From positions 1,206,501 through 1,270,500 of the forward strand of contig NZ_CP039457.1 of NCBI RefSeq assembly GCF_004843545.1: DNA of 64,000 bases, in the 5' to 3' direction. The notes beneath the pieces were generated by a model. The model saw nothing but the letters and a program-made list of their open reading frames with translations, did no database searches and had not been told where the DNA came from. This DNA comes from Streptococcus pasteurianus. Its GTDB lineage: Bacteria; Bacillota; Bacilli; Lactobacillales; Streptococcaceae. Shown here one piece after another: positions 1 to 64,000 of this stretch (the stretch's first letter is position 1; each line of letters begins with the position of its first letter). A program made the translations under genes and the position numbers.

Positions 1-272
1 GTTAACCAATTCAATGCAATCAAAAAACTTGCCAAAACAGCCATAGCAAGTTCTTGCTTATGACTGATAAGTTGGCGAATTTCACCACGGTATCGCTCCT
101 TATTTTTGGATAAAACCATGTAAACCAACATTGTTAAAACAGTAAAAATAATGCGATAAGAAAAGGTGTTATATGAATTAACACCTGAAAGTAATTTCCA
201 ATAAAGGGATAAAAAGCCCCACAAAATATAGGTTATTAAGCCAAACAAAATCCCCAAATTAGTCTTTTTCAA
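1..272 (-). CDS. RarD/EamA-family transporter, N-terminal part (runs off left edge)
   Basis: Reading leftward from 272, an open frame of 90 codons reaches the window edge. It encodes [19 protein letters not shown] followed by [19 protein letters not shown] and a second hydrophobic stretch, the layout of the first helices of RarD-type EamA (drug/metabolite superfamily) permeases. The start is TTG at 272-270, lying inside the end of thrB, with an excellent Shine-Dalgarno AAAGGAG six bases upstream. It overlaps thrB by 14 bp and is probably translated from the same transcript. The substrate is unknown; RarD proteins were named for chloramphenicol sensitivity but are generic exporters. Family call is fairly sure, function is not. 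Confidence 0.75.
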
Positions 273-1125
273 CAAAAACTCCTTTAGTATCAACGTGAAG
301 TGCGACAACTTCACCATCCAAAGCAAGCGCTGCAAGACGCTCAACAAGCTCTGCTTCTTTTGCTTTTGGAGCCAAGACCATAATCGTTGGACCTGCACCA
401 GATAAGTAAGTTGCGTAGGCACCAACCTCGTGAACTACTTCTTTAATCGGTGCAAATTCTTTAACTAATTTTTGGCGGAAACGTTCATGGAAAAGGTCAG
501 CTTCAATCGCTTTTCCAGCTTTTTCCAAATCACCTGTTAGAAGCGCTGCAATAGCTACATTGGCAATTGATGAGGCAGCAACGGCTTCCTTATAAGAAAA
601 CTCATTTGGCAATACATTGCGGCTATCGCTAGTCTTTAATTCATAATTAGGAATGAACGCCACAAAAGAGGCTTCAGGAAAGGCAACAACGGCACTATTG
701 ACCTTTTCATTAACATAAGATGAAATAACAAGATTACCAAAAATAGCTGGCGCAACATTGTCTGGATGCCCTTCAATTTTTGTCGCAATCACCAATTTTT
801 CATCAGCTGAAAGCTGTAAATGAGCCAGCTGATTAGCTAACTCAATTCCAGCTACAATAACTGATGAAGACGACCCTAATCCTCGTGCCAATGGGATATC
901 TGAAACCATTTTAATACGATGTGGTTGTAGGTCAGCTTTCACTTGTAAAGCTGTCGTAATCAAAAGATTCGTTTCGTCACTAGGAACATCCCCCAAATCA
1001 TGTAAAACCTCCCATCTTTCAGAAAGCTCTAAAATCTCAATCGTTAAGTACTTAGAAACCGCTACGCCGACCGAATCAAAGCCTGGTCCAACATTAGCAG
1101 AGGTTGCTGGTACTGTAATTTTCAT
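259..1125 (-). CDS. thrB: Homoserine kinase
   Basis: 288 aa GHMP-family kinase that phosphorylates homoserine with ATP, the penultimate step of threonine synthesis in the cytoplasm. The N-terminus [18 protein letters not shown] and the nucleotide loop [13 protein letters not shown] (about residues 78-90) are typical, and [13 protein letters not shown] near residue 243 is the C-terminal GHMP motif. Length matches the family. It lies 57 bp downstream of hom on the same strand, so the two form a threonine operon, and its 3' end contains the ribosome binding site and start of the next gene. The Shine-Dalgarno in front of its own ATG is poor (GAG about 12 bases upstream). Confidence 0.97.
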
Positions 1126-1182
1126 ATCATTATCATACTCAAAAGTAGTCTTGAGCTTTTCCTTTCACTTAATCAGTTATTA

Positions 1183-2469
1183 TTATTCGCCTAATACTTT
1201 AAGTGTATTAACCACTTGGAAATCTTCTACTGCTTCCAATTTAGCTGTTACATCAGCCAACTGTGTTTTACTCATTGAGTGTGTGATGATAACCACACGC
1301 GCACGTGTACCATTGGCTTTTTGTTGAAGCACTTGTTCAAATGAAATATCTTCAGAATTGAAAATTTCAGCTAAACGAAGCAATTGACCTTTTTTATCGG
1401 GGGTATTAATCGCAAAGTAATAGTGACTCTTCACATCAGCGGGATTTGCCAATTTTGTTTCACGAACAAATTCATTAAATGGTTTCCCAACATTACCGTC
1501 TTTAATACGACGACAAATACGGATAATATCAGCAGTTACAGACGTTGCTGTTGGTTTTTGACCAGCACCAGGTCCATAATACATTGATTCCCCGATACCG
1601 ATTGACTCCACAAAAACAGCATTCATAACATCGTTGACACTAGCAAGTGGATGTGCTTTTGGCAAAAAAGTCGGTGAAACTTCTGCTGAAATACCTGATT
1701 CAACTTCACGTACATCTCCGACCAATTTGATGACATAGCCAAGTTCTTGAGCGACAGCAACATCATCTGGTGTGATTGTTGTGATTCCCTTATGTGCAAC
1801 ATCATCAAAATCAATCGTCATTCCAAAACCAAATTGGCTTAAAATAACAGCTTTATAGGCTGCATCGATACCTTCGACGTCATTTGTTGGGTCACTTTCA
1901 GCATAACCAAGATCTTGAGCTGTTTTAAGCGCATCTTCGTAAGTCCAACCTTCGTCAACCATTTTAGTCATCATAAAGTTAGATGTACCATTAAGAACAC
2001 CCAAAATACGTGTAACTTTATCAGAAGTAAGCGAATTAGCAAGTGTACGAAGAATTGGGATACCACCAGCGACAGCTGCTTCATAATAGAAAGCAACACC
2101 CTTGTCTTTAGCAAGTTCAATTAATTCTTTACCATGAGTGGCAATCAAGTCTTTATTGGCAGAAACAGCATTCTTTCCTGCTTCAAGTGCTTTTGTAATA
2201 AATATACGAGCAGGCTCAATACGTCCCATTAATTCAATAACAATATCAATGCTATCATCACTCAAAATGTCATCAATATTTGTAACGAAATTATAATCAT
2301 TTCCAGCAGCTAATAAACGATTTCTTTCGTCATCATCTTTGACAAGAACCTTAGTGATTTCAATCGTGTCATGGGCTGCTTCAGTAATTTTTGATGGATT
2401 TTCTTTCAAAAGGAAGGGAACACCACTGGCAACAGTACCAAAACCGAGTAAAGCAATTTTTATCGACAT
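1183..2469 (-). CDS. hom: Homoserine dehydrogenase
   Basis: 428 aa enzyme that reduces aspartate semialdehyde to homoserine with NAD(P)H, the branch point to threonine and methionine. The Rossmann motif [13 protein letters not shown] is at the N-terminus, the catalytic region [13 protein letters not shown] and [11 protein letters not shown] follow near residues 140-170, and a C-terminal ACT domain ([21 protein letters not shown]) is the usual threonine-sensing part. I chose ATG at 2469 rather than an in-frame ATG at 2490 because AAGGAG sits eight bases before it and the protein starts at [11 protein letters not shown]. It is the first gene of hom-thrB, behind an extended -10 promoter and a leader of roughly 270 nt. 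Confidence 0.97.
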
Positions 2470-2540
2470 CTTTTTCTCCTTAATAAGCAAATTTCGAACA
2501 GAAATTGAACTAAAGTACCCAATTTCATTTGTTTATGTTT

Positions 2541-2735
2541 GTTATCATTAATAAGACGCAGTGGTTGAGTGGGTTCTAATTCGCTGATCAATCAGCTTTT
2601 ACAACCCTACTCAAACTGTGCGGAAGTGGGAATAAAACAGTTCAGTGAACTGTTTTAGGCAACAATAAGAAATTAAAACTTATTGAAAAATCAAGTTTCA
2701 AAGAAACTACTGATCTCTGTCCCACTCTCAAATAA
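2541..2735 (-). repeat. Structured intergenic repeat in the hom leader
   Basis: The hom leader holds several nested inverted repeats. AAAACAGTTCA (2634-2644) pairs with TGAACTGTTTT (2646-2656). AAGTGGGA (2624-2631) faces TCCCACT (2720-2726) and closes a larger hairpin. TTGAGTGGGTT (2565-2575) faces AACCCTACTCAA (2603-2614) around the inner pair GCTGAT/ATCAGC. The minus-strand 15-mer AACCACTGCGTCTTA (2552-2566) recurs exactly at 59243-59257. This looks like a dispersed streptococcal intergenic element rather than a T-box: I see no AGGGTGG-type T-box core. Whether it attenuates hom is not shown by sequence. Confidence 0.55.
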
Positions 2736-2748
2736 AAACATTTCCTAC

Positions 2749-2785
2749 ATTATACCATAAAATTATTCAGAATTTACAGAAAAAT
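2749..2785 (-). promoter_or_regulatory. hom promoter with CodY-like box
   Basis: On the minus strand TATGGTATAAT forms an extended -10 box (hexamer at 2749-2754). The -35 position (2772-2777) is weak, GTAAAT. It is overlapped by AATTTACAGAAAAAT (2771-2785), which matches 13 of 15 positions of the CodY consensus AATTTTCWGAAAATT. CodY control of threonine synthesis would fit branched-chain amino acid signalling; this is inference. Confidence 0.5.
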
Positions 2786-2889
2786 AACGTCCTTTGAAAA
2801 TCTTTCCATAATTTACAGTAAACAGTTCCCTTTGTCTTAAAAAAATAGTACAATAGGAGTAGACTTTTGCGAGGAGATCGTTAAATATT

Positions 2890-3840
2890 ATGGAAAAACG
2901 TCGTCAACATCAAAAACATAGCAACAAGCCATTAGCTATTATAAATATTATTCTATTAATAGCCTGTATTGTCGCAAGTGTTTTTCTTTTTATAGCTTTA
3001 AAGGAGAACAACTTCATTTTTTCAACAACTAAAACCGAACGAGTGTCATCATCAAGTGCTAGCCATACAAATACTACCACGACTTCTTCTGCATCAACGG
3101 TGACAAGCGACAGCTCTTCTGCTAATACCAATGAAAACGAGGTTAACTGGGTAAAAAAGGATTCAAATGTCTCTGTTCCCATTCTTATGTATCACGCTAT
3201 CCACGTTATGGCTGCGGAAGAAGCTTCAAATGCTAATCTCATCGTCGATCCGACAACATTTGAAAGCCATATTCAACGTCTTTCTGAAGAAGGTTACTAC
3301 TTTTTAACACCTGAAGAAGCCTACAAAGTTTTAACAGAAAATGTGCTTCCAAACGACAATAGTAAAATTGTTTGGTTAACGTTTGATGATAGTCTTTGGG
3401 ATTTTTATGACAATGCTTACCCTATCTTGCAAAAATACGGTGCAAAAGCAACAAACAATGTCATTACAAGCACTGTTGGAAATAGCGGAAATTTATCACT
3501 TGATGAAATGTTAGAAATGAAAGCAAACGGCATGTCTTTCCAAGACCACACCGTGACACATCCCGACTTATCAGCTAGTGATAACGCAACTCAGACTTCT
3601 GAAATGGAGGATTCTAAAAACTATCTCGATACCAATCTTAATCAAGATACTATCGCTATCGCCTATCCAGCTGGGCGTTATTCTGACACAACACTTCAAA
3701 TTGCAGCAAACCTTAATTATAAACTCGGCGTAACGACCAACGAAGGTATTGCCAGTGCTAGCGACGGCTTATTATCATTAGACCGTATCCGTATCTTGCC
3801 GACAACAACTGCTGATAGCCTTATCGCAAGTATTAGCTAA
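2890..3840 (+). CDS. Membrane-anchored polysaccharide deacetylase
   Basis: 316 aa. Residues 14-37 form one hydrophobic anchor (LAIINIILLIACIVASVFLF), followed by a Ser/Thr-rich linker to about residue 90 and a NodB-type carbohydrate esterase 4 domain. The metal/catalytic motif WLTFDDS is near residue 163, the His motif appears as SFQDHTVTHPDLS (HxxxH), and AYPAGRYSD is the later conserved loop. Such enzymes remove N- or O-acetyl groups from peptidoglycan or surface glycans outside the membrane and can raise lysozyme resistance. It is monocistronic, with GAGGAG 13 bases before ATG and a strong terminator after it. The exact glycan target is not evident. Confidence 0.88.
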   Translation: MEKRRQHQKHSNKPLAIINIILLIACIVASVFLFIALKENNFIFSTTKTERVSSSSASHTNTTTTSSASTVTSDSSSANTNENEVNWVKKDSNVSVPILMYHAIHVMAAEEASNANLIVDPTTFESHIQRLSEEGYYFLTPEEAYKVLTENVLPNDNSKIVWLTFDDSLWDFYDNAYPILQKYGAKATNNVITSTVGNSGNLSLDEMLEMKANGMSFQDHTVTHPDLSASDNATQTSEMEDSKNYLDTNLNQDTIAIAYPAGRYSDTTLQIAANLNYKLGVTTNEGIASASDGLLSLDRIRILPTTTADSLIASIS

Positions 3841-3849
3841 CATATCATA

Positions 3850-3880
3850 AAAGCCCCCTTTCAAAAAAAGAGGGCTTTCT
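3850..3880 (+). terminator. Terminator after polysaccharide deacetylase
   Basis: AAAGCCC pairs with GGGCTTT around an A-rich loop and is followed by TCTT. It sits ten bases after the stop codon. Confidence 0.8.
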
Positions 3881-3910
3881 TGCTATAATCGCATTGGTAT
3901 CAGCTTATTG

Positions 3911-4090
3911 CTATTTATTTTTCTTATGATTTTTAACGAAACTATATATTAAGAAAGCTAAATTTCCTAAAAAAAGCGCCGACCATAAATACACAAATAC
4001 CATATTTAAATGGGCAATATTGTAAATAATTGCCACAAAGAAAATAATCAAATAGATGACTGACATGTAATAAAAAGAATTATTTTGCAT
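3911..4090 (-). CDS. Small two-helix membrane protein, 59 aa
   Basis: A short open frame starts at ATG 4090 with AAGGAG eight bases upstream. It encodes MQNNSFYYMS, then a hydrophobic helix VIYLIIFFVAIIYNIA, a short turn, a second helix MVFVYLWSALFLGNLAFLIY, and a basic tail FVKNHKKNK. The ribosome binding site, the helix-turn-helix-in-membrane layout and the positive C-terminus support a real gene. I do not recognise the family. It converges with the deacetylase gene and shares that gene's terminator region. Confidence 0.65.
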   Translation of the reverse strand: MQNNSFYYMSVIYLIIFFVAIIYNIAHLNMVFVYLWSALFLGNLAFLIYSFVKNHKKNK

Positions 4091-4332
4091 ACGTCACAGC
4101 TCCTTCAACCTGTCATATCTCATCATAATTTTAGAAAGACTGTCTATTATTGGGCAGGGATCTAAAATTTTTCGCATTACAGAAGAAACTTACCAAAACT
4201 AGATAAAACGAAGCTTAATTGGATTAGAATTTTATACTTATCTTATCATTTTGTAAAAACATTTTTATGTGGGCATTATTTTATCTATACTTTAGATTAG
4301 AGTGATAGAATGAGATTAATATATAGCTATAA

Positions 4333-4718
4333 AAACAAGAAAATGAAAGCTATGAGGACATCAAAATTAAGGATATTCTTGATTTGTCAGGTATTTCAAG
4401 ACGAATATTTTACCGATATTTTGTTAATAAAAATGAATTGCTAAATCACTATTTTGAACAAATTATCAATCGTTACCTTACTGAAAGAAAGTATTTTACC
4501 GAAACGGATAATTTTCAGGATATGTTGGCTAAATCAATGAACTTTTAGCATCAAGAACGTGAAATATTGCATATCTTGATAAAACACCAACACTACATTT
4601 TTTCTTTCACCAATTCAACGAGCATGCTAAGGAAGTTTATATGAGCATCACACTTCCATGGTTCGCTTATAGCGGAGAAATCGATAAAAAGAACTATACA
4701 AAATCTAGTTTGCTATAG
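4333..4718 (+). pseudogene. Broken TetR-family regulator
   Basis: The frame from 4333 reads EDIKIKDILDLSGISRRIFY then RYFVNKNELLNHYFEQ, the DNA-binding helices of a TetR/AcrR regulator. There is no start codon, the first recognition residues are missing, a TAG stop falls at 4546-4548, and homologous coding continues in another frame (FFHQFNEHAKEVYMS, then LPWFAYSGEIDKK) to a stop at 4716-4718. So at least three lesions are present. The usual partner of such regulators, an exporter or redox gene, is not next to it. Confidence 0.75.
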
Positions 4719-4761
4719 AGTCTGTTTTTTTATTCTAAACAATTTGATCCTTTTTGAACAC

Positions 4762-4793
4762 AAAAAAATCGCTACTCCTAGGAATAGCGATTT
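4762..4793 (-). terminator. Terminator of rplJ-rplL
   Basis: AAATCGCTA (4766-4774) pairs with TAGCGATTT (4785-4793); on the minus strand the stem is followed by seven T residues. It lies 37 bp after the rplL stop. Confidence 0.88.
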
Positions 4794-4829
4794 AATAAGG
4801 TTCATTAGCCTACTTGAGTAGTCACCCTA

Positions 4830-5198
4830 TTATTTAAGAGTAATTGAAGCTCCAGCTTCTTCAAGTTTAGCTTTGATTTCTTCAGCTTCCGCAGTTGCAA
4901 CGCCTTCTTTAACGTTAGCAGGTGCACCATCAACAAGAGCTTTAGCTTCTTTAAGACCAAGACCTGTAACTTCACGTACAGCTTTGATAACAGCAACTTT
5001 TTTGTCACCAGCTGAAGTCAATTCAACGTCAAATGAGTCTTTAGCAGCACCAGCGTCAGCAGCACCACCAGCAGCTACAGCAACAGGAGCAGCTGCAGTT
5101 ACACCAAATTCTTCTTCGATAGCTTTTACAAGGTCGTTCAATTCAAGGATTGAAGCTTCTTTAATTTCAGCAATAATGTTTTCAATGTTCAATGCCAT
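4830..5198 (-). CDS. rplL: 50S ribosomal protein L7/L12
   Basis: 122 aa, the dimeric stalk protein that recruits translation factors to the ribosome. The N-terminal dimerisation helix ([20 protein letters not shown]), an Ala/Gly-rich hinge around residues 33-52, and the C-terminal factor-binding domain with [20 protein letters not shown] are all present. The start at 5198 follows GGAGGAATCTATA, so the upstream in-frame ATG at 5213 is not used. It is the second gene of the rplJ-rplL operon, 69 bp after rplJ. Confidence 0.99.
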
Positions 5199-5267
5199 TA
5201 TAGATTCCTCCAAAATATTAATTGTTTTAATTAGATAATTGTTTGTAGCGTTAAGCTACCATACGCA

Positions 5268-5771
5268 TTAAGCCGCGTCGTCTTCTTTGTTGTCTGCAAC
5301 TGCTTTGACAGCAAGTGCAACATTGCGAACTGGTGCTTGAAGTACAGAAAGGAGCATAGAAAGAAGTCCTTCGCGGTTTGGCAATGTAGCAAGGGCAAGG
5401 ATTTCTTCTTTTGAAGAAACAGAACCTTCGATTGCACCACCTTTGATTTCAAGTGCTTCAGCATCTTTCGCAAAATCATTGATAATTTTAGCAGGAGCAA
5501 CAACATCCTCGTTAGAGAAGGCTACTGCTGATGGTCCAACGAAAAGATCTTTCATATCGCCAAGACCAGCTTTTTCAGCTGCACGAGTCAAAATTGAGTT
5601 CTTGATGACTTTGAACTCAACGCCGCTTTCGCGAAGATTACGACGAAGAACTGTATCTTGCTCAACTGTAAGACCACGTGAATCTACAACAACGATAGAT
5701 GCAGCAGCTTTCATTTTTTCAGCAACAGCTTCAACTTGCTCAGCTTTTTTAGCAATAATTGCTTCACTCAT
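5268..5771 (-). CDS. rplJ: 50S ribosomal protein L10
   Basis: 167 aa stalk base protein that holds L7/L12 dimers and binds 23S r[23 protein letters not shown] and [16 protein letters not shown] are family landmarks; the C-terminal helix ([13 protein letters not shown]) is the L7/L12 platform. GGAGGTAAAACTA precedes the ATG. Expression is expected to be autoregulated by L10-(L12) binding to the leader RNA just upstream, which is clearly visible here. Confidence 0.99.
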
Positions 5772-5783
5772 TAGTTTTACCTC

Positions 5784-5935
5784 CGTAATTATTTTTGGGC
5801 TAGGTACAAAAAAATTCGCACCTAAACCTAGACACGAAAGTACAAATACGTTATTTCATCATTACGTTTTGTGCCTCGGCAGGAATATTATGAGCACGGC
5901 TCCCCTGCTGTCTTAGGTCAGTTTCATTACAAAAC
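5784..5935 (-). ncRNA. Ribosomal protein L10 leader
   Basis: The minus-strand leader between the rplJ promoter and start codon contains CCTAAGACAGCAGGGGAGCC, then GTGCTCATAAT and CCTGCCGAGGCACAAAAC, the conserved L10-leader core in which CAGCAGG pairs with CCTGCCG. A second hairpin near the 3' end (TTTAGGTGCGAATTTTTTTG) resembles an attenuator. In Firmicutes this RNA binds L10 to repress rplJL. Confidence 0.9.
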
Positions 5936-5942
5936 CTTAATT

Positions 5943-5971
5943 ATTATATCCAATATTTCTCCTTGTGTCAA
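5943..5971 (-). promoter_or_regulatory. rplJ-rplL promoter
   Basis: On the minus strand a perfect TTGACA (5966-5971) and a perfect TATAAT (5943-5948) are separated by 17 bp. Transcription would begin just upstream of the L10 leader core. The IS30 element ends 45 bp upstream of the -35 box and leaves it intact. Confidence 0.93.
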
Positions 5972-6002
5972 CACTTTTTATGAAATATTTTATTCTTTTC
6001 AT

Positions 6003-6015
6003 GTTTTTAAATATC
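6003..6015 (+). repeat. Left copy of 13-bp target duplication
   Basis: GTTTTTAAATATC directly abuts the left inverted repeat of the IS30 element and is repeated exactly at 7088-7100. Confidence 0.85.
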
Positions 6016-7087
6016 GGAAAGTTCTAAAATGAAGTTAGCCACCTAAGGGTATCAAAAAACATCTCAGAGAGATATAATTGTAATCACCACAACAACAATT
6101 AGAAAGACTCTGAGATGCAAAACTATTATACACCAAAAAGTAAACATTTAACACTAACTGAACGTAGAATGATTGAACGTTGGCTTCAAGAAGGGCTCTC
6201 AAACCGTGAAATCGCTAGGAGATTAGCTAAAGCTCCTCAAACCATTCACAACGAAGTCAAACGTGGTCAGGTTAGACAACAAGTGCGTAAAGGAAAATTT
6301 GAAGTGATCTACTCAGCTGATTTTGCTCAAAAAGCCTATCAAAACAATCGCAAACGTTCTGTTAAACAAGTCTCCCTAACCAAGGGACTCAAAGAAAAGA
6401 TAACTCACTACATCGAACAGAAATACTCTCCCGAGATGATGATAAAGTCAAAAGGGATACCTGTTCCCATCTCTACCATTTACTACTGGATTCATCATGG
6501 ACACTTAGGATTGACCAAGGCTGATATGCTTTATCCTCGACAAGAGAAAGCTAAGAAAAAGCATGCTAGTCCCAATTTTAAGCCAGCTGGAAAGTCTATT
6601 GAGGAACGACCAGAAAGCATTAATAAGCGTGAGAATATCGGTGATTTTGAAATTGATACAGTTATTCAAACACGGGCAAAAAACGAGTGTCTGTTGACTC
6701 TAACCGATAGAAAGAGTCGTTATCAAATCATTCGACTCATTCCCGATAAGTCCGCGTTTTCAGTCAATCAAGCTCTGAAAGCAATCCTCAAGGATTATCA
6801 AATGAACTCTATCACAGCTGATAACGGGGCTGAGTTCAGTCGTTTAGCAGAAGTTTTTGACCCTACTCATATCTACTATGCCCACCCGTATTCTTCTTGG
6901 GAGCGTGGTACTAATGAGAATCATAATAGACTCATCCGGCGTTGGTTGCCTAAGGGAAGCAAAAATGCGACTCAACAACAAGTCGCATTTATTGAAAACT
7001 GGATTAACAACTATCCAAAGAAACTATTCAATTATAAATCTCCTAAAGAGTTTTTACAGACTGGCTAATTTGAACTTGAAATTTGGC
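6016..7087 (+). mobile_element. Complete IS30-family insertion sequence, 1072 bp
   Basis: The ends are gap-free 25-bp inverted repeats: left 6016-6040 (begins GGAAAGTTC, ends AGTTAGCC) and right 7063-7087. Sixteen of 25 positions match, with the inner six TTAGCC identical. One transposase gene fills the element, and its stop codon lies inside the right repeat. The element is flanked by identical 13-bp direct repeats. It sits in the divergent space between rplJ and clpL without breaking a gene. The intact transposase and exact flanking duplication suggest a recent insertion. Confidence 0.92.
6115..7068 (+). CDS. IS30-family transposase
   Basis: 317 aa, full length for the family. The N-terminal helix-turn-helix reads LTLTERRMIERWLQEGLSNR then EIARRLAKAPQTIHNEVKRG, which binds the ends. 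The DDE catalytic core shows D in FEIDTVIQTR (about residue 180), D in ITADNGAEFSR (about 239), and E in GTNENHNRLIRRWLPKGS (about 273). No frameshift or stop is seen, so it is probably functional. The only gene of its element. Confidence 0.96.
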   Translation: MQNYYTPKSKHLTLTERRMIERWLQEGLSNREIARRLAKAPQTIHNEVKRGQVRQQVRKGKFEVIYSADFAQKAYQNNRKRSVKQVSLTKGLKEKITHYIEQKYSPEMMIKSKGIPVPISTIYYWIHHGHLGLTKADMLYPRQEKAKKKHASPNFKPAGKSIEERPESINKRENIGDFEIDTVIQTRAKNECLLTLTDRKSRYQIIRLIPDKSAFSVNQALKAILKDYQMNSITADNGAEFSRLAEVFDPTHIYYAHPYSSWERGTNENHNRLIRRWLPKGSKNATQQQVAFIENWINNYPKKLFNYKSPKEFLQTG

Positions 7088-7100
7088 GTTTTTAAATATC
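7088..7100 (+). repeat. Right copy of 13-bp target duplication
   Basis: GTTTTTAAATATC directly follows the right inverted repeat of the IS30 element; identical to 6003-6015. Confidence 0.85.
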
Positions 7101-7198
7101 CTTTAAAGATGGGGAAATTCAAAAACAGATTATAGTATCGGTTTAGCTTCGTATAAAACGCTTCCTTTTAAAAAAATCATATTTTTTGCATATAAATA

Positions 7199-7228
7199 TT
7201 TGACTTTTTCTGACCAATAGTATATTAT
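7199..7228 (+). promoter_or_regulatory. clpL promoter with CtsR operator
   Basis: TTTGACTTTTTCTGACC (7199-7215) matches the CtsR heptad repeat (TTTGACTNTNTTTGACC) with one mismatch. It overlaps the -35 box TTGACT (7200-7205), which is 17 bp from the -10 box TATTAT (7223-7228). CtsR bound here would block RNA polymerase until heat or protein stress inactivates it. Confidence 0.88.
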
Positions 7229-7330
7229 AGTATCAGAAGGTGATTGATAGGAACAATTAAGAAATCTCTTTAAGTGCGACCTCTCTACTACGATTTGTAA
7301 AGACTAAAGAGATTTAACCTTCCAGATACT
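7229..7330 (+). promoter_or_regulatory. Structured 5' leader of clpL
   Basis: Between the promoter and clpL a perfect 11-bp stem is formed by AAATCTCTTTA (7262-7272) and TAAAGAGATTT (7305-7315). An outer imperfect stem pairs AGTATCAGAAGG (7229-7240) with CCTTCCAGATACT (7318-7330). The leader is about 145 nt, long for a simple heat-shock gene. The outer 5' arm begins right after the -10 box, so part of it may not be transcribed. Confidence 0.5.
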
Positions 7331-7383
7331 AAATCGTACAATAGTATCACTTTAGAAAATATGATTGAAAAGAGGTAATATTT

Positions 7384-9492
7384 ATGGCAAATAATAATTT
7401 TTACGGAAGAAATCCTTTTGGAAATATGGATGATATTTTTAACGAACTTATGAGTAACATGGGCGGGTACAATTCAGAAAACAGACGCTATTTGATTAAT
7501 GGGCGCGAAGTTACTCCTGAAGAATTTGCACAATATCGCCAAACAGGTAACCTCCCTGGAAACGCGGAATACCAAGAAGGGGCGCCTAGTTCTGCTCCTA
7601 AAGAAGATGGTATCTTGGCAAAATTAGGAACAAACTTGACCGAACGCGCACGCGCTAACGAACTCGACCCTGTTATTGGACGTAACAAAGAAATCCAAGA
7701 AACTGCTGAAATCTTGTCACGTCGTACTAAAAACAATCCTGTCCTTGTTGGGGATGCAGGTGTTGGTAAAACAGCCGTTGTCGAAGGCTTAGCGCAAGCT
7801 ATTGTCAATGGTGATGTGCCAGCAGCTATCAAAAATAAAGAAATTATTTCTATTGATATTTCTGGTCTTGAAGCTGGCACACAATATCGTGGTGCTTTTG
7901 AAGAAAATATCCAAAACCTTGTCAAAGAAGTTAAAGACGCTGGTAATATCATTCTCTTCTTTGATGAAATCCACCAAATTTTAGGCGCAGGGTCAACTGG
8001 TGGCGACTCTGGTTCGAAAGGCTTAGCTGACATTCTCAAACCTGCACTTTCTCGTGGTGAATTGACCGTTATCGGTGCAACAACTCAAGACGAGTATCGT
8101 AATACTATTTTGAAAAATGCTGCGCTCGCTCGCCGTTTCAACGAAGTTAAAGTAAATGCTCCTTCTGCTCAAGATAGCTTTAACATTTTAATGGGAATTC
8201 GTGATTTATATGAAAAACACCACAACGTTATTCTCCCCGATAATGTGTTAAAAGCCGCTGTTGATTTTTCAATTCAATATATCCCACAACGTAGTTTACC
8301 AGATAAAGCTATTGACTTGATTGATATGACTGCTGCTCATTTGGCTGCTCAACACCCTGCAACTGATGTCAAATCTCTTGAAAAGGAAATTGCAGACCAA
8401 AAAGAAAAACAAGAAAATGCTGTGGCTAAAGAAGATTATGAAGCAGCTCTCAATGCCAAGGTTCGTATCGAAGAATTGCAAAAACAAATTGACAACCATA
8501 CGGAAGGGCAAAAAGTTACAGCTACCGTTAATGATGTGGCAGAATCTGTCGAACGATTAACTGGTGTTCCCGTGTCAAATATGGGAGCAAGTGATATTGA
8601 ACGCTTGAAAGAATTAGCTAGCCGTTTGAAAGGTAAAGTCATAGGACAAGATGAGGCTGTTGAAGCCGTCTCACGTGCCATTCGTCGTAACCGTGCTGGC
8701 TTTGACGAAGGTAATCGACCAATTGGTAGTTTCCTCTTTGTCGGTCCTACTGGCGTTGGTAAGACAGAGCTTGCTAAACAATTAGCCCTTGATATGTTTG
8801 GCTCAAAAGATGCTATTATCCGCCTTGATATGTCTGAATACTCTGATCGCACAGCCGTTTCTAAATTAATCGGTACAACTGCTGGCTATGTTGGCTACGA
8901 CGACAATAGCAACACGCTTACTGAACGTGTTCGTCGTAACCCATACTCAATTATTCTTCTTGATGAAATTGAAAAAGCTGACCCTCAAGTCATCACACTT
9001 CTTCTCCAAGTTTTGGATGATGGTCGTTTGACAGACGGTCAAGGTAATACGATTAACTTTAAAAATACCGTCATCATTGCTACCTCTAATGCCGGATTTG
9101 GCAATGAAGCTTTGACTGGTCAAGATGATAAAGACAAGAAAATTATGGATCGTATCGCCCCATACTTCCGCCCTGAATTTCTTAACCGTTTCAACGGCAT
9201 TATTGAATTCTCTCACTTGACTAAAGAAGATTTGAACGACATTGTTGACTTAATGCTTGACGAAGTTAGCAAGACTATTGCCAAGAAAGGCATTGATTTG
9301 GTGGTTAGTGATGCTGCTAAACAACACCTTATCGAAGAAGGTTATGATGAAGCCATGGGTGTTCGACCACTCCGCCGTGTCATTGAACAAGAAATCCGCG
9401 ATAAAATCACTGATTTCTATCTCGATCACACAGAGGTTAGACACCTTAAAGCTGACATGGTTGACGGAGAACTAGTCATCAGCGAAAAATAA
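7384..9492 (+). CDS. clpL: ClpL, AAA+ ATP-dependent chaperone
   Basis: 702 aa Hsp100 protein. It begins with a short Asn/Gly-rich segment instead of the usual double Clp N domain. Two AAA+ modules follow: Walker A GDAGVGKT near residue 122 with Walker [11 protein letters not shown], then Walker A GPTGVGKT near residue 455 with [12 protein letters not shown] short middle coiled coil ([20 protein letters not shown]) sits near residue 330, as in ClpE/ClpL. ClpL remodels aggregated proteins and gives heat tolerance in streptococci. AGAGGT precedes the ATG; expression should be CtsR-controlled. Monocistronic, ending at a strong terminator. Confidence 0.96.
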
Positions 9493-9515
9493 TCCGTATT
9501 TTAAACACTCCTATT

Positions 9516-9545
9516 AAGCTCAACTCACAGAAGTTGGGCTTTTTC
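9516..9545 (+). terminator. clpL terminator
   Basis: AAGCTCAACT pairs with AGTTGGGCTT around CACAGA and runs into TTTTTC. Confidence 0.85.
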
Positions 9546-9597
9546 TATGGTATTTTGATAAAATAGAATAACTAAAAAGTTTACAAAGGATAATGAT

Positions 9598-10245
9598 ATG
9601 CAACTCACACTTTATAATCTTTATCAAAAAATGCTAACACATATGGGAGCAACGAATTGGTGGCCTGCTGATTCCAAGCAACAAATCATCATTGAGGCTA
9701 TTCTCATTCAAAATACGACTGAATTAAACGCTACTAGGGCTTCACAACTTATCAGAGCAGCTAGCAACTACGATTTGCAAGTGCTGGTGAATATACCTAA
9801 AGAAAACTTAGAAGAACTTGTCCGCCCTGCTGGTTTTATGAAAAATAAAAGCAAGGCTATTCAAGAAGTAGCTAGTTGGTATTTGGCGCATGAGGAAAAT
9901 CCCGCAAAGATTGTTCAACAATATGGTAGCTCACTGCGAAAAGTCTTATTGTCTTTGCACGGTGTTGGACCAGAAACTGCTGATGTTCTCATGGCTTATA
10001 TCTTTGACCAGCCGCAATTTATCGCTGATAAATACGCTCGTACATTATTTACACAATTAGGAATTAATGATTTAACTGACTATAAAAGCTTAGCAATATT
10101 GCTTGCAGAACTTCCGCAACCATTTACCTTTGCGGATGCACAAGAATTCCACGGATTAATTGATGAGTTTGGCAAACAATATTTTCATCCTGTCGAGGAC
10201 TTTCAGAAAAGTTTTCTGGCAGGCGACCAGTTGATTTTGAAATAA
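9598..10245 (+). CDS. Endonuclease III-superfamily DNA glycosylase, MagIII-like
   Basis: 215 aa HhH-GPD protein. The helix-hairpin-helix is LLSLHGVGPETADVLMAYIF (about residues 116-135), followed by the catalytic Asp in FIADKYARTLFTQLG. The Lys used by endonuclease III for lyase chemistry is replaced by Glu (GPETA), and there is no C-terminal four-cysteine iron-sulfur cluster. That combination matches the group around Helicobacter MagIII, a monofunctional 3-methyladenine glycosylase, rather than Nth or MutY. The role is therefore probably alkylation base-excision repair, but substrate is inference. AAAGGATAATGAT precedes the ATG; the gene stands alone after the clpL terminator. Confidence 0.82.
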   Translation: MQLTLYNLYQKMLTHMGATNWWPADSKQQIIIEAILIQNTTELNATRASQLIRAASNYDLQVLVNIPKENLEELVRPAGFMKNKSKAIQEVASWYLAHEENPAKIVQQYGSSLRKVLLSLHGVGPETADVLMAYIFDQPQFIADKYARTLFTQLGINDLTDYKSLAILLAELPQPFTFADAQEFHGLIDEFGKQYFHPVEDFQKSFLAGDQLILK

Positions 10246-10335
10246 GTGTCATTTTTTCTGAAAATGAGCTAGTTAGCTGTTTGAGAAAGTGCTACAATAA
10301 AAGTATTGAGCTTATTGTAGAAAGAAGGAAATGAT

Positions 10336-11022
10336 GTGAATGAATTAGAATATATGCCTCAAAACAGTCGCTTTGAGGCCATTTTACTTGGCTTTTTGGG
10401 AGGCGCTTTAGATGTCTATTGTCAAATACAATTCGACACCTTGGTCGCAACTCAGACTGGTAATATTCTTTTTCTAATCGCCGATATTAGTCATAGTCCA
10501 TTGCAGCAAACGCTGATTCGCTTGTTTTCTGTTCTTTTCTTCTCGATTGGTTTCATGTTTGGTTTGCATGTGCGTGCCAATGCCAAAACAGCATTTTGGA
10601 GAGTTTATGCTCTGCTACCGTTGTTGATTGTCACAATGATTTTGCCACTATTGCCAGATATTCGTTTACTTTGGGTTGTCTTGCTGGCACTAGCAACTGG
10701 GCTATTAACCTTGACATTTTCAGGTAGTCAGATTGAATCACACGCTTATTCTATTCTGATGACGTCTGGGAATTACCGTAAAATGATAACAGCTTGGCAT
10801 CAGTATTTTAATGCCGATGAAAAAACGTGTGCTATGAAGCGCCAAGCTATCAATTACTCCCTTGTTGTTATTAGTTTTGTCATCGGCGCTATCACGACAG
10901 CTATTTTATATCATTTTACACATGAAAAAACTATCTGGATAGTAACGCTAAATCTCGCTTGCATTATCTACCATTATTCAAGTGTCGTTGTCCGCTATCG
11001 TTTGCAAGCTTGTAATATTTGA
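10336..11022 (+). CDS. DUF1275 (YoaK-type) membrane protein
   Basis: 228 aa with about six hydrophobic helices. The N-terminal motif FLGGALDVYCQ and TQTGNILFLI are typical of DUF1275, where an Asp and a TGN motif lie in the first membrane segments. The start is GTG with AAGGA eight bases upstream; no better in-frame ATG exists before residue 7. Members are found in many bacteria and fungi with no settled function, though SLC26-like transport has been suggested. It ends before a hairpin shared with the convergent GyrI-like gene. Confidence 0.8.
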   Translation: MNELEYMPQNSRFEAILLGFLGGALDVYCQIQFDTLVATQTGNILFLIADISHSPLQQTLIRLFSVLFFSIGFMFGLHVRANAKTAFWRVYALLPLLIVTMILPLLPDIRLLWVVLLALATGLLTLTFSGSQIESHAYSILMTSGNYRKMITAWHQYFNADEKTCAMKRQAINYSLVVISFVIGAITTAILYHFTHEKTIWIVTLNLACIIYHYSSVVVRYRLQACNI

Positions 11023-11033
11023 TATTAAAAAAC

Positions 11034-11072
11034 ACCCCTAAATTAGTACCAATACTAGTCTAGGGGTATTTT
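11034..11072. terminator. Shared terminator between convergent genes
   Basis: ACCCCTA (11034-11040) pairs with TAGGGGT (11061-11067), flanked by A-run and T-run, so it can end transcription from both sides. Confidence 0.7.
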
Positions 11073-11103
11073 AGGTAAATGATGCTAAAGTAGCATCCAG
11101 TCA

Positions 11104-11712
11104 TTATTCAATAGGATAGCACAAAATGGTTTTGAGCTTATCTTTGCTAACACGATTTTCATTATTCAAGTAAATTTCTCTATGATAATTTTTTGAACGC
11201 TTTACATTAGTTTCTTTAGCAAATAAATCCATTTTTTGAAAAGAGATAGGTTCATCATCATAAGCACCTATGTGAAGAATTTCTACACAATTTTCAGCAG
11301 GGATTGTCTCAAAATAAATTTGCTCATAAAGTGCATTAGGCTTTTTACGGCTAGTATGTTCCAATGCTGTCAAAAACATATTTTCTGTGATAAAATTCGG
11401 CTGACGTATCATAGCGATATATTCAAGGTGATTTTTATCTAAAATTTTATTGTCATCTACCGTTTTCCAAACTGCTTCTAATGGGTACACTGTGTAATCA
11501 TTTATGTCTTCCAAGGTAGGAGCTTTTTTATACCTCATTTTTATGGCATATGCCAACGAAAATAAAGCGGACACTTTATCTGAAAACTCTTTTTGGTTTG
11601 GGTCACCTTTACCATTAATCATAATAAACTGTTGTTTAGGAAGGTTTACAAGGCGTGGTGACTGTTTTGCTCCATATAACTCTTTTTCATGTTTTCGCCA
11701 TTCATGTTTCAT
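11104..11712 (-). CDS. GyrI-like small-molecule-binding domain protein
   Basis: 202 aa protein resembling the GyrI-like/SOUL-type effector-binding fold used by BmrR-type regulators, here without a DNA-binding domain. Landmarks are LPKQQFIMINGKGDPN, YTVYPLEAVWKT and the C-terminal KLKTILCYPIE. Start at 11712 is set by AAGGAG eight bases upstream, not the in-frame ATG at 11742. Such free-standing proteins bind or hydrolyse cytotoxic small molecules and are often switched on by a linked regulator. The WYL-domain regulator directly upstream and the palindrome between them suggest that is the case here. Confidence 0.8.
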   Translation of the reverse strand: MKHEWRKHEKELYGAKQSPRLVNLPKQQFIMINGKGDPNQKEFSDKVSALFSLAYAIKMRYKKAPTLEDINDYTVYPLEAVWKTVDDNKILDKNHLEYIAMIRQPNFITENMFLTALEHTSRKKPNALYEQIYFETIPAENCVEILHIGAYDDEPISFQKMDLFAKETNVKRSKNYHREIYLNNENRVSKDKLKTILCYPIE

Positions 11713-11754
11713 AATTTGTTCTCCTTTTCTCTTTGAGAACATTATATAAAACTT

Positions 11755-11777
11755 AACATGACAACAGTTGTCATGTT
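11755..11777. promoter_or_regulatory. Perfect palindrome, candidate WYL-regulator operator
   Basis: AACATGACAAC (11755-11765), one base, then GTTGTCATGTT (11767-11777): 11-bp arms with no mismatch. It spans the stop codon of the regulator gene and sits just upstream of a TATAAT box (11741-11746 region, minus strand) for the GyrI-like gene. Confidence 0.7.
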
Positions 11778-12670
11778 TTATATTTTTCTTGAATTTTCTT
11801 AATTTGACGCTGTACGCTTTCCCTCATTTCTCGTGGCTCTAAAACTTCCACGTATTCGCCAAAAGAAAAAAGATAGGAATAAAACACATCGTTATTTGGA
11901 AACAGTGTCTTTACAACTAAAAAATCATTTTCTTCTGTAATGCAATCTCGTGAAAATTCATCATACACACGAAACGCTACTTGGTTATCAAATTTTAGAG
12001 TTACGGTAATCAGATTTTCCTGCTTTATGAACGTATCAACCTTGGGAATGACTTCAGGTGGTGTAAACTGCTCCTCTGTAATTTTAAGCTGTTCGATTCT
12101 AGTTAGTTTAAAAAGCCGATAGTCATTTCTAAGCATACAAAAACCATACACATACCATGCTTTACTTTTAAAAACAAGTTTTAGGGGTTGGATATAGCGA
12201 AACACATACTCTTTTTGGTTGTTAAAATAGTTAAAAGATATCATGTGTTTATCTAAAATAGCGGATTTAATGTCATTAAAAATATTCTGCTCTGGCTGCC
12301 CTTGCCGCCAATCTGAAAAATCCACCTCAATCCAATTCGTTGTTTGTATCTGAAAAAGTGCACTTATTTTTGTCAATAATTCATTGGTAGCCTTGTCATG
12401 GGTAGCCTGTAAACCTTGCAAAGCTGTTAGAATTTGTTCTTTTTCCTTTGATGATAATACTAATCTATCTAAGGTAAATTCCTCATCAATTACAATGCCA
12501 CCTTTTTTTCCTTGCATAGCATAAATCGGAATGCCTGAAGCGCTAATAGCGTCAATGTCTCTGTAAATTGTTCTGACTGATACTTCGAATTTTTTGGCTA
12601 ATTCTGGAGCTGTAGCTTTTCCCTTTTTGAGTAAGTAATAAACAATCCTAAACAATCGACTTTCCTGCAT
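11771..12670 (-). CDS. YafY-type transcriptional regulator (HTH + WYL domain)
   Basis: 299 aa. An N-terminal HTH_11 domain reads LFRIVYYLLKKGKATAPELA then KKFEVSVRTIYRDIDAISA, and a WYL domain follows around residues 135-205 with FNYFNNQKEYVFRYIQPLKL and WYVYGFCMLRNDYRLFKLTR. A C-terminal WCX extension ends the protein. WYL proteins sense small ligands, often nucleotides or stress signals. It is the first gene of a pair with the GyrI-like protein, with a perfect palindrome at its 3' end that may be its binding site. Confidence 0.88.
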   Translation of the reverse strand: MQESRLFRIVYYLLKKGKATAPELAKKFEVSVRTIYRDIDAISASGIPIYAMQGKKGGIVIDEEFTLDRLVLSSKEKEQILTALQGLQATHDKATNELLTKISALFQIQTTNWIEVDFSDWRQGQPEQNIFNDIKSAILDKHMISFNYFNNQKEYVFRYIQPLKLVFKSKAWYVYGFCMLRNDYRLFKLTRIEQLKITEEQFTPPEVIPKVDTFIKQENLITVTLKFDNQVAFRVYDEFSRDCITEENDFLVVKTLFPNNDVFYSYLFSFGEYVEVLEPREMRESVQRQIKKIQEKYKT

Positions 12671-12720
12671 AAAAGTTTCTACTCCTTATATCTTAACTCA
12701 CCATAATCTGCCTACTTTAG

Positions 12721-12990
12721 TTATTCTCGAAAGGCTTGGGCTAGGCATGCGATATCTTCTGGGCTTGTGCGACAGCTACCGCCGACTATTTTTGCGCCTA
12801 ATTGGTTCCAAGCTCTGCTATTTTTAAGAAGAGTGTGTGAATTATCTGGTATGGATTTCCAAGTTTGTGTTGCACCGTCGTAAATCTCGCCAGAATTTGG
12901 ATAGGTCTCCAAAGGCTTGGGCGAAACCGTTCGAATCCGTTTTAGCAAGCCAGAAATAACGGCAGGGCTACTGCAATTAATGCCAAGGCA
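12721..12990 (-). pseudogene. mmuM: Homocysteine S-methyltransferase, C-terminal fragment
   Basis: Only the last 85-90 residues remain. The zinc-binding GINC motif is present (LGINCSSPAVISGLL), followed by KPLETYPNSGEIYDG and the last motif QLGAKIVGGSCRTSPEDI, where the usual GGCCRT has lost one zinc Cys to Ser. The N-terminal two thirds, including the barrel start, are missing. The frame continues without a stop into the decayed permease upstream, so a naive gene call gives a false chimera. MmuM would use S-methylmethionine to make methionine; this copy cannot be functional. Confidence 0.85.
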
Positions 12991-13718
12991 AGATAAACCG
13001 TATCTGCCGCATAAATACTTGAAAATAGTGACAAGACCACACCTGCCATTGACAAAAGAAGGGACGCATTGGGACACCGTGTTCATTGATTTTGACGACC
13101 TTTTTGACAACATTCCTTCGTTTGCCAAAGACCAAAGCATACGGCTAGAAGCATAAAGTCCTGAATTTCCTGCCGATAAAATCGCTGTTAGAATGACAAA
13201 ATTCATAATATCTGCAGCAAAAGGAATTCCAATTTTATCGAATACATCAATAAATGGCGCTATCGAACTCCCAACTTCCTTCATTGGTAATAGCGAAGCG
13301 AGAACCACGATTGTCAAAACAAAGAAAATCACTAGACGACCAATCATTGGTTTGATTGCCTTAAGCACAGCTTCTTTAGGATTGTCCATTTCACCAGCTA
13401 CAATTCCCTTCGGAAAAGCACCTGCTGTTAGATTCGTGAAAAGAATTGCTTTGTGTTTGCCGTCAAATGAGACTAAACCAAACATCGCTCCCAATCCCAA
13501 AATAATAATAGCAATCACCTTGATTGAGACAAAGAAAGATTCTGCTTCACCAAAACTGCGCACGCTTAGAGCGTTAACCGAAAAAATAATCAGCGCAAAA
13601 AAAGTCGCAAAAAGCCACGCTGGAACATTGGGAAAACCACACCCCATTAGTATAGTCGCCCAAGGAACTCTATCCCTAGTGCAACCGTCCAATGAATCCA
13701 GTATAGCCAAACAACCAT
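12990..13718 (-). pseudogene. mmuP: S-methylmethionine-type amino acid permease, degraded
   Basis: APC-superfamily permease remnant. Residual helices include WLFATFFALIIFSVNALSV, KVIAIIILGLGAMFGLVSF and MNFVILTAILSAGNSGLYA. Upstream, MVVWLYWIHWTVALG reads in another frame before a stop, and downstream LLLSMAGVVLSLFSSIYAAD is out of frame with the middle part. So at least two frameshifts are present, the first helices are gone, and the 3' end is fused by deletion to mmuM near 12985-12995. The pairing with mmuM identifies it as mmuP. Confidence 0.82.
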
Positions 13719-13749
13719 TTTTTTATAATCTCTATGTCATAACGTTCAA

Positions 13750-13926
13750 TTAAGCGGAACATATTAAGTTATTAGTCTTCACACCGAACTGGTCATGAAT
13801 GTATGACCAAGTAACGCCTGATTTTATCATCTCATATATTTTTACTTTATCTTCATAACTTAATTTCATATAAAAACACTTCAAAAGTTAGATTTTTTCT
13901 GTCTAACTTTTGAGGTGCAGTTCAAA
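13750..13926 (-). mobile_element. IS3-family remnant (orfA start and one end)
   Basis: A 39-codon frame from ATG 13869 reads MKLSYEDKVKIYEMIKSGVT then WSYIHDQFGVKTNNL, the start of an IS3/IS150-type OrfA helix-turn-helix, before it runs out at 13750. Upstream of it a perfect hairpin CAAAAGTTAGA / TCTAACTTTTG (about 13880-13912) and a TG...CA-like boundary look like the terminal inverted repeat. The rest of the element, including OrfB, is absent. Its truncated side abuts the truncated permease. Confidence 0.7.
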
Positions 13927-13939
13927 ACCCAGCCTCTTA

Positions 13940-14533
13940 TCATAATTCATCTAAAATACTATCCCAAGATTCATCTAAACCTGTGCGGTCAACGGATGAA
14001 AAGATAATAAATTTATCTGATTTATTAAAGTTTAATTTCTTTTTGATTGCTGATTCGTGCTTGTTCCATTTGCCACGTGGAATCTTGTCAGCTTTTGTGG
14101 CAACGACAATAACGGGAATCTCATAATATTTTAGGAAGTCGTACATTTGAACGTCATCAGCGCTTGGTTCATGACGCAAATCAACCAAGCTGACAACGGC
14201 ACGCAAATTATCACGACTTACCAAATATTCTTCAATCATCTTGCACCATTTGGCGCGTTCTGATTTAGAAACTTTGGCATAGCCGTAACCAGGCACATCG
14301 ACAAAACGCAATTTATCATCAATATTATAGAAGTTAAGCAATTGGGTTTTTCCTGGCTTACTAGATGTACGAGCTAGGTTCTTACGCCCTAAAAGGGTAT
14401 TAATAAAGCTCGACTTTCCAACGTTTGAACGCCCAGCAAGCGCAATTTCTGGTAAATCATCTTGCGGATAATGGGATTTATTGGCTGCGCTCAACAGAAG
14501 CGAAGCGTTGTGGGTATTTAAATACTCAGTCAT
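13940..14533 (-). CDS. ysxC: Ribosome biogenesis GTPase YsxC/EngB
   Basis: 197 aa TRAFAC GTPase needed for 50S subunit assembly. G1 is [19 protein letters not shown] (about residue 27), G3 is [14 protein letters not shown]4 is [13 protein letters not shown], and the switch I region [14 protein letters not shown] is typical. Start at 14533 is set by AAGGAG six bases upstream, right at the clpX stop, so translation is probably coupled. An upstream in-frame ATG at 14599 lies inside clpX and lacks a ribosome binding site. Confidence 0.97.
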
Positions 14534-14543
14534 CGTCAGCTCC

Positions 14544-15773
14544 TTACGCAATTTCCAAAATTGGTTTATCTTTGCCTTCAACAGCCGCTTTAGTGACACG
14601 AACCTTGGTCACTTCTTCTTGGCTAGGAATTTCAAACATGATATCCATCATAGTTTCCTCAATAATTGAGCGTAAACCACGAGCTCCTGTCTTACGTTCA
14701 ATGGCTTTGTTAGCAATAGCTTGCAAAGCATCTTTATCAAATTCTAGTTCAACACCATCATATGATAATAGTGTTTGATATTGTTTAACCAAGGCATTAC
14801 GTGGTTCTGTCAAGATACGAACCAAATCATCAGCCGTCAACTGTTCAAGTGCCGCTACAACTGGCAAACGTCCGATAAACTCTGGAATCAAGCCAAATTT
14901 TTGAATATCTTCTGAAATGATTTCTTGCATATAAGAAGCATTTTCATCAATTTTACGGTTATTTTGGCCAAAACCGATAACCTTTTCACCTAAACGTTGT
15001 TTGACAATATCCTCGATACCATCAAAAGCACCGCCGACAATGAATAGGATATTTTTAGTATCAATTTGAATCATTTCTTGGTTAGGGTGCTTACGTCCAC
15101 CTTGAGGTGGTACGCTAGCAACTGTTCCTTCAATGATTTTAAGAAGTGCTTGTTGAACACCTTCACCTGAAACATCACGTGTAATTGAGACATTTTCGCC
15201 TTTTTTAGCGATTTTATCAATTTCGTCCACGTAAATGATACCGCGTTCTGCGCGTTCGATATTAAAATCAGCTGCTTGAATTAATTTCAAAAGGATATTT
15301 TCAACATCTTCACCAACGTATCCTGCTTCTGTCAATGATGTCGCATCAGCAATCGCAAACGGTACATTCAATGTTTTAGCCAAAGTTTGAGCTAGGAATG
15401 TTTTTCCTGAACCTGTGGGACCAATCATCAAAATGTTTGATTTTTGCAAATCAACATCTTCTTCGTTGCGACTTTCCGCAAAAGAAACACGTTTGTAATG
15501 GTTATAAACAGCTACGGCAAGCGCGCGTTTGGCACGGTCTTGACCAACGACATATTCGTCAAGAGTTGCTAACAACTCTTTAGGTTTTGGAACTTCCGCT
15601 AAATCTGCAAGAACTTCTTCAGCAAGTTCTTCTTTGATAATTTCTTGTGACAAAGCCACGCACTCATTACAGATAAAAACATTGTTTCCTGCAATGATTT
15701 TTTTTACTTCATCTTGGCTTTTTCCACAGAATGAGCAATAAACTTTTACATCATTTGTTCGATTTCCAACCAT
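14544..15773 (-). CDS. clpX: ATP-dependent Clp protease ATP-binding subunit ClpX
   Basis: 409 aa AAA+ unfoldase that feeds substrates to ClpP. The N-terminal zinc-binding domain has [10 protein letters not shown] and FICNECV. Walker A is [15 protein letters not shown] near residue 118, Walker B is [12 protein letters not shown], and the ClpP-docking loop region [12 protein letters not shown] and sensor 2 [11 protein letters not shown] are present. Full length. It lies between a 56-aa membrane protein and ysxC on the same strand, a conserved streptococcal order. The Shine-Dalgarno (AGAGAG) is modest. Confidence 0.98.
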
Positions 15774-15805
15774 CTTTTATTCTCTCTAATTCTATTCTCT
15801 CTAAA

Positions 15806-15976
15806 TTAAAATAAGGTAGCATACACGGCATGAATGGTATTGACTATATTTGTAAAGGCATTTAAAAACAAAAGAACTGCCAATCCATATCGTTTTTTTC
15901 TAAGTGCTGGGAGGGCACATAAAATACAAATAACCGCTAAGAAAGCCGTGAATACACCAAAAATACTTCTTTGCAT
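15806..15976 (-). CDS. Small membrane protein, 56 aa, between dfr and clpX
   Basis: ATG at 15976 follows GGGAGATAG closely and lies 16 bp after dfr. The product is MQRSIFGVFTAFLAVICILC, then ALPALRKKRYGLAVLLFLNA, then FTNIVNTIHAVYATLF: two hydrophobic helices joined by a basic loop RKKRY. The position in a conserved dfr-clpX operon, the ribosome binding site and the tight spacing support translation. I do not know its function. Confidence 0.7.
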   Translation of the reverse strand: MQRSIFGVFTAFLAVICILCALPALRKKRYGLAVLLFLNAFTNIVNTIHAVYATLF

Positions 15977-15991
15977 TCCTATCTCCCTATT

Positions 15992-16486
15992 TTATTTTTC
16001 TAAGACTGTAATGGTAAAGTCGTAGGCATTTTTATCATCTTTTTCGTTGAAGGTTTCAGAGACTTTTCTAAAGCTTGTCAAATCAACGTCTGGGAAATAC
16101 GTATCACCTTCAAAAACACCATGAACCGTTGTTTTAATAATAGCATCACAATGCGGTAGAAAAGCTTTATAGATACTAGCCCCACCAACGATATAAAGGG
16201 TCTTATCCTGCTTTTCAAACCAATCAAAAACCTCGTCCATGTCATGAACGATTGTTACACCATCTGCCTCAAAGGACTTGTCTCTTGTTAAAATCAATGT
16301 TTCGCGTCCTGGAAGAATACGGCGATTCATTCCGTCAAAGGTTACACGCCCCATTAAAAGGGCTTGTCCCATGGTTGTTTCTTTAAAGTGTTTTAATTCT
16401 TTTGGTAAACGCCATGGCAAGCCATCATTTACTCCGATTAAACGATTTTCATCTTCTGCCCAAATGGCAACGATTTTCTTTGTCAT
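15992..16486 (-). CDS. dfr: Dihydrofolate reductase
   Basis: 164 aa enzyme that reduces dihydrofolate to tetrahydrofolate with NADPH. IVAIWAEDENRLIGVNDGLP with catalytic Asp further in (KELKHFK region), TMGQALLMGRVTF and YIVGGASIYKAFLP are the folate and NADPH motifs. It follows thyA by 87 bp; thymidylate synthase produces the dihydrofolate that this enzyme recycles, so co-transcription makes sense. It is the target of trimethoprim. Confidence 0.97.
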   Translation of the reverse strand: MTKKIVAIWAEDENRLIGVNDGLPWRLPKELKHFKETTMGQALLMGRVTFDGMNRRILPGRETLILTRDKSFEADGVTIVHDMDEVFDWFEKQDKTLYIVGGASIYKAFLPHCDAIIKTTVHGVFEGDTYFPDVDLTSFRKVSETFNEKDDKNAYDFTITVLEK

Positions 16487-16573
16487 ACAGTCCTCTCATT
16501 TCGTCTATTTCATTTTATCAGATTTCCCTAAAAAATACAGAAATGTGATACGGAAACGACCACAAAAGAGGGA

Positions 16574-17413
16574 TTAAATAGCCAAATCAAATTTTATTTG
16601 TGGTTTAACTGGCTCATAATCAACTAATTCAAAATCTTCTGGTTTAATATCAAAGAAATCTGTTCCGTCTGGCACGTTGAGTACCAAACGTGGTTTACAA
16701 TCCGTAGATTCGCGAGAAATCAATTCTCGAGCTTGCTCGAATTGATTATCGTAGATATGCAAGTTATTGACAAAGTAGAAGAATTTTCCCACTTTCCAAC
16801 CAAAATGCTTAGCAATCATCATTTGAAGGGCAACATATTGCATAGCATTGATGTGGTGTGAAACAAGCATATCATTTGAACGTTGAGTCAAAGTTGCATC
16901 AAGGTAAATCTCACCGTCAACACGACGCACATCATACATTGTTTGAAAAGCACATGGCAAAAGTCCGTCTGTATTTTCAAAAGCTTCGTAATCCCAAAGT
17001 GAGATGACATTACGACGATTCCATGGATTTTCCTCTAATTGTTTCAATATTTTACGGATAATGTCGTGTTTTTTGACAACAGCACCATAACGTTCGCCAA
17101 TCGTTCCAGAGTTGTCAACTTCCCAGTCATTCCAATATTTGACATTGTATTTATCATTTAAAACTGATAAATCATTCGTTTGGTCTTGATAAATCCAAAA
17201 GATTTCGCGAATAGCACTTTTAATCGGAATAGGGCGGAGGGTTGTAATCGGAAATTCCCCCTTACTCAAATCATATTCAGCAAACGCTCCCGTAACGTAT
17301 TTTGAATTAGCTTGTCCACCGTTTTGGTAAACAGGGCGAGCATTTTCTGAAAAGACACCTTCTTCCATAATTTTTTTGATATTTTCTTTAAAAATCACAT
17401 CAGCTTTTGTCAT
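16574..17413 (-). CDS. thyA: Thymidylate synthase
   Basis: 279 aa, converts dUMP to dTMP using methylene-tetrahydrofolate. The catalytic Cys is in [14 protein letters not shown] (about residue 155), the dUMP-binding residues in [20 protein letters not shown], and the conserved [16 protein letters not shown] precedes them. The start at 17413 is chosen because AAGGAG is eight bases upstream and an earlier in-frame ATG at 17485 has no such site. First gene of a thyA-dfr-(56 aa)-clpX-ysxC run. Confidence 0.97.
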
Positions 17414-17485
17414 GCCATTCACTCCTTTGGATTTTTTGATTTTGTAAAAAAAATCATTCTTTCCTATTTTATCTGAAATAAACAA

Positions 17486-17733
17486 AAAAAGCTAGTATTT
17501 TTCTTGTATTCAAGATATTTTGCCATTACTTTGACGAATGAAATAAATAATTTTTTTGTAGAGCATTTTCACAACTTTATGGTAGAATTATCTTTGGACA
17601 TTTAGTCACTCAATTAATAATAATCACGAACTCAATATGCCATAAGACATTTGAGCTCATTATGAGTTAGCTAGGCAGGTACTCGTAAACATTGTAGTAT
17701 CAGGTGAGTTCAATCATTCAGAAAGGTTTATTC
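17486..17733 (+). promoter_or_regulatory. Divergent region between thyA and mvaS
   Basis: Towards mvaS there is an extended -10 box TATGGTAGAAT near 17580-17590, leaving a leader of about 140 nt. The leader has short inverted repeats such as TTGAGCTCATTATGAGTT (near 17652). I see no clear operator. The thyA side is AT-rich with no convincing -35/-10 pair. Confidence 0.35.
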
Positions 17734-18912
17734 ATGAAAATCGGTATTGATAAAATCGGGTTTGCGACATCACAATATATGCTAAACATGGATGATTTAG
17801 CTGAAAGTCGTCAAGTTGACCCTGAAAAGTACAGCAAAGGTTTGCTGTTAAGAACGCTTAGTATTGCACCTGTCAATGATGACATTGTAACTCTTGGTGC
17901 TTCTGCTGCTGACAGCATTCTTACTAATGATGACAAAGAAGCCATTGATATGGTTATCGTTGCGACAGAATCATCTGTTGACCAAAGTAAAGCGGCAGCA
18001 ACTTGTATTCACAACCTTTTGGGAATTCAACCTTTTGCACGTAGTATCGAGATGAAAGAAGCTTGTTACAGTGCGACAGCAGCGCTTGATTACGCTCGCT
18101 TACACGTTGAAAAACACCCAGAATCAAAAGTCCTCGTTATTGCTTCTGACATTGCTCGTTACGGAGCCCACACTTCAGGGGAACCAACGCAAGGTGCTGG
18201 TAGCATTGCCATGCTTATCTCACAAGACCCACAAATTTTACTCTTAAATGATAATTTCGTTGCTCAAACACGCGACATTATGGACTTCTGGCGTCCTAAT
18301 TATTCAACAACGCCTTACGTCAATGGTATTTATTCAACCAAACAATACCTTGATATGTTGAAAACGACATGGGCAGAATTTCAAAAACGCTTTAATACAT
18401 CACTTTCTGATTTTTCAGCTTTCTGTTTCCACTTACCATTTCCAAAATTAGCCCTTAAAGGCTTTAATAAAATTATGGATAAAACATTGCCAGCTGATTT
18501 GCAAGGAAAACTTAAAGCTAACTTTGAAAGTTCTATCCTTTATAGTAAACAAGTCGGAAATATATACACTGGTTCACTCTTCCTTGGACTCCTTTCACTT
18601 CTTGAAAATAGTGAAAACTTGGTAGGCGGTGACAATATCGCTTTCTTCAGCTATGGAAGTGGCGCAGTTGCTGAAATTTTCACTGGAACATTGGTTGAAG
18701 GTTTCAAAGACAAACTTAAAAATAGCCGACTTCAAGAACTCAAACAACGTATTGCTCTTTCTGTTGAAGATTACGAAAGAATCTTCTTTGAAGAACCTGT
18801 TTTAGATGCTGACGGTAATGCTTCTTTTGCAAATTACAAAACTGGAACATTTGCCCTCAAAGAAATTCGTGGACACGAAAGAATTTATGGAAAAACAAAC
18901 GAAATCGACTAA
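17734..18912 (+). CDS. mvaS: Hydroxymethylglutaryl-CoA synthase
   Basis: 392 aa thiolase-fold enzyme that condenses acetyl-CoA and acetoacetyl-CoA, the first committed step of the mevalonate pathway. Catalytic residues are visible: Glu in VIVATESSVDQSK (about residue 79), Cys in EMKEACYSATAAL (about 111), and His in FCFHLPFPKLALKG (about 233). Start at 17734 is supported by AAAGG eight bases upstream; an in-frame GTG at 17704 is not favoured. It overlaps mvaA by 26 bp. Confidence 0.97.
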   Translation: MKIGIDKIGFATSQYMLNMDDLAESRQVDPEKYSKGLLLRTLSIAPVNDDIVTLGASAADSILTNDDKEAIDMVIVATESSVDQSKAAATCIHNLLGIQPFARSIEMKEACYSATAALDYARLHVEKHPESKVLVIASDIARYGAHTSGEPTQGAGSIAMLISQDPQILLLNDNFVAQTRDIMDFWRPNYSTTPYVNGIYSTKQYLDMLKTTWAEFQKRFNTSLSDFSAFCFHLPFPKLALKGFNKIMDKTLPADLQGKLKANFESSILYSKQVGNIYTGSLFLGLLSLLENSENLVGGDNIAFFSYGSGAVAEIFTGTLVEGFKDKLKNSRLQELKQRIALSVEDYERIFFEEPVLDADGNASFANYKTGTFALKEIRGHERIYGKTNEID

Positions 18913-20170
18913 AGTTAACTGGAGTGGATTCTCCAAAAAAGCAATAACTGAACGTCTTGAACATTTGGAAAATAATCGTCTTTTAAGCACTGAAACGCTT
19001 AATGACTTAAAAGAAAATACCTTGCTATCGCTTGAAACAGCCAATCAGCTAACAGAGAATGTTTTGGGAACTTTCTCTTTGCCGTTTTCAGTTGCTCCTG
19101 ATTTTCAGGTTGATGGTGCTACTTTCAACGTTCCAATGGTAACTGAAGAACCTTCAGTGGTGGCGGCGGCTAGTTTTGCAGCTAAAATCATCAAACGTTC
19201 AGGTGGTTTTAAGACCAAAGTTCATTCTCGAAAAATGATTGGTCAAGTTGCCCTTTATGATGTGGTAGACAAAGCTATCGCAAAAGAAACTATCTTGAAT
19301 CATTCTGCGCAGCTATTGACCTTAGCCAATGAAGCTCACCCTTCTATCGTAAAACGTGGTGGCGGCGCTAGAGAATTGACTGTGGAAGAAAAAGATGAGT
19401 TTCTGATTGTTTACTTGACGGTTGATACACAAGAAGCTATGGGAGCCAATATGGTCAACACCATGATGGAGGCTTTAGTGCCTAGTTTGGAAGAACTTTC
19501 TGGCGGAAAAAGTCTAATGGCAATTCTTTCAAACTATGCAACGCAGGCGCTGGTTACCACCGAATGTCAAGTTGACCTTCGCTACCTCAGCCGCAACAAA
19601 ACAGAAGCCCAAGCATTAGCAAGTAAATTCCAACTGGCAAGCAAACTTGCTCAAGTTGATGTTTATCGTGCTACCACACATAATAAAGGGATTTTTAATG
19701 GTATAGATGCCGTTGTCTTGGCAACTGGAAATGACTGGCGAGCTATCGAAGCAGGCGCTAACGCCTATGCTTGCAAAGACGGACAATACCGTGGTTTAGC
19801 AACTTGGTCATTTGATAAAGAGCAACAAGTACTTCGCGGTCAATTAACGCTCCCAATGCCAATCGCAACACGCGGTGGTTCTATCGGACTTAACCCAACC
19901 GTTAAAATCGTTCACGAACTATTAGGGCATCCAGATGCACAAACACTTGCAAAAATCATTGTTTCTGTTGGGCTAGCACAAAATTTCGCTGCCGTGAAAG
20001 CCTTGACTTCTACTGGTATTCAGGCAGGACACATGAAATTGCAAGCCAAATCATTAGCACTTCTTGCTGGTGCCACTGAAAACGAAGTTGGCAAAGTGGT
20101 TCAACAACTCTTGCAAGCACCACATATGAATTTAGAAACTGCCAAAACAATTCTAAAAAATCTGAAATAG
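18887..20170 (+). CDS. mvaA: Hydroxymethylglutaryl-CoA reductase, class II
   Basis: 427 aa, reduces HMG-CoA to mevalonate. Motifs are ENVLGTFSLPFSVAPDF (substrate), EAMGANMVNTMME (dinucleotide; the class II DAMG motif with Glu), LATGNDWRAIEAGANAYA, and the flap His in GHMKLQAKSLALLAG near the C-terminus. Start MEKQTKSTKVNWSGFS at 18887 lies inside the end of mvaS in another frame; the Shine-Dalgarno is weak, suggesting translational coupling. A strong terminator follows directly. Confidence 0.97.
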   Translation: MEKQTKSTKVNWSGFSKKAITERLEHLENNRLLSTETLNDLKENTLLSLETANQLTENVLGTFSLPFSVAPDFQVDGATFNVPMVTEEPSVVAAASFAAKIIKRSGGFKTKVHSRKMIGQVALYDVVDKAIAKETILNHSAQLLTLANEAHPSIVKRGGGARELTVEEKDEFLIVYLTVDTQEAMGANMVNTMMEALVPSLEELSGGKSLMAILSNYATQALVTTECQVDLRYLSRNKTEAQALASKFQLASKLAQVDVYRATTHNKGIFNGIDAVVLATGNDWRAIEAGANAYACKDGQYRGLATWSFDKEQQVLRGQLTLPMPIATRGGSIGLNPTVKIVHELLGHPDAQTLAKIIVSVGLAQNFAAVKALTSTGIQAGHMKLQAKSLALLAGATENEVGKVVQQLLQAPHMNLETAKTILKNLK

Positions 20171-20172
20171 AC

Positions 20173-20203
20173 AAAGCGTCTGGAACCTCCCGGACGCTTT
20201 TTT
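20173..20203 (+). terminator. mvaS-mvaA terminator
   Basis: AAAGCGTC (20173-20180) pairs with GACGCTTT and is followed by TTT; the stem starts two bases after the mvaA stop. Confidence 0.88.
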
Positions 20204-20278
20204 ATAACTGTAAATGAACGAAAAAGATTAAGTTTTCTGATTTTTTTGACATTATTTCTCCAAAATGAAGTTTTTTTC

Positions 20279-20307
20279 TTGACAATATTTTTTAGAGATT
20301 ATATAAT
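20279..20307 (+). promoter_or_regulatory. Promoter of the DUF1836-hemolysin III pair
   Basis: Perfect TTGACA (20279-20284) and perfect TATAAT (20302-20307) are spaced by 17 bp. Start codon follows 40 bp later. Confidence 0.92.
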
Positions 20308-20346
20308 CTAGTTATCGATACTAGATAAAGAGGTAAATAAAACTTT

Positions 20347-20790
20347 ATGACAATATCTTATCCAAAATGGTCTGAATTACCAGATATAGATTTATATTTA
20401 GATCAGGTACTGCTGTATGTCAACCAAATCGGCGAAGCCAATCATCAAAACGAAAAAGGATTAACGGCTTCTATGATTAACAATTATGTTAAACATGGGC
20501 ATCTCGAAAAGCCGATTAAGAAAAAATACAGTCGTAAGCAGGTGGCACGATTAATTGTCATTACAAGTTTAAAAAACGTCTTTTCCATTCAAGAAATTAG
20601 CCAAACATTGGCGATTTTAACAGCGGACAACCAATCACAAAAACGTTATGATGATTTTGTTGCTTGCATGAATGGTGAAAAGATAGACGACTTACCTCCT
20701 GTTGTCGTTTCAGCTTGTCAAACATTGCAGCTGTATTACCAAACTCACCAATTAGTTCAAGAATTAGAAGGAGAAAAAGATGAATGCTAG
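20347..20790 (+). CDS. DUF1836 (MerR-like HTH) protein
   Basis: 147 aa. The segment GLTASMINNYVKHGHLEKPI (about residues 37-56) and YSRKQVARLIVITSLKNVFS (about 61-80) correspond to the winged-helix/MerR-like part of DUF1836 proteins, which are putative DNA-binding regulators in Firmicutes. There is no obvious ligand domain. It overlaps the hemolysin III gene by 11 bp, so the two are co-translated, and the pair lies between the two mevalonate clusters. Target unknown. Confidence 0.8.
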   Translation: MTISYPKWSELPDIDLYLDQVLLYVNQIGEANHQNEKGLTASMINNYVKHGHLEKPIKKKYSRKQVARLIVITSLKNVFSIQEISQTLAILTADNQSQKRYDDFVACMNGEKIDDLPPVVVSACQTLQLYYQTHQLVQELEGEKDEC

Positions 20791-21436
20791 CATGACTATG
20801 AAATTAAGTAAACGTCTTTCATTCGGCGAAGAAGTCGCAAATAGTGTCACTCACGCTGTTGGAGCTGTGGCAATGCTTGTCCTGCTTCCTATCACTGCCA
20901 TTTATAGTTATCAACATTATGGTATAGAAGCAGCTGTCGGCATGTCTATCTTTGATATTAGCCTTTTCTTGATGTTTCTATCATCGACAATTTATCATTC
21001 TATGCAATATGATTCACCACAGAAATTCATTTTGCGGATTATCGACCACAGTATGATTTACATTGCTATTGCAGGTTCTTACACTCCTGTCGCTCTCTCT
21101 TTAGTAGGTGGCTGGCTCGGATATGTTATTATTATCTTGCAATGGGGCGCAACTATTTTTGGTATTTTATATAAAATTTTTGCCAAGAAGATTAATGAAA
21201 GATTCTCACTCTTTCTCTACTTGCTTATGGGCTGGCTAGTGATTTTCATTATTCCAAGCATTGTTAGCAAAACTGGTGTTGCTTTCTGGCTACTAATGCT
21301 TGCTGGTGGTCTTTCATATACTATCGGAGCAATCTTCTACGCTAGAAAACGTCCTTACGACCACATGATTTGGCATCTCTTCATTTTACTAGCTTCAGTG
21401 CTACATTACATTGCCATTGTTTATTACATGTTGTGA
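20780..21436 (+). CDS. Hemolysin III family (TrhA/YqfA-type) membrane protein
   Basis: 218 aa, seven predicted helices, PAQR superfamily. The conserved motifs are FGEEVANSVTHAVGAV at the N-terminus (S and H), MFLSSTIYHS near residue 70, RIIDHSMIYIAIAGSYTPV, and DHMIWHLFILLASVLHYIAI at the C-terminus; the three His-bearing motifs form the PAQR metal site. Hemolysin III proteins are thought to affect membrane lipid or energy homeostasis; true haemolytic activity is doubtful. AAGGAG seven bases before ATG. Confidence 0.93.
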   Translation: MNASMTMKLSKRLSFGEEVANSVTHAVGAVAMLVLLPITAIYSYQHYGIEAAVGMSIFDISLFLMFLSSTIYHSMQYDSPQKFILRIIDHSMIYIAIAGSYTPVALSLVGGWLGYVIIILQWGATIFGILYKIFAKKINERFSLFLYLLMGWLVIFIIPSIVSKTGVAFWLLMLAGGLSYTIGAIFYARKRPYDHMIWHLFILLASVLHYIAIVYYML

Positions 21437-21454
21437 TAAATTTAGTAATATATA

Positions 21455-22480
<1,026 letters not shown>

Positions 22481-22515
22481 TTACCTCAATCCAAATTGGT
22501 CTGACTAAACTTAAT

Positions 22516-23523
22516 TTATCTTTCATCACTTAATCTTTCTTGATATAGTATTTCAATACCAGCTTTCTGCCAACGTTGGGCGAGTTCGTGGCTGTCGCTT
22601 TCTGAGAATGATATTGCAATACCACAGTCGCCTCCGCCTGAGCCAGATGATTTTGCAATGACATCTAAACCTTTTTCAGCAGATTTCAACGCCTTTAACT
22701 TGTCGTTGTAAATAGCTGAGCTTAAACCGAGCAACAAATCACTAACTTTTTGCAGGCTTGCCTTAACAGCCATCTTATCACCTGTTTGAAGGGCTTGCTT
22801 ACAGATTTGAACATTTCTTTCTGTATCCTCAAGAAATGCTCTTGTAATGGCCGATTTGACTAAATTAATCATATCTTTTGAAATGGACGGTTGTTTTGTC
22901 CAGCCTACCAAGAAGTCACATAGTAACGCAGGTTTGATGATTTCGATACGATAGCCCCAGTCTTTAGCAAGTACAGTTTTGATGTCTTCTGTTGCAATCC
23001 ACGTTGACACTTTTTGACGGTCAAAAGAGGTGAAAGCCACCAAATCATCGTAAGCAATACAAGCTATGTCGCCCATAGAACCATTGTCCCCCAGTTTTAA
23101 AAGCGTATAGGAAGCAAGCTTGAAAATGGTATCCGCTGATAACTTTAGCTCATAAAATGCGGACAAGGCTTTGAGCGTTAACACCGTCACTGAACCACTT
23201 GACCCAATGCCAAATTTCTTACCGTCACGCTCTAACTTTCCAGTAATATCGAGTTTAAATGCTGGTAAATCATGCAAAGATTTGTCAAGGTAAGTAGCCA
23301 GAGTGACAATGGTTTGCTGAATGAGCGCATAATTCTTATCCGCTGTCATATCAGTAGCGTAGTCAAACATATCTGAAAAAAGGGAAATTTTTTCGGCTTC
23401 TTTGACTATCGCTGTCATAGGAATGGGAATATTTTTCAAAATAGCAGTTTGCCCAGGGGTTAGTATGGCATATTCGCCTGCAATATAGAGCTTTCCACCT
23501 GTCTGCACACTAATCGTTTTCAT
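22516..23523 (-). CDS. mvaK2: Phosphomevalonate kinase
   Basis: 335 aa GHMP kinase that forms mevalonate 5-diphosphate. GKLYIAGEYAIL at the N-terminus, the nucleotide loop KKFGIGSSGSVTVLTLKALS near residue 105, and the C-terminal SSGSGGGDCGIAISF motif identify it. The start at 23523 (MKTISVQTGG) follows AAGGTG eight bases upstream; it overlaps the end of mvaD by 14 bp, which argues against the longer in-frame start at 23550. Confidence 0.96.
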   Translation of the reverse strand: MKTISVQTGGKLYIAGEYAILTPGQTAILKNIPIPMTAIVKEAEKISLFSDMFDYATDMTADKNYALIQQTIVTLATYLDKSLHDLPAFKLDITGKLERDGKKFGIGSSGSVTVLTLKALSAFYELKLSADTIFKLASYTLLKLGDNGSMGDIACIAYDDLVAFTSFDRQKVSTWIATEDIKTVLAKDWGYRIEIIKPALLCDFLVGWTKQPSISKDMINLVKSAITRAFLEDTERNVQICKQALQTGDKMAVKASLQKVSDLLLGLSSAIYNDKLKALKSAEKGLDVIAKSSGSGGGDCGIAISFSESDSHELAQRWQKAGIEILYQERLSDER

Positions 23524-24460
23524 CTGGTAACACCTTAGTACGTGATGCAATCACACGATAGTTTTCTTCAAAACGTTTTGTTAAGCGCTCTAAATCTTCT
23601 TCCAAACAAAGAACTTTAACATTTGGACCTGCATCCATTGTGAAATAGCATTTTTCACCTTGAGCGCGCAACGATTTAACAAAATCCATAGCTGTATAGG
23701 TCTCATTTGTCAAATAATTGAATGGTGGATTAGCGTGTGTATTAGTATCGTGCATGGCAAGTGCATTGCGTTCTGTCAATTCTCCAACTTTTTCAAAATC
23801 ATTGGCTTCCAAATAAGCAAGCATATCCTTATAATCTTGCTCAGATTGTTTAACCCAATCCGCAAAAGTTGTTGACGTTTCAGCACAGCGTTTCATGCCT
23901 TCACGACTAGAAATTGGTTTCTTGCTATCGCTTAAAACAAGCATAATCATTGCTAATTTGAGATTGGTTTGCACTGGATAAATATCTCCGCTGTCTTTAT
24001 CCCACGCAGCAATCGGTCCAAAGAATGAACGTGATGATGAGCCTGAAGCAAATTTGGCTTTTTGTGCCAACTCTGATTGATTTAAGCCAGTTTCGAAAAG
24101 TTCATTACAAGCCTTTACAAGCGCTGAAAGTCCACTTGAACTTGATGATAAACCTGCAGCGGTTGGCATGTTATTGCTAGTTTCAACTTTGACAAATTCG
24201 GAACGTCCACCACGGTATTGGTCGATAATGGCAGAAATTTTTGCGTGTTCTTTTTCATCTTGCAAGACACCATTGATGTAAAATTCATCATGACCAACCG
24301 ATTGTGGTAAAAAAGAAACAGTTGTTGTGGTAAACATATTTTCCAGAGTCAAAGAAATACTGCTAGTTGCTGGAATCATCTTGACAGCATCAGCTTTCCC
24401 CCAGTATTTGATAATAGCAATGTTGGCATATGATTTTACCGTTACAATTTTTCGATCCAC
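23510..24460 (-). CDS. mvaD: Diphosphomevalonate decarboxylase
   Basis: 316 aa GHMP-fold enzyme that makes IPP with ATP-dependent decarboxylation. VKSYANIAIIKYWGKAD, PATSSISLTLENM, the loop MPTAAGLSSSSSGLSALVKA (about residue 98), and the catalytic Asp in YFTMDAGPNVKVL are the family marks. It overlaps mvaK1 by 19 bp and mvaK2 by 14 bp, a tightly coupled operon. Confidence 0.97.
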   Translation of the reverse strand: MDRKIVTVKSYANIAIIKYWGKADAVKMIPATSSISLTLENMFTTTTVSFLPQSVGHDEFYINGVLQDEKEHAKISAIIDQYRGGRSEFVKVETSNNMPTAAGLSSSSSGLSALVKACNELFETGLNQSELAQKAKFASGSSSRSFFGPIAAWDKDSGDIYPVQTNLKLAMIMLVLSDSKKPISSREGMKRCAETSTTFADWVKQSEQDYKDMLAYLEANDFEKVGELTERNALAMHDTNTHANPPFNYLTNETYTAMDFVKSLRAQGEKCYFTMDAGPNVKVLCLEEDLERLTKRFEENYRVIASRTKVLPDEND

Positions 24461-25320
24461 GTTTGAACCGCTCCTCCTTCTTTTAATGCGTTACTTATTT
24501 TTTCTGCGTCAGCTTTGGTACTTGCAAGGGCAATAATACAGCCTCCAAGTCCGCCGCCACTCATCTTGGCTCCAAGGGCACCATTTCCCAAAGAAAGCTT
24601 AACCAGTTGGTCGGAAACGTCAATGCTGACACCAATAGCTTGTAAATGAGCGTGTGCTTTGGTCATCATGTGACCAATTTTTTGAATATCTTTGTCTTGA
24701 ATAGCTTTTTGAACAATTTCGGTTAAGTCGCCAAGGGCTGCTAGATGTGGTAAATTGGCCTCTTCTGCCTGTGCAACCTTCTCAACAGCTTCACGCGTAT
24801 TACCATAAATTCCTGTATCTGCAATAACCAAATAAGCATCCAAATCTAAATCAAGGGTACTAAAACCGATGTTACGAATAAAAGTAATGGCTTTATCACT
24901 CAAACAAGTCTTGGCATCAAGCCCACTTGGATTTGAATGTGCAATAATCTCTGCTTTATTCACCAAAATTTCCAGAGTATTCATATCAATGCTTTGCTCA
25001 AAATAATCAAAAACAGCACGGATAGCTGCGATAGAAACCGCTGCTGATGACCCCATGCCACGTTTTTGTGGAATTTCAGAACGAATCGCATAGGTAATGG
25101 AAACATCTGTGTGATTTAGGTACTCTAACGCCGCATAAACGGCAGTTGATAACGTATCATAAAAATCAAAGTGAATCTTTTCTTCAGCTGGATAAATATG
25201 ACATTCAACCTTAATTCCTTGAAGCGGAATCGCAATGGCAGGATAACCATAAACAACGGAATGTTCACCCATCCAAATAATCTTACTATGCGCCTTACCG
25301 ACGCCAATTTTCTTAGTCAT
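24442..25320 (-). CDS. mvaK1: Mevalonate kinase
   Basis: 292 aa GHMP kinase that phosphorylates mevalonate. GKAHSKIIWMGEHSVVYGYP, the phosphate loop EIPQKRGMGSSAAVSIAAI (about residue 85) and KMSGGGLGGCIIALA near the C-terminus are visible. First gene of its operon. In streptococci this enzyme is often feedback inhibited by diphosphomevalonate; nothing in the sequence here contradicts that. Purine-rich AGAGAAGAG precedes the ATG. Confidence 0.97.
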   Translation of the reverse strand: MTKKIGVGKAHSKIIWMGEHSVVYGYPAIAIPLQGIKVECHIYPAEEKIHFDFYDTLSTAVYAALEYLNHTDVSITYAIRSEIPQKRGMGSSAAVSIAAIRAVFDYFEQSIDMNTLEILVNKAEIIAHSNPSGLDAKTCLSDKAITFIRNIGFSTLDLDLDAYLVIADTGIYGNTREAVEKVAQAEEANLPHLAALGDLTEIVQKAIQDKDIQKIGHMMTKAHAHLQAIGVSIDVSDQLVKLSLGNGALGAKMSGGGLGGCIIALASTKADAEKISNALKEGGAVQTWIEKL

Positions 25321-25423
25321 GCTCTTCTCTTACAATTTTTAGTTTATACTCCATTTTATCATTGTTCCACAAAAAAAGCGACTTTTACTGGAAAATGTTA
25401 GCCCTTATCATAAAAAAATAGAA

Positions 25424-25444
25424 AAACCAGTCAAGGACTGGTTT
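25424..25444 (-). terminator. Terminator of the amino-acid ABC operon
   Basis: AAACCAGTC pairs with GACTGGTTT around AAG; on the minus strand it is followed by TTTCTATTTTTTT. It overlaps the stop of the ATPase gene. Confidence 0.85.
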
Positions 25445-26201
25445 AAATCACTGGGTCTATATTGAGTTCTGGGATGATGCGGGTTAAGAATTGTTTGGTG
25501 CGTTCTTCTTTTGGTTTGCTGAAGAATTCTTTTGGGTCGCCTTCTTCGATAATGTGTCCGCCTTCCATAAAGATGACATGTGTTGCCACATCACGCGCAA
25601 AGCTCATTTCGTGAGTGACGACTACCATAGTGACCCCTTCTTGGGCTAATTCTTTCATGACATCAAGAACATCTCCAATCAATTCTGGGTCAAGAGCAGA
25701 TGTCGGCTCGTCAAATAAAATGACATCAGGTTTCACAGCGATAGCACGCGCAATTCCAATCCGTTGCTGTTGCCCACCAGACAATTGACTAGGATAGTAG
25801 TCTTTTTTCTCTAAAAGCCCAACTTTTTTCAGCGCATTTTCAGCAATTGGGATAGCTTCTTCTTTTGGAATCTTGCGAGCAATGACTAATCCTTCCAAAA
25901 TATTTTCAATAGCCGTTTTGTTAGCAAATAAATTATAATTTTGGAAAACAAAGGCTGTTTTTTTGCGAATTTCAAGGACATCCTTGCGACTGATTTTTGC
26001 CAAATCGTAGGTCTTGCCATCTAGTATCAACTCCCCAGCATCAGCTTTTTCAAGATAATTAAGAGACCGCAAGAAAGTTGTTTTTCCTGAACCCGAAGGT
26101 CCCAAGATGACAACAACATCACCTTGATTGACTGTCAAACTAATCCCGTCTAAAACTTTTTTATCTCCAAATGATTTTTCGATATTTTTAACTGATAACA
26201 T
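25443..26201 (-). CDS. Polar amino acid ABC transporter, ATP-binding protein
   Basis: 252 aa ABC ATPase of the glutamine/cystine (PAAT) class. Walker [19 protein letters not shown], signature [16 protein letters not shown], Walker [15 protein letters not shown] and the switch His in [10 protein letters not shown] are all intact. Fifth gene of the five-gene operon, 20 bp after the second permease with AGGAG before the ATG. The operon resembles the S. mutans tcyDEFGH cystine transporter in gene order, as I recall it, so L-cystine or a related thiol compound is the best guess for substrate. Confidence 0.93.
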
Positions 26202-26221
26202 AGAAAACTCCTAACTTGACC

Positions 26222-26902
26222 TCAAACAATTTGAGCACGTTTTTCTAAAAATTTAAAACCGTATTGAATAAGTCCACAAATCATAATATAAATAATGAAA
26301 ATAACAAAATAGGATTCAAAATAATGGTAACCATAAGCAGCTTCAATCTTAGCAATCGCTGTGATATCTTTCACCGTCATCACAAAAACAAGAGAGGTCC
26401 CCTTGACGAGATTAATCACCAAGTTGCAAAGATTTGGTAGCACCTGACGAATAGCTTGCGGAAAAACTATTCTAATATAAGCTTGACTGGTCGAAAGCCC
26501 AAGCGCCTGTGCAGCTTCTAACTGTCCTTTATCAACCGTTAAAATGGCAGAGCGGATAATCTCAGATAGGCTTCCAGTAGTCATAAGCCCAAAAATAATG
26601 TAAGCGTAATAAATAGGATTAATGTCAAAAATATTAAAACCTGTGGCTTTCAATAGCTGGTTAATCAAACTTGGAAAAAGACTATAAAAAAATAAAATCA
26701 GTAAAATAGCTGGAGTCGAACGAATAAAGGCGAGATAAATAACTGAAAATCCCGTAACACCTTTCACCTTATAAATCCGCCCTAAAGCTAGAAAAAGAGC
26801 TGGAAAGAAACTCAAAAGAATGGAAATAACCATAATTCCCAAGGTTACTGGAATCCCAGAAAGAGTTTTGACAAATGTTTCTAAAATGTAAGAAAAATCC
26901 AT
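26222..26902 (-). CDS. Polar amino acid ABC transporter permease
   Basis: 226 aa with five hydrophobic helices and the EAA loop EAAQALGLSTSQAYIRIVFP typical of His/Glu/Gln-type permeases, which docks the ATPase. A GTSLVFVMTVKDI segment near the C-terminus is also conserved. AAGGAGGGATT precedes the ATG. It pairs with the other permease gene nine bp upstream, so the transporter is probably a heterodimer. Confidence 0.92.
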   Translation of the reverse strand: MDFSYILETFVKTLSGIPVTLGIMVISILLSFFPALFLALGRIYKVKGVTGFSVIYLAFIRSTPAILLILFFYSLFPSLINQLLKATGFNIFDINPIYYAYIIFGLMTTGSLSEIIRSAILTVDKGQLEAAQALGLSTSQAYIRIVFPQAIRQVLPNLCNLVINLVKGTSLVFVMTVKDITAIAKIEAAYGYHYFESYFVIFIIYIMICGLIQYGFKFLEKRAQIV

Positions 26903-26911
26903 AATCCCTCC

Positions 26912-27604
26912 TTAACCTCGTGTCGTGTCTAACTCATTTTCAATGAAATGTGTTCCAACAGCTAAAATTAACGCTAAAACCCAGTAAATAATGGCAACCG
27001 CTGTATAGGTTTCAAGCGAATAATTGCCCAGATTTCGTGAAATAACCAAATTTCCAGCACCCATTAAATCAACTAGACCAATCGTATAGGCTAAAGCAAT
27101 GTCTTTTAATAGATTAATAATCGCTGTCGTGATATTGGGGAGTGCAATCCGAAACGCCTGTGGCAAAAGGATTCTGACAAATGTCTGATAATCTGTTAAA
27201 CCAATACTAAGCCCTGCTTCTAATTGACCTTTAGGAAGTGCTTGATAAGAGGATTTAAAAACTTCTGAGATACTAGCTGCAAACAACAATGTCATCGCTA
27301 AAATAACAAACACTGAACGAGACCAACCATTGACATCGATGCCTAACCACCATTCTAAAAAACGAGGTAAACCATAAAAAACCAAAAAGATAAGCACAAT
27401 AGGGGGCGTACATCTTAAAATAAAGACATATCCTCTTGCAAAAGAGGGTAAGCTTTTTTCACCTGACAACTGTGACCAAGCCAAAAACAGTCCTAACAGG
27501 CTTCCAAATAAAATGGTCAATACTAAAACCCATAAAGTCAGAGGTAAAGCTGATAAAATTTCCGGAAGAAATGTTATCACACGAGACGGTTCATAAGAAA
27601 CCAT
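26912..27604 (-). CDS. Polar amino acid ABC transporter permease
   Basis: 230 aa, about five helices. The family marks are LRCTPPIVLIFLVFYGLP and the EAA loop EAGLSIGLTDYQTFVRILLP. Two in-frame ATGs lie at 27610 and 27604; AGGAG touches the first and is six bases from the second, so I use 27604. The gene begins nine bases after the binding-protein gene. Confidence 0.91.
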   Translation of the reverse strand: MVSYEPSRVITFLPEILSALPLTLWVLVLTILFGSLLGLFLAWSQLSGEKSLPSFARGYVFILRCTPPIVLIFLVFYGLPRFLEWWLGIDVNGWSRSVFVILAMTLLFAASISEVFKSSYQALPKGQLEAGLSIGLTDYQTFVRILLPQAFRIALPNITTAIINLLKDIALAYTIGLVDLMGAGNLVISRNLGNYSLETYTAVAIIYWVLALILAVGTHFIENELDTTRG

Positions 27605-27613
27605 AGGCATCTC

Positions 27614-28492
27614 CTAGTCTGTGACGTAACTAAAGACATCTTCTCCAAAGTATTTTTCAGAAAGTTTTGCGATTGTACCGTCCTCTTTCAACTCTTTAAT
27701 AGCTTTATCATATTCTTCGGCAAAGGCTTCATTAGTAGCATTTTTATGAATCAATGGATAAGTTTCAATGCCTTTATATGGGAACCATGTTAATTGGTCA
27801 GCATATTGATGATAAGCACCATCTTCGTCTTGAACAGCTTCTTCAAATGACAACTTGATTGAGAAATAAGCATCGTAACGTCCTTCAAGAACCCAAGCAT
27901 AGGCATCCGCAACAGAGAAACTTTCTGATTCTATCAATTCAATCGGATTTTTAGCTGTTTTATTGTACTCTTGAATCACATTATATTGAGCATTTTGTGG
28001 TGAAATTGGAACGAGTTTACCACCGCTATTAGCAAATGAATCGATATCTGTGTATTTTGATTCATCTTCTTTACGAATGGCAAAGCCAATCACACTAGCA
28101 CCAATGGCTTCGTCTGGAATCACAAATTTTTCAGCACGTTCAGCAGTGTACCATGCACCTTTGACACCAATATCGTATTTTCCAGATTCAAGACCAATCA
28201 GCAAATCTTCGTCACTTGTTCCTGTGTATTCGAATTTATAATTTTTCAATTTTTTATCAACGGCTTTCAAAACAGCAACTTCAAATCCGTCACTTTCACC
28301 ATTTTCATCGACATAATCGTATGGCACATAGTTTTGTGTATGAGCGACTTGAAGGATAGTCACCTTGTCTGAATCGCCAGATGAGCTTTGAGCACTTGCG
28401 GTCGTCTTACCTGTTAATTGACGTCCAATTACTGTCGCTGCAACAAGCGCTACAACAATTCCACCAGCAACAATCCATTTTTTCTTACTCAT
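27614..28492 (-). CDS. Amino acid ABC transporter substrate-binding protein, membrane-anchored without lipobox
   Basis: 292 aa SBP_bac_3 protein. Residues 4-22 (WIVAGGIVVALVAATVIG) form a signal/anchor, but no lipobox Cys follows; the protein has no cysteine in this region. The ligand-binding lobes begin at VTILQVAHTQNYVPYDYVDE and include YDIGVKGAWYTAERAE and GRYDAYFSIKLSF. Starting at 28492 gives nine-base spacing to AAGGAG. In Gram-positives such proteins are usually lipoproteins; here anchoring must be by the uncleaved N-terminal helix or the protein is released. First transporter gene after the URO-D-like gene. Confidence 0.88.
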   Translation of the reverse strand: MSKKKWIVAGGIVVALVAATVIGRQLTGKTTASAQSSSGDSDKVTILQVAHTQNYVPYDYVDENGESDGFEVAVLKAVDKKLKNYKFEYTGTSDEDLLIGLESGKYDIGVKGAWYTAERAEKFVIPDEAIGASVIGFAIRKEDESKYTDIDSFANSGGKLVPISPQNAQYNVIQEYNKTAKNPIELIESESFSVADAYAWVLEGRYDAYFSIKLSFEEAVQDEDGAYHQYADQLTWFPYKGIETYPLIHKNATNEAFAEEYDKAIKELKEDGTIAKLSEKYFGEDVFSYVTD

Positions 28493-28518
28493 ATACATCC
28501 ACTCCTTTTCCTAAAAAC

Positions 28519-29520
28519 TCATAAAGCAACTGCTTCTTTCACCCAATCAATACGTTTTGACGAAATATCACTTGGTACGGTACAATCTGCTCCAATCACA
28601 ACGCCTTGACGTCCTGCTTCATCAAGCAATTCTTTGACTTTTCCTTGAATAGCTTCTTTACTGCCAAGGTATAATAAACCTTTTTCAGTATTTTCAAAGC
28701 CACCAAGAACTGTTTTGCCACCGAACAATTGACGTCCTTCTGATAAGCTGACACCTTCCAATTCAACTGCCCAGTTAATGACATCTGCGGGATAATCTGT
28801 GTAATACATAATGTCATTTGTTGCGCCTTCATAACCACAGATGTGAAGAATATTCGTACCACCAGCAGAAATCGCACGATTCAAAATGTGAAGCTCACCT
28901 GGTTTAATCACTTGGTTGTATTCTTCTTTGCTTGAACGTGAATCTTGCAAATTTTGAACGCTGAGGTAAATACCGTCAACTCCTGCTTCTTTAATTAAAC
29001 GTTTTGTTAGGATGCCAATGTCGCCAGCAACCACGTCCAAAACTTCTTTAGTCAACTCAGCATCTTCCTTGATAAAGTTTTCAATGATTTCATCACCATT
29101 GCCACCTTTTCCTGCCAATTGCCACTTCAAATAAGTCACAGGAGCAAAAATATTATAGAAAGAAGCAATATCTTCTGGGAAATCTTCACGTATTTTTTTG
29201 GCTAATTCAACTTGTTGTGTAATCCAAGGATGATTTTCACCGATAGAGACAATTCCTTCTAATTCTTTGATAGAAGTGACACCTTGATGAATTTGTTCAT
29301 TAGGATAAGTGAAGAAGCCATCACTCATCACCTTGACAAAATCTGGATTGACGTCTGAAACGAATTTTTTATGTCCTGCGATATTTTTATTGAAAATCTC
29401 AGGATTAAAACCGTCGCCTCTTTCATCATCCGTTGTGAAATGATACCAAAATCCGACAGGAACTTTGTCGACTTTTTCATTTTTAAATGCTTTTAAAACC
29501 CATTCTCTCTTTGTTGTCAT
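28519..29520 (-). CDS. URO-D-superfamily protein with thiol-methyltransferase zinc motif
   Basis: 333 aa TIM-barrel protein of the uroporphyrinogen decarboxylase superfamily. It opens with KREWVLKAFKNEKVDKVPVG, a common start in the MtaA/MtbA/cobalamin-independent methyltransferase branch. It keeps the HxC...C zinc ligands (LHICGYEGATND near residue 255 and VIGADCTVPSD near residue 313) that bind a thiol substrate. Authentic HemE lacks this zinc set, and no other heme genes are nearby, so heme synthesis is unlikely. The gene is first in the operon with a cystine-type ABC transporter, 26 bp before the binding protein. A role in thiol methylation or demethylation of an imported sulfur compound is my inference. 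Start at 29520 has GGAG at proper distance. Confidence 0.8.
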   Translation of the reverse strand: MTTKREWVLKAFKNEKVDKVPVGFWYHFTTDDERGDGFNPEIFNKNIAGHKKFVSDVNPDFVKVMSDGFFTYPNEQIHQGVTSIKELEGIVSIGENHPWITQQVELAKKIREDFPEDIASFYNIFAPVTYLKWQLAGKGGNGDEIIENFIKEDAELTKEVLDVVAGDIGILTKRLIKEAGVDGIYLSVQNLQDSRSSKEEYNQVIKPGELHILNRAISAGGTNILHICGYEGATNDIMYYTDYPADVINWAVELEGVSLSEGRQLFGGKTVLGGFENTEKGLLYLGSKEAIQGKVKELLDEAGRQGVVIGADCTVPSDISSKRIDWVKEAVAL

Positions 29521-29589
29521 AATCTGTTTCTCCTTTGCTTTTGGTATGACAATTATACTATCATGCATTTTTATACTTGAAAAATCTAT

Positions 29590-29622
29590 ATTTTTTATGA
29601 ATAGCCATAAGATTTGCTTATA
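29590..29622. promoter_or_regulatory. LysR-type box upstream of the URO-D/ABC operon
   Basis: Contains ATAAGATTTGCTTAT (29607-29621), an inverted repeat ATAAG-N5-CTTAT, inside a longer motif (ATTTTTTATnAnTAnCCATAA...) shared with 29934-29966. It lies 70-100 bp upstream of the start codon, upstream of a minus-strand TATAAT box near 29555, the normal place for activation by a LysR regulator. Confidence 0.7.
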
Positions 29623-29635
29623 GCAAAAACCAAAG

Positions 29636-29672
29636 AAAAAGCCAGTCAAGATATTCTCTCGACTGACTTTTT
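29636..29672 (-). terminator. Terminator hairpin after gene remnant
   Basis: AAAAAGCCAGTC and GACTGACTTTTT form a stem with one mismatch; minus-strand T-run follows. It directly follows the open frame that ends at 29677. Confidence 0.7.
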
Positions 29673-29676
29673 ATCT

Positions 29677-29901
29677 TCAAGGCAAATGTGTCAAACTTTT
29701 TAAGCAATTAAGATACTGTAAATCTTCTTTCGTGATTTCAGATCTCTGGTAATCAGAAATCAATGGGTTAAAAGGAGATATTTTCAAAAAATAAGAAGAG
29801 ATAAGATAAAAATGATTAGTGTTACTATTGAAATGTTTCTTAACTGCTTTTCGGTTACTATCATAGACACGTCTTCCTTCAAGATTTTTAGTAATCCTAT
29901 C
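29677..29901 (-). pseudogene. Unidentified open-frame remnant without start codon
   Basis: A 74-codon open stretch (ITKNLEGRRVYDSNRKAVKK, then HFNSNTNHFYLISSYFLKIS, ending YLNCLKSLTHLP) ends at TGA 29677-29679, five bases before a good terminator. It has no ATG/GTG/TTG in its first 45 codons and an in-frame stop just upstream. I take it as the tail of a lost gene. Composition is protein-like, but I do not recognise the family. Confidence 0.4.
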
Positions 29902-29933
29902 TTACCACGTCTCTTTTCATTCGTATAATCTAA

Positions 29934-29966
29934 ATTTTTTATTATTATCCATAAAATCTGCTTATA
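29934..29966. promoter_or_regulatory. LysR-type box upstream of lysR
   Basis: ATAAAATCTGCTTAT (29951-29965) within a 33-bp segment that matches 29590-29622 at most positions, in the same orientation. It lies about 135 bp upstream of the lysR start and is probably an autoregulatory site. Confidence 0.65.
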
Positions 29967-30099
29967 ATCTAGAAAACTAATGACAGGTTATACAAAAATC
30001 TTATCACGGCTTTATTTTTTTCTATCAGAAATTTACTGATTTTTTAATCTTATTTTTGCTATAATGACAACAACTATTATGAAGAAGGGATGAGGTTTT

Positions 30100-31005
30100 A
30101 TGAATTTTCAACAATGTCGTTATGTTGAAGCAGTCGCTCGTGTAGGTTCTTTTAGTCAGGCAGCTAAGGAATTATTTATGACTCAACCCAATTTATCAAG
30201 TTCTATTAAGGATTTAGAAAATGAATTAGGGGTTCAACTGTTCACACGTTCCAATACAGGCACGCGCTTAACTGAAGATGGCTATGATTTTTTGAAATAT
30301 GCCAAACGTATTATCGGTGAGCTTGATTTGCTTGAGCAACGTTACCATGACCAATTTAAAAAGAGTTTCACGGTAGCATCGCATCATTATGATTTCTTGT
30401 CAATTCCGTTGGTAAAGGTTGCCCAAGAATTCAATCAAGATTATCAAGAATTTCAAACGATTGAAACGACCACTAAGAAAATTTTAGAAAGTGTTGCTCG
30501 TTTTGAAGCTGATTTGGGTATTATTTATCTGGATGACGAAAATAAGCATATTTTGGAATCTTCCCTGGAACACCATGATTTGGAATTTACGTCTTTGGGT
30601 GATTTTCCAACACGTGTTTTTCTTAGACGCAATCACCCATTGGCACATAAGGATGTCATTTCTGAAAGCGACTTAAAAGGTTACGACCAAATTCGCTTCC
30701 GTCAGGAACAATCAGGTTTGAATTTTGACGAGGATGCCTTGCAAATTCACGATGAACAGCACGTGCTCTATAGCAATGACCGTGGAACAGTCATGAATTT
30801 ACTTTGTGCAACAGACGCCTACGCCTCTGGTCTTGGAATTGTAAATAGCTTCGTTCGTAACCAAATTGTCCTCATTCCTCTGCAAGATAGTCCTAAACAT
30901 ATCCTTGGATATGTGACCAATAAAAAGAAAAAAGTTTCAAAAATTGGAACAGCCTTTATTCAAGAAATCAAGAAAAGCCTCAATGACTTTCCTGAAGCAA
31001 ACTGA
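30100..31005 (+). CDS. LysR-family regulator (CysR/CmbR-like position)
   Basis: 301 aa. The winged HTH is FQQCRYVEAVARVGSFSQAA and KELFMTQPNLSSSIKDLENE at residues 3-42, followed by the linker helix and a periplasmic-binding-like effector domain from about residue 90. GAAGGGATGAGGTTTT precedes the ATG. It is divergent from the URO-D/ABC transporter operon and carries the same 33-bp box upstream as that operon, so it most likely controls sulfur-amino-acid uptake. In other streptococci such regulators respond to cysteine precursors; ligand here is inference. Confidence 0.9.
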   Translation: MNFQQCRYVEAVARVGSFSQAAKELFMTQPNLSSSIKDLENELGVQLFTRSNTGTRLTEDGYDFLKYAKRIIGELDLLEQRYHDQFKKSFTVASHHYDFLSIPLVKVAQEFNQDYQEFQTIETTTKKILESVARFEADLGIIYLDDENKHILESSLEHHDLEFTSLGDFPTRVFLRRNHPLAHKDVISESDLKGYDQIRFRQEQSGLNFDEDALQIHDEQHVLYSNDRGTVMNLLCATDAYASGLGIVNSFVRNQIVLIPLQDSPKHILGYVTNKKKKVSKIGTAFIQEIKKSLNDFPEAN

Positions 31006-31071
31006 TAAAGCAATCGTCATACCATTATTTTGCTTTCTTTTGTGCTAAAATGAAACTAAGGAGGAAACATT

Positions 31072-31911
31072 ATGAATTTTAAAACGTTAAATAATGGTAT
31101 CCAAATCCCTGTTTTAGGCTTTGGTATTTGGCAAATTTTCGACCAAGCACAATGCCAAGAATCAGTCGAAAACGCCCTTGAGGTGGGCTACCGTTTAATT
31201 GATACTGCCGCTATTTATAAAAATGAAGAAGCTGTCGGGCGTGCGGTGAAGGCTTCTGGTCTTTCACGTGAAGATGTCTTTCTGACTAGTAAAGTCTGGA
31301 TTGACCACCTTGGTTATACCGAAACGAAAAAGGCTTTTGAGGAAACGCTACGCAAACTGGATACTGATTACCTTGACCTTTATCTCATTCATCAACCATA
31401 TGGTGATACTCATGGCGCTTGGCGTGCGATGATTGAGCTTTATAAGGAAGGATATATCCGTGCTATTGGGGTTTCTAACTTCTCTACTGGACGTTTAACA
31501 GATTTTGCGCTCAATACCGAAGTTGTGCCAGCACTCAACCAAATTGAGCTTCACCCCTACAAACAACACCCTATCATTCAAGCTGCCAATGCCCAATTTG
31601 GCATAGCTACCCAAGCTTGGAGCCCTTTCAACCGTGGAGAAGATAATATTTTTAAGGACGCTACGCTCAATAGCATAGCTGAAAAACATGGCAAGACTGT
31701 GGCACAAGTCATTCTACGTTGGCAAGTTCAAAACGACATCCTTACCATTCCAAAATCCGTTCACTTAGAACGCATGAAAGAAAACTTTGATATTTTTGAT
31801 TTTGAACTCACACCAGATGACATCAAGCAAATTCAGTCACTCGACCGTTTTCCAAACAACTACGGACCAAATGAAAGCCCAGAACACGTCAAACGCTTAT
31901 TGGGCTTGTAA
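31072..31911 (+). CDS. Aldo/keto reductase (AKR, 2,5-DKG reductase type)
   Basis: 279 aa NADPH-dependent oxidoreductase. The catalytic tetrad is visible: Asp and Tyr in GYRLIDTAAIYKNEEAVG (about residues 43-48), Lys in FLTSKVWIDH, His in YLIHQPYGD. The cofactor tail motif TIPKSVHLERMKENFDIFDF is intact. AAGGAGGAAACATT precedes the ATG. It follows lysR by 66 bp on the same strand and ends with a terminator. Likely reduces small aldehydes or dicarbonyls. Confidence 0.93.
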   Translation: MNFKTLNNGIQIPVLGFGIWQIFDQAQCQESVENALEVGYRLIDTAAIYKNEEAVGRAVKASGLSREDVFLTSKVWIDHLGYTETKKAFEETLRKLDTDYLDLYLIHQPYGDTHGAWRAMIELYKEGYIRAIGVSNFSTGRLTDFALNTEVVPALNQIELHPYKQHPIIQAANAQFGIATQAWSPFNRGEDNIFKDATLNSIAEKHGKTVAQVILRWQVQNDILTIPKSVHLERMKENFDIFDFELTPDDIKQIQSLDRFPNNYGPNESPEHVKRLLGL

Positions 31912-31944
31912 GTCAGAAAACGAGTTTATATACAATAGTAAAAC

Positions 31945-31974
31945 AAGACGACTTCCAAACGGAAATCGTCTTTT
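31945..31974 (+). terminator. Terminator after aldo/keto reductase
   Basis: AAGACGA-TTCC pairs with GGAA-TCGTCTT and is followed by TTTTG. Confidence 0.85.
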
Positions 31975-32062
31975 GTTGATGTTAACGAGTTTTGAACAGG
32001 AGAAAGTAAGTTATTAGAGTGTTGCTTACTCTACTTGCAAATCAGCTTTAGAGTTTTCGCCC

Positions 32063-33292
32063 CTACAAACTTACTAGGAATGTAATGGTATCTCCGCTAT
32101 AAGAAACGCTAATGCTTCCTTTGAAGAGTTTAACCATGGTCTGTGCCATTGACAATCCGATACCATAACCTGATTTTTTGTTATTATGTGATTCATCTTC
32201 ACGGTAAAAACGTTCAAAGAATTTGCTATAATCAACGTTCTTGCCTTCGACGTAGGTATTGGAAATTTCCAAACGTGCTTTTGAGAGGCGATTAGCTTTG
32301 CTTAATTTAACTGAGACCGTTCCTCCTGCATCACAATATTTGTTGGCATTATCAACCAAAAGGGTCACCAATTCAAAAAGTGATTTTTCTTCTGCTTTGA
32401 CATGAATATCAGGTTGAATTTCCATAATAAATTGCTTGCCGTCTTTGATGACAGGACCCTTAAAGTCCTCGGCAGCATCTTCAGCAATTGCTGAAAAATT
32501 CAAATCAGTCAATACTACTTCAGGTTGTTCCTCTAGACGGGCCATAGCCACCAAACTATTAATTAAGCCAGTCATACGTTCAACTTGGTCGTTGGTACTT
32601 TTTGTCCATTCTGATTCACCGTTCATCATCTCAACCAATTCATTATTAGCCGAAATAATCGCCAAAGGTGTCTTTAATTCATGACCAGCATTCGTGATAA
32701 AACGACGTTGCCGTTCATAATTTCGGATAAAAGGCTCAATAACCCTACCAGAAAAAATAGAAACCATGAGAACAAAGAAGGCAAAACTAACCCCTGACAT
32801 CCATAAGGAAAGATGAACTAGTGTCATATTTTCCTCGACTTGATTTGTTGAGTCCAAGACCACAATCAATGTCGAATCATCTGATTCGTCCGTTACAAGA
32901 TAAGAATAGGTGTGATTACTGTAACGAAAATCACCTCTCGTATCACCTGATTTATTAATCTTAATCAGGTAATTTTCCACTTGCTCGTTGGTCAAATCAG
33001 AAATACTGCTCAAATTTAACGAAGTGATATTGCCATCCTTATCAACAACAGCACTAAAATACCGATATTGAAAGAGCGTATCGACAGAAACAGTATCACC
33101 CAATTCACTAGTTGCTTTGGAGACGCTTGGAAAGGTTCCGCCATTATCTGAAATCAAGGTTAAAATCTTGTTGATTTCATTTACCTTTTGAATGTGACGG
33201 GCAGAATTGAGCACCCCAACCACTGAAAACAATACAATCAGAATTGCTAAAGAGGTAATCGCAATAAAACGAAGCCTTAATTTTCGAAACAT
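32063..33292 (-). CDS. relS: Sensor histidine kinase RelS
   Basis: 409 aa. Two membrane helices (about residues 9-29 and 162-184) bracket an extracytoplasmic sensor region. HisKA contains FITNAGHELKTPLAIISANN (His near residue 205), and the HATPase domain has DNANKYCDAGG and KSGYGIGLSMAQTMVKL. No HAMP domain is obvious. Third gene of relP-relR-relS, eight bp after relR. In S. mutans RelRS tunes alarmone synthesis by RelP; the same arrangement here supports that name. Confidence 0.9.
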   Translation of the reverse strand: MFRKLRLRFIAITSLAILIVLFSVVGVLNSARHIQKVNEINKILTLISDNGGTFPSVSKATSELGDTVSVDTLFQYRYFSAVVDKDGNITSLNLSSISDLTNEQVENYLIKINKSGDTRGDFRYSNHTYSYLVTDESDDSTLIVVLDSTNQVEENMTLVHLSLWMSGVSFAFFVLMVSIFSGRVIEPFIRNYERQRRFITNAGHELKTPLAIISANNELVEMMNGESEWTKSTNDQVERMTGLINSLVAMARLEEQPEVVLTDLNFSAIAEDAAEDFKGPVIKDGKQFIMEIQPDIHVKAEEKSLFELVTLLVDNANKYCDAGGTVSVKLSKANRLSKARLEISNTYVEGKNVDYSKFFERFYREDESHNNKKSGYGIGLSMAQTMVKLFKGSISVSYSGDTITFLVSL

Positions 33293-33300
33293 GGCATCAC

Positions 33301-33981
33301 CTACAATTCTTTCAACTCATAACCACCCATTTCCTCGCCCTCAATCACTACATTTGCACCAATTGATTTCAATTTTTGACGAAGGTAGGAAACGTAGATA
33401 AAAACATAGCCATTATCAATCTCTGGGTCATCTTTGTCATTTGCCCAAACATGGTTAAAAATCTGGTCAGTTGATAGTTTCTTACCTGCATTGAGCATGA
33501 AGAATTCTAGCATTTTAGATTCTTTCCCTGCTAGGCGAATAGTGTTTTGACTGACAAGTTCCTGCTCACCAACATTCAAAGTAACTGTTCCAACGGTCAA
33601 AATATTAGACGTGAAATTGGTATCCACACGACGTGACATCGACCGCAAACGCGCTAATAGTTCTTTTAATGAAAAGGGTTTGGTCAAATAATCATCTGCT
33701 CCAGCATCTAAGCCTGTCACACGGTCATCAACTTCAGCCATGGCAGTCAACATAATAATGTGTGACTGGTTGCCTGTTTGACGAATTTCTTGCACAGCTT
33801 CGATGCCAGATTTGACAGGCATCATAATGTCCATGACCATAACGTCATAGGCATTTTCATTTGCCATATCAATAGCTGCCTGTCCATCATAAACCGAATC
33901 CACATCATAACCTTCATGGGTTAACGCCGTAGTCAACACACGATTCATTTGAATTTCATCTTCTGCAACTAATATTTTCAT
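33301..33981 (-). CDS. relR: OmpR-family response regulator RelR
   Basis: 226 aa. Receiver domain with acidic pocket ILVAEDEIQMN, phosphoacceptor Asp in VMVMDIMMPVKSG (about residue 53), Thr in IMLTAMAEVDDR and Lys in DDYLTKPFSLKEL. The C-terminal winged helix ends NGYVFIYVSYLRQKLKSIGA. It sits between relP and relS on the minus strand. Likely controls the relP promoter in response to the RelS signal. Confidence 0.92.
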   Translation of the reverse strand: MKILVAEDEIQMNRVLTTALTHEGYDVDSVYDGQAAIDMANENAYDVMVMDIMMPVKSGIEAVQEIRQTGNQSHIIMLTAMAEVDDRVTGLDAGADDYLTKPFSLKELLARLRSMSRRVDTNFTSNILTVGTVTLNVGEQELVSQNTIRLAGKESKMLEFFMLNAGKKLSTDQIFNHVWANDKDDPEIDNGYVFIYVSYLRQKLKSIGANVVIEGEEMGGYELKEL

Positions 33982-34010
33982 ATGCTATCTCCTATCGTAG
34001 CTCATATTCA

Positions 34011-34634
34011 TTAATCTTGGGAGCTTTCTTGGATGAGGTTTCGAATGGTTTGCATGGTCAAATCACAAGACGCTAATTCATCTGCGCAGCGTTTGAGCTC
34101 ACGGACAATCCGTTTTGGGTCTTTAATATCATGCTTATACTTCATTTGATGTTCCAAACTAGCCCAAGAATCCATAGCAATGGTACGAAGCTGTATTTCA
34201 ATAAAATATGATCCCTGCCTATTTCCCAAACAATCAGGATAAGGCGTCACAACCTCTACTATCAAATGGTAAGAACGATAACCATTTGGTTTCGCATTTT
34301 TGATGTAATCTTTCTCAGCAACAATGGTGCAATCATCAAAAGAACGGATAAGGTCCACTAAAGTATAAATATCATCAACAAAACCACATATTATCCTCAG
34401 ACCAATACTATCACGCACTTTTTTCAAGGCAGACTCGGTTGTTACTGGAAGATTTTTGCGTTGACACTTCTCTGTCATACTTTCAGGTGTCTTAACGCGA
34501 GCGATAAAATGTTCAAACAGCTTATAACCAGTCTCTTTTTTAACCTCATCATTTTTCTTGCGAATACGCTGACTAAAGTCCTCCAAAATCAAAGGCAGGT
34601 AATCCGCATATTCTCCATAAATCATATCTGTCAT
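34011..34634 (-). CDS. relP: Small alarmone synthetase RelP
   Basis: 207 aa, a synthetase-only RelA/SpoT protein that makes (p)ppGpp without the hydrolase, TGS or ACT domains. Motifs are KKVRDSIGLRIICGFVDDIY, AKPNGYRSYHLIVEV (substrate loop) and FIEIQLRTIAMDSWASLEHQ with the catalytic Glu. Linkage with a two-component system on the same transcript marks it as RelP rather than RelQ, which lies with nadK in other streptococci. A TTGTTATAAT box lies upstream near 34670. Confidence 0.93.
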   Translation of the reverse strand: MTDMIYGEYADYLPLILEDFSQRIRKKNDEVKKETGYKLFEHFIARVKTPESMTEKCQRKNLPVTTESALKKVRDSIGLRIICGFVDDIYTLVDLIRSFDDCTIVAEKDYIKNAKPNGYRSYHLIVEVVTPYPDCLGNRQGSYFIEIQLRTIAMDSWASLEHQMKYKHDIKDPKRIVRELKRCADELASCDLTMQTIRNLIQESSQD

Positions 34635-34710
34635 AACTTTTCCTAACTAGATGATAGTTTCATTATAACAAAATTCCTTATAAGAAGCTAAAAGGGGCAT
34701 TTTTAAGAGC

Positions 34711-34737
34711 TAAAAAGTTGAGCAAAATGCCCAACTT
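34711..34737 (-). terminator. Terminator of the oxidoreductase-opu operon
   Basis: AAGTTGAGC pairs with GCCCAACTT around AAAAT; minus-strand T-run follows (TTTTTAG). It lies 33 bp after the last opu gene. Confidence 0.82.
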
Positions 34738-34769
34738 CTTGGTTTGTGTTCTTATTATTGCAAGACGCA

Positions 34770-35396
34770 TTAACTCACGCTTTCGTTCTTGACTAATTCT
34801 TCAACAAGATACAAGATGAGGTTGACTAATAAGCTTAGGGCAACAGTCAAAATGATACCCCAAAGCAATTTAGGCAAACTCATTGTGCGGAGTCCGTCAA
34901 ACAAAATACTACCTAGACCGCCTGCATTAATCGTTGAGGCAATTGTTGCGATAGCAATCATTGAACTTGCTGCCAAACGTAATCCTGCAAAAATAGAGGA
35001 TTGCGCCAATGGCAACTGAATTTTTGCTAATATTTGCCACCTTGTCATCCCCATACCAGTCGCCGCTTCAACAATACTGTCATCAACTTGTGTCAATCCT
35101 GCTAAAAATGTGCGAACTAACGTATATTGTGCATAGATTACCAAAACTATTATGGCTGTTCGCGTCCCCAGACCTGTCACGGGAATCAACAAGGTAAATA
35201 GCGCAAAACTCGGAATGGCGTACAATAGCGATAAGACGTAAACAGAAGCCAGCCTTATTTTAGGGTAAAACAGCAAAATTACCGTGATGACACTAGCAAA
35301 TAACAAAGCAAACAGTAGGGAAAAGCTCGTCAATTCAATATGTTCAATGAGCGCCGTGATTAACTTATCAGAAGATGTCTTAAAATAATCAATCAT
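34770..35396 (-). CDS. OpuC-type quaternary amine ABC permease (second)
   Basis: 208 aa with five or six helices. The EAA loop EAATGMGMTRWQILAKIQLP docks the ATPase, and SSMIAIATIASTINAGGLGS is typical of glycine betaine/carnitine/choline permeases. Last gene of the operon, overlapping the ATPase by eight bp. Pairs with the permease encoded at 37085-37720. Confidence 0.93.
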   Translation of the reverse strand: MIDYFKTSSDKLITALIEHIELTSFSLLFALLFASVITVILLFYPKIRLASVYVLSLLYAIPSFALFTLLIPVTGLGTRTAIIVLVIYAQYTLVRTFLAGLTQVDDSIVEAATGMGMTRWQILAKIQLPLAQSSIFAGLRLAASSMIAIATIASTINAGGLGSILFDGLRTMSLPKLLWGIILTVALSLLVNLILYLVEELVKNESVS

Positions 35397-36162
35397 AGCT
35401 AGCCCTCCACAGTTTTTCTTGTTCCTGCGCAGTTGTTATCAATCTTTGAACAAATTCATTTCCTGGATTTTTGATAATATTTTCTGGTGTGTCAAACTGG
35501 CAAATGGTACCATTATCCATGATAACCACGCGTGTTCCCAGTTTAAATGCCTCATAAATATCGTGAGTGATAAAAACAAATGTCTTTTGACTTAATTTCT
35601 GATGAATCGCTTGCAATTCCTCTTGTAAATCATTACGAGTAATAGCATCAATGGCACCAAATGGTTCATCAAATAACATGACATCAGGGTCAGCAGCTAA
35701 AGCACGCGCAACACCTATCCGCTGCTGCTGACCACCAGATAATTCACTCGGATAACGTTCGCCGTAATCCACTGCAGGCAATTGCACCAAATCTAAAAGT
35801 TCTCCCACACGATTTTCAATGCGTTCCTTATCCCAGCCCAATAACTTGGGAACAGTTGCAATATTTTCAGCAACCGTCATATGTGGAAATAAGCCGATTT
35901 GTTGGACAACGTAACCAATCTGACGACGAAGGCTAACGGAATCCATCTGCTCAATATCTTGCCCAGCAAAGAAAATCGTCCCTGACGTTGGTTCAATCAG
36001 CTTGTTAATCATTTTTAGCATGGTTGTCTTACCAGAACCTGATGTTCCCAAAATTGTGATAAATTCGCCATTTTCAATGGTTAAGTTAATATCATTAACA
36101 ACCGTTTTATCACCATAAACTTTGCTCACATGCTCAAATTGAATCATTGTCTTTTCTGTCAT
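35389..36162 (-). CDS. OpuC-type quaternary amine ABC ATP-binding protein
   Basis: 257 aa. Walker A GTSGSGKTTMLKMINKLI, signature [16 protein letters not shown], Walker B VMLFDEPFGAIDAITR and switch His FVFITHDIYEA. Unlike OpuCA of Listeria or Bacillus (about 380-400 aa), it has no C-terminal CBS pair, so ionic-strength gating by CBS domains is absent. It lies 12 bp after the binding-protein gene. Confidence 0.93.
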   Translation of the reverse strand: MTEKTMIQFEHVSKVYGDKTVVNDINLTIENGEFITILGTSGSGKTTMLKMINKLIEPTSGTIFFAGQDIEQMDSVSLRRQIGYVVQQIGLFPHMTVAENIATVPKLLGWDKERIENRVGELLDLVQLPAVDYGERYPSELSGGQQQRIGVARALAADPDVMLFDEPFGAIDAITRNDLQEELQAIHQKLSQKTFVFITHDIYEAFKLGTRVVIMDNGTICQFDTPENIIKNPGNEFVQRLITTAQEQEKLWRASYD

Positions 36163-36174
36163 AAATCTATCTTT

Positions 36175-37095
36175 CTAACCTTTTATGCTATCGTAGTATT
36201 CTTTCGCGACATCTGTATATTCTTGACCGTCAACATCCACTTTAGCATTAAGTTCCGTAACTGTTTCAGTATCAAGTTTTGCCGAAATATTATTTAAAAT
36301 GGTTTTAATATCTGGATTGTCATCCAAAATATTATCTCGCACAACGGGCGCTAAATTATAAGGTGGCCAGAACTGTTTATCATCTTCCAATAATGTGAAT
36401 TTATCCGTACTAACCAACTGACCTTCGGTCGTGTAAGCTGGCGTTACATCTGCCTCATCATTTTCAAGAACACTGTATTTCAAACTATTATCATACACCT
36501 TTGAAGATTGCCAGTTAAAGGTACCATAAGTCTTTTCAAGTCCTGGTAAACCATCTTCACGTTCATCAAATTCCCCTTGTGAAGCAAAGCGCAATTCACT
36601 AGCATGAGCTTGCAAATCAGAAATCGTCTTGATGTTGAGTGAATTGGCGACTTCCGTACGAATAACCAAACCTTGGCTATCATTTGCTGACGCGTAATCA
36701 AGCCAAGTCAGGTTAAATTGTTCCTCATACTCTTTTTTGACAGTCTTATAAACTTTCTCTGAGTCTGTTTCCATATCCTCACCCAAAACTGACAGCAAAC
36801 CAGTTCCTGTATATTCTGGATATAAGTCAATCTCATCATTGACAATTGAATTATGAATCAAAGAACTTGAAATATTTGACACACGCTCGACGGTATAACC
36901 ATTGTCCTCAAGCGCAAGCGCATAAATTTCAGCAATGACTAGATTTTCCGTAAAATCTTTCGACCCCACACGAATAGTGGTTGACGATTGCTGCACTTCA
37001 GAAGATTGATTATTGCGCCACGCCCAAATCCCACCAACAATTGCCACCAAAATGACTACCAGTAACGCTCCTGAAATCACCTTTTTATTTTTCAT
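36175..37095 (-). CDS. OpuCC-type glycine betaine/carnitine/choline binding protein
   Basis: 306 aa OpuAC-domain protein. The N-terminal helix VISGALLVVILVAIVGGIWA has no lipobox Cys after it, so anchoring is by an uncleaved helix. Ligand-domain marks are TIRVGSKDFTENLVIAEIYA, DEIDLYPEYTGTGL and DVTPAYTTEGQLVS. It overlaps the upstream permease by 11 bp. As in the other binding protein of this window, the lack of a lipobox is unusual. Confidence 0.9.
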   Translation of the reverse strand: MKNKKVISGALLVVILVAIVGGIWAWRNNQSSEVQQSSTTIRVGSKDFTENLVIAEIYALALEDNGYTVERVSNISSSLIHNSIVNDEIDLYPEYTGTGLLSVLGEDMETDSEKVYKTVKKEYEEQFNLTWLDYASANDSQGLVIRTEVANSLNIKTISDLQAHASELRFASQGEFDEREDGLPGLEKTYGTFNWQSSKVYDNSLKYSVLENDEADVTPAYTTEGQLVSTDKFTLLEDDKQFWPPYNLAPVVRDNILDDNPDIKTILNNISAKLDTETVTELNAKVDVDGQEYTDVAKEYYDSIKG

Positions 37096-37720
37096 AATGT
37101 TCTACCCCTTTTATGCTTAAATCAAAAATAATCATACTAAGGAACGACAATATCGCAACCGAACCACCACCAATTAGCAATAAATCATAACGATAAAGTC
37201 CTAATCCTGTAAAAATCAAAGTACCAAGTCCACCTGCTCCAATATAGGTCGCCAAGGTTGCGCTAGCAATAATTTCCACCAATGCCAATTTAATGCCATT
37301 TAAAATATGTGGCAGAGCTAACGGAAACTGGACTTTTGTTAATAATTGAGACCTTGTCATACCAAGTCCCAAAGCTGTTTCTAGCAAATTTTCTGAAACC
37401 GACGCAAACCCAACAATCGTATTTAATAAAATGGGTGGTATTCCCAAAATCACTAAAGCAATCAAGGCAGGTAAGCGCCCCACTCCAATGAATGGAATCA
37501 AAATAAATAAGATTCCAAGGCTTGGAATAACGCGTAGCCCTTGCGTCAAAAGCGTTGACAATTGTCGTACAAACGGCTTTTCATAAGAAAAATAGCCAAG
37601 TGGTAGAGCGATGATTAAGGCAATCACCAAAGCCTCGAAACTTAGGCTAATGTGTTGCCAAACGTATCCTAAATAAGTATTTCCATTATCTGCAAAATAT
37701 GCAGCTATATCATTTAACAT
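37085..37720 (-). CDS. OpuC-type quaternary amine ABC permease (first)
   Basis: 211 aa, about six helices with the EAA-type loop ETALGLGMTRSQLLTKVQFP and EIIASATLATYIGAGGLGTL. It overlaps both neighbours by 11 bp (MarR upstream, binding protein downstream), indicating strict translational coupling. Together with the second permease and ATPase it forms an importer for compatible solutes. Confidence 0.93.
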   Translation of the reverse strand: MLNDIAAYFADNGNTYLGYVWQHISLSFEALVIALIIALPLGYFSYEKPFVRQLSTLLTQGLRVIPSLGILFILIPFIGVGRLPALIALVILGIPPILLNTIVGFASVSENLLETALGLGMTRSQLLTKVQFPLALPHILNGIKLALVEIIASATLATYIGAGGLGTLIFTGLGLYRYDLLLIGGGSVAILSFLSMIIFDLSIKGVEHYEK

Positions 37721-38162
37721 GTTCCTTTACCTGATGACTTTCTAAAAGTTCTGTTAACCTATCAGTGAACATCGCTGTCGCTGACAATAAAACTTCCTGT
37801 TCTTCCAAAGTCAAAGCGCTCATTGCTTGCGCTTCAAAATCTGCTAACGGATCCAATAATTCAGCAGCAAACTGCTGACCTGTTTCAGTTAAACGAATCA
37901 ACTTCTTGCGCCTGTCAATTCGAGAAGGCTCCAAATATAATATTCCTTTTTTCATATAAGTTTTAACAATTGCTTGAATCACTTGTTTCGTTGAAAATGT
38001 TCGTTTTGCAATGCTCTCCTGTGTCATTCCATGTGGATTATGATAAATCCACATAAAAACTAATAACGATTTACTATTTAGCCCATGCTTTTTAGCGTAG
38101 CTTTCATAGAGGGAAAATTGCTCATCACGCAAACGAGCGTATTTTTTTGCATTACTTATCAC
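37710..38162 (-). CDS. MarR-family regulator of the opu operon
   Basis: 150 aa winged-helix protein. The HTH is PHGMTQESIAKRTFSTKQVI and the wing LEPSRIDRRKKLIRLTETGQ. It is the second gene of the operon, overlapping genes on both sides by 11 bp. A perfect palindrome in the operon promoter (39192-39210) is the natural candidate for its operator, giving autoregulation and control of the transporter. Confidence 0.88.
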   Translation of the reverse strand: MISNAKKYARLRDEQFSLYESYAKKHGLNSKSLLVFMWIYHNPHGMTQESIAKRTFSTKQVIQAIVKTYMKKGILYLEPSRIDRRKKLIRLTETGQQFAAELLDPLADFEAQAMSALTLEEQEVLLSATAMFTDRLTELLESHQVKEHVK

Positions 38163-39129
38163 TAAAATTTTCCTCCTTATTTAAAATAATGACCTTGCCA
38201 AATGCTGCAACACTATCAAGATAATCATGTGCAGCTTGGATACTATCCAAATCAAATACACGCTCAGGGCGAACATCTACTTGTTCTTGCTCAATATAAG
38301 CTAACATTTTCTGAATCTTATCTTGTGAAACATTGCCTGAATAAAATGTTGTCAAATAGACATTATTTTTAAGTTCCATAATTGGATCAAATTCTTCCAG
38401 ATACCATTTTCGTCCCAATTGACCGCAGGAACAAATAATTCCGTTTTCTTGCAAATGCCCTAGACTGTCTTTGATGGTGGCAGGTCCAACTAATTCTAAG
38501 ATTTTCGTGAATGTCACATCCGTCTTTAGCACACCATTATCATCAATAACCAAATCATCATATCCAGCGTCCAAAAGTTGCGCTTTTTTAGCAGTATTGC
38601 GCACACTTGCATAGACGTTCACGTCAGGAAATTTAGCTTTTACCAATTTCACAAAAGCCGTCCCGATACCACTAGCACCAGCACGCACCAAAACCGTATC
38701 ACGGGAGGTGATTTTTAAATTTTGATAAGCACCAAAGGCAGTATAATAAGTCTCTGGAATCGTCGCCAACGTTGCCCAATCCAACTGCGTTGAGATAGGA
38801 TAAATCTGCTCATTTGGCAAAAGGACATATTCAGCATACGATCCATCAAAATCACGTCCCATTTCTCCCATAATCGAAATGATTTTTTGACCAACTGGCA
38901 AACGTTGCTCGTCCGTCGTCTCTTCAATGACGCCAACACATTCTATCCCAAGAATCCTTGGAAAGGTGACACTCGGCGACAAGCCTTGTCTGGTAAAAAT
39001 TTCAGAACGATTAATCCCAAATCCCATAATTTTCACCAAAGACCAACCTGATTTCACTTGCGGTTTAGCAATCTGAGTCACCTTTAAAACACTACTATCT
39101 CCTGCTTTGCTAACAATAACAGCTTTCAC
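38152..39129 (-). CDS. MDR-family NAD(P)H:quinone/enone oxidoreductase
   Basis: 325 aa alcohol-dehydrogenase-like fold without zinc ligands. The N-terminal GroES-like domain has FGINRSEIFTRQGLSPSV then PRILGIECVGVIEE, and the cofactor domain has VLVRAGASGIGTAFVKLVKA (NADP-type loop). First gene of an operon with MarR and OpuC-type genes; its 3' end overlaps marR by 11 bp. Likely reduces reactive carbonyls or quinones. Why it shares a transcript with an osmolyte importer is unclear. Confidence 0.9.
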   Translation of the reverse strand: MKAVIVSKAGDSSVLKVTQIAKPQVKSGWSLVKIMGFGINRSEIFTRQGLSPSVTFPRILGIECVGVIEETTDEQRLPVGQKIISIMGEMGRDFDGSYAEYVLLPNEQIYPISTQLDWATLATIPETYYTAFGAYQNLKITSRDTVLVRAGASGIGTAFVKLVKAKFPDVNVYASVRNTAKKAQLLDAGYDDLVIDDNGVLKTDVTFTKILELVGPATIKDSLGHLQENGIICSCGQLGRKWYLEEFDPIMELKNNVYLTTFYSGNVSQDKIQKMLAYIEQEQVDVRPERVFDLDSIQAAHDYLDSVAAFGKVIILNKEENFSDK

Positions 39130-39169
39130 TTTCTTCCCTCCTTTTAAACGTTTTCAATAATTTCCCATT

Positions 39170-39210
39170 ATTATGTCATATCCACCAAAATTAGTCAAAT
39201 ATTTTGACTA
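39170..39210 (-). promoter_or_regulatory. Promoter and palindromic operator of the oxidoreductase-marR-opu operon
   Basis: On the minus strand -35 TTGACT (39193-39198) and -10 CATAAT (39170-39175) are 17 bp apart. The -35 lies within a perfect palindrome TAGTCAAATATTTTGACTA (39192-39210; 8-bp arms, 3-bp centre), a typical MarR-type site. Confidence 0.82.
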
Positions 39211-39356
39211 TTTTTCAATTCCTAAACAAATGCCACTTTTGCTTTAAAAATTGATTGCAAGTTATATAAATGCCATTACAAAATAAAAACAAAAGAAAAA
39301 GCTAGGTACTTGCCTAACTTTCTAAAATCTTCTAGCCAGACTATGCAGACAATAAA

Positions 39357-39390
39357 AAACGAGGCTGAGCACGTTGTCCCAGACTCGTTT
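39357..39390 (-). terminator. Terminator of the rcrRPQ-like operon
   Basis: AAACGAG-CTG pairs with CAG-CTCGTTT; the minus strand continues TTTTTTATTG. It starts four bases after the last stop codon. Confidence 0.88.
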
Positions 39391-39394
39391 AGTT

Positions 39395-41167
39395 TTAAGC
39401 TACTTCAAATTGTGAATTGTAGAGGTCAGCATAGAAGCCGCCTTGTTGCATCAAATCATCGTGATTGCCTTGTTCGATGATGTTACCATCTTTCATCACA
39501 AGGATAAGGTCAGCGTTTCTAATCGTTGACAAACGGTGAGCGATAACAAATGATGTACGACCTTCCATCAATTTATCCATGGCTTTTTGAATCAATTCTT
39601 CAGTACGTGTATCAACTGATGACGTTGCTTCGTCCAAAATAAGGAGCGGTGAATCTTTCAAAAGAGCACGCGCAATCGTCAAGAGTTGTTTTTGACCAAT
39701 TGAAAGTGTTACAGAATCATCAAGATAAGTGTCATAACCTTTTGGAAGTGTCATGATAAAGTGATGAACACCAACAGCCTTAGCCGCTGCAATAACTTGT
39801 TCGTCTGTAATATTTTCTTGATTGTAAATCAAGTTTTCTTTGATTGTTCCTTCAAACAACCACGTATCTTGAAGCACCATTGAGAATTGGTCATGCACTT
39901 CTTCACGTGTCATCAAACGTGTATCCACACCATCAATAGTGATTTGACCTTTATCGATTTCATAGAATTTCATGAGCAGGTTAACAATGGTTGTTTTACC
40001 AGCGCCTGTTGGTCCAACAATGGCAACTTTCTGACCAGGTTTCGCCACAGCGGAGAAATCATGGATAATTGTTTTATCCTTAGAATAACCAAAGAAAACA
40101 TTATCAAAGGTAACTTCACCATTAACATCACTAAGTTGACGTTCCTTATCAGACTCATCTTCCATTTCATCTTCTTCAAGGAATTCAAAGACACGGCTCA
40201 TGGCAGCTGTTGCTGATTGCATTTGTGTGAAAGCTTGCGCAATTTGTGACAATGGTTGTGAGAAGATACGAACATAAGTCATAAAGGCAACCACATCCCC
40301 CATGGTAATATCACCATTGATAACTTTAACGGCACCAACCACACAGACCATAACATAACCAAAGTTCCCAACGAAAATCATAAGCGGCATCATAATACCT
40401 GACAAGAACTGTGATTGCCACATTGATTTATAAAGATTGGTGTTTAATTTTTTAAAGGTTTCGCTTGTTTCACCAGCAGCGTTATAACTTGTTACCACAT
40501 TATGACCAGAGTAAATTTCTTCAACATAACCATTAATCGCAGCCAAGTTATTTTGTTGACGTTTGAACAATGGTTGTGATGAGCCCATGATAACCATAAC
40601 CAAAACAAAACCAATCAGAACAGACCCAATCGCTGTTAGAGCCATGCTGACATTTGAATGGAACATCATGAAAATTGATCCAATCAATAACATGGTTGAT
40701 GTCACCAAAGTTCCCAAACTTTGGTTAAGCGATTGACCAAGCAAGTCAACGTCATTTGTCACACGAGAAAGGGTGTCCCCTTGCGAATGACTATCAAAGT
40801 AATTCAATGGAACCTTGTCAATTTTGGTCTGAATAGCTTTACGTAAACGTTGTGAAAAACGTTGAACGATAGTCGCTACGGTAAAGCTTTGAATATAACC
40901 AACTACTGCTGAAATAACGTATAAAATTGCCAAAGTTAATGCAATTTTACCAACTTTATCCAAGTCGATTCCTGGAATCATACCAGTCGCCGTTGGTGTC
41001 AAACCTTTGGTGATTGTATTGGTGATTTCTTTTAATTTATCAGGTCCAATAACCGTAACCGTCGCAGAAACAATTGCTCCAATCACTGCAAGAAGAAATG
41101 GAAGCTGGAAACCTCTAATATAGGGCTTCATTCTGTCATAGAAAGATGTTTTTTTCTTATTTTCCAT
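39395..41167 (-). CDS. rcrQ: Heterodimeric ABC exporter subunit, RcrQ-like
   Basis: 590 aa, six membrane helices then a nucleotide-binding domain. Walker A GPTGAGKTTIVNLLMKFYE and a full Walker B with catalytic Glu (LLILDEATSSVD), but a degenerate signature (TLSIGQKQLLT). The partner RcrP has the opposite pattern, so the pair has one functional and one degenerate ATP site. Overlaps rcrP by 11 bp. In S. mutans rcrRPQ links stress, alarmones and competence; I use the symbols from order and MarR linkage. Confidence 0.87.
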   Translation of the reverse strand: MENKKKTSFYDRMKPYIRGFQLPFLLAVIGAIVSATVTVIGPDKLKEITNTITKGLTPTATGMIPGIDLDKVGKIALTLAILYVISAVVGYIQSFTVATIVQRFSQRLRKAIQTKIDKVPLNYFDSHSQGDTLSRVTNDVDLLGQSLNQSLGTLVTSTMLLIGSIFMMFHSNVSMALTAIGSVLIGFVLVMVIMGSSQPLFKRQQNNLAAINGYVEEIYSGHNVVTSYNAAGETSETFKKLNTNLYKSMWQSQFLSGIMMPLMIFVGNFGYVMVCVVGAVKVINGDITMGDVVAFMTYVRIFSQPLSQIAQAFTQMQSATAAMSRVFEFLEEDEMEDESDKERQLSDVNGEVTFDNVFFGYSKDKTIIHDFSAVAKPGQKVAIVGPTGAGKTTIVNLLMKFYEIDKGQITIDGVDTRLMTREEVHDQFSMVLQDTWLFEGTIKENLIYNQENITDEQVIAAAKAVGVHHFIMTLPKGYDTYLDDSVTLSIGQKQLLTIARALLKDSPLLILDEATSSVDTRTEELIQKAMDKLMEGRTSFVIAHRLSTIRNADLILVMKDGNIIEQGNHDDLMQQGGFYADLYNSQFEVA

Positions 41168-42971
41168 TTTCTAATTCCTCCTTAGATAGTTGTGAGTAAG
41201 CAATTTCACGATAAACATCGTTGTTTGCAAGCAATTCTTCGTGCGTACCTTGACCAACAACTTTACCTTCATCCAAGACCAAAATTTGGTCAGCGTCCAT
41301 AATCGTTGAGATACGTTGTGCCACGATTAATTTCGTCATATCAGCTGTACGTTCTTTCAACTGTGAACGAAGGATTCGGTCAGTCTTGTAGTCAAGTGCT
41401 GAGAACGAATCATCAAAGATGATAATCTCAGGTTTACGAGCAAGAGCACGCGCAATTGCCAAACGTTGTTTTTGACCACCTGAGAAGTTTTGACCACTTT
41501 GAGCAACAGGTGCTTTTAACTTACCGTCTTTCATTTCAACGAATGTCTTACCTTGAGCTAAATCAAGAGCTTCCCACATCTTGTCATCATCAAGTGGCGA
41601 ACTATTGCTTTCTCCCATATCCATATTTGAAGCGATATCCCCACTGAAAAGCACTGCTTTTTGCGGAATATAACCAACAATCTTATGAAGCGTATCATGG
41701 TCATATTGACGAACATCAATGCCATCGACTTTAATCGTTCCTTCTGTCGCGTCATAAAAACGTGGAATCAAGTTCACCAAAGTTGATTTACCAGAACCAG
41801 TTGAACCGATAAAGGCAATCGTGTCTCCAGCTTTCGCTTTAAAGGAAACGTGTTCCAAAACAGCTTCTGAATTTTTGCTGTAACGGAATGAAACATTGTC
41901 AAATTCAACAGAACCTTTTTCAGTTGGTTTAGCTTGATTTGTTTCTGGATATTCAATTGAAGATTTTGTTTCAAGAACTTCATTAATACGCCCAGCAGCA
42001 ACAACAGCACGAGGTAAAATGAAGAATACAACAATCATCATCATGAATCCCATAACAACTTGCATGGCATATGATGAATAAACAACCATATCTGAGAACA
42101 AATCAACTTTATCTTGCATAGCGCCAGCAATTTTCGTTGGATCTGTCGGAATGGCAATATTTTCAATCAAATGCGCACCAATCCAGTAGATAGCAAGTGT
42201 CATTCCGCTTGAAATTCCTGTCATTACTGGAGATAACAACGCCATTGAACGTCCAATAAAGAGGTTAAGATTGGTAACATTATCATTGGCTTGTGCAAAT
42301 TTGGCATCTTGATAATCTTCGGCATTGTATGCACGCACCACACGGATACCTGTCAATGATTCTCGCGTAATACTGTTCAATTTATCGGTTAATGTTTGAA
42401 TCATGCGTTGTTTAGGCATCACCATCATCAACAAGAACATAATCATCAAGAACATAACCGCAACTGCGACAATAAGAACCAATAGCCATTCATGATTTTT
42501 ATCAGCAATCTTGGTTATTGCCCAAATTGCCATGATAGGTCCTTTAGTAATGACTTGGATTCCCATTGTGAAAACCAATTGAATTTGTGTAATATCATTG
42601 GTTGTACGTGTCAAAAGACTAGGAATTGAAAATTTCTTGATTTCAGCATCTGAAAAATTCAAGACACTATGGAAAATGTCATCACGTAGACGTGTACTAA
42701 AACTTGCCGCAATACGAGCAGCCAGGAAACCGACAACGACGGATGCCGCAAAGCTTCCCAAAGAAAGCAAGACCATACGCATCCCTGGCGCATCAAAGTT
42801 CCAAGCAAAAATATCTTTTACTTTTGTTCCCTCTGTTGATAGCAAGGTTGTGATATCCGACATATAATCTGGAATTTTCAACTCAAGATAAACATTCAAA
42901 CACACAAATAATACAGCAAAAATAAGCATCGTAACTTCTTTTACTGTTAAGCGTTTCAAAATTTTTAACAT
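41157..42971 (-). CDS. rcrP: Heterodimeric ABC exporter subunit, RcrP-like
   Basis: 604 aa ABC half-transporter, six helices in the first 330 residues. NBD: Walker A GSTGSGKSTLVNLIPRFYD, intact signature NFSGGQKQRLAIARALA, but Walker B ends IIIFDDSFSALD, with Asp where the catalytic Glu should be. That is the degenerate-site subunit of a TM287/288-like heterodimer. It follows the MarR gene by three bp. Confidence 0.88.
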   Translation of the reverse strand: MLKILKRLTVKEVTMLIFAVLFVCLNVYLELKIPDYMSDITTLLSTEGTKVKDIFAWNFDAPGMRMVLLSLGSFAASVVVGFLAARIAASFSTRLRDDIFHSVLNFSDAEIKKFSIPSLLTRTTNDITQIQLVFTMGIQVITKGPIMAIWAITKIADKNHEWLLVLIVAVAVMFLMIMFLLMMVMPKQRMIQTLTDKLNSITRESLTGIRVVRAYNAEDYQDAKFAQANDNVTNLNLFIGRSMALLSPVMTGISSGMTLAIYWIGAHLIENIAIPTDPTKIAGAMQDKVDLFSDMVVYSSYAMQVVMGFMMMIVVFFILPRAVVAAGRINEVLETKSSIEYPETNQAKPTEKGSVEFDNVSFRYSKNSEAVLEHVSFKAKAGDTIAFIGSTGSGKSTLVNLIPRFYDATEGTIKVDGIDVRQYDHDTLHKIVGYIPQKAVLFSGDIASNMDMGESNSSPLDDDKMWEALDLAQGKTFVEMKDGKLKAPVAQSGQNFSGGQKQRLAIARALARKPEIIIFDDSFSALDYKTDRILRSQLKERTADMTKLIVAQRISTIMDADQILVLDEGKVVGQGTHEELLANNDVYREIAYSQLSKEELENGK

Positions 42972-42974
42972 GCG

Positions 42975-43415
42975 TTACTCCTTGTTTTCTAAATTTTTCA
43001 AAATGCGGTCAAAGACGCGAAACGAAATTTTGAGATCCTCATGGTCAACACCAGCTAAGATTTGTCTATGCATTTCATCATGGAAATCTTGAATGTTTTG
43101 AGCCTTTGATTTTCCAAGTTCAGTCAACACCACTTGCTTATAACGCTTATCTTCTATTGACGAAATAACTCGGATAAAACCATTTTTCTCCATGCGCTTA
43201 ATCAAATTACTAGTTACTGACTTTGAAATTCTTAGTCTCTTCTCAATATCCTTGATATAAATTTCTTTATCAGGATTATCATGGAGATACAACACTGCAA
43301 ATCCCTGTGGACCAGCCAGATTTTCAACACCATGACTTTCCGCAAGAGCATGGACACGATTTTCCGCTAAATTGATAAAATCCCTAAACTGTGAAAACGG
43401 ATCTTTCTTATGCAT
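42975..43415 (-). CDS. rcrR: MarR-family regulator, RcrR-like
   Basis: 146 aa winged helix. DNA-binding part KDIEKRLRISKSVTSNLIKR and wing VISSIEDKRYKQVVLTELGK. First gene of the operon with the two exporter subunits. Its promoter contains a 20-bp perfect palindrome between the -35 and -10 boxes, so autorepression is expected. The naming rests on gene order shared with S. mutans rcrRPQ and on the nearby relPRS module. Confidence 0.87.
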   Translation of the reverse strand: MHKKDPFSQFRDFINLAENRVHALAESHGVENLAGPQGFAVLYLHDNPDKEIYIKDIEKRLRISKSVTSNLIKRMEKNGFIRVISSIEDKRYKQVVLTELGKSKAQNIQDFHDEMHRQILAGVDHEDLKISFRVFDRILKNLENKE

Positions 43416-43463
43416 CTTTTACTCACTTTCTGAAAAATACCAAGATTTATTCTTGTAGGATAC

Positions 43464-43492
43464 ATTATAGTTCTTATGAGAACTATTGTCAA
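43464..43492 (-). promoter_or_regulatory. rcrRPQ-like promoter with palindromic operator
   Basis: Minus strand: perfect TTGACA (43487-43492), 17 bp, perfect TATAAT (43464-43469). The 20-bp palindrome ATAGTTCTTATGAGAACTAT (43467-43486; 8-bp arms) fills the spacer and overlaps half of the -10 box. A strong promoter that is blocked when the site is occupied. Confidence 0.9.
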
Positions 43493-43534
43493 GAAAAAGC
43501 TTCACTTCTACTTTATTTTTTCAATTATTTTCTG

Positions 43535-43578
43535 AAAACAAAAACAAACATTGATATATCAACGTTTGTTTTTGTTTT
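43535..43578 (-). terminator. Terminator after the deformylase-like gene
   Basis: Long stem AAAACAAAAACAAAC / GTTTGTTTTTGTTTT around TTGATATATCAA; it stands ten bases beyond the stop at 43588 and can act on both strands. Confidence 0.8.
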
Positions 43579-43587
43579 TTTTGAAAA

Positions 43588-43998
43588 TCAAATGATAACA
43601 CCTTCCAAATGATCTAATTCGTGTTGGCAAATTTGTGCTGGCAACCCTGTCAAGGTTAAGGTTTGTTGGCTCCAATTTTTGTCTAAAAAAGCCACTTCAA
43701 TTTTCTGGTAACGACGTGTTGGTCGTGCTCCTGTCAATGATAAACAAAACTCTTTCGTGTCAAATGGAAGTGATTTGTTAAGCAAAACTGGATTGAACAT
43801 CACCAAATCTGCTACTCCCATATTAACAATAATTGCTCGCTTTTTAACGCCAATCATATTAGCAGCCATGCCGACACAATTATCACGGTTTGCCACTAAA
43901 GTATCTTGCAAGTCTTGTGCCAAATACAAATCTTCTTTTGTTGCTTCTTCTGACTTTTGCGCCAAGAAAAAGGTGTCTCTTACAATCTGTTTAATCAT
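43588..43998 (-). CDS. Short peptide deformylase paralogue
   Basis: 136 aa PDF-like protein. Motif I is VGMAANMIGV (usual GxGxAAxQ, with Asn for Gln), motif II is EFCLSLTG (usual EGCLS, with Phe for Gly), and motif III QHELDHLEGV with the metal-binding HExxH is intact. Essential streptococcal deformylase is about 200 aa with canonical motifs, so this is probably the divergent second copy, possibly inactive or with a different substrate. It overlaps the GNAT gene by four bp. Confidence 0.85.
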   Translation of the reverse strand: MIKQIVRDTFFLAQKSEEATKEDLYLAQDLQDTLVANRDNCVGMAANMIGVKKRAIIVNMGVADLVMFNPVLLNKSLPFDTKEFCLSLTGARPTRRYQKIEVAFLDKNWSQQTLTLTGLPAQICQHELDHLEGVII

Positions 43999-44504
43999 TT
44001 TTTCTCCAATAGTAATTCCATAATATCAAAATCAATAGCTTGGTCATCAATTTCCATAAAGTGCTTAAACGTTCCAATCTTTTGAAAACCAAGACTGTCA
44101 TAAAGATGAATCGCTCGGTCGTTATCAGACCGAACTTCAAGTGAGAAGACTTTTAAGCCTGATTGCTGCGCTGCTGCAATCAATCGCGTTAATAGCTGAC
44201 GCCCAATTTCTTGATTCCAGTAGGCTTTTTTCACCGCGATACCAATTTCTGCACGATGCGCCAATCGTTTTTTACGAAAAGCACTACAATTACACGTTCC
44301 TACTATCTCACCAGCTTCTTCGGCTACTAAGAAATGTGATGTCTTAGATTTTTGAATCTCACTTAATAAGATTCCCTCATCTGCAACAGAAACAGACACC
44401 CCTTCTTCTCCATAAGACAAGTTATCTGTTTCTGAACCAATCTGCTGGCAAAATGCCAAAATAGCCCCAGCATCACTAGCCAAAGCATTTCTCACTATAA
44501 CCAT
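43995..44504 (-). CDS. GNAT-family N-acetyltransferase
   Basis: 169 aa. The acetyl-CoA binding motif A is AEIGIAVKKAYWNQEIGRQL followed by LTRLIAAAQQ, and motif B region LEVRSDNDRAIHLYDSLGFQ with KIGTFKHF resembles ribosomal-protein or small-molecule acetyltransferases (RimI/phosphinothricin type). Substrate unknown. It is followed, with a four-bp overlap, by the deformylase-like gene; both act on protein N-termini in some families, which may or may not be meaningful. Confidence 0.88.
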   Translation of the reverse strand: MVIVRNALASDAGAILAFCQQIGSETDNLSYGEEGVSVSVADEGILLSEIQKSKTSHFLVAEEAGEIVGTCNCSAFRKKRLAHRAEIGIAVKKAYWNQEIGRQLLTRLIAAAQQSGLKVFSLEVRSDNDRAIHLYDSLGFQKIGTFKHFMEIDDQAIDFDIMELLLEKK

Positions 44505-44607
44505 ATCAAGCCCTCGCTTTCGCTAAAAACATTATAACAAAATAAATAAAACCTTGCTACCATGCGCTTTCTCACATTTGTCACAAGATTTTATTGCACC
44601 AACAAAA

Positions 44608-44628
44608 TTGAGAATAACTAATTCTCAA
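44608..44628. promoter_or_regulatory. Orphan palindrome
   Basis: TTGAGAAT, AACTA, ATTCTCAA: perfect 8-bp arms. It lies about 100 bp upstream of the GNAT gene and 150 bp beyond gdhA. It could be an operator or a weak secondary terminator for gdhA (TTTT follows on the minus strand). Confidence 0.4.
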
Positions 44629-44654
44629 AGAAAATGAGTTGCAACGATACCAAC

Positions 44655-44680
44655 CAAAAGAGCCCACACTTCGTGGACTC
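44655..44680 (-). terminator. Probable gdhA terminator
   Basis: GAG-CCAC pairs with GTGG-CTC around ACTTC; minus-strand CTTTT follows. It lies 100 bp after the gdhA stop. Confidence 0.55.
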
Positions 44681-44780
44681 ATTTTCGGTTATTTGATATT
44701 AGAGAATGTAATTAAAGATTATAAAAGATTGTTGATTAAGTCATTAAGAGTTATACAACAGTCTTGTGAAAGACAAGATT

Positions 44781-46148
<1,368 letters not shown>

Positions 46149-46187
46149 TCAGATTATAAATCTTGTAATCAATAGACTACAAGGAAT

Positions 46188-46216
46188 ATTATAAATTTTC
46201 TGAAAATTTATGTCAA
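46188..46216 (-). promoter_or_regulatory. gdhA promoter with perfect CodY box
   Basis: Minus strand: TTGACA (46211-46216), 17 bp, TATAAT (46188-46193). The spacer holds AATTTTCTGAAAATT (46194-46208), 15 of 15 matches to AATTTTCWGAAAATT. Bound CodY would exclude RNA polymerase. Confidence 0.94.
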
Positions 46217-46375
46217 GTATTTACCGTACTTTTTTGAAAAAATTCCGTTTTTATGTCATAAAATATAACATCGTTTGTGAAGTTGAGGGCTAGATTTCGT
46301 CATTCTGGCGGACTTTATGTTCTCCTTTTCACGAAAAATATGGTAATATAATGGTATATTATTAGGAGGTATATT

Positions 46376-46873
46376 ATGAAACGTTTATCACTATGGTCAG
46401 GTATTCTAGCACTACTTATTGGTATTTTTCTTTTTGTGCATCCTTTTACCACGACTGCAATGATTGGTTGGATAATCGCTTTATTAGTTTTCATGTCTGG
46501 AATCACCAGCCTTTTGATGTATACCAATAGTGTCGAGCGATCATTTTGGTATTTGTTGCAAAGTATTTTATCTATTATTTTTGGAATTATTCTTCTATCA
46601 AGCTCAGCCATGTCTTTATCGAGTGCTGTTATCACGATTGCTGCTTATTGGATTCTTATTAGCGGCATCCTTCGTTTAATTGGTGGTTTCCAAATGCGTA
46701 AAGCAGGGTTTTATGACGCTAATCGTTTCCTAGGCTCTGCGGTCCTTGCCATTCTTTTAGGACTCTTCCTCCTGCTCAATCCTGCACTTTCAGCTATTTT
46801 TATTGGGCGTCTAACAGGATTACTTTTAATGGCAGTTGGGGGGTCAGGAATCGCCTTTTCATTCCGTATTTAA
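46376..46873 (+). CDS. HdeD/DUF308 family membrane protein
   Basis: 165 aa with six short hydrophobic helices in a repeated pattern (GILALLIGIFLFVHP near residue 10, ILSIIFGIILL near 65, SAVLAILLGLFLLLNP near 130), typical of DUF308. E. coli HdeD has a role in acid resistance, but function in streptococci is unknown. TTAGGAGG lies seven bases before the ATG. Convergent with queF through a shared terminator. Confidence 0.85.
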   Translation: MKRLSLWSGILALLIGIFLFVHPFTTTAMIGWIIALLVFMSGITSLLMYTNSVERSFWYLLQSILSIIFGIILLSSSAMSLSSAVITIAAYWILISGILRLIGGFQMRKAGFYDANRFLGSAVLAILLGLFLLLNPALSAIFIGRLTGLLLMAVGGSGIAFSFRI

Positions 46874-46883
46874 CTATGACTAT

Positions 46884-46919
46884 AAAAAGAACTTCGTTTT
46901 TTTGAACGAAGTTCTTTTT
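46884..46919. terminator. Bidirectional terminator between DUF308 gene and queF
   Basis: AAAAAGAACTTCGTT pairs perfectly with AACGAAGTTCTTTTT. It serves both convergent genes. Confidence 0.9.
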
Positions 46920-46928
46920 AGTTCTCAA

Positions 46929-47420
46929 TTAACGATTATCAATGTTTTCTGGGTACAAGTCGTGATTTATTAGGCGATAATCTGCCATTTTTTCATACTT
47001 GGTATTTGGCTCTCCATAATTAAAATATGGGTCAATTGATAAGCCACCACGTGGTGTAAATTTTCCCCAGACTTCAAGAAAGCGTGGCTGAAGCAAGTCA
47101 ACCAAATCTTTACCAATCGTATTAATACAATTTTCGTGAAAATCACCGTGATTACGGTAGCTGAAAAGGTAAAGTTTCAATGATTTTGATTCCACGCAAA
47201 GTTTATCTGGGATATAAGAAATATAAATCGTTGCAAAATCTGGTTGCCCAGTAATCGGACAAAGTGATGTAAACTCTGGACAATTGAATTTGATAAAGTA
47301 ATCATTGTCAACATGACGATTATCAAATGATTCCAGAATACTTGGGTCGTAATCGTAAGTGTAAGTCGTCTTTTGATTTCCCAAAAGGGTCAAATCTTTC
47401 ATTTCATCTGTTCTAGTCAT
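46929..47420 (-). CDS. queF: NADPH-dependent 7-cyano-7-deazaguanine reductase
   Basis: 163 aa single-domain QueF, which reduces preQ0 to preQ1. The nucleophilic Cys is in [20 protein letters not shown] (about residues 46-65), and the QueF motif [20 protein letters not shown] follows. AAGGAG is six bases before the ATG. Last gene of queC-queD-queE-queF, 12 bp after queE. Confidence 0.97.
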
Positions 47421-47432
47421 CTCATTCTCCTT

Positions 47433-48146
47433 TTAAACACCGCGTTGGTTGTCATATAAAAGCGTGTGTAATTGTGGCAACACGCGCACGCTTTGCCATT
47501 CTGGGTCAGTTGCTACTGTCTCCCATAGTTGTCGCAAACGCTCGAGCTGGTGTTCCACGATATTGCCGTTGGCGTGCGGTTCTGGATTACCAGCTGATAA
47601 ATACAAAACATCAGGTTGATAACGTTTTTGAATCATTTTAGCAAATACCAAATCAGCATCATCAAAAACTGGAACTTTAAAGGTGATTTGGTCTTTTTTC
47701 AATTGCGAAACAATAAAATCAAGCGTTTCAAAATTAACCGTCATCTTACTTGACGGTGGCTTGGGACTAAGCGTTACTTGGTCAATGTCCTTTAGCCACG
47801 TTTGCCAGCGCGAGCCTTGCGTTTCAATAGCTAAGGTCACCCCACGTGCCTTTAATTTGGCAACAAGCTCTGCCATATTATTCGCCAATAAACATGGATT
47901 GCCACCTGATAAAGTCACATAATCGTACGTTCCCAATTGGTCAAGCTGCTCAATCACTTCATCAGTAGTCATTCGCTTAGGCTTTTCCGAGCCATCCCAA
48001 GTAAAAGCAGAATCGCACCAATCGCAATGATAGTCACAGCCACCCGTTCTCACAAACATGGTCTTTTGCCCAATTGCTCTGCCCTCGCCTTGAAAAGTTG
48101 GACCAAAAATTTCAAGAATCGGAAGGGTTAACTGACGTTTAGTCAT
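47433..48146 (-). CDS. queE: 7-carboxy-7-deazaguanine synthase
   Basis: 237 aa radical SAM enzyme that makes CDG from carboxytetrahydropterin. The cluster motif is GGCDYHCDWCDSAF (CxxxCxxC), followed by VTLSGGNPCLL (SAM binding) and AIETQGSRWQ. Start at 48146 (MTKRQLTLPILEIFGPTFQG) lies inside the end of queD with an eight-bp overlap; the longer in-frame start is not supported. Confidence 0.96.
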   Translation of the reverse strand: MTKRQLTLPILEIFGPTFQGEGRAIGQKTMFVRTGGCDYHCDWCDSAFTWDGSEKPKRMTTDEVIEQLDQLGTYDYVTLSGGNPCLLANNMAELVAKLKARGVTLAIETQGSRWQTWLKDIDQVTLSPKPPSSKMTVNFETLDFIVSQLKKDQITFKVPVFDDADLVFAKMIQKRYQPDVLYLSAGNPEPHANGNIVEHQLERLRQLWETVATDPEWQSVRVLPQLHTLLYDNQRGV

Positions 48147-48585
48147 CAAGCTCCCACTCCCTCCTAAATTCCGCAAATGATGTCGGCGTTTCATACAAGC
48201 GGACATATTCTACACGAATCTCACGTTCTTTTGGCAAATACTGCGCGACTTGCTTAAAAATCCAGTAAACCATATTTTCTGCTGTAGTGTTCATGTAGGG
48301 CAGGCTTTCATTAAGGTAATGGTGGTCTAAACTTGGTTCCAAATGTTTTTTGTAAATCTGTTTGAGGTCGCCAAAATCAACTGCCATACCACGGTCATCA
48401 AGCAGTCCAGAAACCGCAATTTGCAAACGATAAGTATGCCCATGCAAAGCCTTACATTTACCATCATAATTGAACAAATGGTGTGCCGCATCAAAGGTGA
48501 ATTCTTTTGAAACCATGACACGACGTGGGCAATAAACCAAGGATTCACCAGTTGGGACTTTTAGCTCTTTTGGTATTTCAAACAT
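48139..48585 (-). CDS. queD: 6-carboxytetrahydropterin synthase
   Basis: 148 aa PTPS-family enzyme. The zinc His residues are in FDAAHHLFNYDGKCKALHGH (HH and HGH), with the catalytic Cys in the same stretch; VDFGDLKQI and LDHHYLN are also conserved. It uses dihydroneopterin triphosphate from GTP cyclohydrolase, which is not in this window. The start overlaps the queC stop as TAATG. Confidence 0.96.
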   Translation of the reverse strand: MFEIPKELKVPTGESLVYCPRRVMVSKEFTFDAAHHLFNYDGKCKALHGHTYRLQIAVSGLLDDRGMAVDFGDLKQIYKKHLEPSLDHHYLNESLPYMNTTAENMVYWIFKQVAQYLPKEREIRVEYVRLYETPTSFAEFRREWELDD

Positions 48586-49238
48586 TAGGCTTGCCCTTTC
48601 TTTGCAAGGTATTTTTCAAGACCTGCCTGACGAAGCTTGCAAGCAGGACATTCACCGCAACCACTTCCTTTAATGCCGTTGTAGCACGTTAGCGTATTTT
48701 CTCGAACATAATCAAATTTGCCAAGTTGGTCAGCTAATTCCCATGTTTCTGACTTATCAAGCCACATCAGCGGTGTTTGAATAACAAAATTATAATCCAT
48801 TGCCAAATTCAGCGTAACATTGAGTGATTTGACAAAGGCATCACGACAGTCTGGATAACCTGAAAAGTCCGTTTCACAAACGCCAGTAATAATGTCTGTG
48901 ATACCAAGACGCTTCGCCAGCACAGCTGCAAACGATAAAAACAAATGATTTCGACCATCAACAAAAGTATTTGGCAAATCATCGTCTGGATTTTCGATTA
49001 CAATATCACGAGTCAAGGCATTTTCAGTTAATTGTCCTAATAAAGACATGTCTAGCAAATGGTTTTTAACCCCTTGTTCGGCAGCGATGTGTTTGGCTAC
49101 TTCAATTTCCAAACTGTGACGTTGACCATAATTAAACGTGACAGTTTCCACGTGGTCGTAATGTTTCAAAGCCCAAAACAGGCAAGTTGTTGAATCTTGT
49201 CCGCCACTAAAGACGACAAGTGCAGATTGACGTTTCAT
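48585..49238 (-). CDS. queC: 7-cyano-7-deazaguanine synthase
   Basis: 217 aa ATP-dependent enzyme that converts CDG to preQ0. PP-loop [20 protein letters not shown] near the N-terminus and the zinc motif [20 protein letters not shown] near the C-terminus are intact. The start at 49238 follows GAGGAG by five bases, which excludes the longer in-frame start at 49319. First gene of the queuosine precursor operon, behind a leader with an intrinsic terminator. Confidence 0.97.
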
Positions 49239-49271
49239 CTTATCTCCTCTATATCTTTTCAGATATTTGGG

Positions 49272-49405
49272 CAAAAGAAAAGCCCTCATGGGAATCCACA
49301 AGGGCGCTAATTCAGTCATTAGGCTGGTTTTTTTTAGCGATGGCTTTTCCCAAACATCGTTATTATTAACATTACTATCATATCATCTTTGCAACAGATA
49401 TTCAA
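49272..49405 (-). promoter_or_regulatory. queCDEF promoter and leader with terminator (candidate riboswitch/attenuator)
   Basis: Minus strand: -35 TTGAAT (49400-49405), 17 bp, -10 TATGAT (49377-49382). Near the expected RNA 5' end is a hairpin CGATG/CATCG (49355-49359 with 49338-49342) with a 12-nt loop and an A-rich tail CTAAAAAAAACCAGC. A clear intrinsic terminator follows: GCCCT-ATGG/CCAC-AGGGC (49282-49305) then TTTTCTTTT, 34 bp before queC. The layout fits a preQ1 riboswitch, but the exact class I core (AAAACUA tail) is not matched. Confidence 0.6.
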
Positions 49406-49428
49406 TGACTAAAAAATGCAAGAATAAG

Positions 49429-49464
49429 AAAACAGGACTTGCTTAAAATAAAATCCTGTTTTTT
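49429..49464 (-). terminator. Terminator after the exporter pair
   Basis: AAAACAGGA pairs with TCCTGTTTT; both strands show T-runs. It lies 25 bp after the stop of the gene at 49489. Confidence 0.72.
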
Positions 49465-49488
49465 ATTAATAATTATCACCAAGATAGC

Positions 49489-51258
49489 TTATTTGTTTTT
49501 AGTAAACTGGCTATTGTAAAGATCGTAATAGAAACCTTTAGCAGCTAGTAAGCTTTCATGATTGCCTTGTTCAATGATTTGACCATTGTTAAGCACCAAA
49601 ATCTTATCAGCCTCTTGAATGGTTGATAGGCGGTGAGCAATGACAAAGCTTGTACGCCCTTCCATTAATTTAGCCATAGCCTTTTGAATCAATAATTCCA
49701 AACGTGTGTCAACAGATGACGTTGCTTCGTCCAAAATCAAGATTTTAGGGTCAGCAAGCAAGGCACGCGCAATGGTTAACAATTGTTTTTGACCAAGCGA
49801 TACGTTACTTGATTCTTGGTTCATTTCCATATTGTAACCACCAGGTAGCGTGCGAATAAAGTGGTCAACATTGGCAGCTTTAGCAGCCTCAACAACCTCT
49901 TCATCTGTCGCATCCAAGTTTCCAAAACGGAGATTTTCCTTGATACTTGCCTCATAGAGCCACGCATCTTGCAAGACCATTCCAAATTGTTTTCGATATT
50001 CTTGACGTGACAAGTTGCGAATATCATGCCCATCAATTTTAATCGAACCAGAGGTAACGTCGTAGAATCGCATTAAAAGATTAATCAGCGTTGTCTTACC
50101 AGCTCCTGTTGGACCAACAATCGCCACCATTTCACCTGGTTTGACATCAAGATTGAAATTTTGAATCAATGGTTTGTCTGCCACGTATTGGAAGGAAACA
50201 TTTTCAAAGCTAACTTGACCTGTTAAATCATGTGTCAAATGCTCTGTTACATCAGCAACTTCTTCTGGTTCATCTAGAACTTCAAAGATACGGTCAAGTG
50301 ATGACTTGGCACTTTGAAGAATACTTGCCAACTGTGTAATGGTTTGAACGGGTTGACTGACTTGCCAAACGTATTGAACGAAAGCTTGCATATTACCAAC
50401 CGTCAAGTTCCCAGAAAGAACTTGCAAAGCTCCCAAAACTGCCACAATCAGGTAAGCCATATCAGAAATTGCACTAAGAACTGGCATCATAATTCCTGAA
50501 ATAAAACTTGCCTTGAAACCAACTTCTTGCAAATTTTGAGTGATTTCACGAAATTCTTCACTTGAAATTTCTTCACGACCATAAAGTTTGATAACGTTAA
50601 AGCCAGTTAGATTTTCCTGAACAAAACCGTTCATATCACCAAGAGCGTCAGCTTGTTTTTTGAAATAGGGTTGAGATTTTTTCAAAATAAACTGAGCACT
50701 GATATAAGTGATTGGAATGATTAAAATAACCACCAAAGCCAAACGCCAATTGAGATAAAGCACCATGCAAATAACCAAGAAAATGGTTAAGAAGGCGTTG
50801 ATAATCTGAAGAAAGCTTTGTTGTAAAGCGTTTGAAACTGTTTCAACATCTGACGTAAAACGCCCCAAGACATTTCCGAATTGTTGACTGTCAAAATAAG
50901 AAACTGGAATTTTATTGATTTTTTCACTTAAATCTCGGCGCAAATCATGAATACTTTTTTGCACAGCGTCAGTCATGAAATAGTTTGACCAATAGCTTCC
51001 TAGCTCATAACCCAAACCTCGCAAGAAATAAAGAGCTAAAATCATTGCAATATAAGAAATATTGATATGAGCACCTGCTACACCGTGCGCCATGTCAAGA
51101 AGGTTTGCCGTCAATTCTGTAATGGCAAGCCCTAAAATAAAAGGTTCCAATACACTCATGACACTGCTGAAAACTTTCAAGAAAACGGCAAGAAAAAGCG
51201 CACCTTTATATTGTTGGAGATAATCCCATAAACGTAGAAAAACATTGCGTTTTGACAT
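49489..51258 (-). CDS. Heterodimeric multidrug ABC exporter subunit (consensus Walker B)
   Basis: 589 aa, six helices plus NBD. Walker A VGPTGAGKTTLINLLMRFYD, Walker B ILILDEATSSVDTR with catalytic Glu, but the signature is NVSLGQKQLLT, degenerate. The partner gene immediately upstream has the complementary defect. Closest general types are LmrCD/PatAB-like drug exporters. It is about as far from the RcrPQ pair in order as expected for an ancient duplication; substrates unknown. Confidence 0.9.
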   Translation of the reverse strand: MSKRNVFLRLWDYLQQYKGALFLAVFLKVFSSVMSVLEPFILGLAITELTANLLDMAHGVAGAHINISYIAMILALYFLRGLGYELGSYWSNYFMTDAVQKSIHDLRRDLSEKINKIPVSYFDSQQFGNVLGRFTSDVETVSNALQQSFLQIINAFLTIFLVICMVLYLNWRLALVVILIIPITYISAQFILKKSQPYFKKQADALGDMNGFVQENLTGFNVIKLYGREEISSEEFREITQNLQEVGFKASFISGIMMPVLSAISDMAYLIVAVLGALQVLSGNLTVGNMQAFVQYVWQVSQPVQTITQLASILQSAKSSLDRIFEVLDEPEEVADVTEHLTHDLTGQVSFENVSFQYVADKPLIQNFNLDVKPGEMVAIVGPTGAGKTTLINLLMRFYDVTSGSIKIDGHDIRNLSRQEYRKQFGMVLQDAWLYEASIKENLRFGNLDATDEEVVEAAKAANVDHFIRTLPGGYNMEMNQESSNVSLGQKQLLTIARALLADPKILILDEATSSVDTRLELLIQKAMAKLMEGRTSFVIAHRLSTIQEADKILVLNNGQIIEQGNHESLLAAKGFYYDLYNSQFTKNK

Positions 51259-51260
51259 TG

Positions 51261-53000
51261 TTATTCTCCTTTCATCTCATCTGCATTTTTCAATTGTGAG
51301 TTAGCAATTTCACGATAAATCGTGTTTGTTTGCATCAATTCATCGTGTGTGCCACGTCCCACAATTTCACCTTTATCGAGTACAATAATTTGATCAGCAT
51401 CCATGATAGTTCCCACACGTTGTGCCACAATAAGGACGGTTGCTTCTTGAGTGACTTCTTTCAAACGCGTACGCAATTGCGCATCCGTCTTGTAATCAAG
51501 AGCCGAGAAAGAATCATCAAAAATATAAATATCAGGTTTCTTAACAACTGCACGCGCAATGGACAACCGTTGTTTTTGTCCTCCTGATAAATTGCTTCCG
51601 CCTTCTGCCAAATGTGTTTGGTAACGCTCATCACGGCTTTCGATAAATTCCTTAGCTTGTGCAACATCTGCTGCTTCTTGCAATTCATCAACTGTTGCAT
51701 CCGTTTTACCGTATTTTAGATTTTCGGCAATAGTTCCCGTAAACAAAAGCGCTTTTTGAGGAATAAAACCAATCTTCTGACGTAGAGCTTTCAATTGATA
51801 GTCTCTAACATCAACACCGTCAACCAAAATTTTACCAAGTGTGACATCGTAAAAACGTGGAATCAGATTAACCAGAGAAGATTTCCCAGAACCTGTTGAA
51901 CCGATAAAGGCAATAGTTTCCCCAGGCTTGGCTTTAAAGGAAATGTCTTTTAAAACTGGACTTTCTGTCTCACCAGGGTAAGCAAAAGTCACCTTGTCAA
52001 ATTCCAAATAACCTTTTGTTTCAGTCTCAGTCACACCATTTTCATTAGGAGTAATTGAAATTGGCATTGCCATAACTTCTGAAATACGCTCGCTTGAGAC
52101 AACAACACGAGGATACATGGTAAAGAGATTGGCAAAAAGTAAGAATGAAAAGAGCGCATGGAAGCCATAGTCAATAAAAGCAACCAAATTACCAATCTGC
52201 AAATCACCTCTTGAGAGCGGATTCAAGGCAAACCAAACAATGGCAACAATCATTGAGATGATGATAAAGACAAATGATGGCTCTGTTAAACCAGTTAGCT
52301 TGAACAGCCGACTTGAAATGCCTTTATATTCTTCGTTTTTACTATCAAAGCGTTCTTCTTGAAAATCTTCTCTGGCAAAGGCGCGAATGACACGTAAACC
52401 AGTCAAATTTTCACGAACATATTGGTTAATTTTATCAAGAGTGCCTTGTTGTTTTTCAGATAGAGGCCGTGTATGTGTCGCGACGTAATAAACCACAAGT
52501 ACCAAAAAGGGAATAGCCACCGCAACAATCCATGCTAAAGACGGACTTGTTACCAAAATCATGACAACACTAAAAATAATCATGAGCGGTGTCACAACCC
52601 CCATACGCAAAGATTGTTCAGCAAATTGCATAAGAATAAAAGCATCGCTTGTCATGCGAGTGACAAGTGATGACACACCAATTTGTTCGTATTCATGGTG
52701 TGAGTATTCCTGCAATTTATCATACATGTCATTACGCATGTCTTTAATCATATTAGTTGTGATTTTTCCTGCCGCATAAGCCAGAGTAACACGACCAATC
52801 GCTCCAACAATAATCACGATAAACATGACAATTGCCCAGAAATAAACCTTATCTTTATTTCCAGTTGTTATCCCTTGGTCAATCATACGAGCTAGTGCTG
52901 TTGGCAAACCAAGATTAACCACGACAAATGTAAAAGCTCCTAACACATCCAAAATGAGCCATTTGGGATATTTTTTCAAATAAGTCCAAACTAGTTTCAT
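51261..53000 (-). CDS. Heterodimeric multidrug ABC exporter subunit (degenerate Walker B)
   Basis: 579 aa half-transporter. The NBD has Walker A GSTGSGKSSLVNLIPRFYD, intact signature NLSGGQKQRLSIARAVV, and Walker B IYIFDDSFSALD with Asp for Glu. It pairs with the gene two bp downstream. No regulator is adjacent, unlike the rcr locus. The upstream 78 bp before the next gene contain only a short hairpin (near 53057). Confidence 0.9.
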   Translation of the reverse strand: MKLVWTYLKKYPKWLILDVLGAFTFVVVNLGLPTALARMIDQGITTGNKDKVYFWAIVMFIVIIVGAIGRVTLAYAAGKITTNMIKDMRNDMYDKLQEYSHHEYEQIGVSSLVTRMTSDAFILMQFAEQSLRMGVVTPLMIIFSVVMILVTSPSLAWIVAVAIPFLVLVVYYVATHTRPLSEKQQGTLDKINQYVRENLTGLRVIRAFAREDFQEERFDSKNEEYKGISSRLFKLTGLTEPSFVFIIISMIVAIVWFALNPLSRGDLQIGNLVAFIDYGFHALFSFLLFANLFTMYPRVVVSSERISEVMAMPISITPNENGVTETETKGYLEFDKVTFAYPGETESPVLKDISFKAKPGETIAFIGSTGSGKSSLVNLIPRFYDVTLGKILVDGVDVRDYQLKALRQKIGFIPQKALLFTGTIAENLKYGKTDATVDELQEAADVAQAKEFIESRDERYQTHLAEGGSNLSGGQKQRLSIARAVVKKPDIYIFDDSFSALDYKTDAQLRTRLKEVTQEATVLIVAQRVGTIMDADQIIVLDKGEIVGRGTHDELMQTNTIYREIANSQLKNADEMKGE

Positions 53001-53078
53001 AGTAACTTTCCCTTCTAATCTGTTTCTCTATTTTTAAGTAACGAAATACCTTCTTTCTGCAAGAAAGAGTGACTGGGC

Positions 53079-54950
53079 TTATTCAGCTAAGTTACTCAAA
53101 TAATCATATCTTTCATATTTTTCAAGTAGGGTTTCATTAGCTTTGTCTAATGAACGTTGAAGCTCTGCTAGTTTGCCATAATCACTGGCATTTTCCTGCA
53201 TTTGCGCTTCAATAGTGTCGATATCCTCTTCAAATTTGGCAATCTCATCTTCAATGACTTCCCACTCTTGTTTTTCAAAGTAAGACATGCGTTTTTTCTT
53301 CGTTTTTTCCTTCTCAGTCTTTTGTGAGAACGCTTTTTTAGCTTGTTCCGCTACGGCATTTTCTTCAAACGCTTTTTCATCAAGATAATCCGTATAATTT
53401 CCGAAGAATTCACGAACATGACCATTTTCAAACGCCAAGATTTTATTAGTCACTTTGTCAAGGAAATAACGGTCGTGACTAACCGTGATAACTGGTCCTG
53501 AGAATGTTTGCAAGAAACTTTCTATAACTGTCAAGGTTGCAATATCAAGGTCATTGGTTGGTTCGTCAAGAAGAAGCACATTTGGTTTTTCAATCAAAAT
53601 TTTCAACAAGTAAAGGCGTTTTTTCTCACCACCAGATAATTTTGAAATCAATGTGCCATGTGTTGAACGTGGGAATAAGAATTGTTCTAACAAATCTGTG
53701 ACACTTGTTGTTCCAACGCTTGTTTTGACCTCATCTGCTACTTCTTGCAAATAATTGATGACACGTTTATTTTCATCCATGTCTTTTGTCAATTGTGAGA
53801 AATAGCCAATACGAACCGTTTCACCAATTTCAAGATTCCCAATTGTCGGCTGCAAATCACCATTTATCAAATTAAGAAGCGTTGATTTTCCGACACCGTT
53901 ATCACCAACAATTCCGATTCGGTCTTTATTTTGCACCAAAAAGTTAAAGTCAGTCAAAATCTGTTTATCAGGATAAGCAAAGGAAACATTCTCAAAATTG
54001 ATAACTTTTTTACCGATTCGGCTTGTTTCAAAATTAATCTCAAGCTCTGTTGATTGTGTCGCTCCTGACAAATCAGTCTTCAACTCGTTGAAACGATTGA
54101 TACGAGCTTGCTGTTTTGTCGCACGCGCTTGTGGTTGCGTACGCATCCAAGCTAATTCTTGCTTGTAAAGTTGTTTTTTCTTGTGAAGCGTTGCAGCATC
54201 ACGCTCATCTTTCTCCGCACGCAAACGCACATAATCTTGATAATTTCCTTGATATTCAGTCAATTGACTATTAGCCAATTCAAAAATACGCGTTGCCACA
54301 TTATCCAAGAAATAACGGTCGTGGGTGATGAAAAGTACCGTTTTCTTAGAATTTTTTAGGAAATTCGTCAACCAAGCAATGGTATCAATATCCAAGTGGT
54401 TGGTTGGCTCGTCCAATAATAACAAGTCTGCATCATTTAACAAAACTTGCGCCAACTGAACACGACGACGAAGTCCACCAGACAAAGCACCAACTTTTTG
54501 TGACAAGTCGTCCAAACCTAGCTTCGTAAGAACAGTTTTGACTTCACTCTCAATCGCCCAAGCATCAAGCGAATCCATCTCTGCCATGACTTTTTCAAGT
54601 TTAGCTTGATTGGCTTCGTTGTAATCAGCCATCAAGGTCTCATAGGTCTTAATCAAAGTCATCTCACGCAAATCAGACGACAAAACTGTATCCAAAATAG
54701 TTTTATCATCATCAAATTCAGGCTCTTGGGTCAAATAAGCAATTTTATAACCGTTCTTAGCTGCAAACGGCGACACATCGCCATCAAAGCCAAGACGACC
54801 AGAAATGACATCAAGGAGCGTTGTTTTCCCCGTTCCATTGACACCAATAATCCCAATGCGGTCAAAATCATGAATAATAAAGGAAATATCACGAAAAACA
54901 GTCTTATCACCGACTGATTTTGTTAAGTGTTCTACGATAAAATCACTCAT
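53079..54950 (-). CDS. ABC-F ATPase, Uup-like
   Basis: 623 aa, two NBDs and no membrane helices. Walker [20 protein letters not shown] (first) and [19 protein letters not shown] (second); signatures [17 protein letters not shown] and [17 protein letters not shown]; the linker between them (P-site tRNA interaction motif) has [22 protein letters not shown]-terminal coiled coil ([20 protein letters not shown]) is Uup-like and may bind DNA or RNA. ABC-F proteins act on ribosomes. Overlaps cca by four bp as the last gene of the operon. Confidence 0.92.
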
Positions 54951-56152
54951 TTGTTTTCCTTTCTAATAAAGTCAAAAATAGCTTCTTTGTCATTGGCAAG
55001 CTCACCAAGAACAATTTTTTCCTCGATTTCTTTTAATACCTGCCCTAATTCTGGACCAGGTTTGTATTGTAATTCTTTGATTAAAACTCCGCCATTGATA
55101 ACAATTTCGTGTTTATCATGAATGGTTAATTCTTTATCTAAACGCTCAATACGTTTAAAATCAACTGGCAAACCATAACCAGCACGCAAATCTTCTGCTT
55201 GTTCAATCAAACAACTGCCATAACGGTACATTTCCATCTTATCAAGCTCATTTTCTAGACGGAAACGGTAAATCGCCACAATCTGTTCGACATCTTTTTG
55301 AAATTGACTTGATGTTTTCCATGCTTTCAAAAAGACACGAACGTCTTTGACATCTAAAGCTAATAGCAAAGCTGCCCAAGCTTGTTCAGACGTTTTAAAG
55401 TGATAATTACAAGCCAAATCGTCAAGTAATTGCTGTAAATTGTCATGAGCATTCTCAAGATATGGTAAATATTTTTGAGCTTGACTAGTAATCATGGCTT
55501 TAATCCCTTTACGCCAGAAAGGTGCCATCAATAATTTATCAAATTCAATAAAAGAGCGCTCTACCGAAATTTTTTCAAGTAAGGGCGCATGTGCTGCCAT
55601 AGCAGTAAACGTATCAGGTTCAATATCAAAATCAAGACTAGCCGCAAAGCGGAAACCGCGCATAATACGCAGCGCATCTTCGTTAAAACGCTCCGCAGGA
55701 TTTCCCACCGCACGTAATAACTTAGCTTCCAAATCTGCCAAACCGTTGAATTTATCAATAATTAAACCTGTCTCATCAAGTGCAAAAGCATTGACTGTAA
55801 AATCACGGCGTTTCAAATCTTCCTCTAGAGAACGAACAAATGACACGCTGCTAGGTCTGCGGTAATCCACGTAAACATCTTCTGTACGGAAAGTAGTGAT
55901 TTCATACTCGCCACCTTCTTCTAAAACAAGAACTGTGCCATGCTCAATCCCAACATCAACCGTACGATGAAAAATGCTCTTTGTCTCTTCTGGATAAGAA
56001 CTTGTTGCAATATCAACGTCGTGAATCGGACGATTTAGTAAAACATCACGAACGCTACCACCGACAAAATAAGCTTCGTAGCCAGCTTCGCGAATTTTTT
56101 TCAAGATTGGTAAAGCCTCCTGAAATTCAGAAGGCAGATTGTTTAATTTCAT
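54947..56152 (-). CDS. cca: CCA-adding tRNA nucleotidyltransferase
   Basis: 401 aa class II enzyme that builds or repairs the 3' CCA of tRNA. Catalytic motif [20 protein letters not shown] with the two Asp (about residues 29-48), then [33 protein letters not shown]. Overlaps dapB and the ABC-F gene by four bp each (ATGA-type coupling). Confidence 0.97.
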
Positions 56153-56916
56153 AGTAATTTTTCCAAACCATAAACGAGTTTATCTCGTTTGACAACTGCT
56201 TTAATTCCAATATTAACACCACTCATAAACGAAATACGATCATAAGAATCATGACGAAGTGTTAATCCCTCACCTTGGGCACCGAAGATGACTTCTTGGT
56301 GCGCAACCAATCCAGGTAAACGAACACTATGGATACGCATACCATCAAAATCAGCTCCACGCGCTCCTTTTAACGTTTCAACTTCATCTGCAGCCCCTTG
56401 TTTTTTAGGTTGACGAACTTCACGAATCAATTCCGCTGTTTTCACAGCTGTACCTGAAGGAGCATCTTTCTTATTGTCATGATGTAGTTCAATGATTTCA
56501 AGGTCCGGAAAATATTTGGCAGCCTTAGCGGCAAATTCCATGAGTAAAATAGCACCAATTGCAAAGTTTGGAGCAATCAAACCACCTGTTTTCTTTTCTT
56601 CAGAAAGAGCGATTAATTCAGCGATTTCATCTTCTGAAAATCCTGTCGTTCCAACAACGGGAGCGAAGCCATTTTCCAAAGCAAAGCGGGTATTTTCATA
56701 AGCAACTGCTGGCATAGTAAAATCAACCCAAACATCTGCATCAAACCCAACTAATTGTGATTTGTCTGTAAATACTGGAACACCGTCCACGTCTGATTCT
56801 GTCGCAAATGGGTCAAGTAATGCGGCTAAGGCTAATTCGTCATCTCCCTTAACCATATTAACTGCTGCTGAGCCCATTCGTCCTTTAAAACCTGCAATGA
56901 TAACTTTAATACTCAT
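56149..56916 (-). CDS. dapB: 4-hydroxy-tetrahydrodipicolinate reductase
   Basis: 255 aa NAD(P)H enzyme of the lysine/diaminopimelate pathway; lysine is needed for streptococcal peptidoglycan cross-bridges. Cofactor motif [20 protein letters not shown], the [11 protein letters not shown] loop, the catalytic motif [20 protein letters not shown], and a C-terminal binding region. Follows degV by 19 bp and overlaps cca by four bp. Confidence 0.97.
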
Positions 56917-56935
56917 GTTTTTTCCTCTCTAACAC

Positions 56936-57784
56936 TTAAACAATTGGTGTGAAACCAAATGCAACTGCGCCTTCCCCTAAATGAGTAGCAATAACGCCAT
57001 CAAATGTGACAATTTTAAGATTTTCAGCCTGACCTCTGTCAGCTAAAGTCTGATAAAACTGTTGCGCTTTTTCTTCAGCTCGTGAATGAATGATGAAAAC
57101 TTCGTAATCACCGTTAACAGTCACTTCAGACAAAACGTCAACTAAACGCTTGATAGCTTTTTTCTCAGTTCTCACTTTTTCGAAAACTTCAATAACACCT
57201 TCGTCATTAAAATAAAGAATTGGCTTGATACTAAGTAAATTTCCGATAAGTGCGGAGCCATTTGATAAACGCCCACCTTTTACCAAGTGATTCAAGTCAT
57301 CAACCATGATAAAAGCACTTGTTCCGTCAATTTGCTGTTGCAATTTAGCTAAAATATCATCAAAATCCACACCAGCTTCTGCCCAATTCAATGTGTTTCT
57401 TACCATGCTACCAAGAGGTGCGGATGTAATTTTGCTATCTGGGAAAGCAATGGTTAATTCGGGATAATCGTCAGCTAGAAATTGAATATTTTGCCAAAAT
57501 CCTGAAATTCCTGAAGATAAGAATAAACCGATAACGTGTGTATAACCTTCTGAAGACAACTGTGACAAAATCTCGTCTAATTTTGCCAAACTTGGTTGGC
57601 TTGTTTTTGGAAGAACAGGCGACATTGCCATTTTCTTATAAAAATCATCTAAGCTCAAATCCTTACCTTCAAGGTAGCTAATCTCACCAATCATGATTGG
57701 AATATCCAAAATGTGAAGGTTCTCTTTTTGTTTGATGTCATCTGACAAAACTGCGGTTGTATCTGTAATAACTGCTAATTTCAT
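56936..57784 (-). CDS. DegV-family fatty-acid-binding protein
   Basis: 282 aa. N-terminal [35 protein letters not shown] and the fatty-acid-contacting [15 protein letters not shown] are family marks; the C-terminal sheet region [13 protein letters not shown] closes the fold. Such FakB-type proteins present exogenous fatty acids to FakA kinase for phospholipid synthesis. Whether this is a functional FakB is likely but not proved. Its start overlaps the DUF1149 stop by one base. Confidence 0.88.
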
Positions 57785-58164
57785 TAGTTTCTAAACTCCA
57801 ATTTAATCCCTGGACGGTCCAGGGCAATTTCGGTTACTTCATATGTTAGACGTTGTACAACATCTAATAGCGGTGCGGCTAAATTTTCAACTTCTTCTTT
57901 GGTGAATTCACTTGGTTCGTTAACAATACGCTTTTTAATGTGAACCATTTGTGAAACAACACCACTAATAACGAATTCTTTTTTAACAACCGTAAATTGT
58001 AATACTGATACAATCATCGTTTGGTTGTTTTCTGTATCTTTTCTTACTAACTGAAACGTCACTTCAAAATTAGTCTTTGGTGTACCATTTTTCTTTTCCC
58101 ATTCGAGATTTCTTGCATCATAATGGTACTGGTTTACAAATTCTTTTTCGCGTACTAATTCCAT
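57784..58164 (-). CDS. DUF1149 protein
   Basis: 126 aa protein with a SecB-like beta-strand pattern ([20 protein letters not shown], then [20 protein letters not shown]). The family is restricted to lactic acid bacteria and has no established role. First gene of the operon DUF1149-degV-dapB-cca-ABC-F, behind an extended -10 promoter. Confidence 0.85.
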
Positions 58165-58189
58165 ACTGGTCTCCTATTTTGTATATCAC

Positions 58190-58210
58190 CATTCATTATA
58201 GCATAAATAG
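58190..58210 (-). promoter_or_regulatory. Extended -10 promoter of the DUF1149-degV-dapB-cca operon
   Basis: Minus strand TTTATGCTATAATG: TATAAT at 58195-58200 with an upstream TATG. No good -35 box is present. Confidence 0.65.
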
Positions 58211-58289
58211 CCTATATTTTGCACATTTTTCTTTGAAGTTTGAAATAATACTGAACATTATTTTTATCGAAAAATACAAAAAGTCACAC

Positions 58290-58949
58290 TCACCAACTAT
58301 CATAAACAGTAAGTCCGTATTGTTCAATCAGTCGATTAAGTTTTGTCCCATATGAAGTGTCCGTAGCATAGGTACCTGTAAGAGCTTTGGTTGCATCCTT
58401 GTAGGAAGTTGTGTTTGATTTATGCACACCAGCATAAATATCTTTTTGGAGAAATTGGGCATAGTCTTCCAATGACTCTGCTTGGCTACTATACGAGCGA
58501 AATTGGGCATCAATGGTATAAGCATTACCACTTCCGTCATCTTCCCACGTTTTCATCGTGACTGATTGCCCATTGTAGTCCCCTTTTATGCCAAAAAAGT
58601 TATAATTAGGTGCTTGACTAAGAGCTGATTGACCGCTGTTTGACTCTAGAATCGCTTGCGCAATCATCACCGAAGCATAAAGGTCATTTTGCGCAGCAAT
58701 TTGCCGTGCGGCTTCGCCAATACTTTCAATAAAATTTATCGTTATTTGGTCAGGTATTGTAGTAGGACTTGTGGTGTCAGCAGTTGCCGTATTATCTGCT
58801 TCTTGCGCTTGATAAGTAAAAATCACTAGGGTGACACAAGCTAAAACCGCCAACAAACTCATGCCATATAAAGCCCATTTAGGAACTTTTTTCTGCCGAC
58901 GATGACTTCTCGCTTTTTTTCTAATCTTGCGTTTTCTTGTTTTTGTCAA
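58290..58949 (-). CDS. Membrane-anchored GH73 glucosaminidase
   Basis: 219 aa. A very basic N-terminus (KTRKRKIRKKARSHRRQKK) is followed by one helix (WALYGMSLLAVLACVTLVIF), a Thr-rich linker and a GH73 N-acetylglucosaminidase domain from about residue 72. The catalytic region is SVMIAQAILESNSGQSALSQ (Glu), with NYNFFGIKGDYNG and FRSYSSQAESLEDYAQFLQ. The best start is TTG at 58949, nine bases after AAAGGA; another TTG at 58958 is too close to it. It cuts peptidoglycan glycan strands, probably in cell separation or growth. Extracellular, monocistronic. Confidence 0.88.
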   Translation of the reverse strand: MTKTRKRKIRKKARSHRRQKKVPKWALYGMSLLAVLACVTLVIFTYQAQEADNTATADTTSPTTIPDQITINFIESIGEAARQIAAQNDLYASVMIAQAILESNSGQSALSQAPNYNFFGIKGDYNGQSVTMKTWEDDGSGNAYTIDAQFRSYSSQAESLEDYAQFLQKDIYAGVHKSNTTSYKDATKALTGTYATDTSYGTKLNRLIEQYGLTVYDSW

Positions 58950-59035
58950 ATCTGTCAATCCTTTCGCAAATTCACCTTCCAGTATAACAAATTTTTAATA
59001 AAAAAGAGACTGATAACTGTTGTCAAAAATAAAAA

Positions 59036-59062
59036 TCAGCACCCAAAAGAGTGCCGATTATC
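59036..59062 (-). terminator. Intergenic terminator, minus strand
   Basis: ATC-GCAC and GTGC-GAT flank CCAAAAGA; the minus strand continues TTTTTATTTTTG. No gene ends here, so it ends readthrough from the DXS-like gene or a small RNA. Confidence 0.6.
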
Positions 59063-59282
59063 AGCGTATTAGACCCCAGTAATTGATTGTTTGAGGTTGG
59101 AAATCTAGCTTACAAAGCAAATATTAAAAAGTGCCTAATCAATTGAGCATGGGAAATCTAAATTAACCAAAGGTGACAAGCGCTGTTTTAATATGCCTTG
59201 ACAGCGACCTTTAACAATCTATTTCTGAATTGTTAAAGTCCAAACCACTGCGTCTTACAGATTTGTAACTGCATAAACAAAG
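59063..59282. other. Gene-free segment with strong stem-loops
   Basis: No credible ORF. CTTTAACAAT (59209-59218) and ATTGTTAAAG (59229-59238) form a perfect stem; AAAGGT...CGCTGT (59169-59186) pairs with ACAGCGACCTTT (59201-59212) and competes with it. AACCACTGCGTCTTA (59243-59257) is shared with the hom leader, as is CATAAACAAA 15 bases further on. Looks like another copy or relative of the intergenic repeat, or a small RNA. Confidence 0.45.
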
Positions 59283-59312
59283 AAACTGAGCACTTGGTCT
59301 CAGCTTCTTGGA
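59283..59312 (-). terminator. Terminator of the DXS-like gene
   Basis: AAACTGAGC pairs with the segment GTCTCAGCTT (CTGAG/CTCAG core); minus-strand TTTCTTTG follows. It lies 50 bp after the stop. Confidence 0.65.
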
Positions 59313-59363
59313 AGGCAAGTTTTGCCTTTTATCATGTTGACTGTTACTTACACTGAAAAGTTT

Positions 59364-61127
59364 TTATTCTGCCAAATTTTTTAAAACGTTGTTAACGATA
59401 TTTTCGACAGTAATGCCATTTTCTGCTAACAATTCTTGCGCATTGTAGCGGTCATGGAAGGCTTTTTCAACACCGTAATTTTGGACTTTAACTTCCGTAT
59501 CACCAAGGTAACTTGCAATCATTTGACCGTAGCCACCTTCTAAAATACCGTCTTCCAAAGTAACCACGACTTGGTGCTCAGCTTCTAAACTATCAAGCAA
59601 TTCTTCGTCCAATCCTGTGATGAATTTTGGATTAACAATTGTCGCTGTAATACCATGTTTGTCAGCCAGTTCTTTAGCAACTTCCTCTGCCAATCCGTAG
59701 AAATTACCAAGACCAAAGAGCGCTACTTGACTACCTTTTTGAGTCACTTGGTTCTTATTAAGAATCGAGTAATCCGTTGTGTCTGCAATACCAGTTTCAC
59801 GAAGTGGACCAACTGGGATGCGGATAGCTACTGGGTGTTCTTTTTGCTCAATTGCCCAATCAAGCATGGCAAGATGTTCTTCCTTACTTGTTGGTGCCAT
59901 GTAAACCACGTTTGGAATGTGAGCTAAGAATGGAATATCAAAGAAACCGAGGTGACTTTCGTCGTTCAAAGAGCTAACAGACGCCATGTAAACAAGAGCT
60001 GTTACTGGCAAATTATTCAAAGCGATGTCATGTGACCATTGGTCATAAGTACGTTGCATAAATGTAGAGGCAACATACCAGACTGGTTTTGCACCGTTTT
60101 TAGCAAGCCCAGCTGACATTGTAGCTGCTTCTTCTTCAGCAATACCTACATCAACAAATTGTTTACCTGCTTGTTTGCGTTGGTCTTGGCTCAACATAAA
60201 CATTGGTGTTCCTGCATTGACGGCAACTACTGTTGAGTCATTTTTGATTTTATTTAAGACAAAATCTGTTGTAATGCTATTGTATGTTTCAGCAGCACCT
60301 GCACCACCAAGATATTCTCCTGTTTCAGGATTGTATGGTCCACCTGCATGGAAAGCTTCGCGATTTTCTTCCATGAATGACACACCGTATCCTTTTTGCG
60401 TATGAATGTGTAGCAAAACTGGGTGACTAGCGTCTTTGACTTCTTCAAATAAAGCAATCAATTGGTCGAGATCATTTCCTGCGTCAAGGTAATGATAATC
60501 AAAACCGAGAGCTTTAAAAAGATTATTATCAGCTTGACCGTTGCTTTCGCGTAAGTCACGAAGTGCTGTGTAAATACCGCCAGTTGGGTTAACAGCGATT
60601 GATTGGTCGTTATCGTTAATAACGACAATCGTATTTGTCCCTTCTGTTGCGATTTGGTTTAGCCCTTCATACGCCATACCACCTGAAAGAGAACCATCAC
60701 CAATAACCGCCACAACATTATAAGCTTCATCTTTCAAATCACGCGCTTTAGCCACACCAGAAGCAAGTGACAATGATGTTGACGTATGACCTACTGTGAA
60801 GAGGTCGTGTTCGCTTTCTTTAGGATTTGTGTAACCTGATACGTCATCATAATGCGCTGGGTCAAGAAAAGCTTGCGCACGCCCAGTCAACATTTTATGA
60901 ACGTATGATTGATGTGACACGTCAAAAATGAATTTATCTACTGGTGAATTAAAGACATAGTGCATAGCAACTGTCATTTCAACCATACCAAAGTTTGGTC
61001 CGTTGTGTCCACCATGTTGGCTTGTTTTTTCAAGAAGCGCTTGTCGTGCTTCATCACCAACACGGTGCAAATCTTCACGTGATAATTGTTTTAAATCTTG
61101 TGGTGATGAAATTGTTTCAAATACCAT
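59364..61127 (-). CDS. Orphan 1-deoxy-D-xylulose-5-phosphate synthase-like transketolase
   Basis: 587 aa thiamine-diphosphate enzyme, shorter than DXS of about 620 aa. TPP motif AVIGDGSLSGGMAYEGLNQ ... VVINDNDQSI (GDGS-N), substrate His in SQHGGHNGPNFG and FDVSHQSYVHKMLTGR, transketolase pyrimidine domain with FVDVGIAEEEAATMSAGLAK (catalytic Glu), and a C-terminal domain. The start at 61127 is set by AAGGAG. Mevalonate genes in the same window make an isoprenoid role unlikely; DXP could feed thiamine or pyridoxal synthesis, or the enzyme may have another substrate. Its promoter carries a MerR-type operator. Confidence 0.85.
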   Translation of the reverse strand: MVFETISSPQDLKQLSREDLHRVGDEARQALLEKTSQHGGHNGPNFGMVEMTVAMHYVFNSPVDKFIFDVSHQSYVHKMLTGRAQAFLDPAHYDDVSGYTNPKESEHDLFTVGHTSTSLSLASGVAKARDLKDEAYNVVAVIGDGSLSGGMAYEGLNQIATEGTNTIVVINDNDQSIAVNPTGGIYTALRDLRESNGQADNNLFKALGFDYHYLDAGNDLDQLIALFEEVKDASHPVLLHIHTQKGYGVSFMEENREAFHAGGPYNPETGEYLGGAGAAETYNSITTDFVLNKIKNDSTVVAVNAGTPMFMLSQDQRKQAGKQFVDVGIAEEEAATMSAGLAKNGAKPVWYVASTFMQRTYDQWSHDIALNNLPVTALVYMASVSSLNDESHLGFFDIPFLAHIPNVVYMAPTSKEEHLAMLDWAIEQKEHPVAIRIPVGPLRETGIADTTDYSILNKNQVTQKGSQVALFGLGNFYGLAEEVAKELADKHGITATIVNPKFITGLDEELLDSLEAEHQVVVTLEDGILEGGYGQMIASYLGDTEVKVQNYGVEKAFHDRYNAQELLAENGITVENIVNNVLKNLAE

Positions 61128-61243
61128 AAATTCTCCTTCTTTCATCTAAGAATCAATTGAAAAGTTTCATAACATTCTGTTCTCAAATTGATTTATATCT
61201 TCAAAAATTAGCTAAAAACTCACTAATTTTTGCAAGTAATGCT

Positions 61244-61274
61244 ATCATACACCATAGAGTGCACTCCAAGTCAA
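61244..61274 (-). promoter_or_regulatory. DXS-like gene promoter with MerR-type operator
   Basis: Minus strand -35 TTGACT (61269-61274) and -10 TATGAT (61244-61249) are 19 bp apart, the long spacing used by MerR-family activators. The spacer has an imperfect palindrome, CATAGAGTGCACTCCAAG (61253-61270; 7 of 9 arm positions pair). Confidence 0.82.
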
Positions 61275-61306
61275 ATACTTTTTTAATTTTTTTCAATAAT
61301 AATAAA

Positions 61307-61420
61307 CTAACTAATCAGACCGTTATCTGCCAACCAACTATTAATTGACGTTTCGCTTGATAAAATACGCCCCTTGACAGGATTTTTCAGCAAATTATCC
61401 ATTTCAATGTGGGCATCACT
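61307..61420 (-). pseudogene. Unidentified gene remnant after the aldo/keto reductase
   Basis: A 37-codon tail (SDAHIEMDNLLKNPVKGRIL, SSETSINSWLADNGLIS) follows an AAAGGAG site (61423-61429) but has no proper start in frame; the ATG near that site reads only ten codons. It looks like the C-terminal end of a deleted second operon gene. Family not recognised. Confidence 0.4.
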
Positions 61421-61463
61421 TTCTCCTTTCGCTTTGAACCGAAAGCAAAGCTTAAAAATCACC

Positions 61464-62450
61464 CTACAAAGCACCAACGATTTTATGTGGTAAATATTTT
61501 TCGTCCAAATAAGCCATATCGTCATCTGTCAAAGTCACGTCAAAAGCACCCATGAAATCATCTAAGTATTTTTCTTTTGTCACTCCAACAATCGGTGAGT
61601 CAATCCCTTTTTGCCATAGCCAAGCAAGAGCAACTTGAGCACGAGTAACACCGTATTTTTCTGCAACTTCTGCCACTCGCGCTACGATAGCCTTATCTTG
61701 TTCTTCAGTGCTATCGTATTTCATTTTGGCTGTTTCATCTGTCTTACTACGTGCAGTATCCGCATCCCAATCGCGCACCACGCGACCTGCTGCCAAAGGA
61801 CTATAAGGCGCTAAACCAACACCTGAATCTTTACAAAACGGAATCATTTCACGTTCGTCCTCACGATAAAGCATATTGTAATGATTTTGCATGACTGAAA
61901 ATTTTGTCCAACCATTTTTCTCAGCCACATACTGCGCTTTTTGGAACTGCCAAGCATACATTGCTGACGCACCAAGATAATGCACCTTACCAGAGCGCAC
62001 TAAATCATTAAGTGCAGACATAGTTTCTTCAATCGGTGTGTTATAATCCCAACGATGAATGTAAAGCACATCAATATAATCTGTTCCTAAACGTTTAAGA
62101 CTAGCTTCAACTTGGCTAAAAATTGCTTTTCGTGACAAACCAGTTGTATTTCGTCCCTCGTGTAAACCATCACCAAAGAAAACCTTAGTGGCAATAATCA
62201 CTTCATCACGGTCCGCAAAATCACGAATAGCACGACCAAGATATTCCTCACTTGTTCCTTTTCCGTAAACATTTGCTGTATCAAAAAAGTTAATACCCAA
62301 ATCTAAAGCTTTCTTAATGATGATACGTGATTTTTCTTCATCTAAAAGCCAACCAGAATGAAAACCAAGACTAGCATCACCAAAACTCATGCAACCAAGG
62401 CACAATTTTGACACTTCAAGACCTGTATTTCCAAATTTTGTGTATTCCAT
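61464..62450 (-). CDS. Aldo/keto reductase, YajO-type
   Basis: 328 aa. Asp and Tyr in FFDTANVYGKGTSEEYLGRA (about residues 52-57), Lys in VIIATKVFFGDG, His in VLYIHRWDYNTP. The long loops, LCLGCMSFGD at the start and MQNHYNMLYREDEREMIPFC, match the YajO/YccK-type group of AKRs. E. coli YajO has been linked to DXP formation from ribulose phosphate, which is notable beside a DXS homologue. GGAGG six bases before ATG. Its promoter has a perfect MerR-type palindrome. Confidence 0.92.
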   Translation of the reverse strand: MEYTKFGNTGLEVSKLCLGCMSFGDASLGFHSGWLLDEEKSRIIIKKALDLGINFFDTANVYGKGTSEEYLGRAIRDFADRDEVIIATKVFFGDGLHEGRNTTGLSRKAIFSQVEASLKRLGTDYIDVLYIHRWDYNTPIEETMSALNDLVRSGKVHYLGASAMYAWQFQKAQYVAEKNGWTKFSVMQNHYNMLYREDEREMIPFCKDSGVGLAPYSPLAAGRVVRDWDADTARSKTDETAKMKYDSTEEQDKAIVARVAEVAEKYGVTRAQVALAWLWQKGIDSPIVGVTKEKYLDDFMGAFDVTLTDDDMAYLDEKYLPHKIVGAL

Positions 62451-62491
62451 ACGAAACCTCCAAGATATTTCAATTTTTTCTGAACGCTTTC

Positions 62492-62522
62492 ATTGTACAC
62501 CTTAGAGTTAACTCTAAGTCAA
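62492..62522 (-). promoter_or_regulatory. YajO-type reductase promoter with MerR-type operator
   Basis: Minus strand -35 TTGACT (62517-62522), 19-bp spacer, -10 TACAAT (62492-62497). The spacer carries the perfect palindrome CTTAGAGTTAACTCTAAG (62501-62518), the form bound by NmlR/AdhR-type MerR proteins that sense aldehydes. Confidence 0.9.
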
Positions 62523-62540
62523 GTGAAAACATTATTTTAA

Positions 62541-62579
62541 AAAATAAAAAAGTTTATCACCCCCAAAAACTGATAAACT
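62541..62579 (-). terminator. Terminator after the broken membrane protein gene
   Basis: AGTTTATCA (62551-62559) pairs with TGATAAACT (62571-62579); minus-strand TTTTTTATTTTTT follows. Confidence 0.85.
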
Positions 62580-62585
62580 CTCACA

Positions 62586-63350
62586 TTAAATTCGTTTTAA
62601 GTTAAAGGAAATCATGATAAGTGTCACAAGACAAGCAATTGCAATTAAAGCAAATGCGGATTGAAGCATCAAGAAACTTAAAAGCAATCCTAGTATTGGC
62701 ATACCAAATTCAACCCCATAAAGCCTATTGGTATTTTGATGACTTGATTTATTATTATGCTGATGTAAAAATGCATCAAACAGTAATATACCAAGATAAG
62801 AAGGTAAACTGAAAATAGTAGCTTGCACCATTTCCTATCACACGGTTTTGGCTGACATCCATCATGTGATCAATTTCAATAATATACACCATAAAAAGAT
62901 TGGTTACAATGATGAAAATTAAGAAAGAAGCCACAGACAAATTATCCACTGAAAAATACGGGGCTATGCCGATAATCATTTCACCAGAAGTGATAAGCCT
63001 CCAACCAAATGCAGAAAATTAATAGTGCACCTTTTCTATGAGACATGACCTTATTTGGGATTAAGTAAAATCCACATTAACAGCACACCATAAACCGGCA
63101 AAATCAGCCCGAACTGATAAGGTAAAAAATTGAAATAAACAAAGTCAGAGAACGTATTCCCAAAATATTGACAAATCAAACTACGGTCTGCTTCTGCTTT
63201 AGTATTGAAATACGCAATCACATATTGCAACAAAAGAAACAGAGAAATAAAAGCCATTGGTAAAATAAGTGGCACAAAATTCGTTGACCATTCTTCCGCA
63301 ATAAAATATTGGTTAAACTATTTTACCCAATTTGTACTTCATCGAAACTA
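62586..63350 (-). pseudogene. Degraded multi-pass membrane transporter (MFS-like)
   Basis: Hydrophobic pieces lie in different frames: MKYKLGKIV then a stop; FVPLILPMAFISLFLLLQYV to LPVYGVLLMWILLNPK then a stop; MSHRKGALLIFCIWLE; ASFLIFIIVTNLFMVYIIEI; GMPILGLLLSFLMLQSAFAL to the final stop. At least three frameshifts or stops are needed to join them. The MSHRKG loop after a helix is reminiscent of major facilitator motif A, but assignment is tentative. It lies upstream of the YajO-type gene on the same strand with its own terminator. Confidence 0.65.
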
Positions 63351-63509
63351 TCTTTCTTCCCCTTAAACCTTAATTTATTTGTGTCTATTATAACAAAAAA
63401 CGATGAAAATTTACTGCTATAACGCTTCTAGCCAAAACAACTCAAAAAATATTTTTCTCCACTTTTGCTCTCATCTTCAGATTTTAAAAGGCCAATCACC
63501 ATATCTCGC

Positions 63510-63543
63510 AGCTAAAAAAGCTGGGCACTTTCGTCCCAGCTTT
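63510..63543 (-). terminator. Terminator of the metF-type gene
   Basis: AAAGCTGGG (63517-63525) pairs with CCCAGCTTT (63535-63543); minus-strand TTTTTTAGC follows. It is 14 bp after the stop. Confidence 0.87.
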
Positions 63544-63557
63544 CCCATTCTCAATTT

Positions 63558-64000
63558 TTAAGATATTCTTTGATTTTTTAACTCAACTTTTTGGTGAATG
63601 TAATCAATCAACTCAACTGTCAAGTCATAGCGCATAAATGGTGTGATGAGATAAATCCCCTTAAAATGCTCCAAAGCGCGGTCAATTAATTGTTTACTTT
63701 CTTCCAAAGCCAATTTTTGGCAGGTTTCTTTATCACCTTTAACAGCTTCTAATTTTGCTAAAAACTCATCTGATAGTTGGATACCAGGAACTTCATTATG
63801 AAGAAAAATAGCATTATTATAGCTTGTAATCGGCATGATACCTACAAAAAATGGCGCTTCATAATCTCGTGTTAAATCGGCTAATCCATCAATAATCTCT
63901 GTGTTAAAAACAGGTTGTGTGATGAAATAATCTGCTCCTGCCGCTACTTTTCTTTCGATTAAACGACCACAGCGTGATAGATTTTTGACGTTTGGGTTAA
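63558..64000 (-). CDS. Methylenetetrahydrofolate reductase-type domain, C-terminal part (runs off right edge)
   Basis: 147 codons of the 3' end are in the window. NVKNLSRCGRLIERKVAAGA, DYFITQPVFNTEIIDGLADL and PFFVGIMPITSYNNAIFLHN are the MTHFR barrel motifs, and HFKGIYLITPFMRYDLTVEL is the closing segment seen in the bifunctional homocysteine methyltransferase/MTHFR proteins (YitJ type) of Firmicutes. Whether the N-terminal methyltransferase domain is present cannot be seen. It would supply methyl groups for methionine synthesis. Confidence 0.88.
   Translation of the reverse strand, partial: NPNVKNLSRCGRLIERKVAAGADYFITQPVFNTEIIDGLADLTRDYEAPFFVGIMPITSYNNAIFLHNEVPGIQLSDEFLAKLEAVKGDKETCQKLALEESKQLIDRALEHFKGIYLITPFMRYDLTVELIDYIHQKVELKNQRIS

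Follow-up and report, generated by a model that had tools for sequence, protein, structure and literature searches.

NmlR-type promoters before a DXS-like gene and a YajO-type reductase gene in a mevalonate-pathway Streptococcus suggest a role in carbonyl stress

Orphan dxs genes of bacteria that use the mevalonate route are taken for leftovers of the MEP pathway. A stretch of 64,000 nucleotides from Streptococcus pasteurianus (hereafter the window) carries such a gene beside one for an aldo/keto reductase (AKR), and both stand in the same window as mevalonate genes. What, then, does the DXS homologue do? An earlier note, made from the letters of the window, described a DXS homologue, a YajO-type reductase and a shared promoter type, and this observation is confirmed. 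The features of the locus are:

59364..61127, minus strand: DXS-like (DXPS-like subfamily) ThDP-dependent enzyme, 587 aa, from profile matches, alignment and tree
61244..61274, minus strand: predicted NmlR-type promoter of the DXS-like gene (-35 TTGACT 61269-61274, 19-bp spacer, -10 TATGAT 61244-61249, dyad 61253-61270)
61307..61417, minus strand: 3′ remnant of a flavodoxin gene (some 36 codons plus stop), from comparison with genome G001
61464..62450, minus strand: YajO-type aldo/keto reductase, 328 aa, from ORF, profile match and alignment
62492..62522, minus strand: predicted NmlR-type promoter of the reductase gene (-35 TTGACT 62517-62522, 19-bp spacer, -10 TACAAT 62492-62497, dyad 62501-62518)

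The protein encoded at 59364-61127 passes as a member of the DXPS-like subfamily, with 831.7 bits against NF008968 (PRK12315; NCBIfam cut-off 510), and is barely over the cut-off of TIGR00204 (dxs; 484.6 bits versus 465.95). The mechanical ORF begins at 61145; because AAGAAGGAG immediately precedes the ATG at 61127, the latter start, already chosen in the earlier note, is preferred. The reductase is 53% identical to E. coli YajO (from NC_000913.3) over 327 columns and along its full length, in agreement with its assignment as YajO-type; it differs from E. coli YajO in standing behind an NmlR-type promoter. The flavodoxin remnant between the two genes was left when about 1.9 kb was deleted, as judged against G001, the nearest relative of the window among the genomes used here.

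The element TTGACT, a 19-bp spacer and a dyad were located before each gene, as had been claimed. The dyads are of the CTTrGAGT type and lie within the spacers; read from the sequence, that of the reductase promoter, CTTAGAGTTAACTCTAAG, is perfect (9/9 pairs), and that of the DXS-like gene, CTTGGAGTGCACTCTATG, is imperfect (7/9 pairs). The pattern TTGACTTRGAGTNNACTCTA occurs twice in the 64 kb, each time with zero mismatches, whereas chance, with as many as 3 mismatches allowed, would give 0.12 occurrences; two matches were reached in 1 of 100 shuffles.

The same promoter recurs at DXS-like genes elsewhere. The strict test required the -35 and -10 elements, the 19-bp spacer and a dyad of at least 6/9 pairs; it was run on a set of 73 loci including the window, from which L046, L056, L060 and L072, having no DXS ORF in the ORF set, were omitted for the promoter counts. 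It was passed at 22/64 DXS-like loci, whereas the canonical DXS loci tested alongside (0/5) and five shuffled sets gave none. Spacers of 15-18, 20 and 21 bp gave 0-3 loci against 22 at 19 bp; the 9 loci at 22 bp all repeat sites already counted at 19 bp, with the -10 box placed three bases later. Within the gene's own upstream 400 nt, the promoter is found in 17/64 DXS-like genes versus 3/601 other genes (Fisher p 6e-16, the loci not being independent of each other) and 0/10 canonical dxs genes from carrier genomes, one of which has only 324 nt upstream; the fragment L140, excluded from this control, has no match either. In 118 Streptococcus genomes the reversed motif gave 0 matches in each and the true motif gave matches in 52. 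Promoters arising by chance are ruled out by the shuffles, the canonical DXS controls, the reversed motif and the counts at other genes.

The promoter-positive loci occupy four clades that lie apart in the DXS-like tree, and they belong to bacteria of more than one phylum. The distribution is patchy, since 42/64 loci do not pass the strict test and, on the tree of these 64 loci, the promoter must have been gained or lost no fewer than 12 times. The DXS-like subfamily is carried by 11 of the 118 streptococci; a site lies within 300 nt of the gene in 7 of them and 5.6 kb upstream in G089, with none near the gene in 3. The motif is also present in 43 of the 107 streptococci that do not carry the gene, and therefore marks NmlR-type regulons in general.

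The earlier note linked these promoters to MerR proteins of the NmlR/AdhR kind and suggested looking for further copies of the motif behind 19-bp spacers. The genome-wide tests for the regulator, the MEP genes and the motif were made in relatives of the window. No MerR regulator was seen among the 10 small window proteins and a set of 5 that were scanned. Both the regulator and further motif copies are present in the relatives. G001 carries an NmlR (L121; 204 bits, NCBIfam cut-off 175) behind the same promoter type, and at all 10 motif sites of G001 a TA...T box follows with 19-bp spacing. These sites precede the genes for the DXS-like enzyme, the YajO-type AKR, a flavodoxin, gapN, a Zn-alcohol dehydrogenase, ABC and MATE transporters, a DUF3737 protein, a RibD-like reductase and nmlR-AKR, so that the regulon is rich in reductases. 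In Enterococcus and Listeria, too, the motif precedes YajO-type AKRs, which share 59-64% identity with the copy in G001.

At L028 and L071 a MerR gene stands between the motif and the DXS-like gene itself, and the closest of the 9 MerR genes of G001 to these two is L121 (49% and 47%; next 33-34%). The best NmlR relative was taken from 20 of the 27 matching genomes, of which 18 (all but G123 and G127) were also searched for the motif. It lies 28-75 nt upstream of the gene in 13 of these 18, and in the other five it lies 1.1-2.1 kb before the gene (G013, G126, G132) or is not found (G122, G130). Among 15 streptococci, the motif is present in 9/9 with an NmlR orthologue and in 1/6 without; the orthologue occurs in 8/11 streptococcal carriers of the DXS-like gene, the other 3 being without it. 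G041 and G121, as well as G044 and G119, have identical motif matches and were read as the same genomes. The sensor cysteine column (Cys52 of AdhR) holds C in 16/19 regulators of the relatives, a C shifted by one in 1, and Q in 2; in two genomes the best NmlR relatives include copies with Q. Taken together, the promoter sites and the regulator in relatives, both read from sequence, make NmlR-type regulation of the pair a well-supported prediction.

Known NmlR/AdhR regulons respond to carbonyl stress; in B. subtilis the AdhR regulon comprises adhA, yraC and yraA and is reported to be induced by methylglyoxal or formaldehyde (PMC4776306). The present system resembles them in its NmlR-type regulator with Cys52, in the alcohol dehydrogenase of the G001 regulon and in the carboxymuconolactone-decarboxylase neighbours at some loci, but differs in that a ThDP enzyme of the DXS-like kind and a YajO-type AKR are among its members.

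Could the enzyme still serve isoprenoid synthesis? The window holds the mevalonate genes:

17704..20170, plus strand: mvaS and mvaA (HMG-CoA synthase and reductase), from NCBIfam profiles
21476..25320, minus strand: idi-2, pmk, mvaD and mvk (lower mevalonate route), from NCBIfam profiles

Each of these six genes is over its NCBIfam cut-off, which agrees with the mevalonate route described earlier for the window. The genes dxr and ispH were found in 0/15 streptococci, 11 of which carry the DXS-like gene, so no complete MEP pathway is present in these relatives. An isoprenoid role in the streptococci tested was rejected on this result and the six mevalonate genes, in line with the earlier proposal that the pair does not serve isoprenoids. 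Because no dxr match was obtained in any of the 11 carriers, their DXS-like copies cannot reach MEcDP by the known route. Among 28 carriers searched, dxr was found in 0/10 from Lactobacillales and Gemella, two of which appear identical to genomes among the 15 streptococci; 9/14 control genomes were positive. As regards a thiamine role, the Pfam ThiG model does not discriminate: it is over its cut-off of 23 bits in 15/15 streptococci, where it reaches no more than 37 bits and matches along part of its length, and it also matches in 14/14 control genomes. We read the streptococcal matches as cross-matches of other barrels.

According to a 2026 review, the MEP pathway is incomplete in about 8% of the species of Streptococcus and in half of those of Enterococcus, and a role as an oxidative-stress sensor is proposed there (PMC13001223); we infer that the cases of the review are the gene of the DXS-like subfamily. 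Sixteen carrier genomes have dxr. At least 11 of them have a canonical dxs as well among the matches listed (10 full-length, one split over two contigs), a twelfth, G142, has a second DXS-related ORF of 702 aa under the cut-off, and 4/16 have no canonical dxs among the matches listed, so the subfamily may act as DXS in some lineages.

The active site bears on the substrate. The window enzyme has the DXS fold and the ThDP catalytic residues H47, H78, H120, E337 and H398, and its model has a pLDDT of 92. In E. coli numbering, E370, R398 and H431 are retained in 67/67 DXS-like rows of the alignment, from which L072 was left out, and H49, H80 and H122 in all 66 rows that reach them. Fold, ThDP motifs and these residues are thus shared with canonical DXP synthase, E. 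coli Dxs, from which the window enzyme departs in its 32% identity, in the absence of dxr from the mevalonate-type Bacilli tested, and in the residues that hold glyceraldehyde 3-phosphate (GAP). R is present at the R420 column in 0/67 DXS-like rows (M387 in the window) and at the R478 column in 0/67 (K in 2; V445 in the window), and D427 is lost in 65/67, being present in only 2. In canonical DXPS, R420 and R478 are reported to bind GAP, with a Km for GAP of 1400 uM in R478A (PMC11908136, PMC11019550). A tree made with a quick method places the 67 DXS-like and 16 canonical rows on opposite sides of a long branch with SH-aLRT 100. The further claim of the earlier note, that the product is DXP or a sugar phosphate related to it, is therefore not supported.

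A true DXP synthase using other residues for GAP is unlikely, although several observations speak for it. In this case DXP would supply a cofactor, a signal or a sugar phosphate, with the YajO-type reductase as a second source. The dxs profile is passed, if narrowly, the ThDP residues are intact, and the four dxr-carrying genomes named above list no canonical dxs. In NC_000913.3, E. coli YajO carries the annotation of a DXP synthase; formation of DXP from ribulose 5-phosphate is reported as a low-efficiency route, and deletion of yajO lowers DXP by 6% (PMC12617950). GAP-site positions also tolerate some change, since K stands at R478 in 2/5 canonical rows of the same alignment and at the R99 position of D. 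radiodurans DXPS (PMC11019550), and the lost GAP-binding residues could be replaced by others. Against this stand the two arginines missing in every row, the separate clade on its fully supported branch, the streptococci that have neither dxr nor ispH, and the canonical dxs or, in G142, DXS-related ORF that accompanies the DXS-like gene in most dxr-carrying genomes.

The lost GAP residues, the promoter type of an aldehyde alarm and the mevalonate host make it probable that the DXS-like enzyme contributes to the neutralisation of reactive carbonyls and not to isoprenoid synthesis. We give a probability of about 0.5 to the reading that the pair belongs to an NmlR carbonyl/electrophile regulon in which the DXS-like enzyme is a pyruvate-dependent carboligase acting on unphosphorylated aldehydes and not feeding isoprenoid synthesis. 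Judging from the family, NmlR would turn on both 19-bp-spacer promoters once reactive carbonyls act on its cysteine. Pyruvate would then be activated on thiamine diphosphate by the retained catalytic residues, and its acetyl unit moved to an aldehyde; small unphosphorylated reactive aldehydes such as methylglyoxal, glyoxal, formaldehyde or similar are the most likely substrates, and canonical DXPS is reported to take other aldehydes as well (PMC11908136). The resulting hydroxyketones would be reduced by the YajO-type and other co-regulated reductases. Should the carboligase reading be true, the common dxs annotation conceals a stress enzyme.

More tentatively, the DXPS-like subfamily as a whole may be a widespread NmlR-induced detoxification system, in which sacrificial pyruvate captures aldehydes through a decarboxylative C-C bond and YajO-type reductases finish the product. 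The capture step would then need neither thiol nor NAD(P)H, and carbonyls would be detoxified on another principle than by glyoxalases, thiol-dependent dehydrogenases and reductases. The closest named system is PDB 9kpq, titled a ThDP-dependent enzyme of the DXPS-like subfamily; our literature search found no paper on 9kpq or such a subfamily, and on DXS in these organisms nothing on point among the matches listed.

The neighbouring genes suggest two other activities. Flavodoxin or FMN-reductase genes recur beside DXS-like loci, and the DXPS carbanion is reported to hand electrons to O2 and trihydroxybenzaldoximes (PMC11908136). The enzyme might accordingly be a pyruvate-driven reductant that passes electrons from its ThDP carbanion to quinones, flavodoxin or other acceptors, electrophiles being reduced instead of carboligated. 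We consider this somewhat less probable than a true DXP synthase. The window has retained the enzyme although its flavodoxin gene is lost, and we know of no docking partner for the DXS-like enzyme. A further, quite improbable reading is a carboligase whose products, 1-deoxy-ketoses or branched sugars, go into surface polymers or secondary metabolism. An IspD-like cytidylyltransferase and an NAD epimerase lie directly upstream of the gene in L049, and a glycosyltransferase lies downstream in L053 and L014. Such contexts are, however, limited to single or deep-branching loci, the NmlR-type promoter and redox neighbours accompany many Bacilli copies, and L014 itself passes the strict promoter test.

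The two genes under study and the small features beside them occupy these positions in the window:

59364–61127, minus strand, DXS homologue
61307–61417, flavodoxin remnant of about 36 C-terminal codons between the DXS-like and reductase genes, located by alignment to G001, the nearest relative's genome
61464–62450, minus strand, YajO-type aldo/keto reductase (AKR), 53% identical to E. coli YajO
62586–62831, 81-aa ORF upstream of the reductase

The window's source is a Streptococcus near S. gallolyticus/S. equinus: among the relatives of its DXS, that of S. gallolyticus BI02 ranks first at 93%, ahead of those of S. equinus/S. vicugnae at 89–91%. The window also encodes six enzymes of the mevalonate route, from HMG-CoA synthase to isopentenyl-diphosphate isomerase. 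G001 shares 37% of the sampled 31-mers of the window. In it, two AKR genes are followed by those for an NmrA-like protein, flavodoxin and the DXS-like enzyme, and about 1.9 kb of this stretch is missing from the window; the two window–G001 alignments overlap by 5 nt at the deletion junction (61413–61417). By sequence comparison, the window is a trimmed version of the G001 arrangement, and the loss spared the DXS-like gene, the reductase gene and both promoters. A Pfam search with the 81-aa ORF gave no match. In G001 the counterpart (G001:C1:1418302-1419430) is longer, looks like a membrane-protein gene and is divided between two overlapping ORFs; hence the two look like remnants of one gene.

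The promoters that the earlier note had placed at both genes are borne out. Each gene is preceded by TTGACT and, after a 19-bp spacer that carries a CTTrGAGT dyad, a -10 box. TTGACTTRGAGTNNACTCTA occurs in two exact copies in the window, where 0.12 would be expected even allowing 3 mismatches. The motif is real and is not confined to the window. Further palindromes behind 19-bp spacers, which that note had proposed to look for, are present in relatives: G001 has 10 sites, all with a TA...T box at 19 bp, and 0 for the reversed pattern. Matches were found in 52 of 118 streptococci (control, 0/118). A strict promoter test (-35, -10, 19-bp spacer, dyad of at least 6 of 9 pairs) around genes of the DXS-like subfamily was positive at 22 of 64 loci, at 0/5 canonical loci and at none in five shuffled sets. 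Within a gene's own upstream 400 nt, the promoter precedes 17/64 DXS-like genes, 0/10 canonical dxs genes (one with only 324 nt upstream) and 3/601 other genes, one of which is an AKR of the same cluster. The positive loci are those of Streptococcus, Enterococcus, Gemella and Listeria; two Clostridia (L028, L071) together with one Elusimicrobium (L026); a Selenomonadaceae MAG (L063); and L069. L031, L034, L013 and L038 are near-misses. In the drawn tree the positive loci form four separated, well supported clades, and at least 12 gains or losses are required over the 64 loci; the promoter is therefore patchy.

Behind the G001 sites lie gapN and genes for the DXS-like enzyme, the YajO-type AKR, a flavodoxin, a zinc alcohol dehydrogenase, two transporters (ABC and MATE), a DUF3737 protein and a RibD-like reductase, most of these names being our reading of the sequences rather than a family search; one site stands before nmlR with another AKR. 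Two Enterococcus genomes (G124, G126) and one of Listeria fleischmannii (G140) likewise have the motif before a YajO-type AKR, 59–64% identical to the G001 copy; there the AKR and the DXS-like gene lie on separate contigs. The pairing of DXS-like enzyme and reductase pointed out in the earlier note thus recurs in three genera. By coordinates, the AKR of G126 is followed by an NmlR relative, while in G140 such a relative lies between motif and AKR. NmlR-type promoters lie 5′ of gapN, as named by sequence reading, at G001:C1:829262 (L074) and G089:C33:22568 (L169); such a promoter would link carbonyl stress to NADPH-forming glyceraldehyde 3-phosphate oxidation.

The MerR-type regulator foreseen in the earlier note was identified in G001 as L121, which scores 204 bits against the NCBIfam NmlR model (cut-off 175). 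At L028 and L071 the promoter is followed by a MerR gene, the DXS-like gene and, after it, a gene for an FMN reductase or AKR. Their MerR proteins, at 140 bits below that cut-off, match L121 best among nine G001 MerR genes (49% and 47%; next best 33–34%). The motif lies 28–75 nt 5′ of the start of the best NmlR relative in 13 of 18 genomes searched for both, and 1.1–2.1 kb before it in three more. Among 15 streptococci (11 carriers of a DXS-like gene and 4 others of our choosing), motif sites occur in 9/9 with an NmlR orthologue (at least 56% identity) and 1/6 without (Fisher p 0.002; the genomes are related). Of 19 sequences, 16 have the sensor cysteine known from AdhR and NmlR (PMC4776306) at its column and 1 has it one position away; Q replaces it in 2, one NmlR relative each of Listeria fleischmannii (G140:C8:39747-40591, L207) and E. 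casseliflavus (G126:C11:77345-77713, L210). The Listeria protein belongs to a tandem pair whose partner keeps the cysteine. NmlR very probably controls both window genes.

The gene dxr is present in 16 of 28 carrier genomes and was not found in the other 12 (ten Lactobacillales or Gemella and two alphaproteobacterial MAGs); the DXS-like subfamily is therefore not tied to the MEP pathway. Among the matches listed, at least 10 of the 16 dxr-bearing carriers have a full-length canonical dxs, G140 has one whose two pieces lie on separate contigs, G142 carries another DXS-related ORF (702 aa) that scores below the cut-off, and four have none: three metagenome bins (G129, G134, G145) and Atopobium minutum (G141). 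No dxs above cut-off was found in the three genomes sampled from the genus Atopobium (G141, G147, G148), one of which has no full-length DXS-like match either. Their best other matches are split transketolase-like pairs, and G141 has dxr. In a few lineages the DXS-like enzyme may still act as a DXS. The window's DXS-like gene almost certainly has no isoprenoid role.

Promoter sites, clade placement and lost residues of the DXS-like enzyme come from the window itself, and the regulator family and the missing dxr from relatives. By analogy with the NmlR/AdhR family, carbonyls would activate NmlR; the DXS-like enzyme may then join pyruvate to small aldehydes by carboligation, and the AKRs could reduce the product. 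That the enzyme is such a carbonyl-capturing carboligase is a tentative reading, with a probability of roughly 0.35–0.45; glyceraldehyde 3-phosphate is probably not its main acceptor. The DXPS-like subfamily is already recognised as such (NF008968; title of PDB entry 9kpq), and no description of its function or of NmlR control was found in searches of open-licence papers.

A different context is seen in deep-branching DXS-like genes of Clostridia MAGs. At L049:6239-8001, an IspD-like cytidylyltransferase and an NAD epimerase lie directly 5′ of the DXS-like gene, and genes from both of these clusters are found at L053 too. The product of this neighbourhood could be an unusual nucleotide-activated deoxy sugar.
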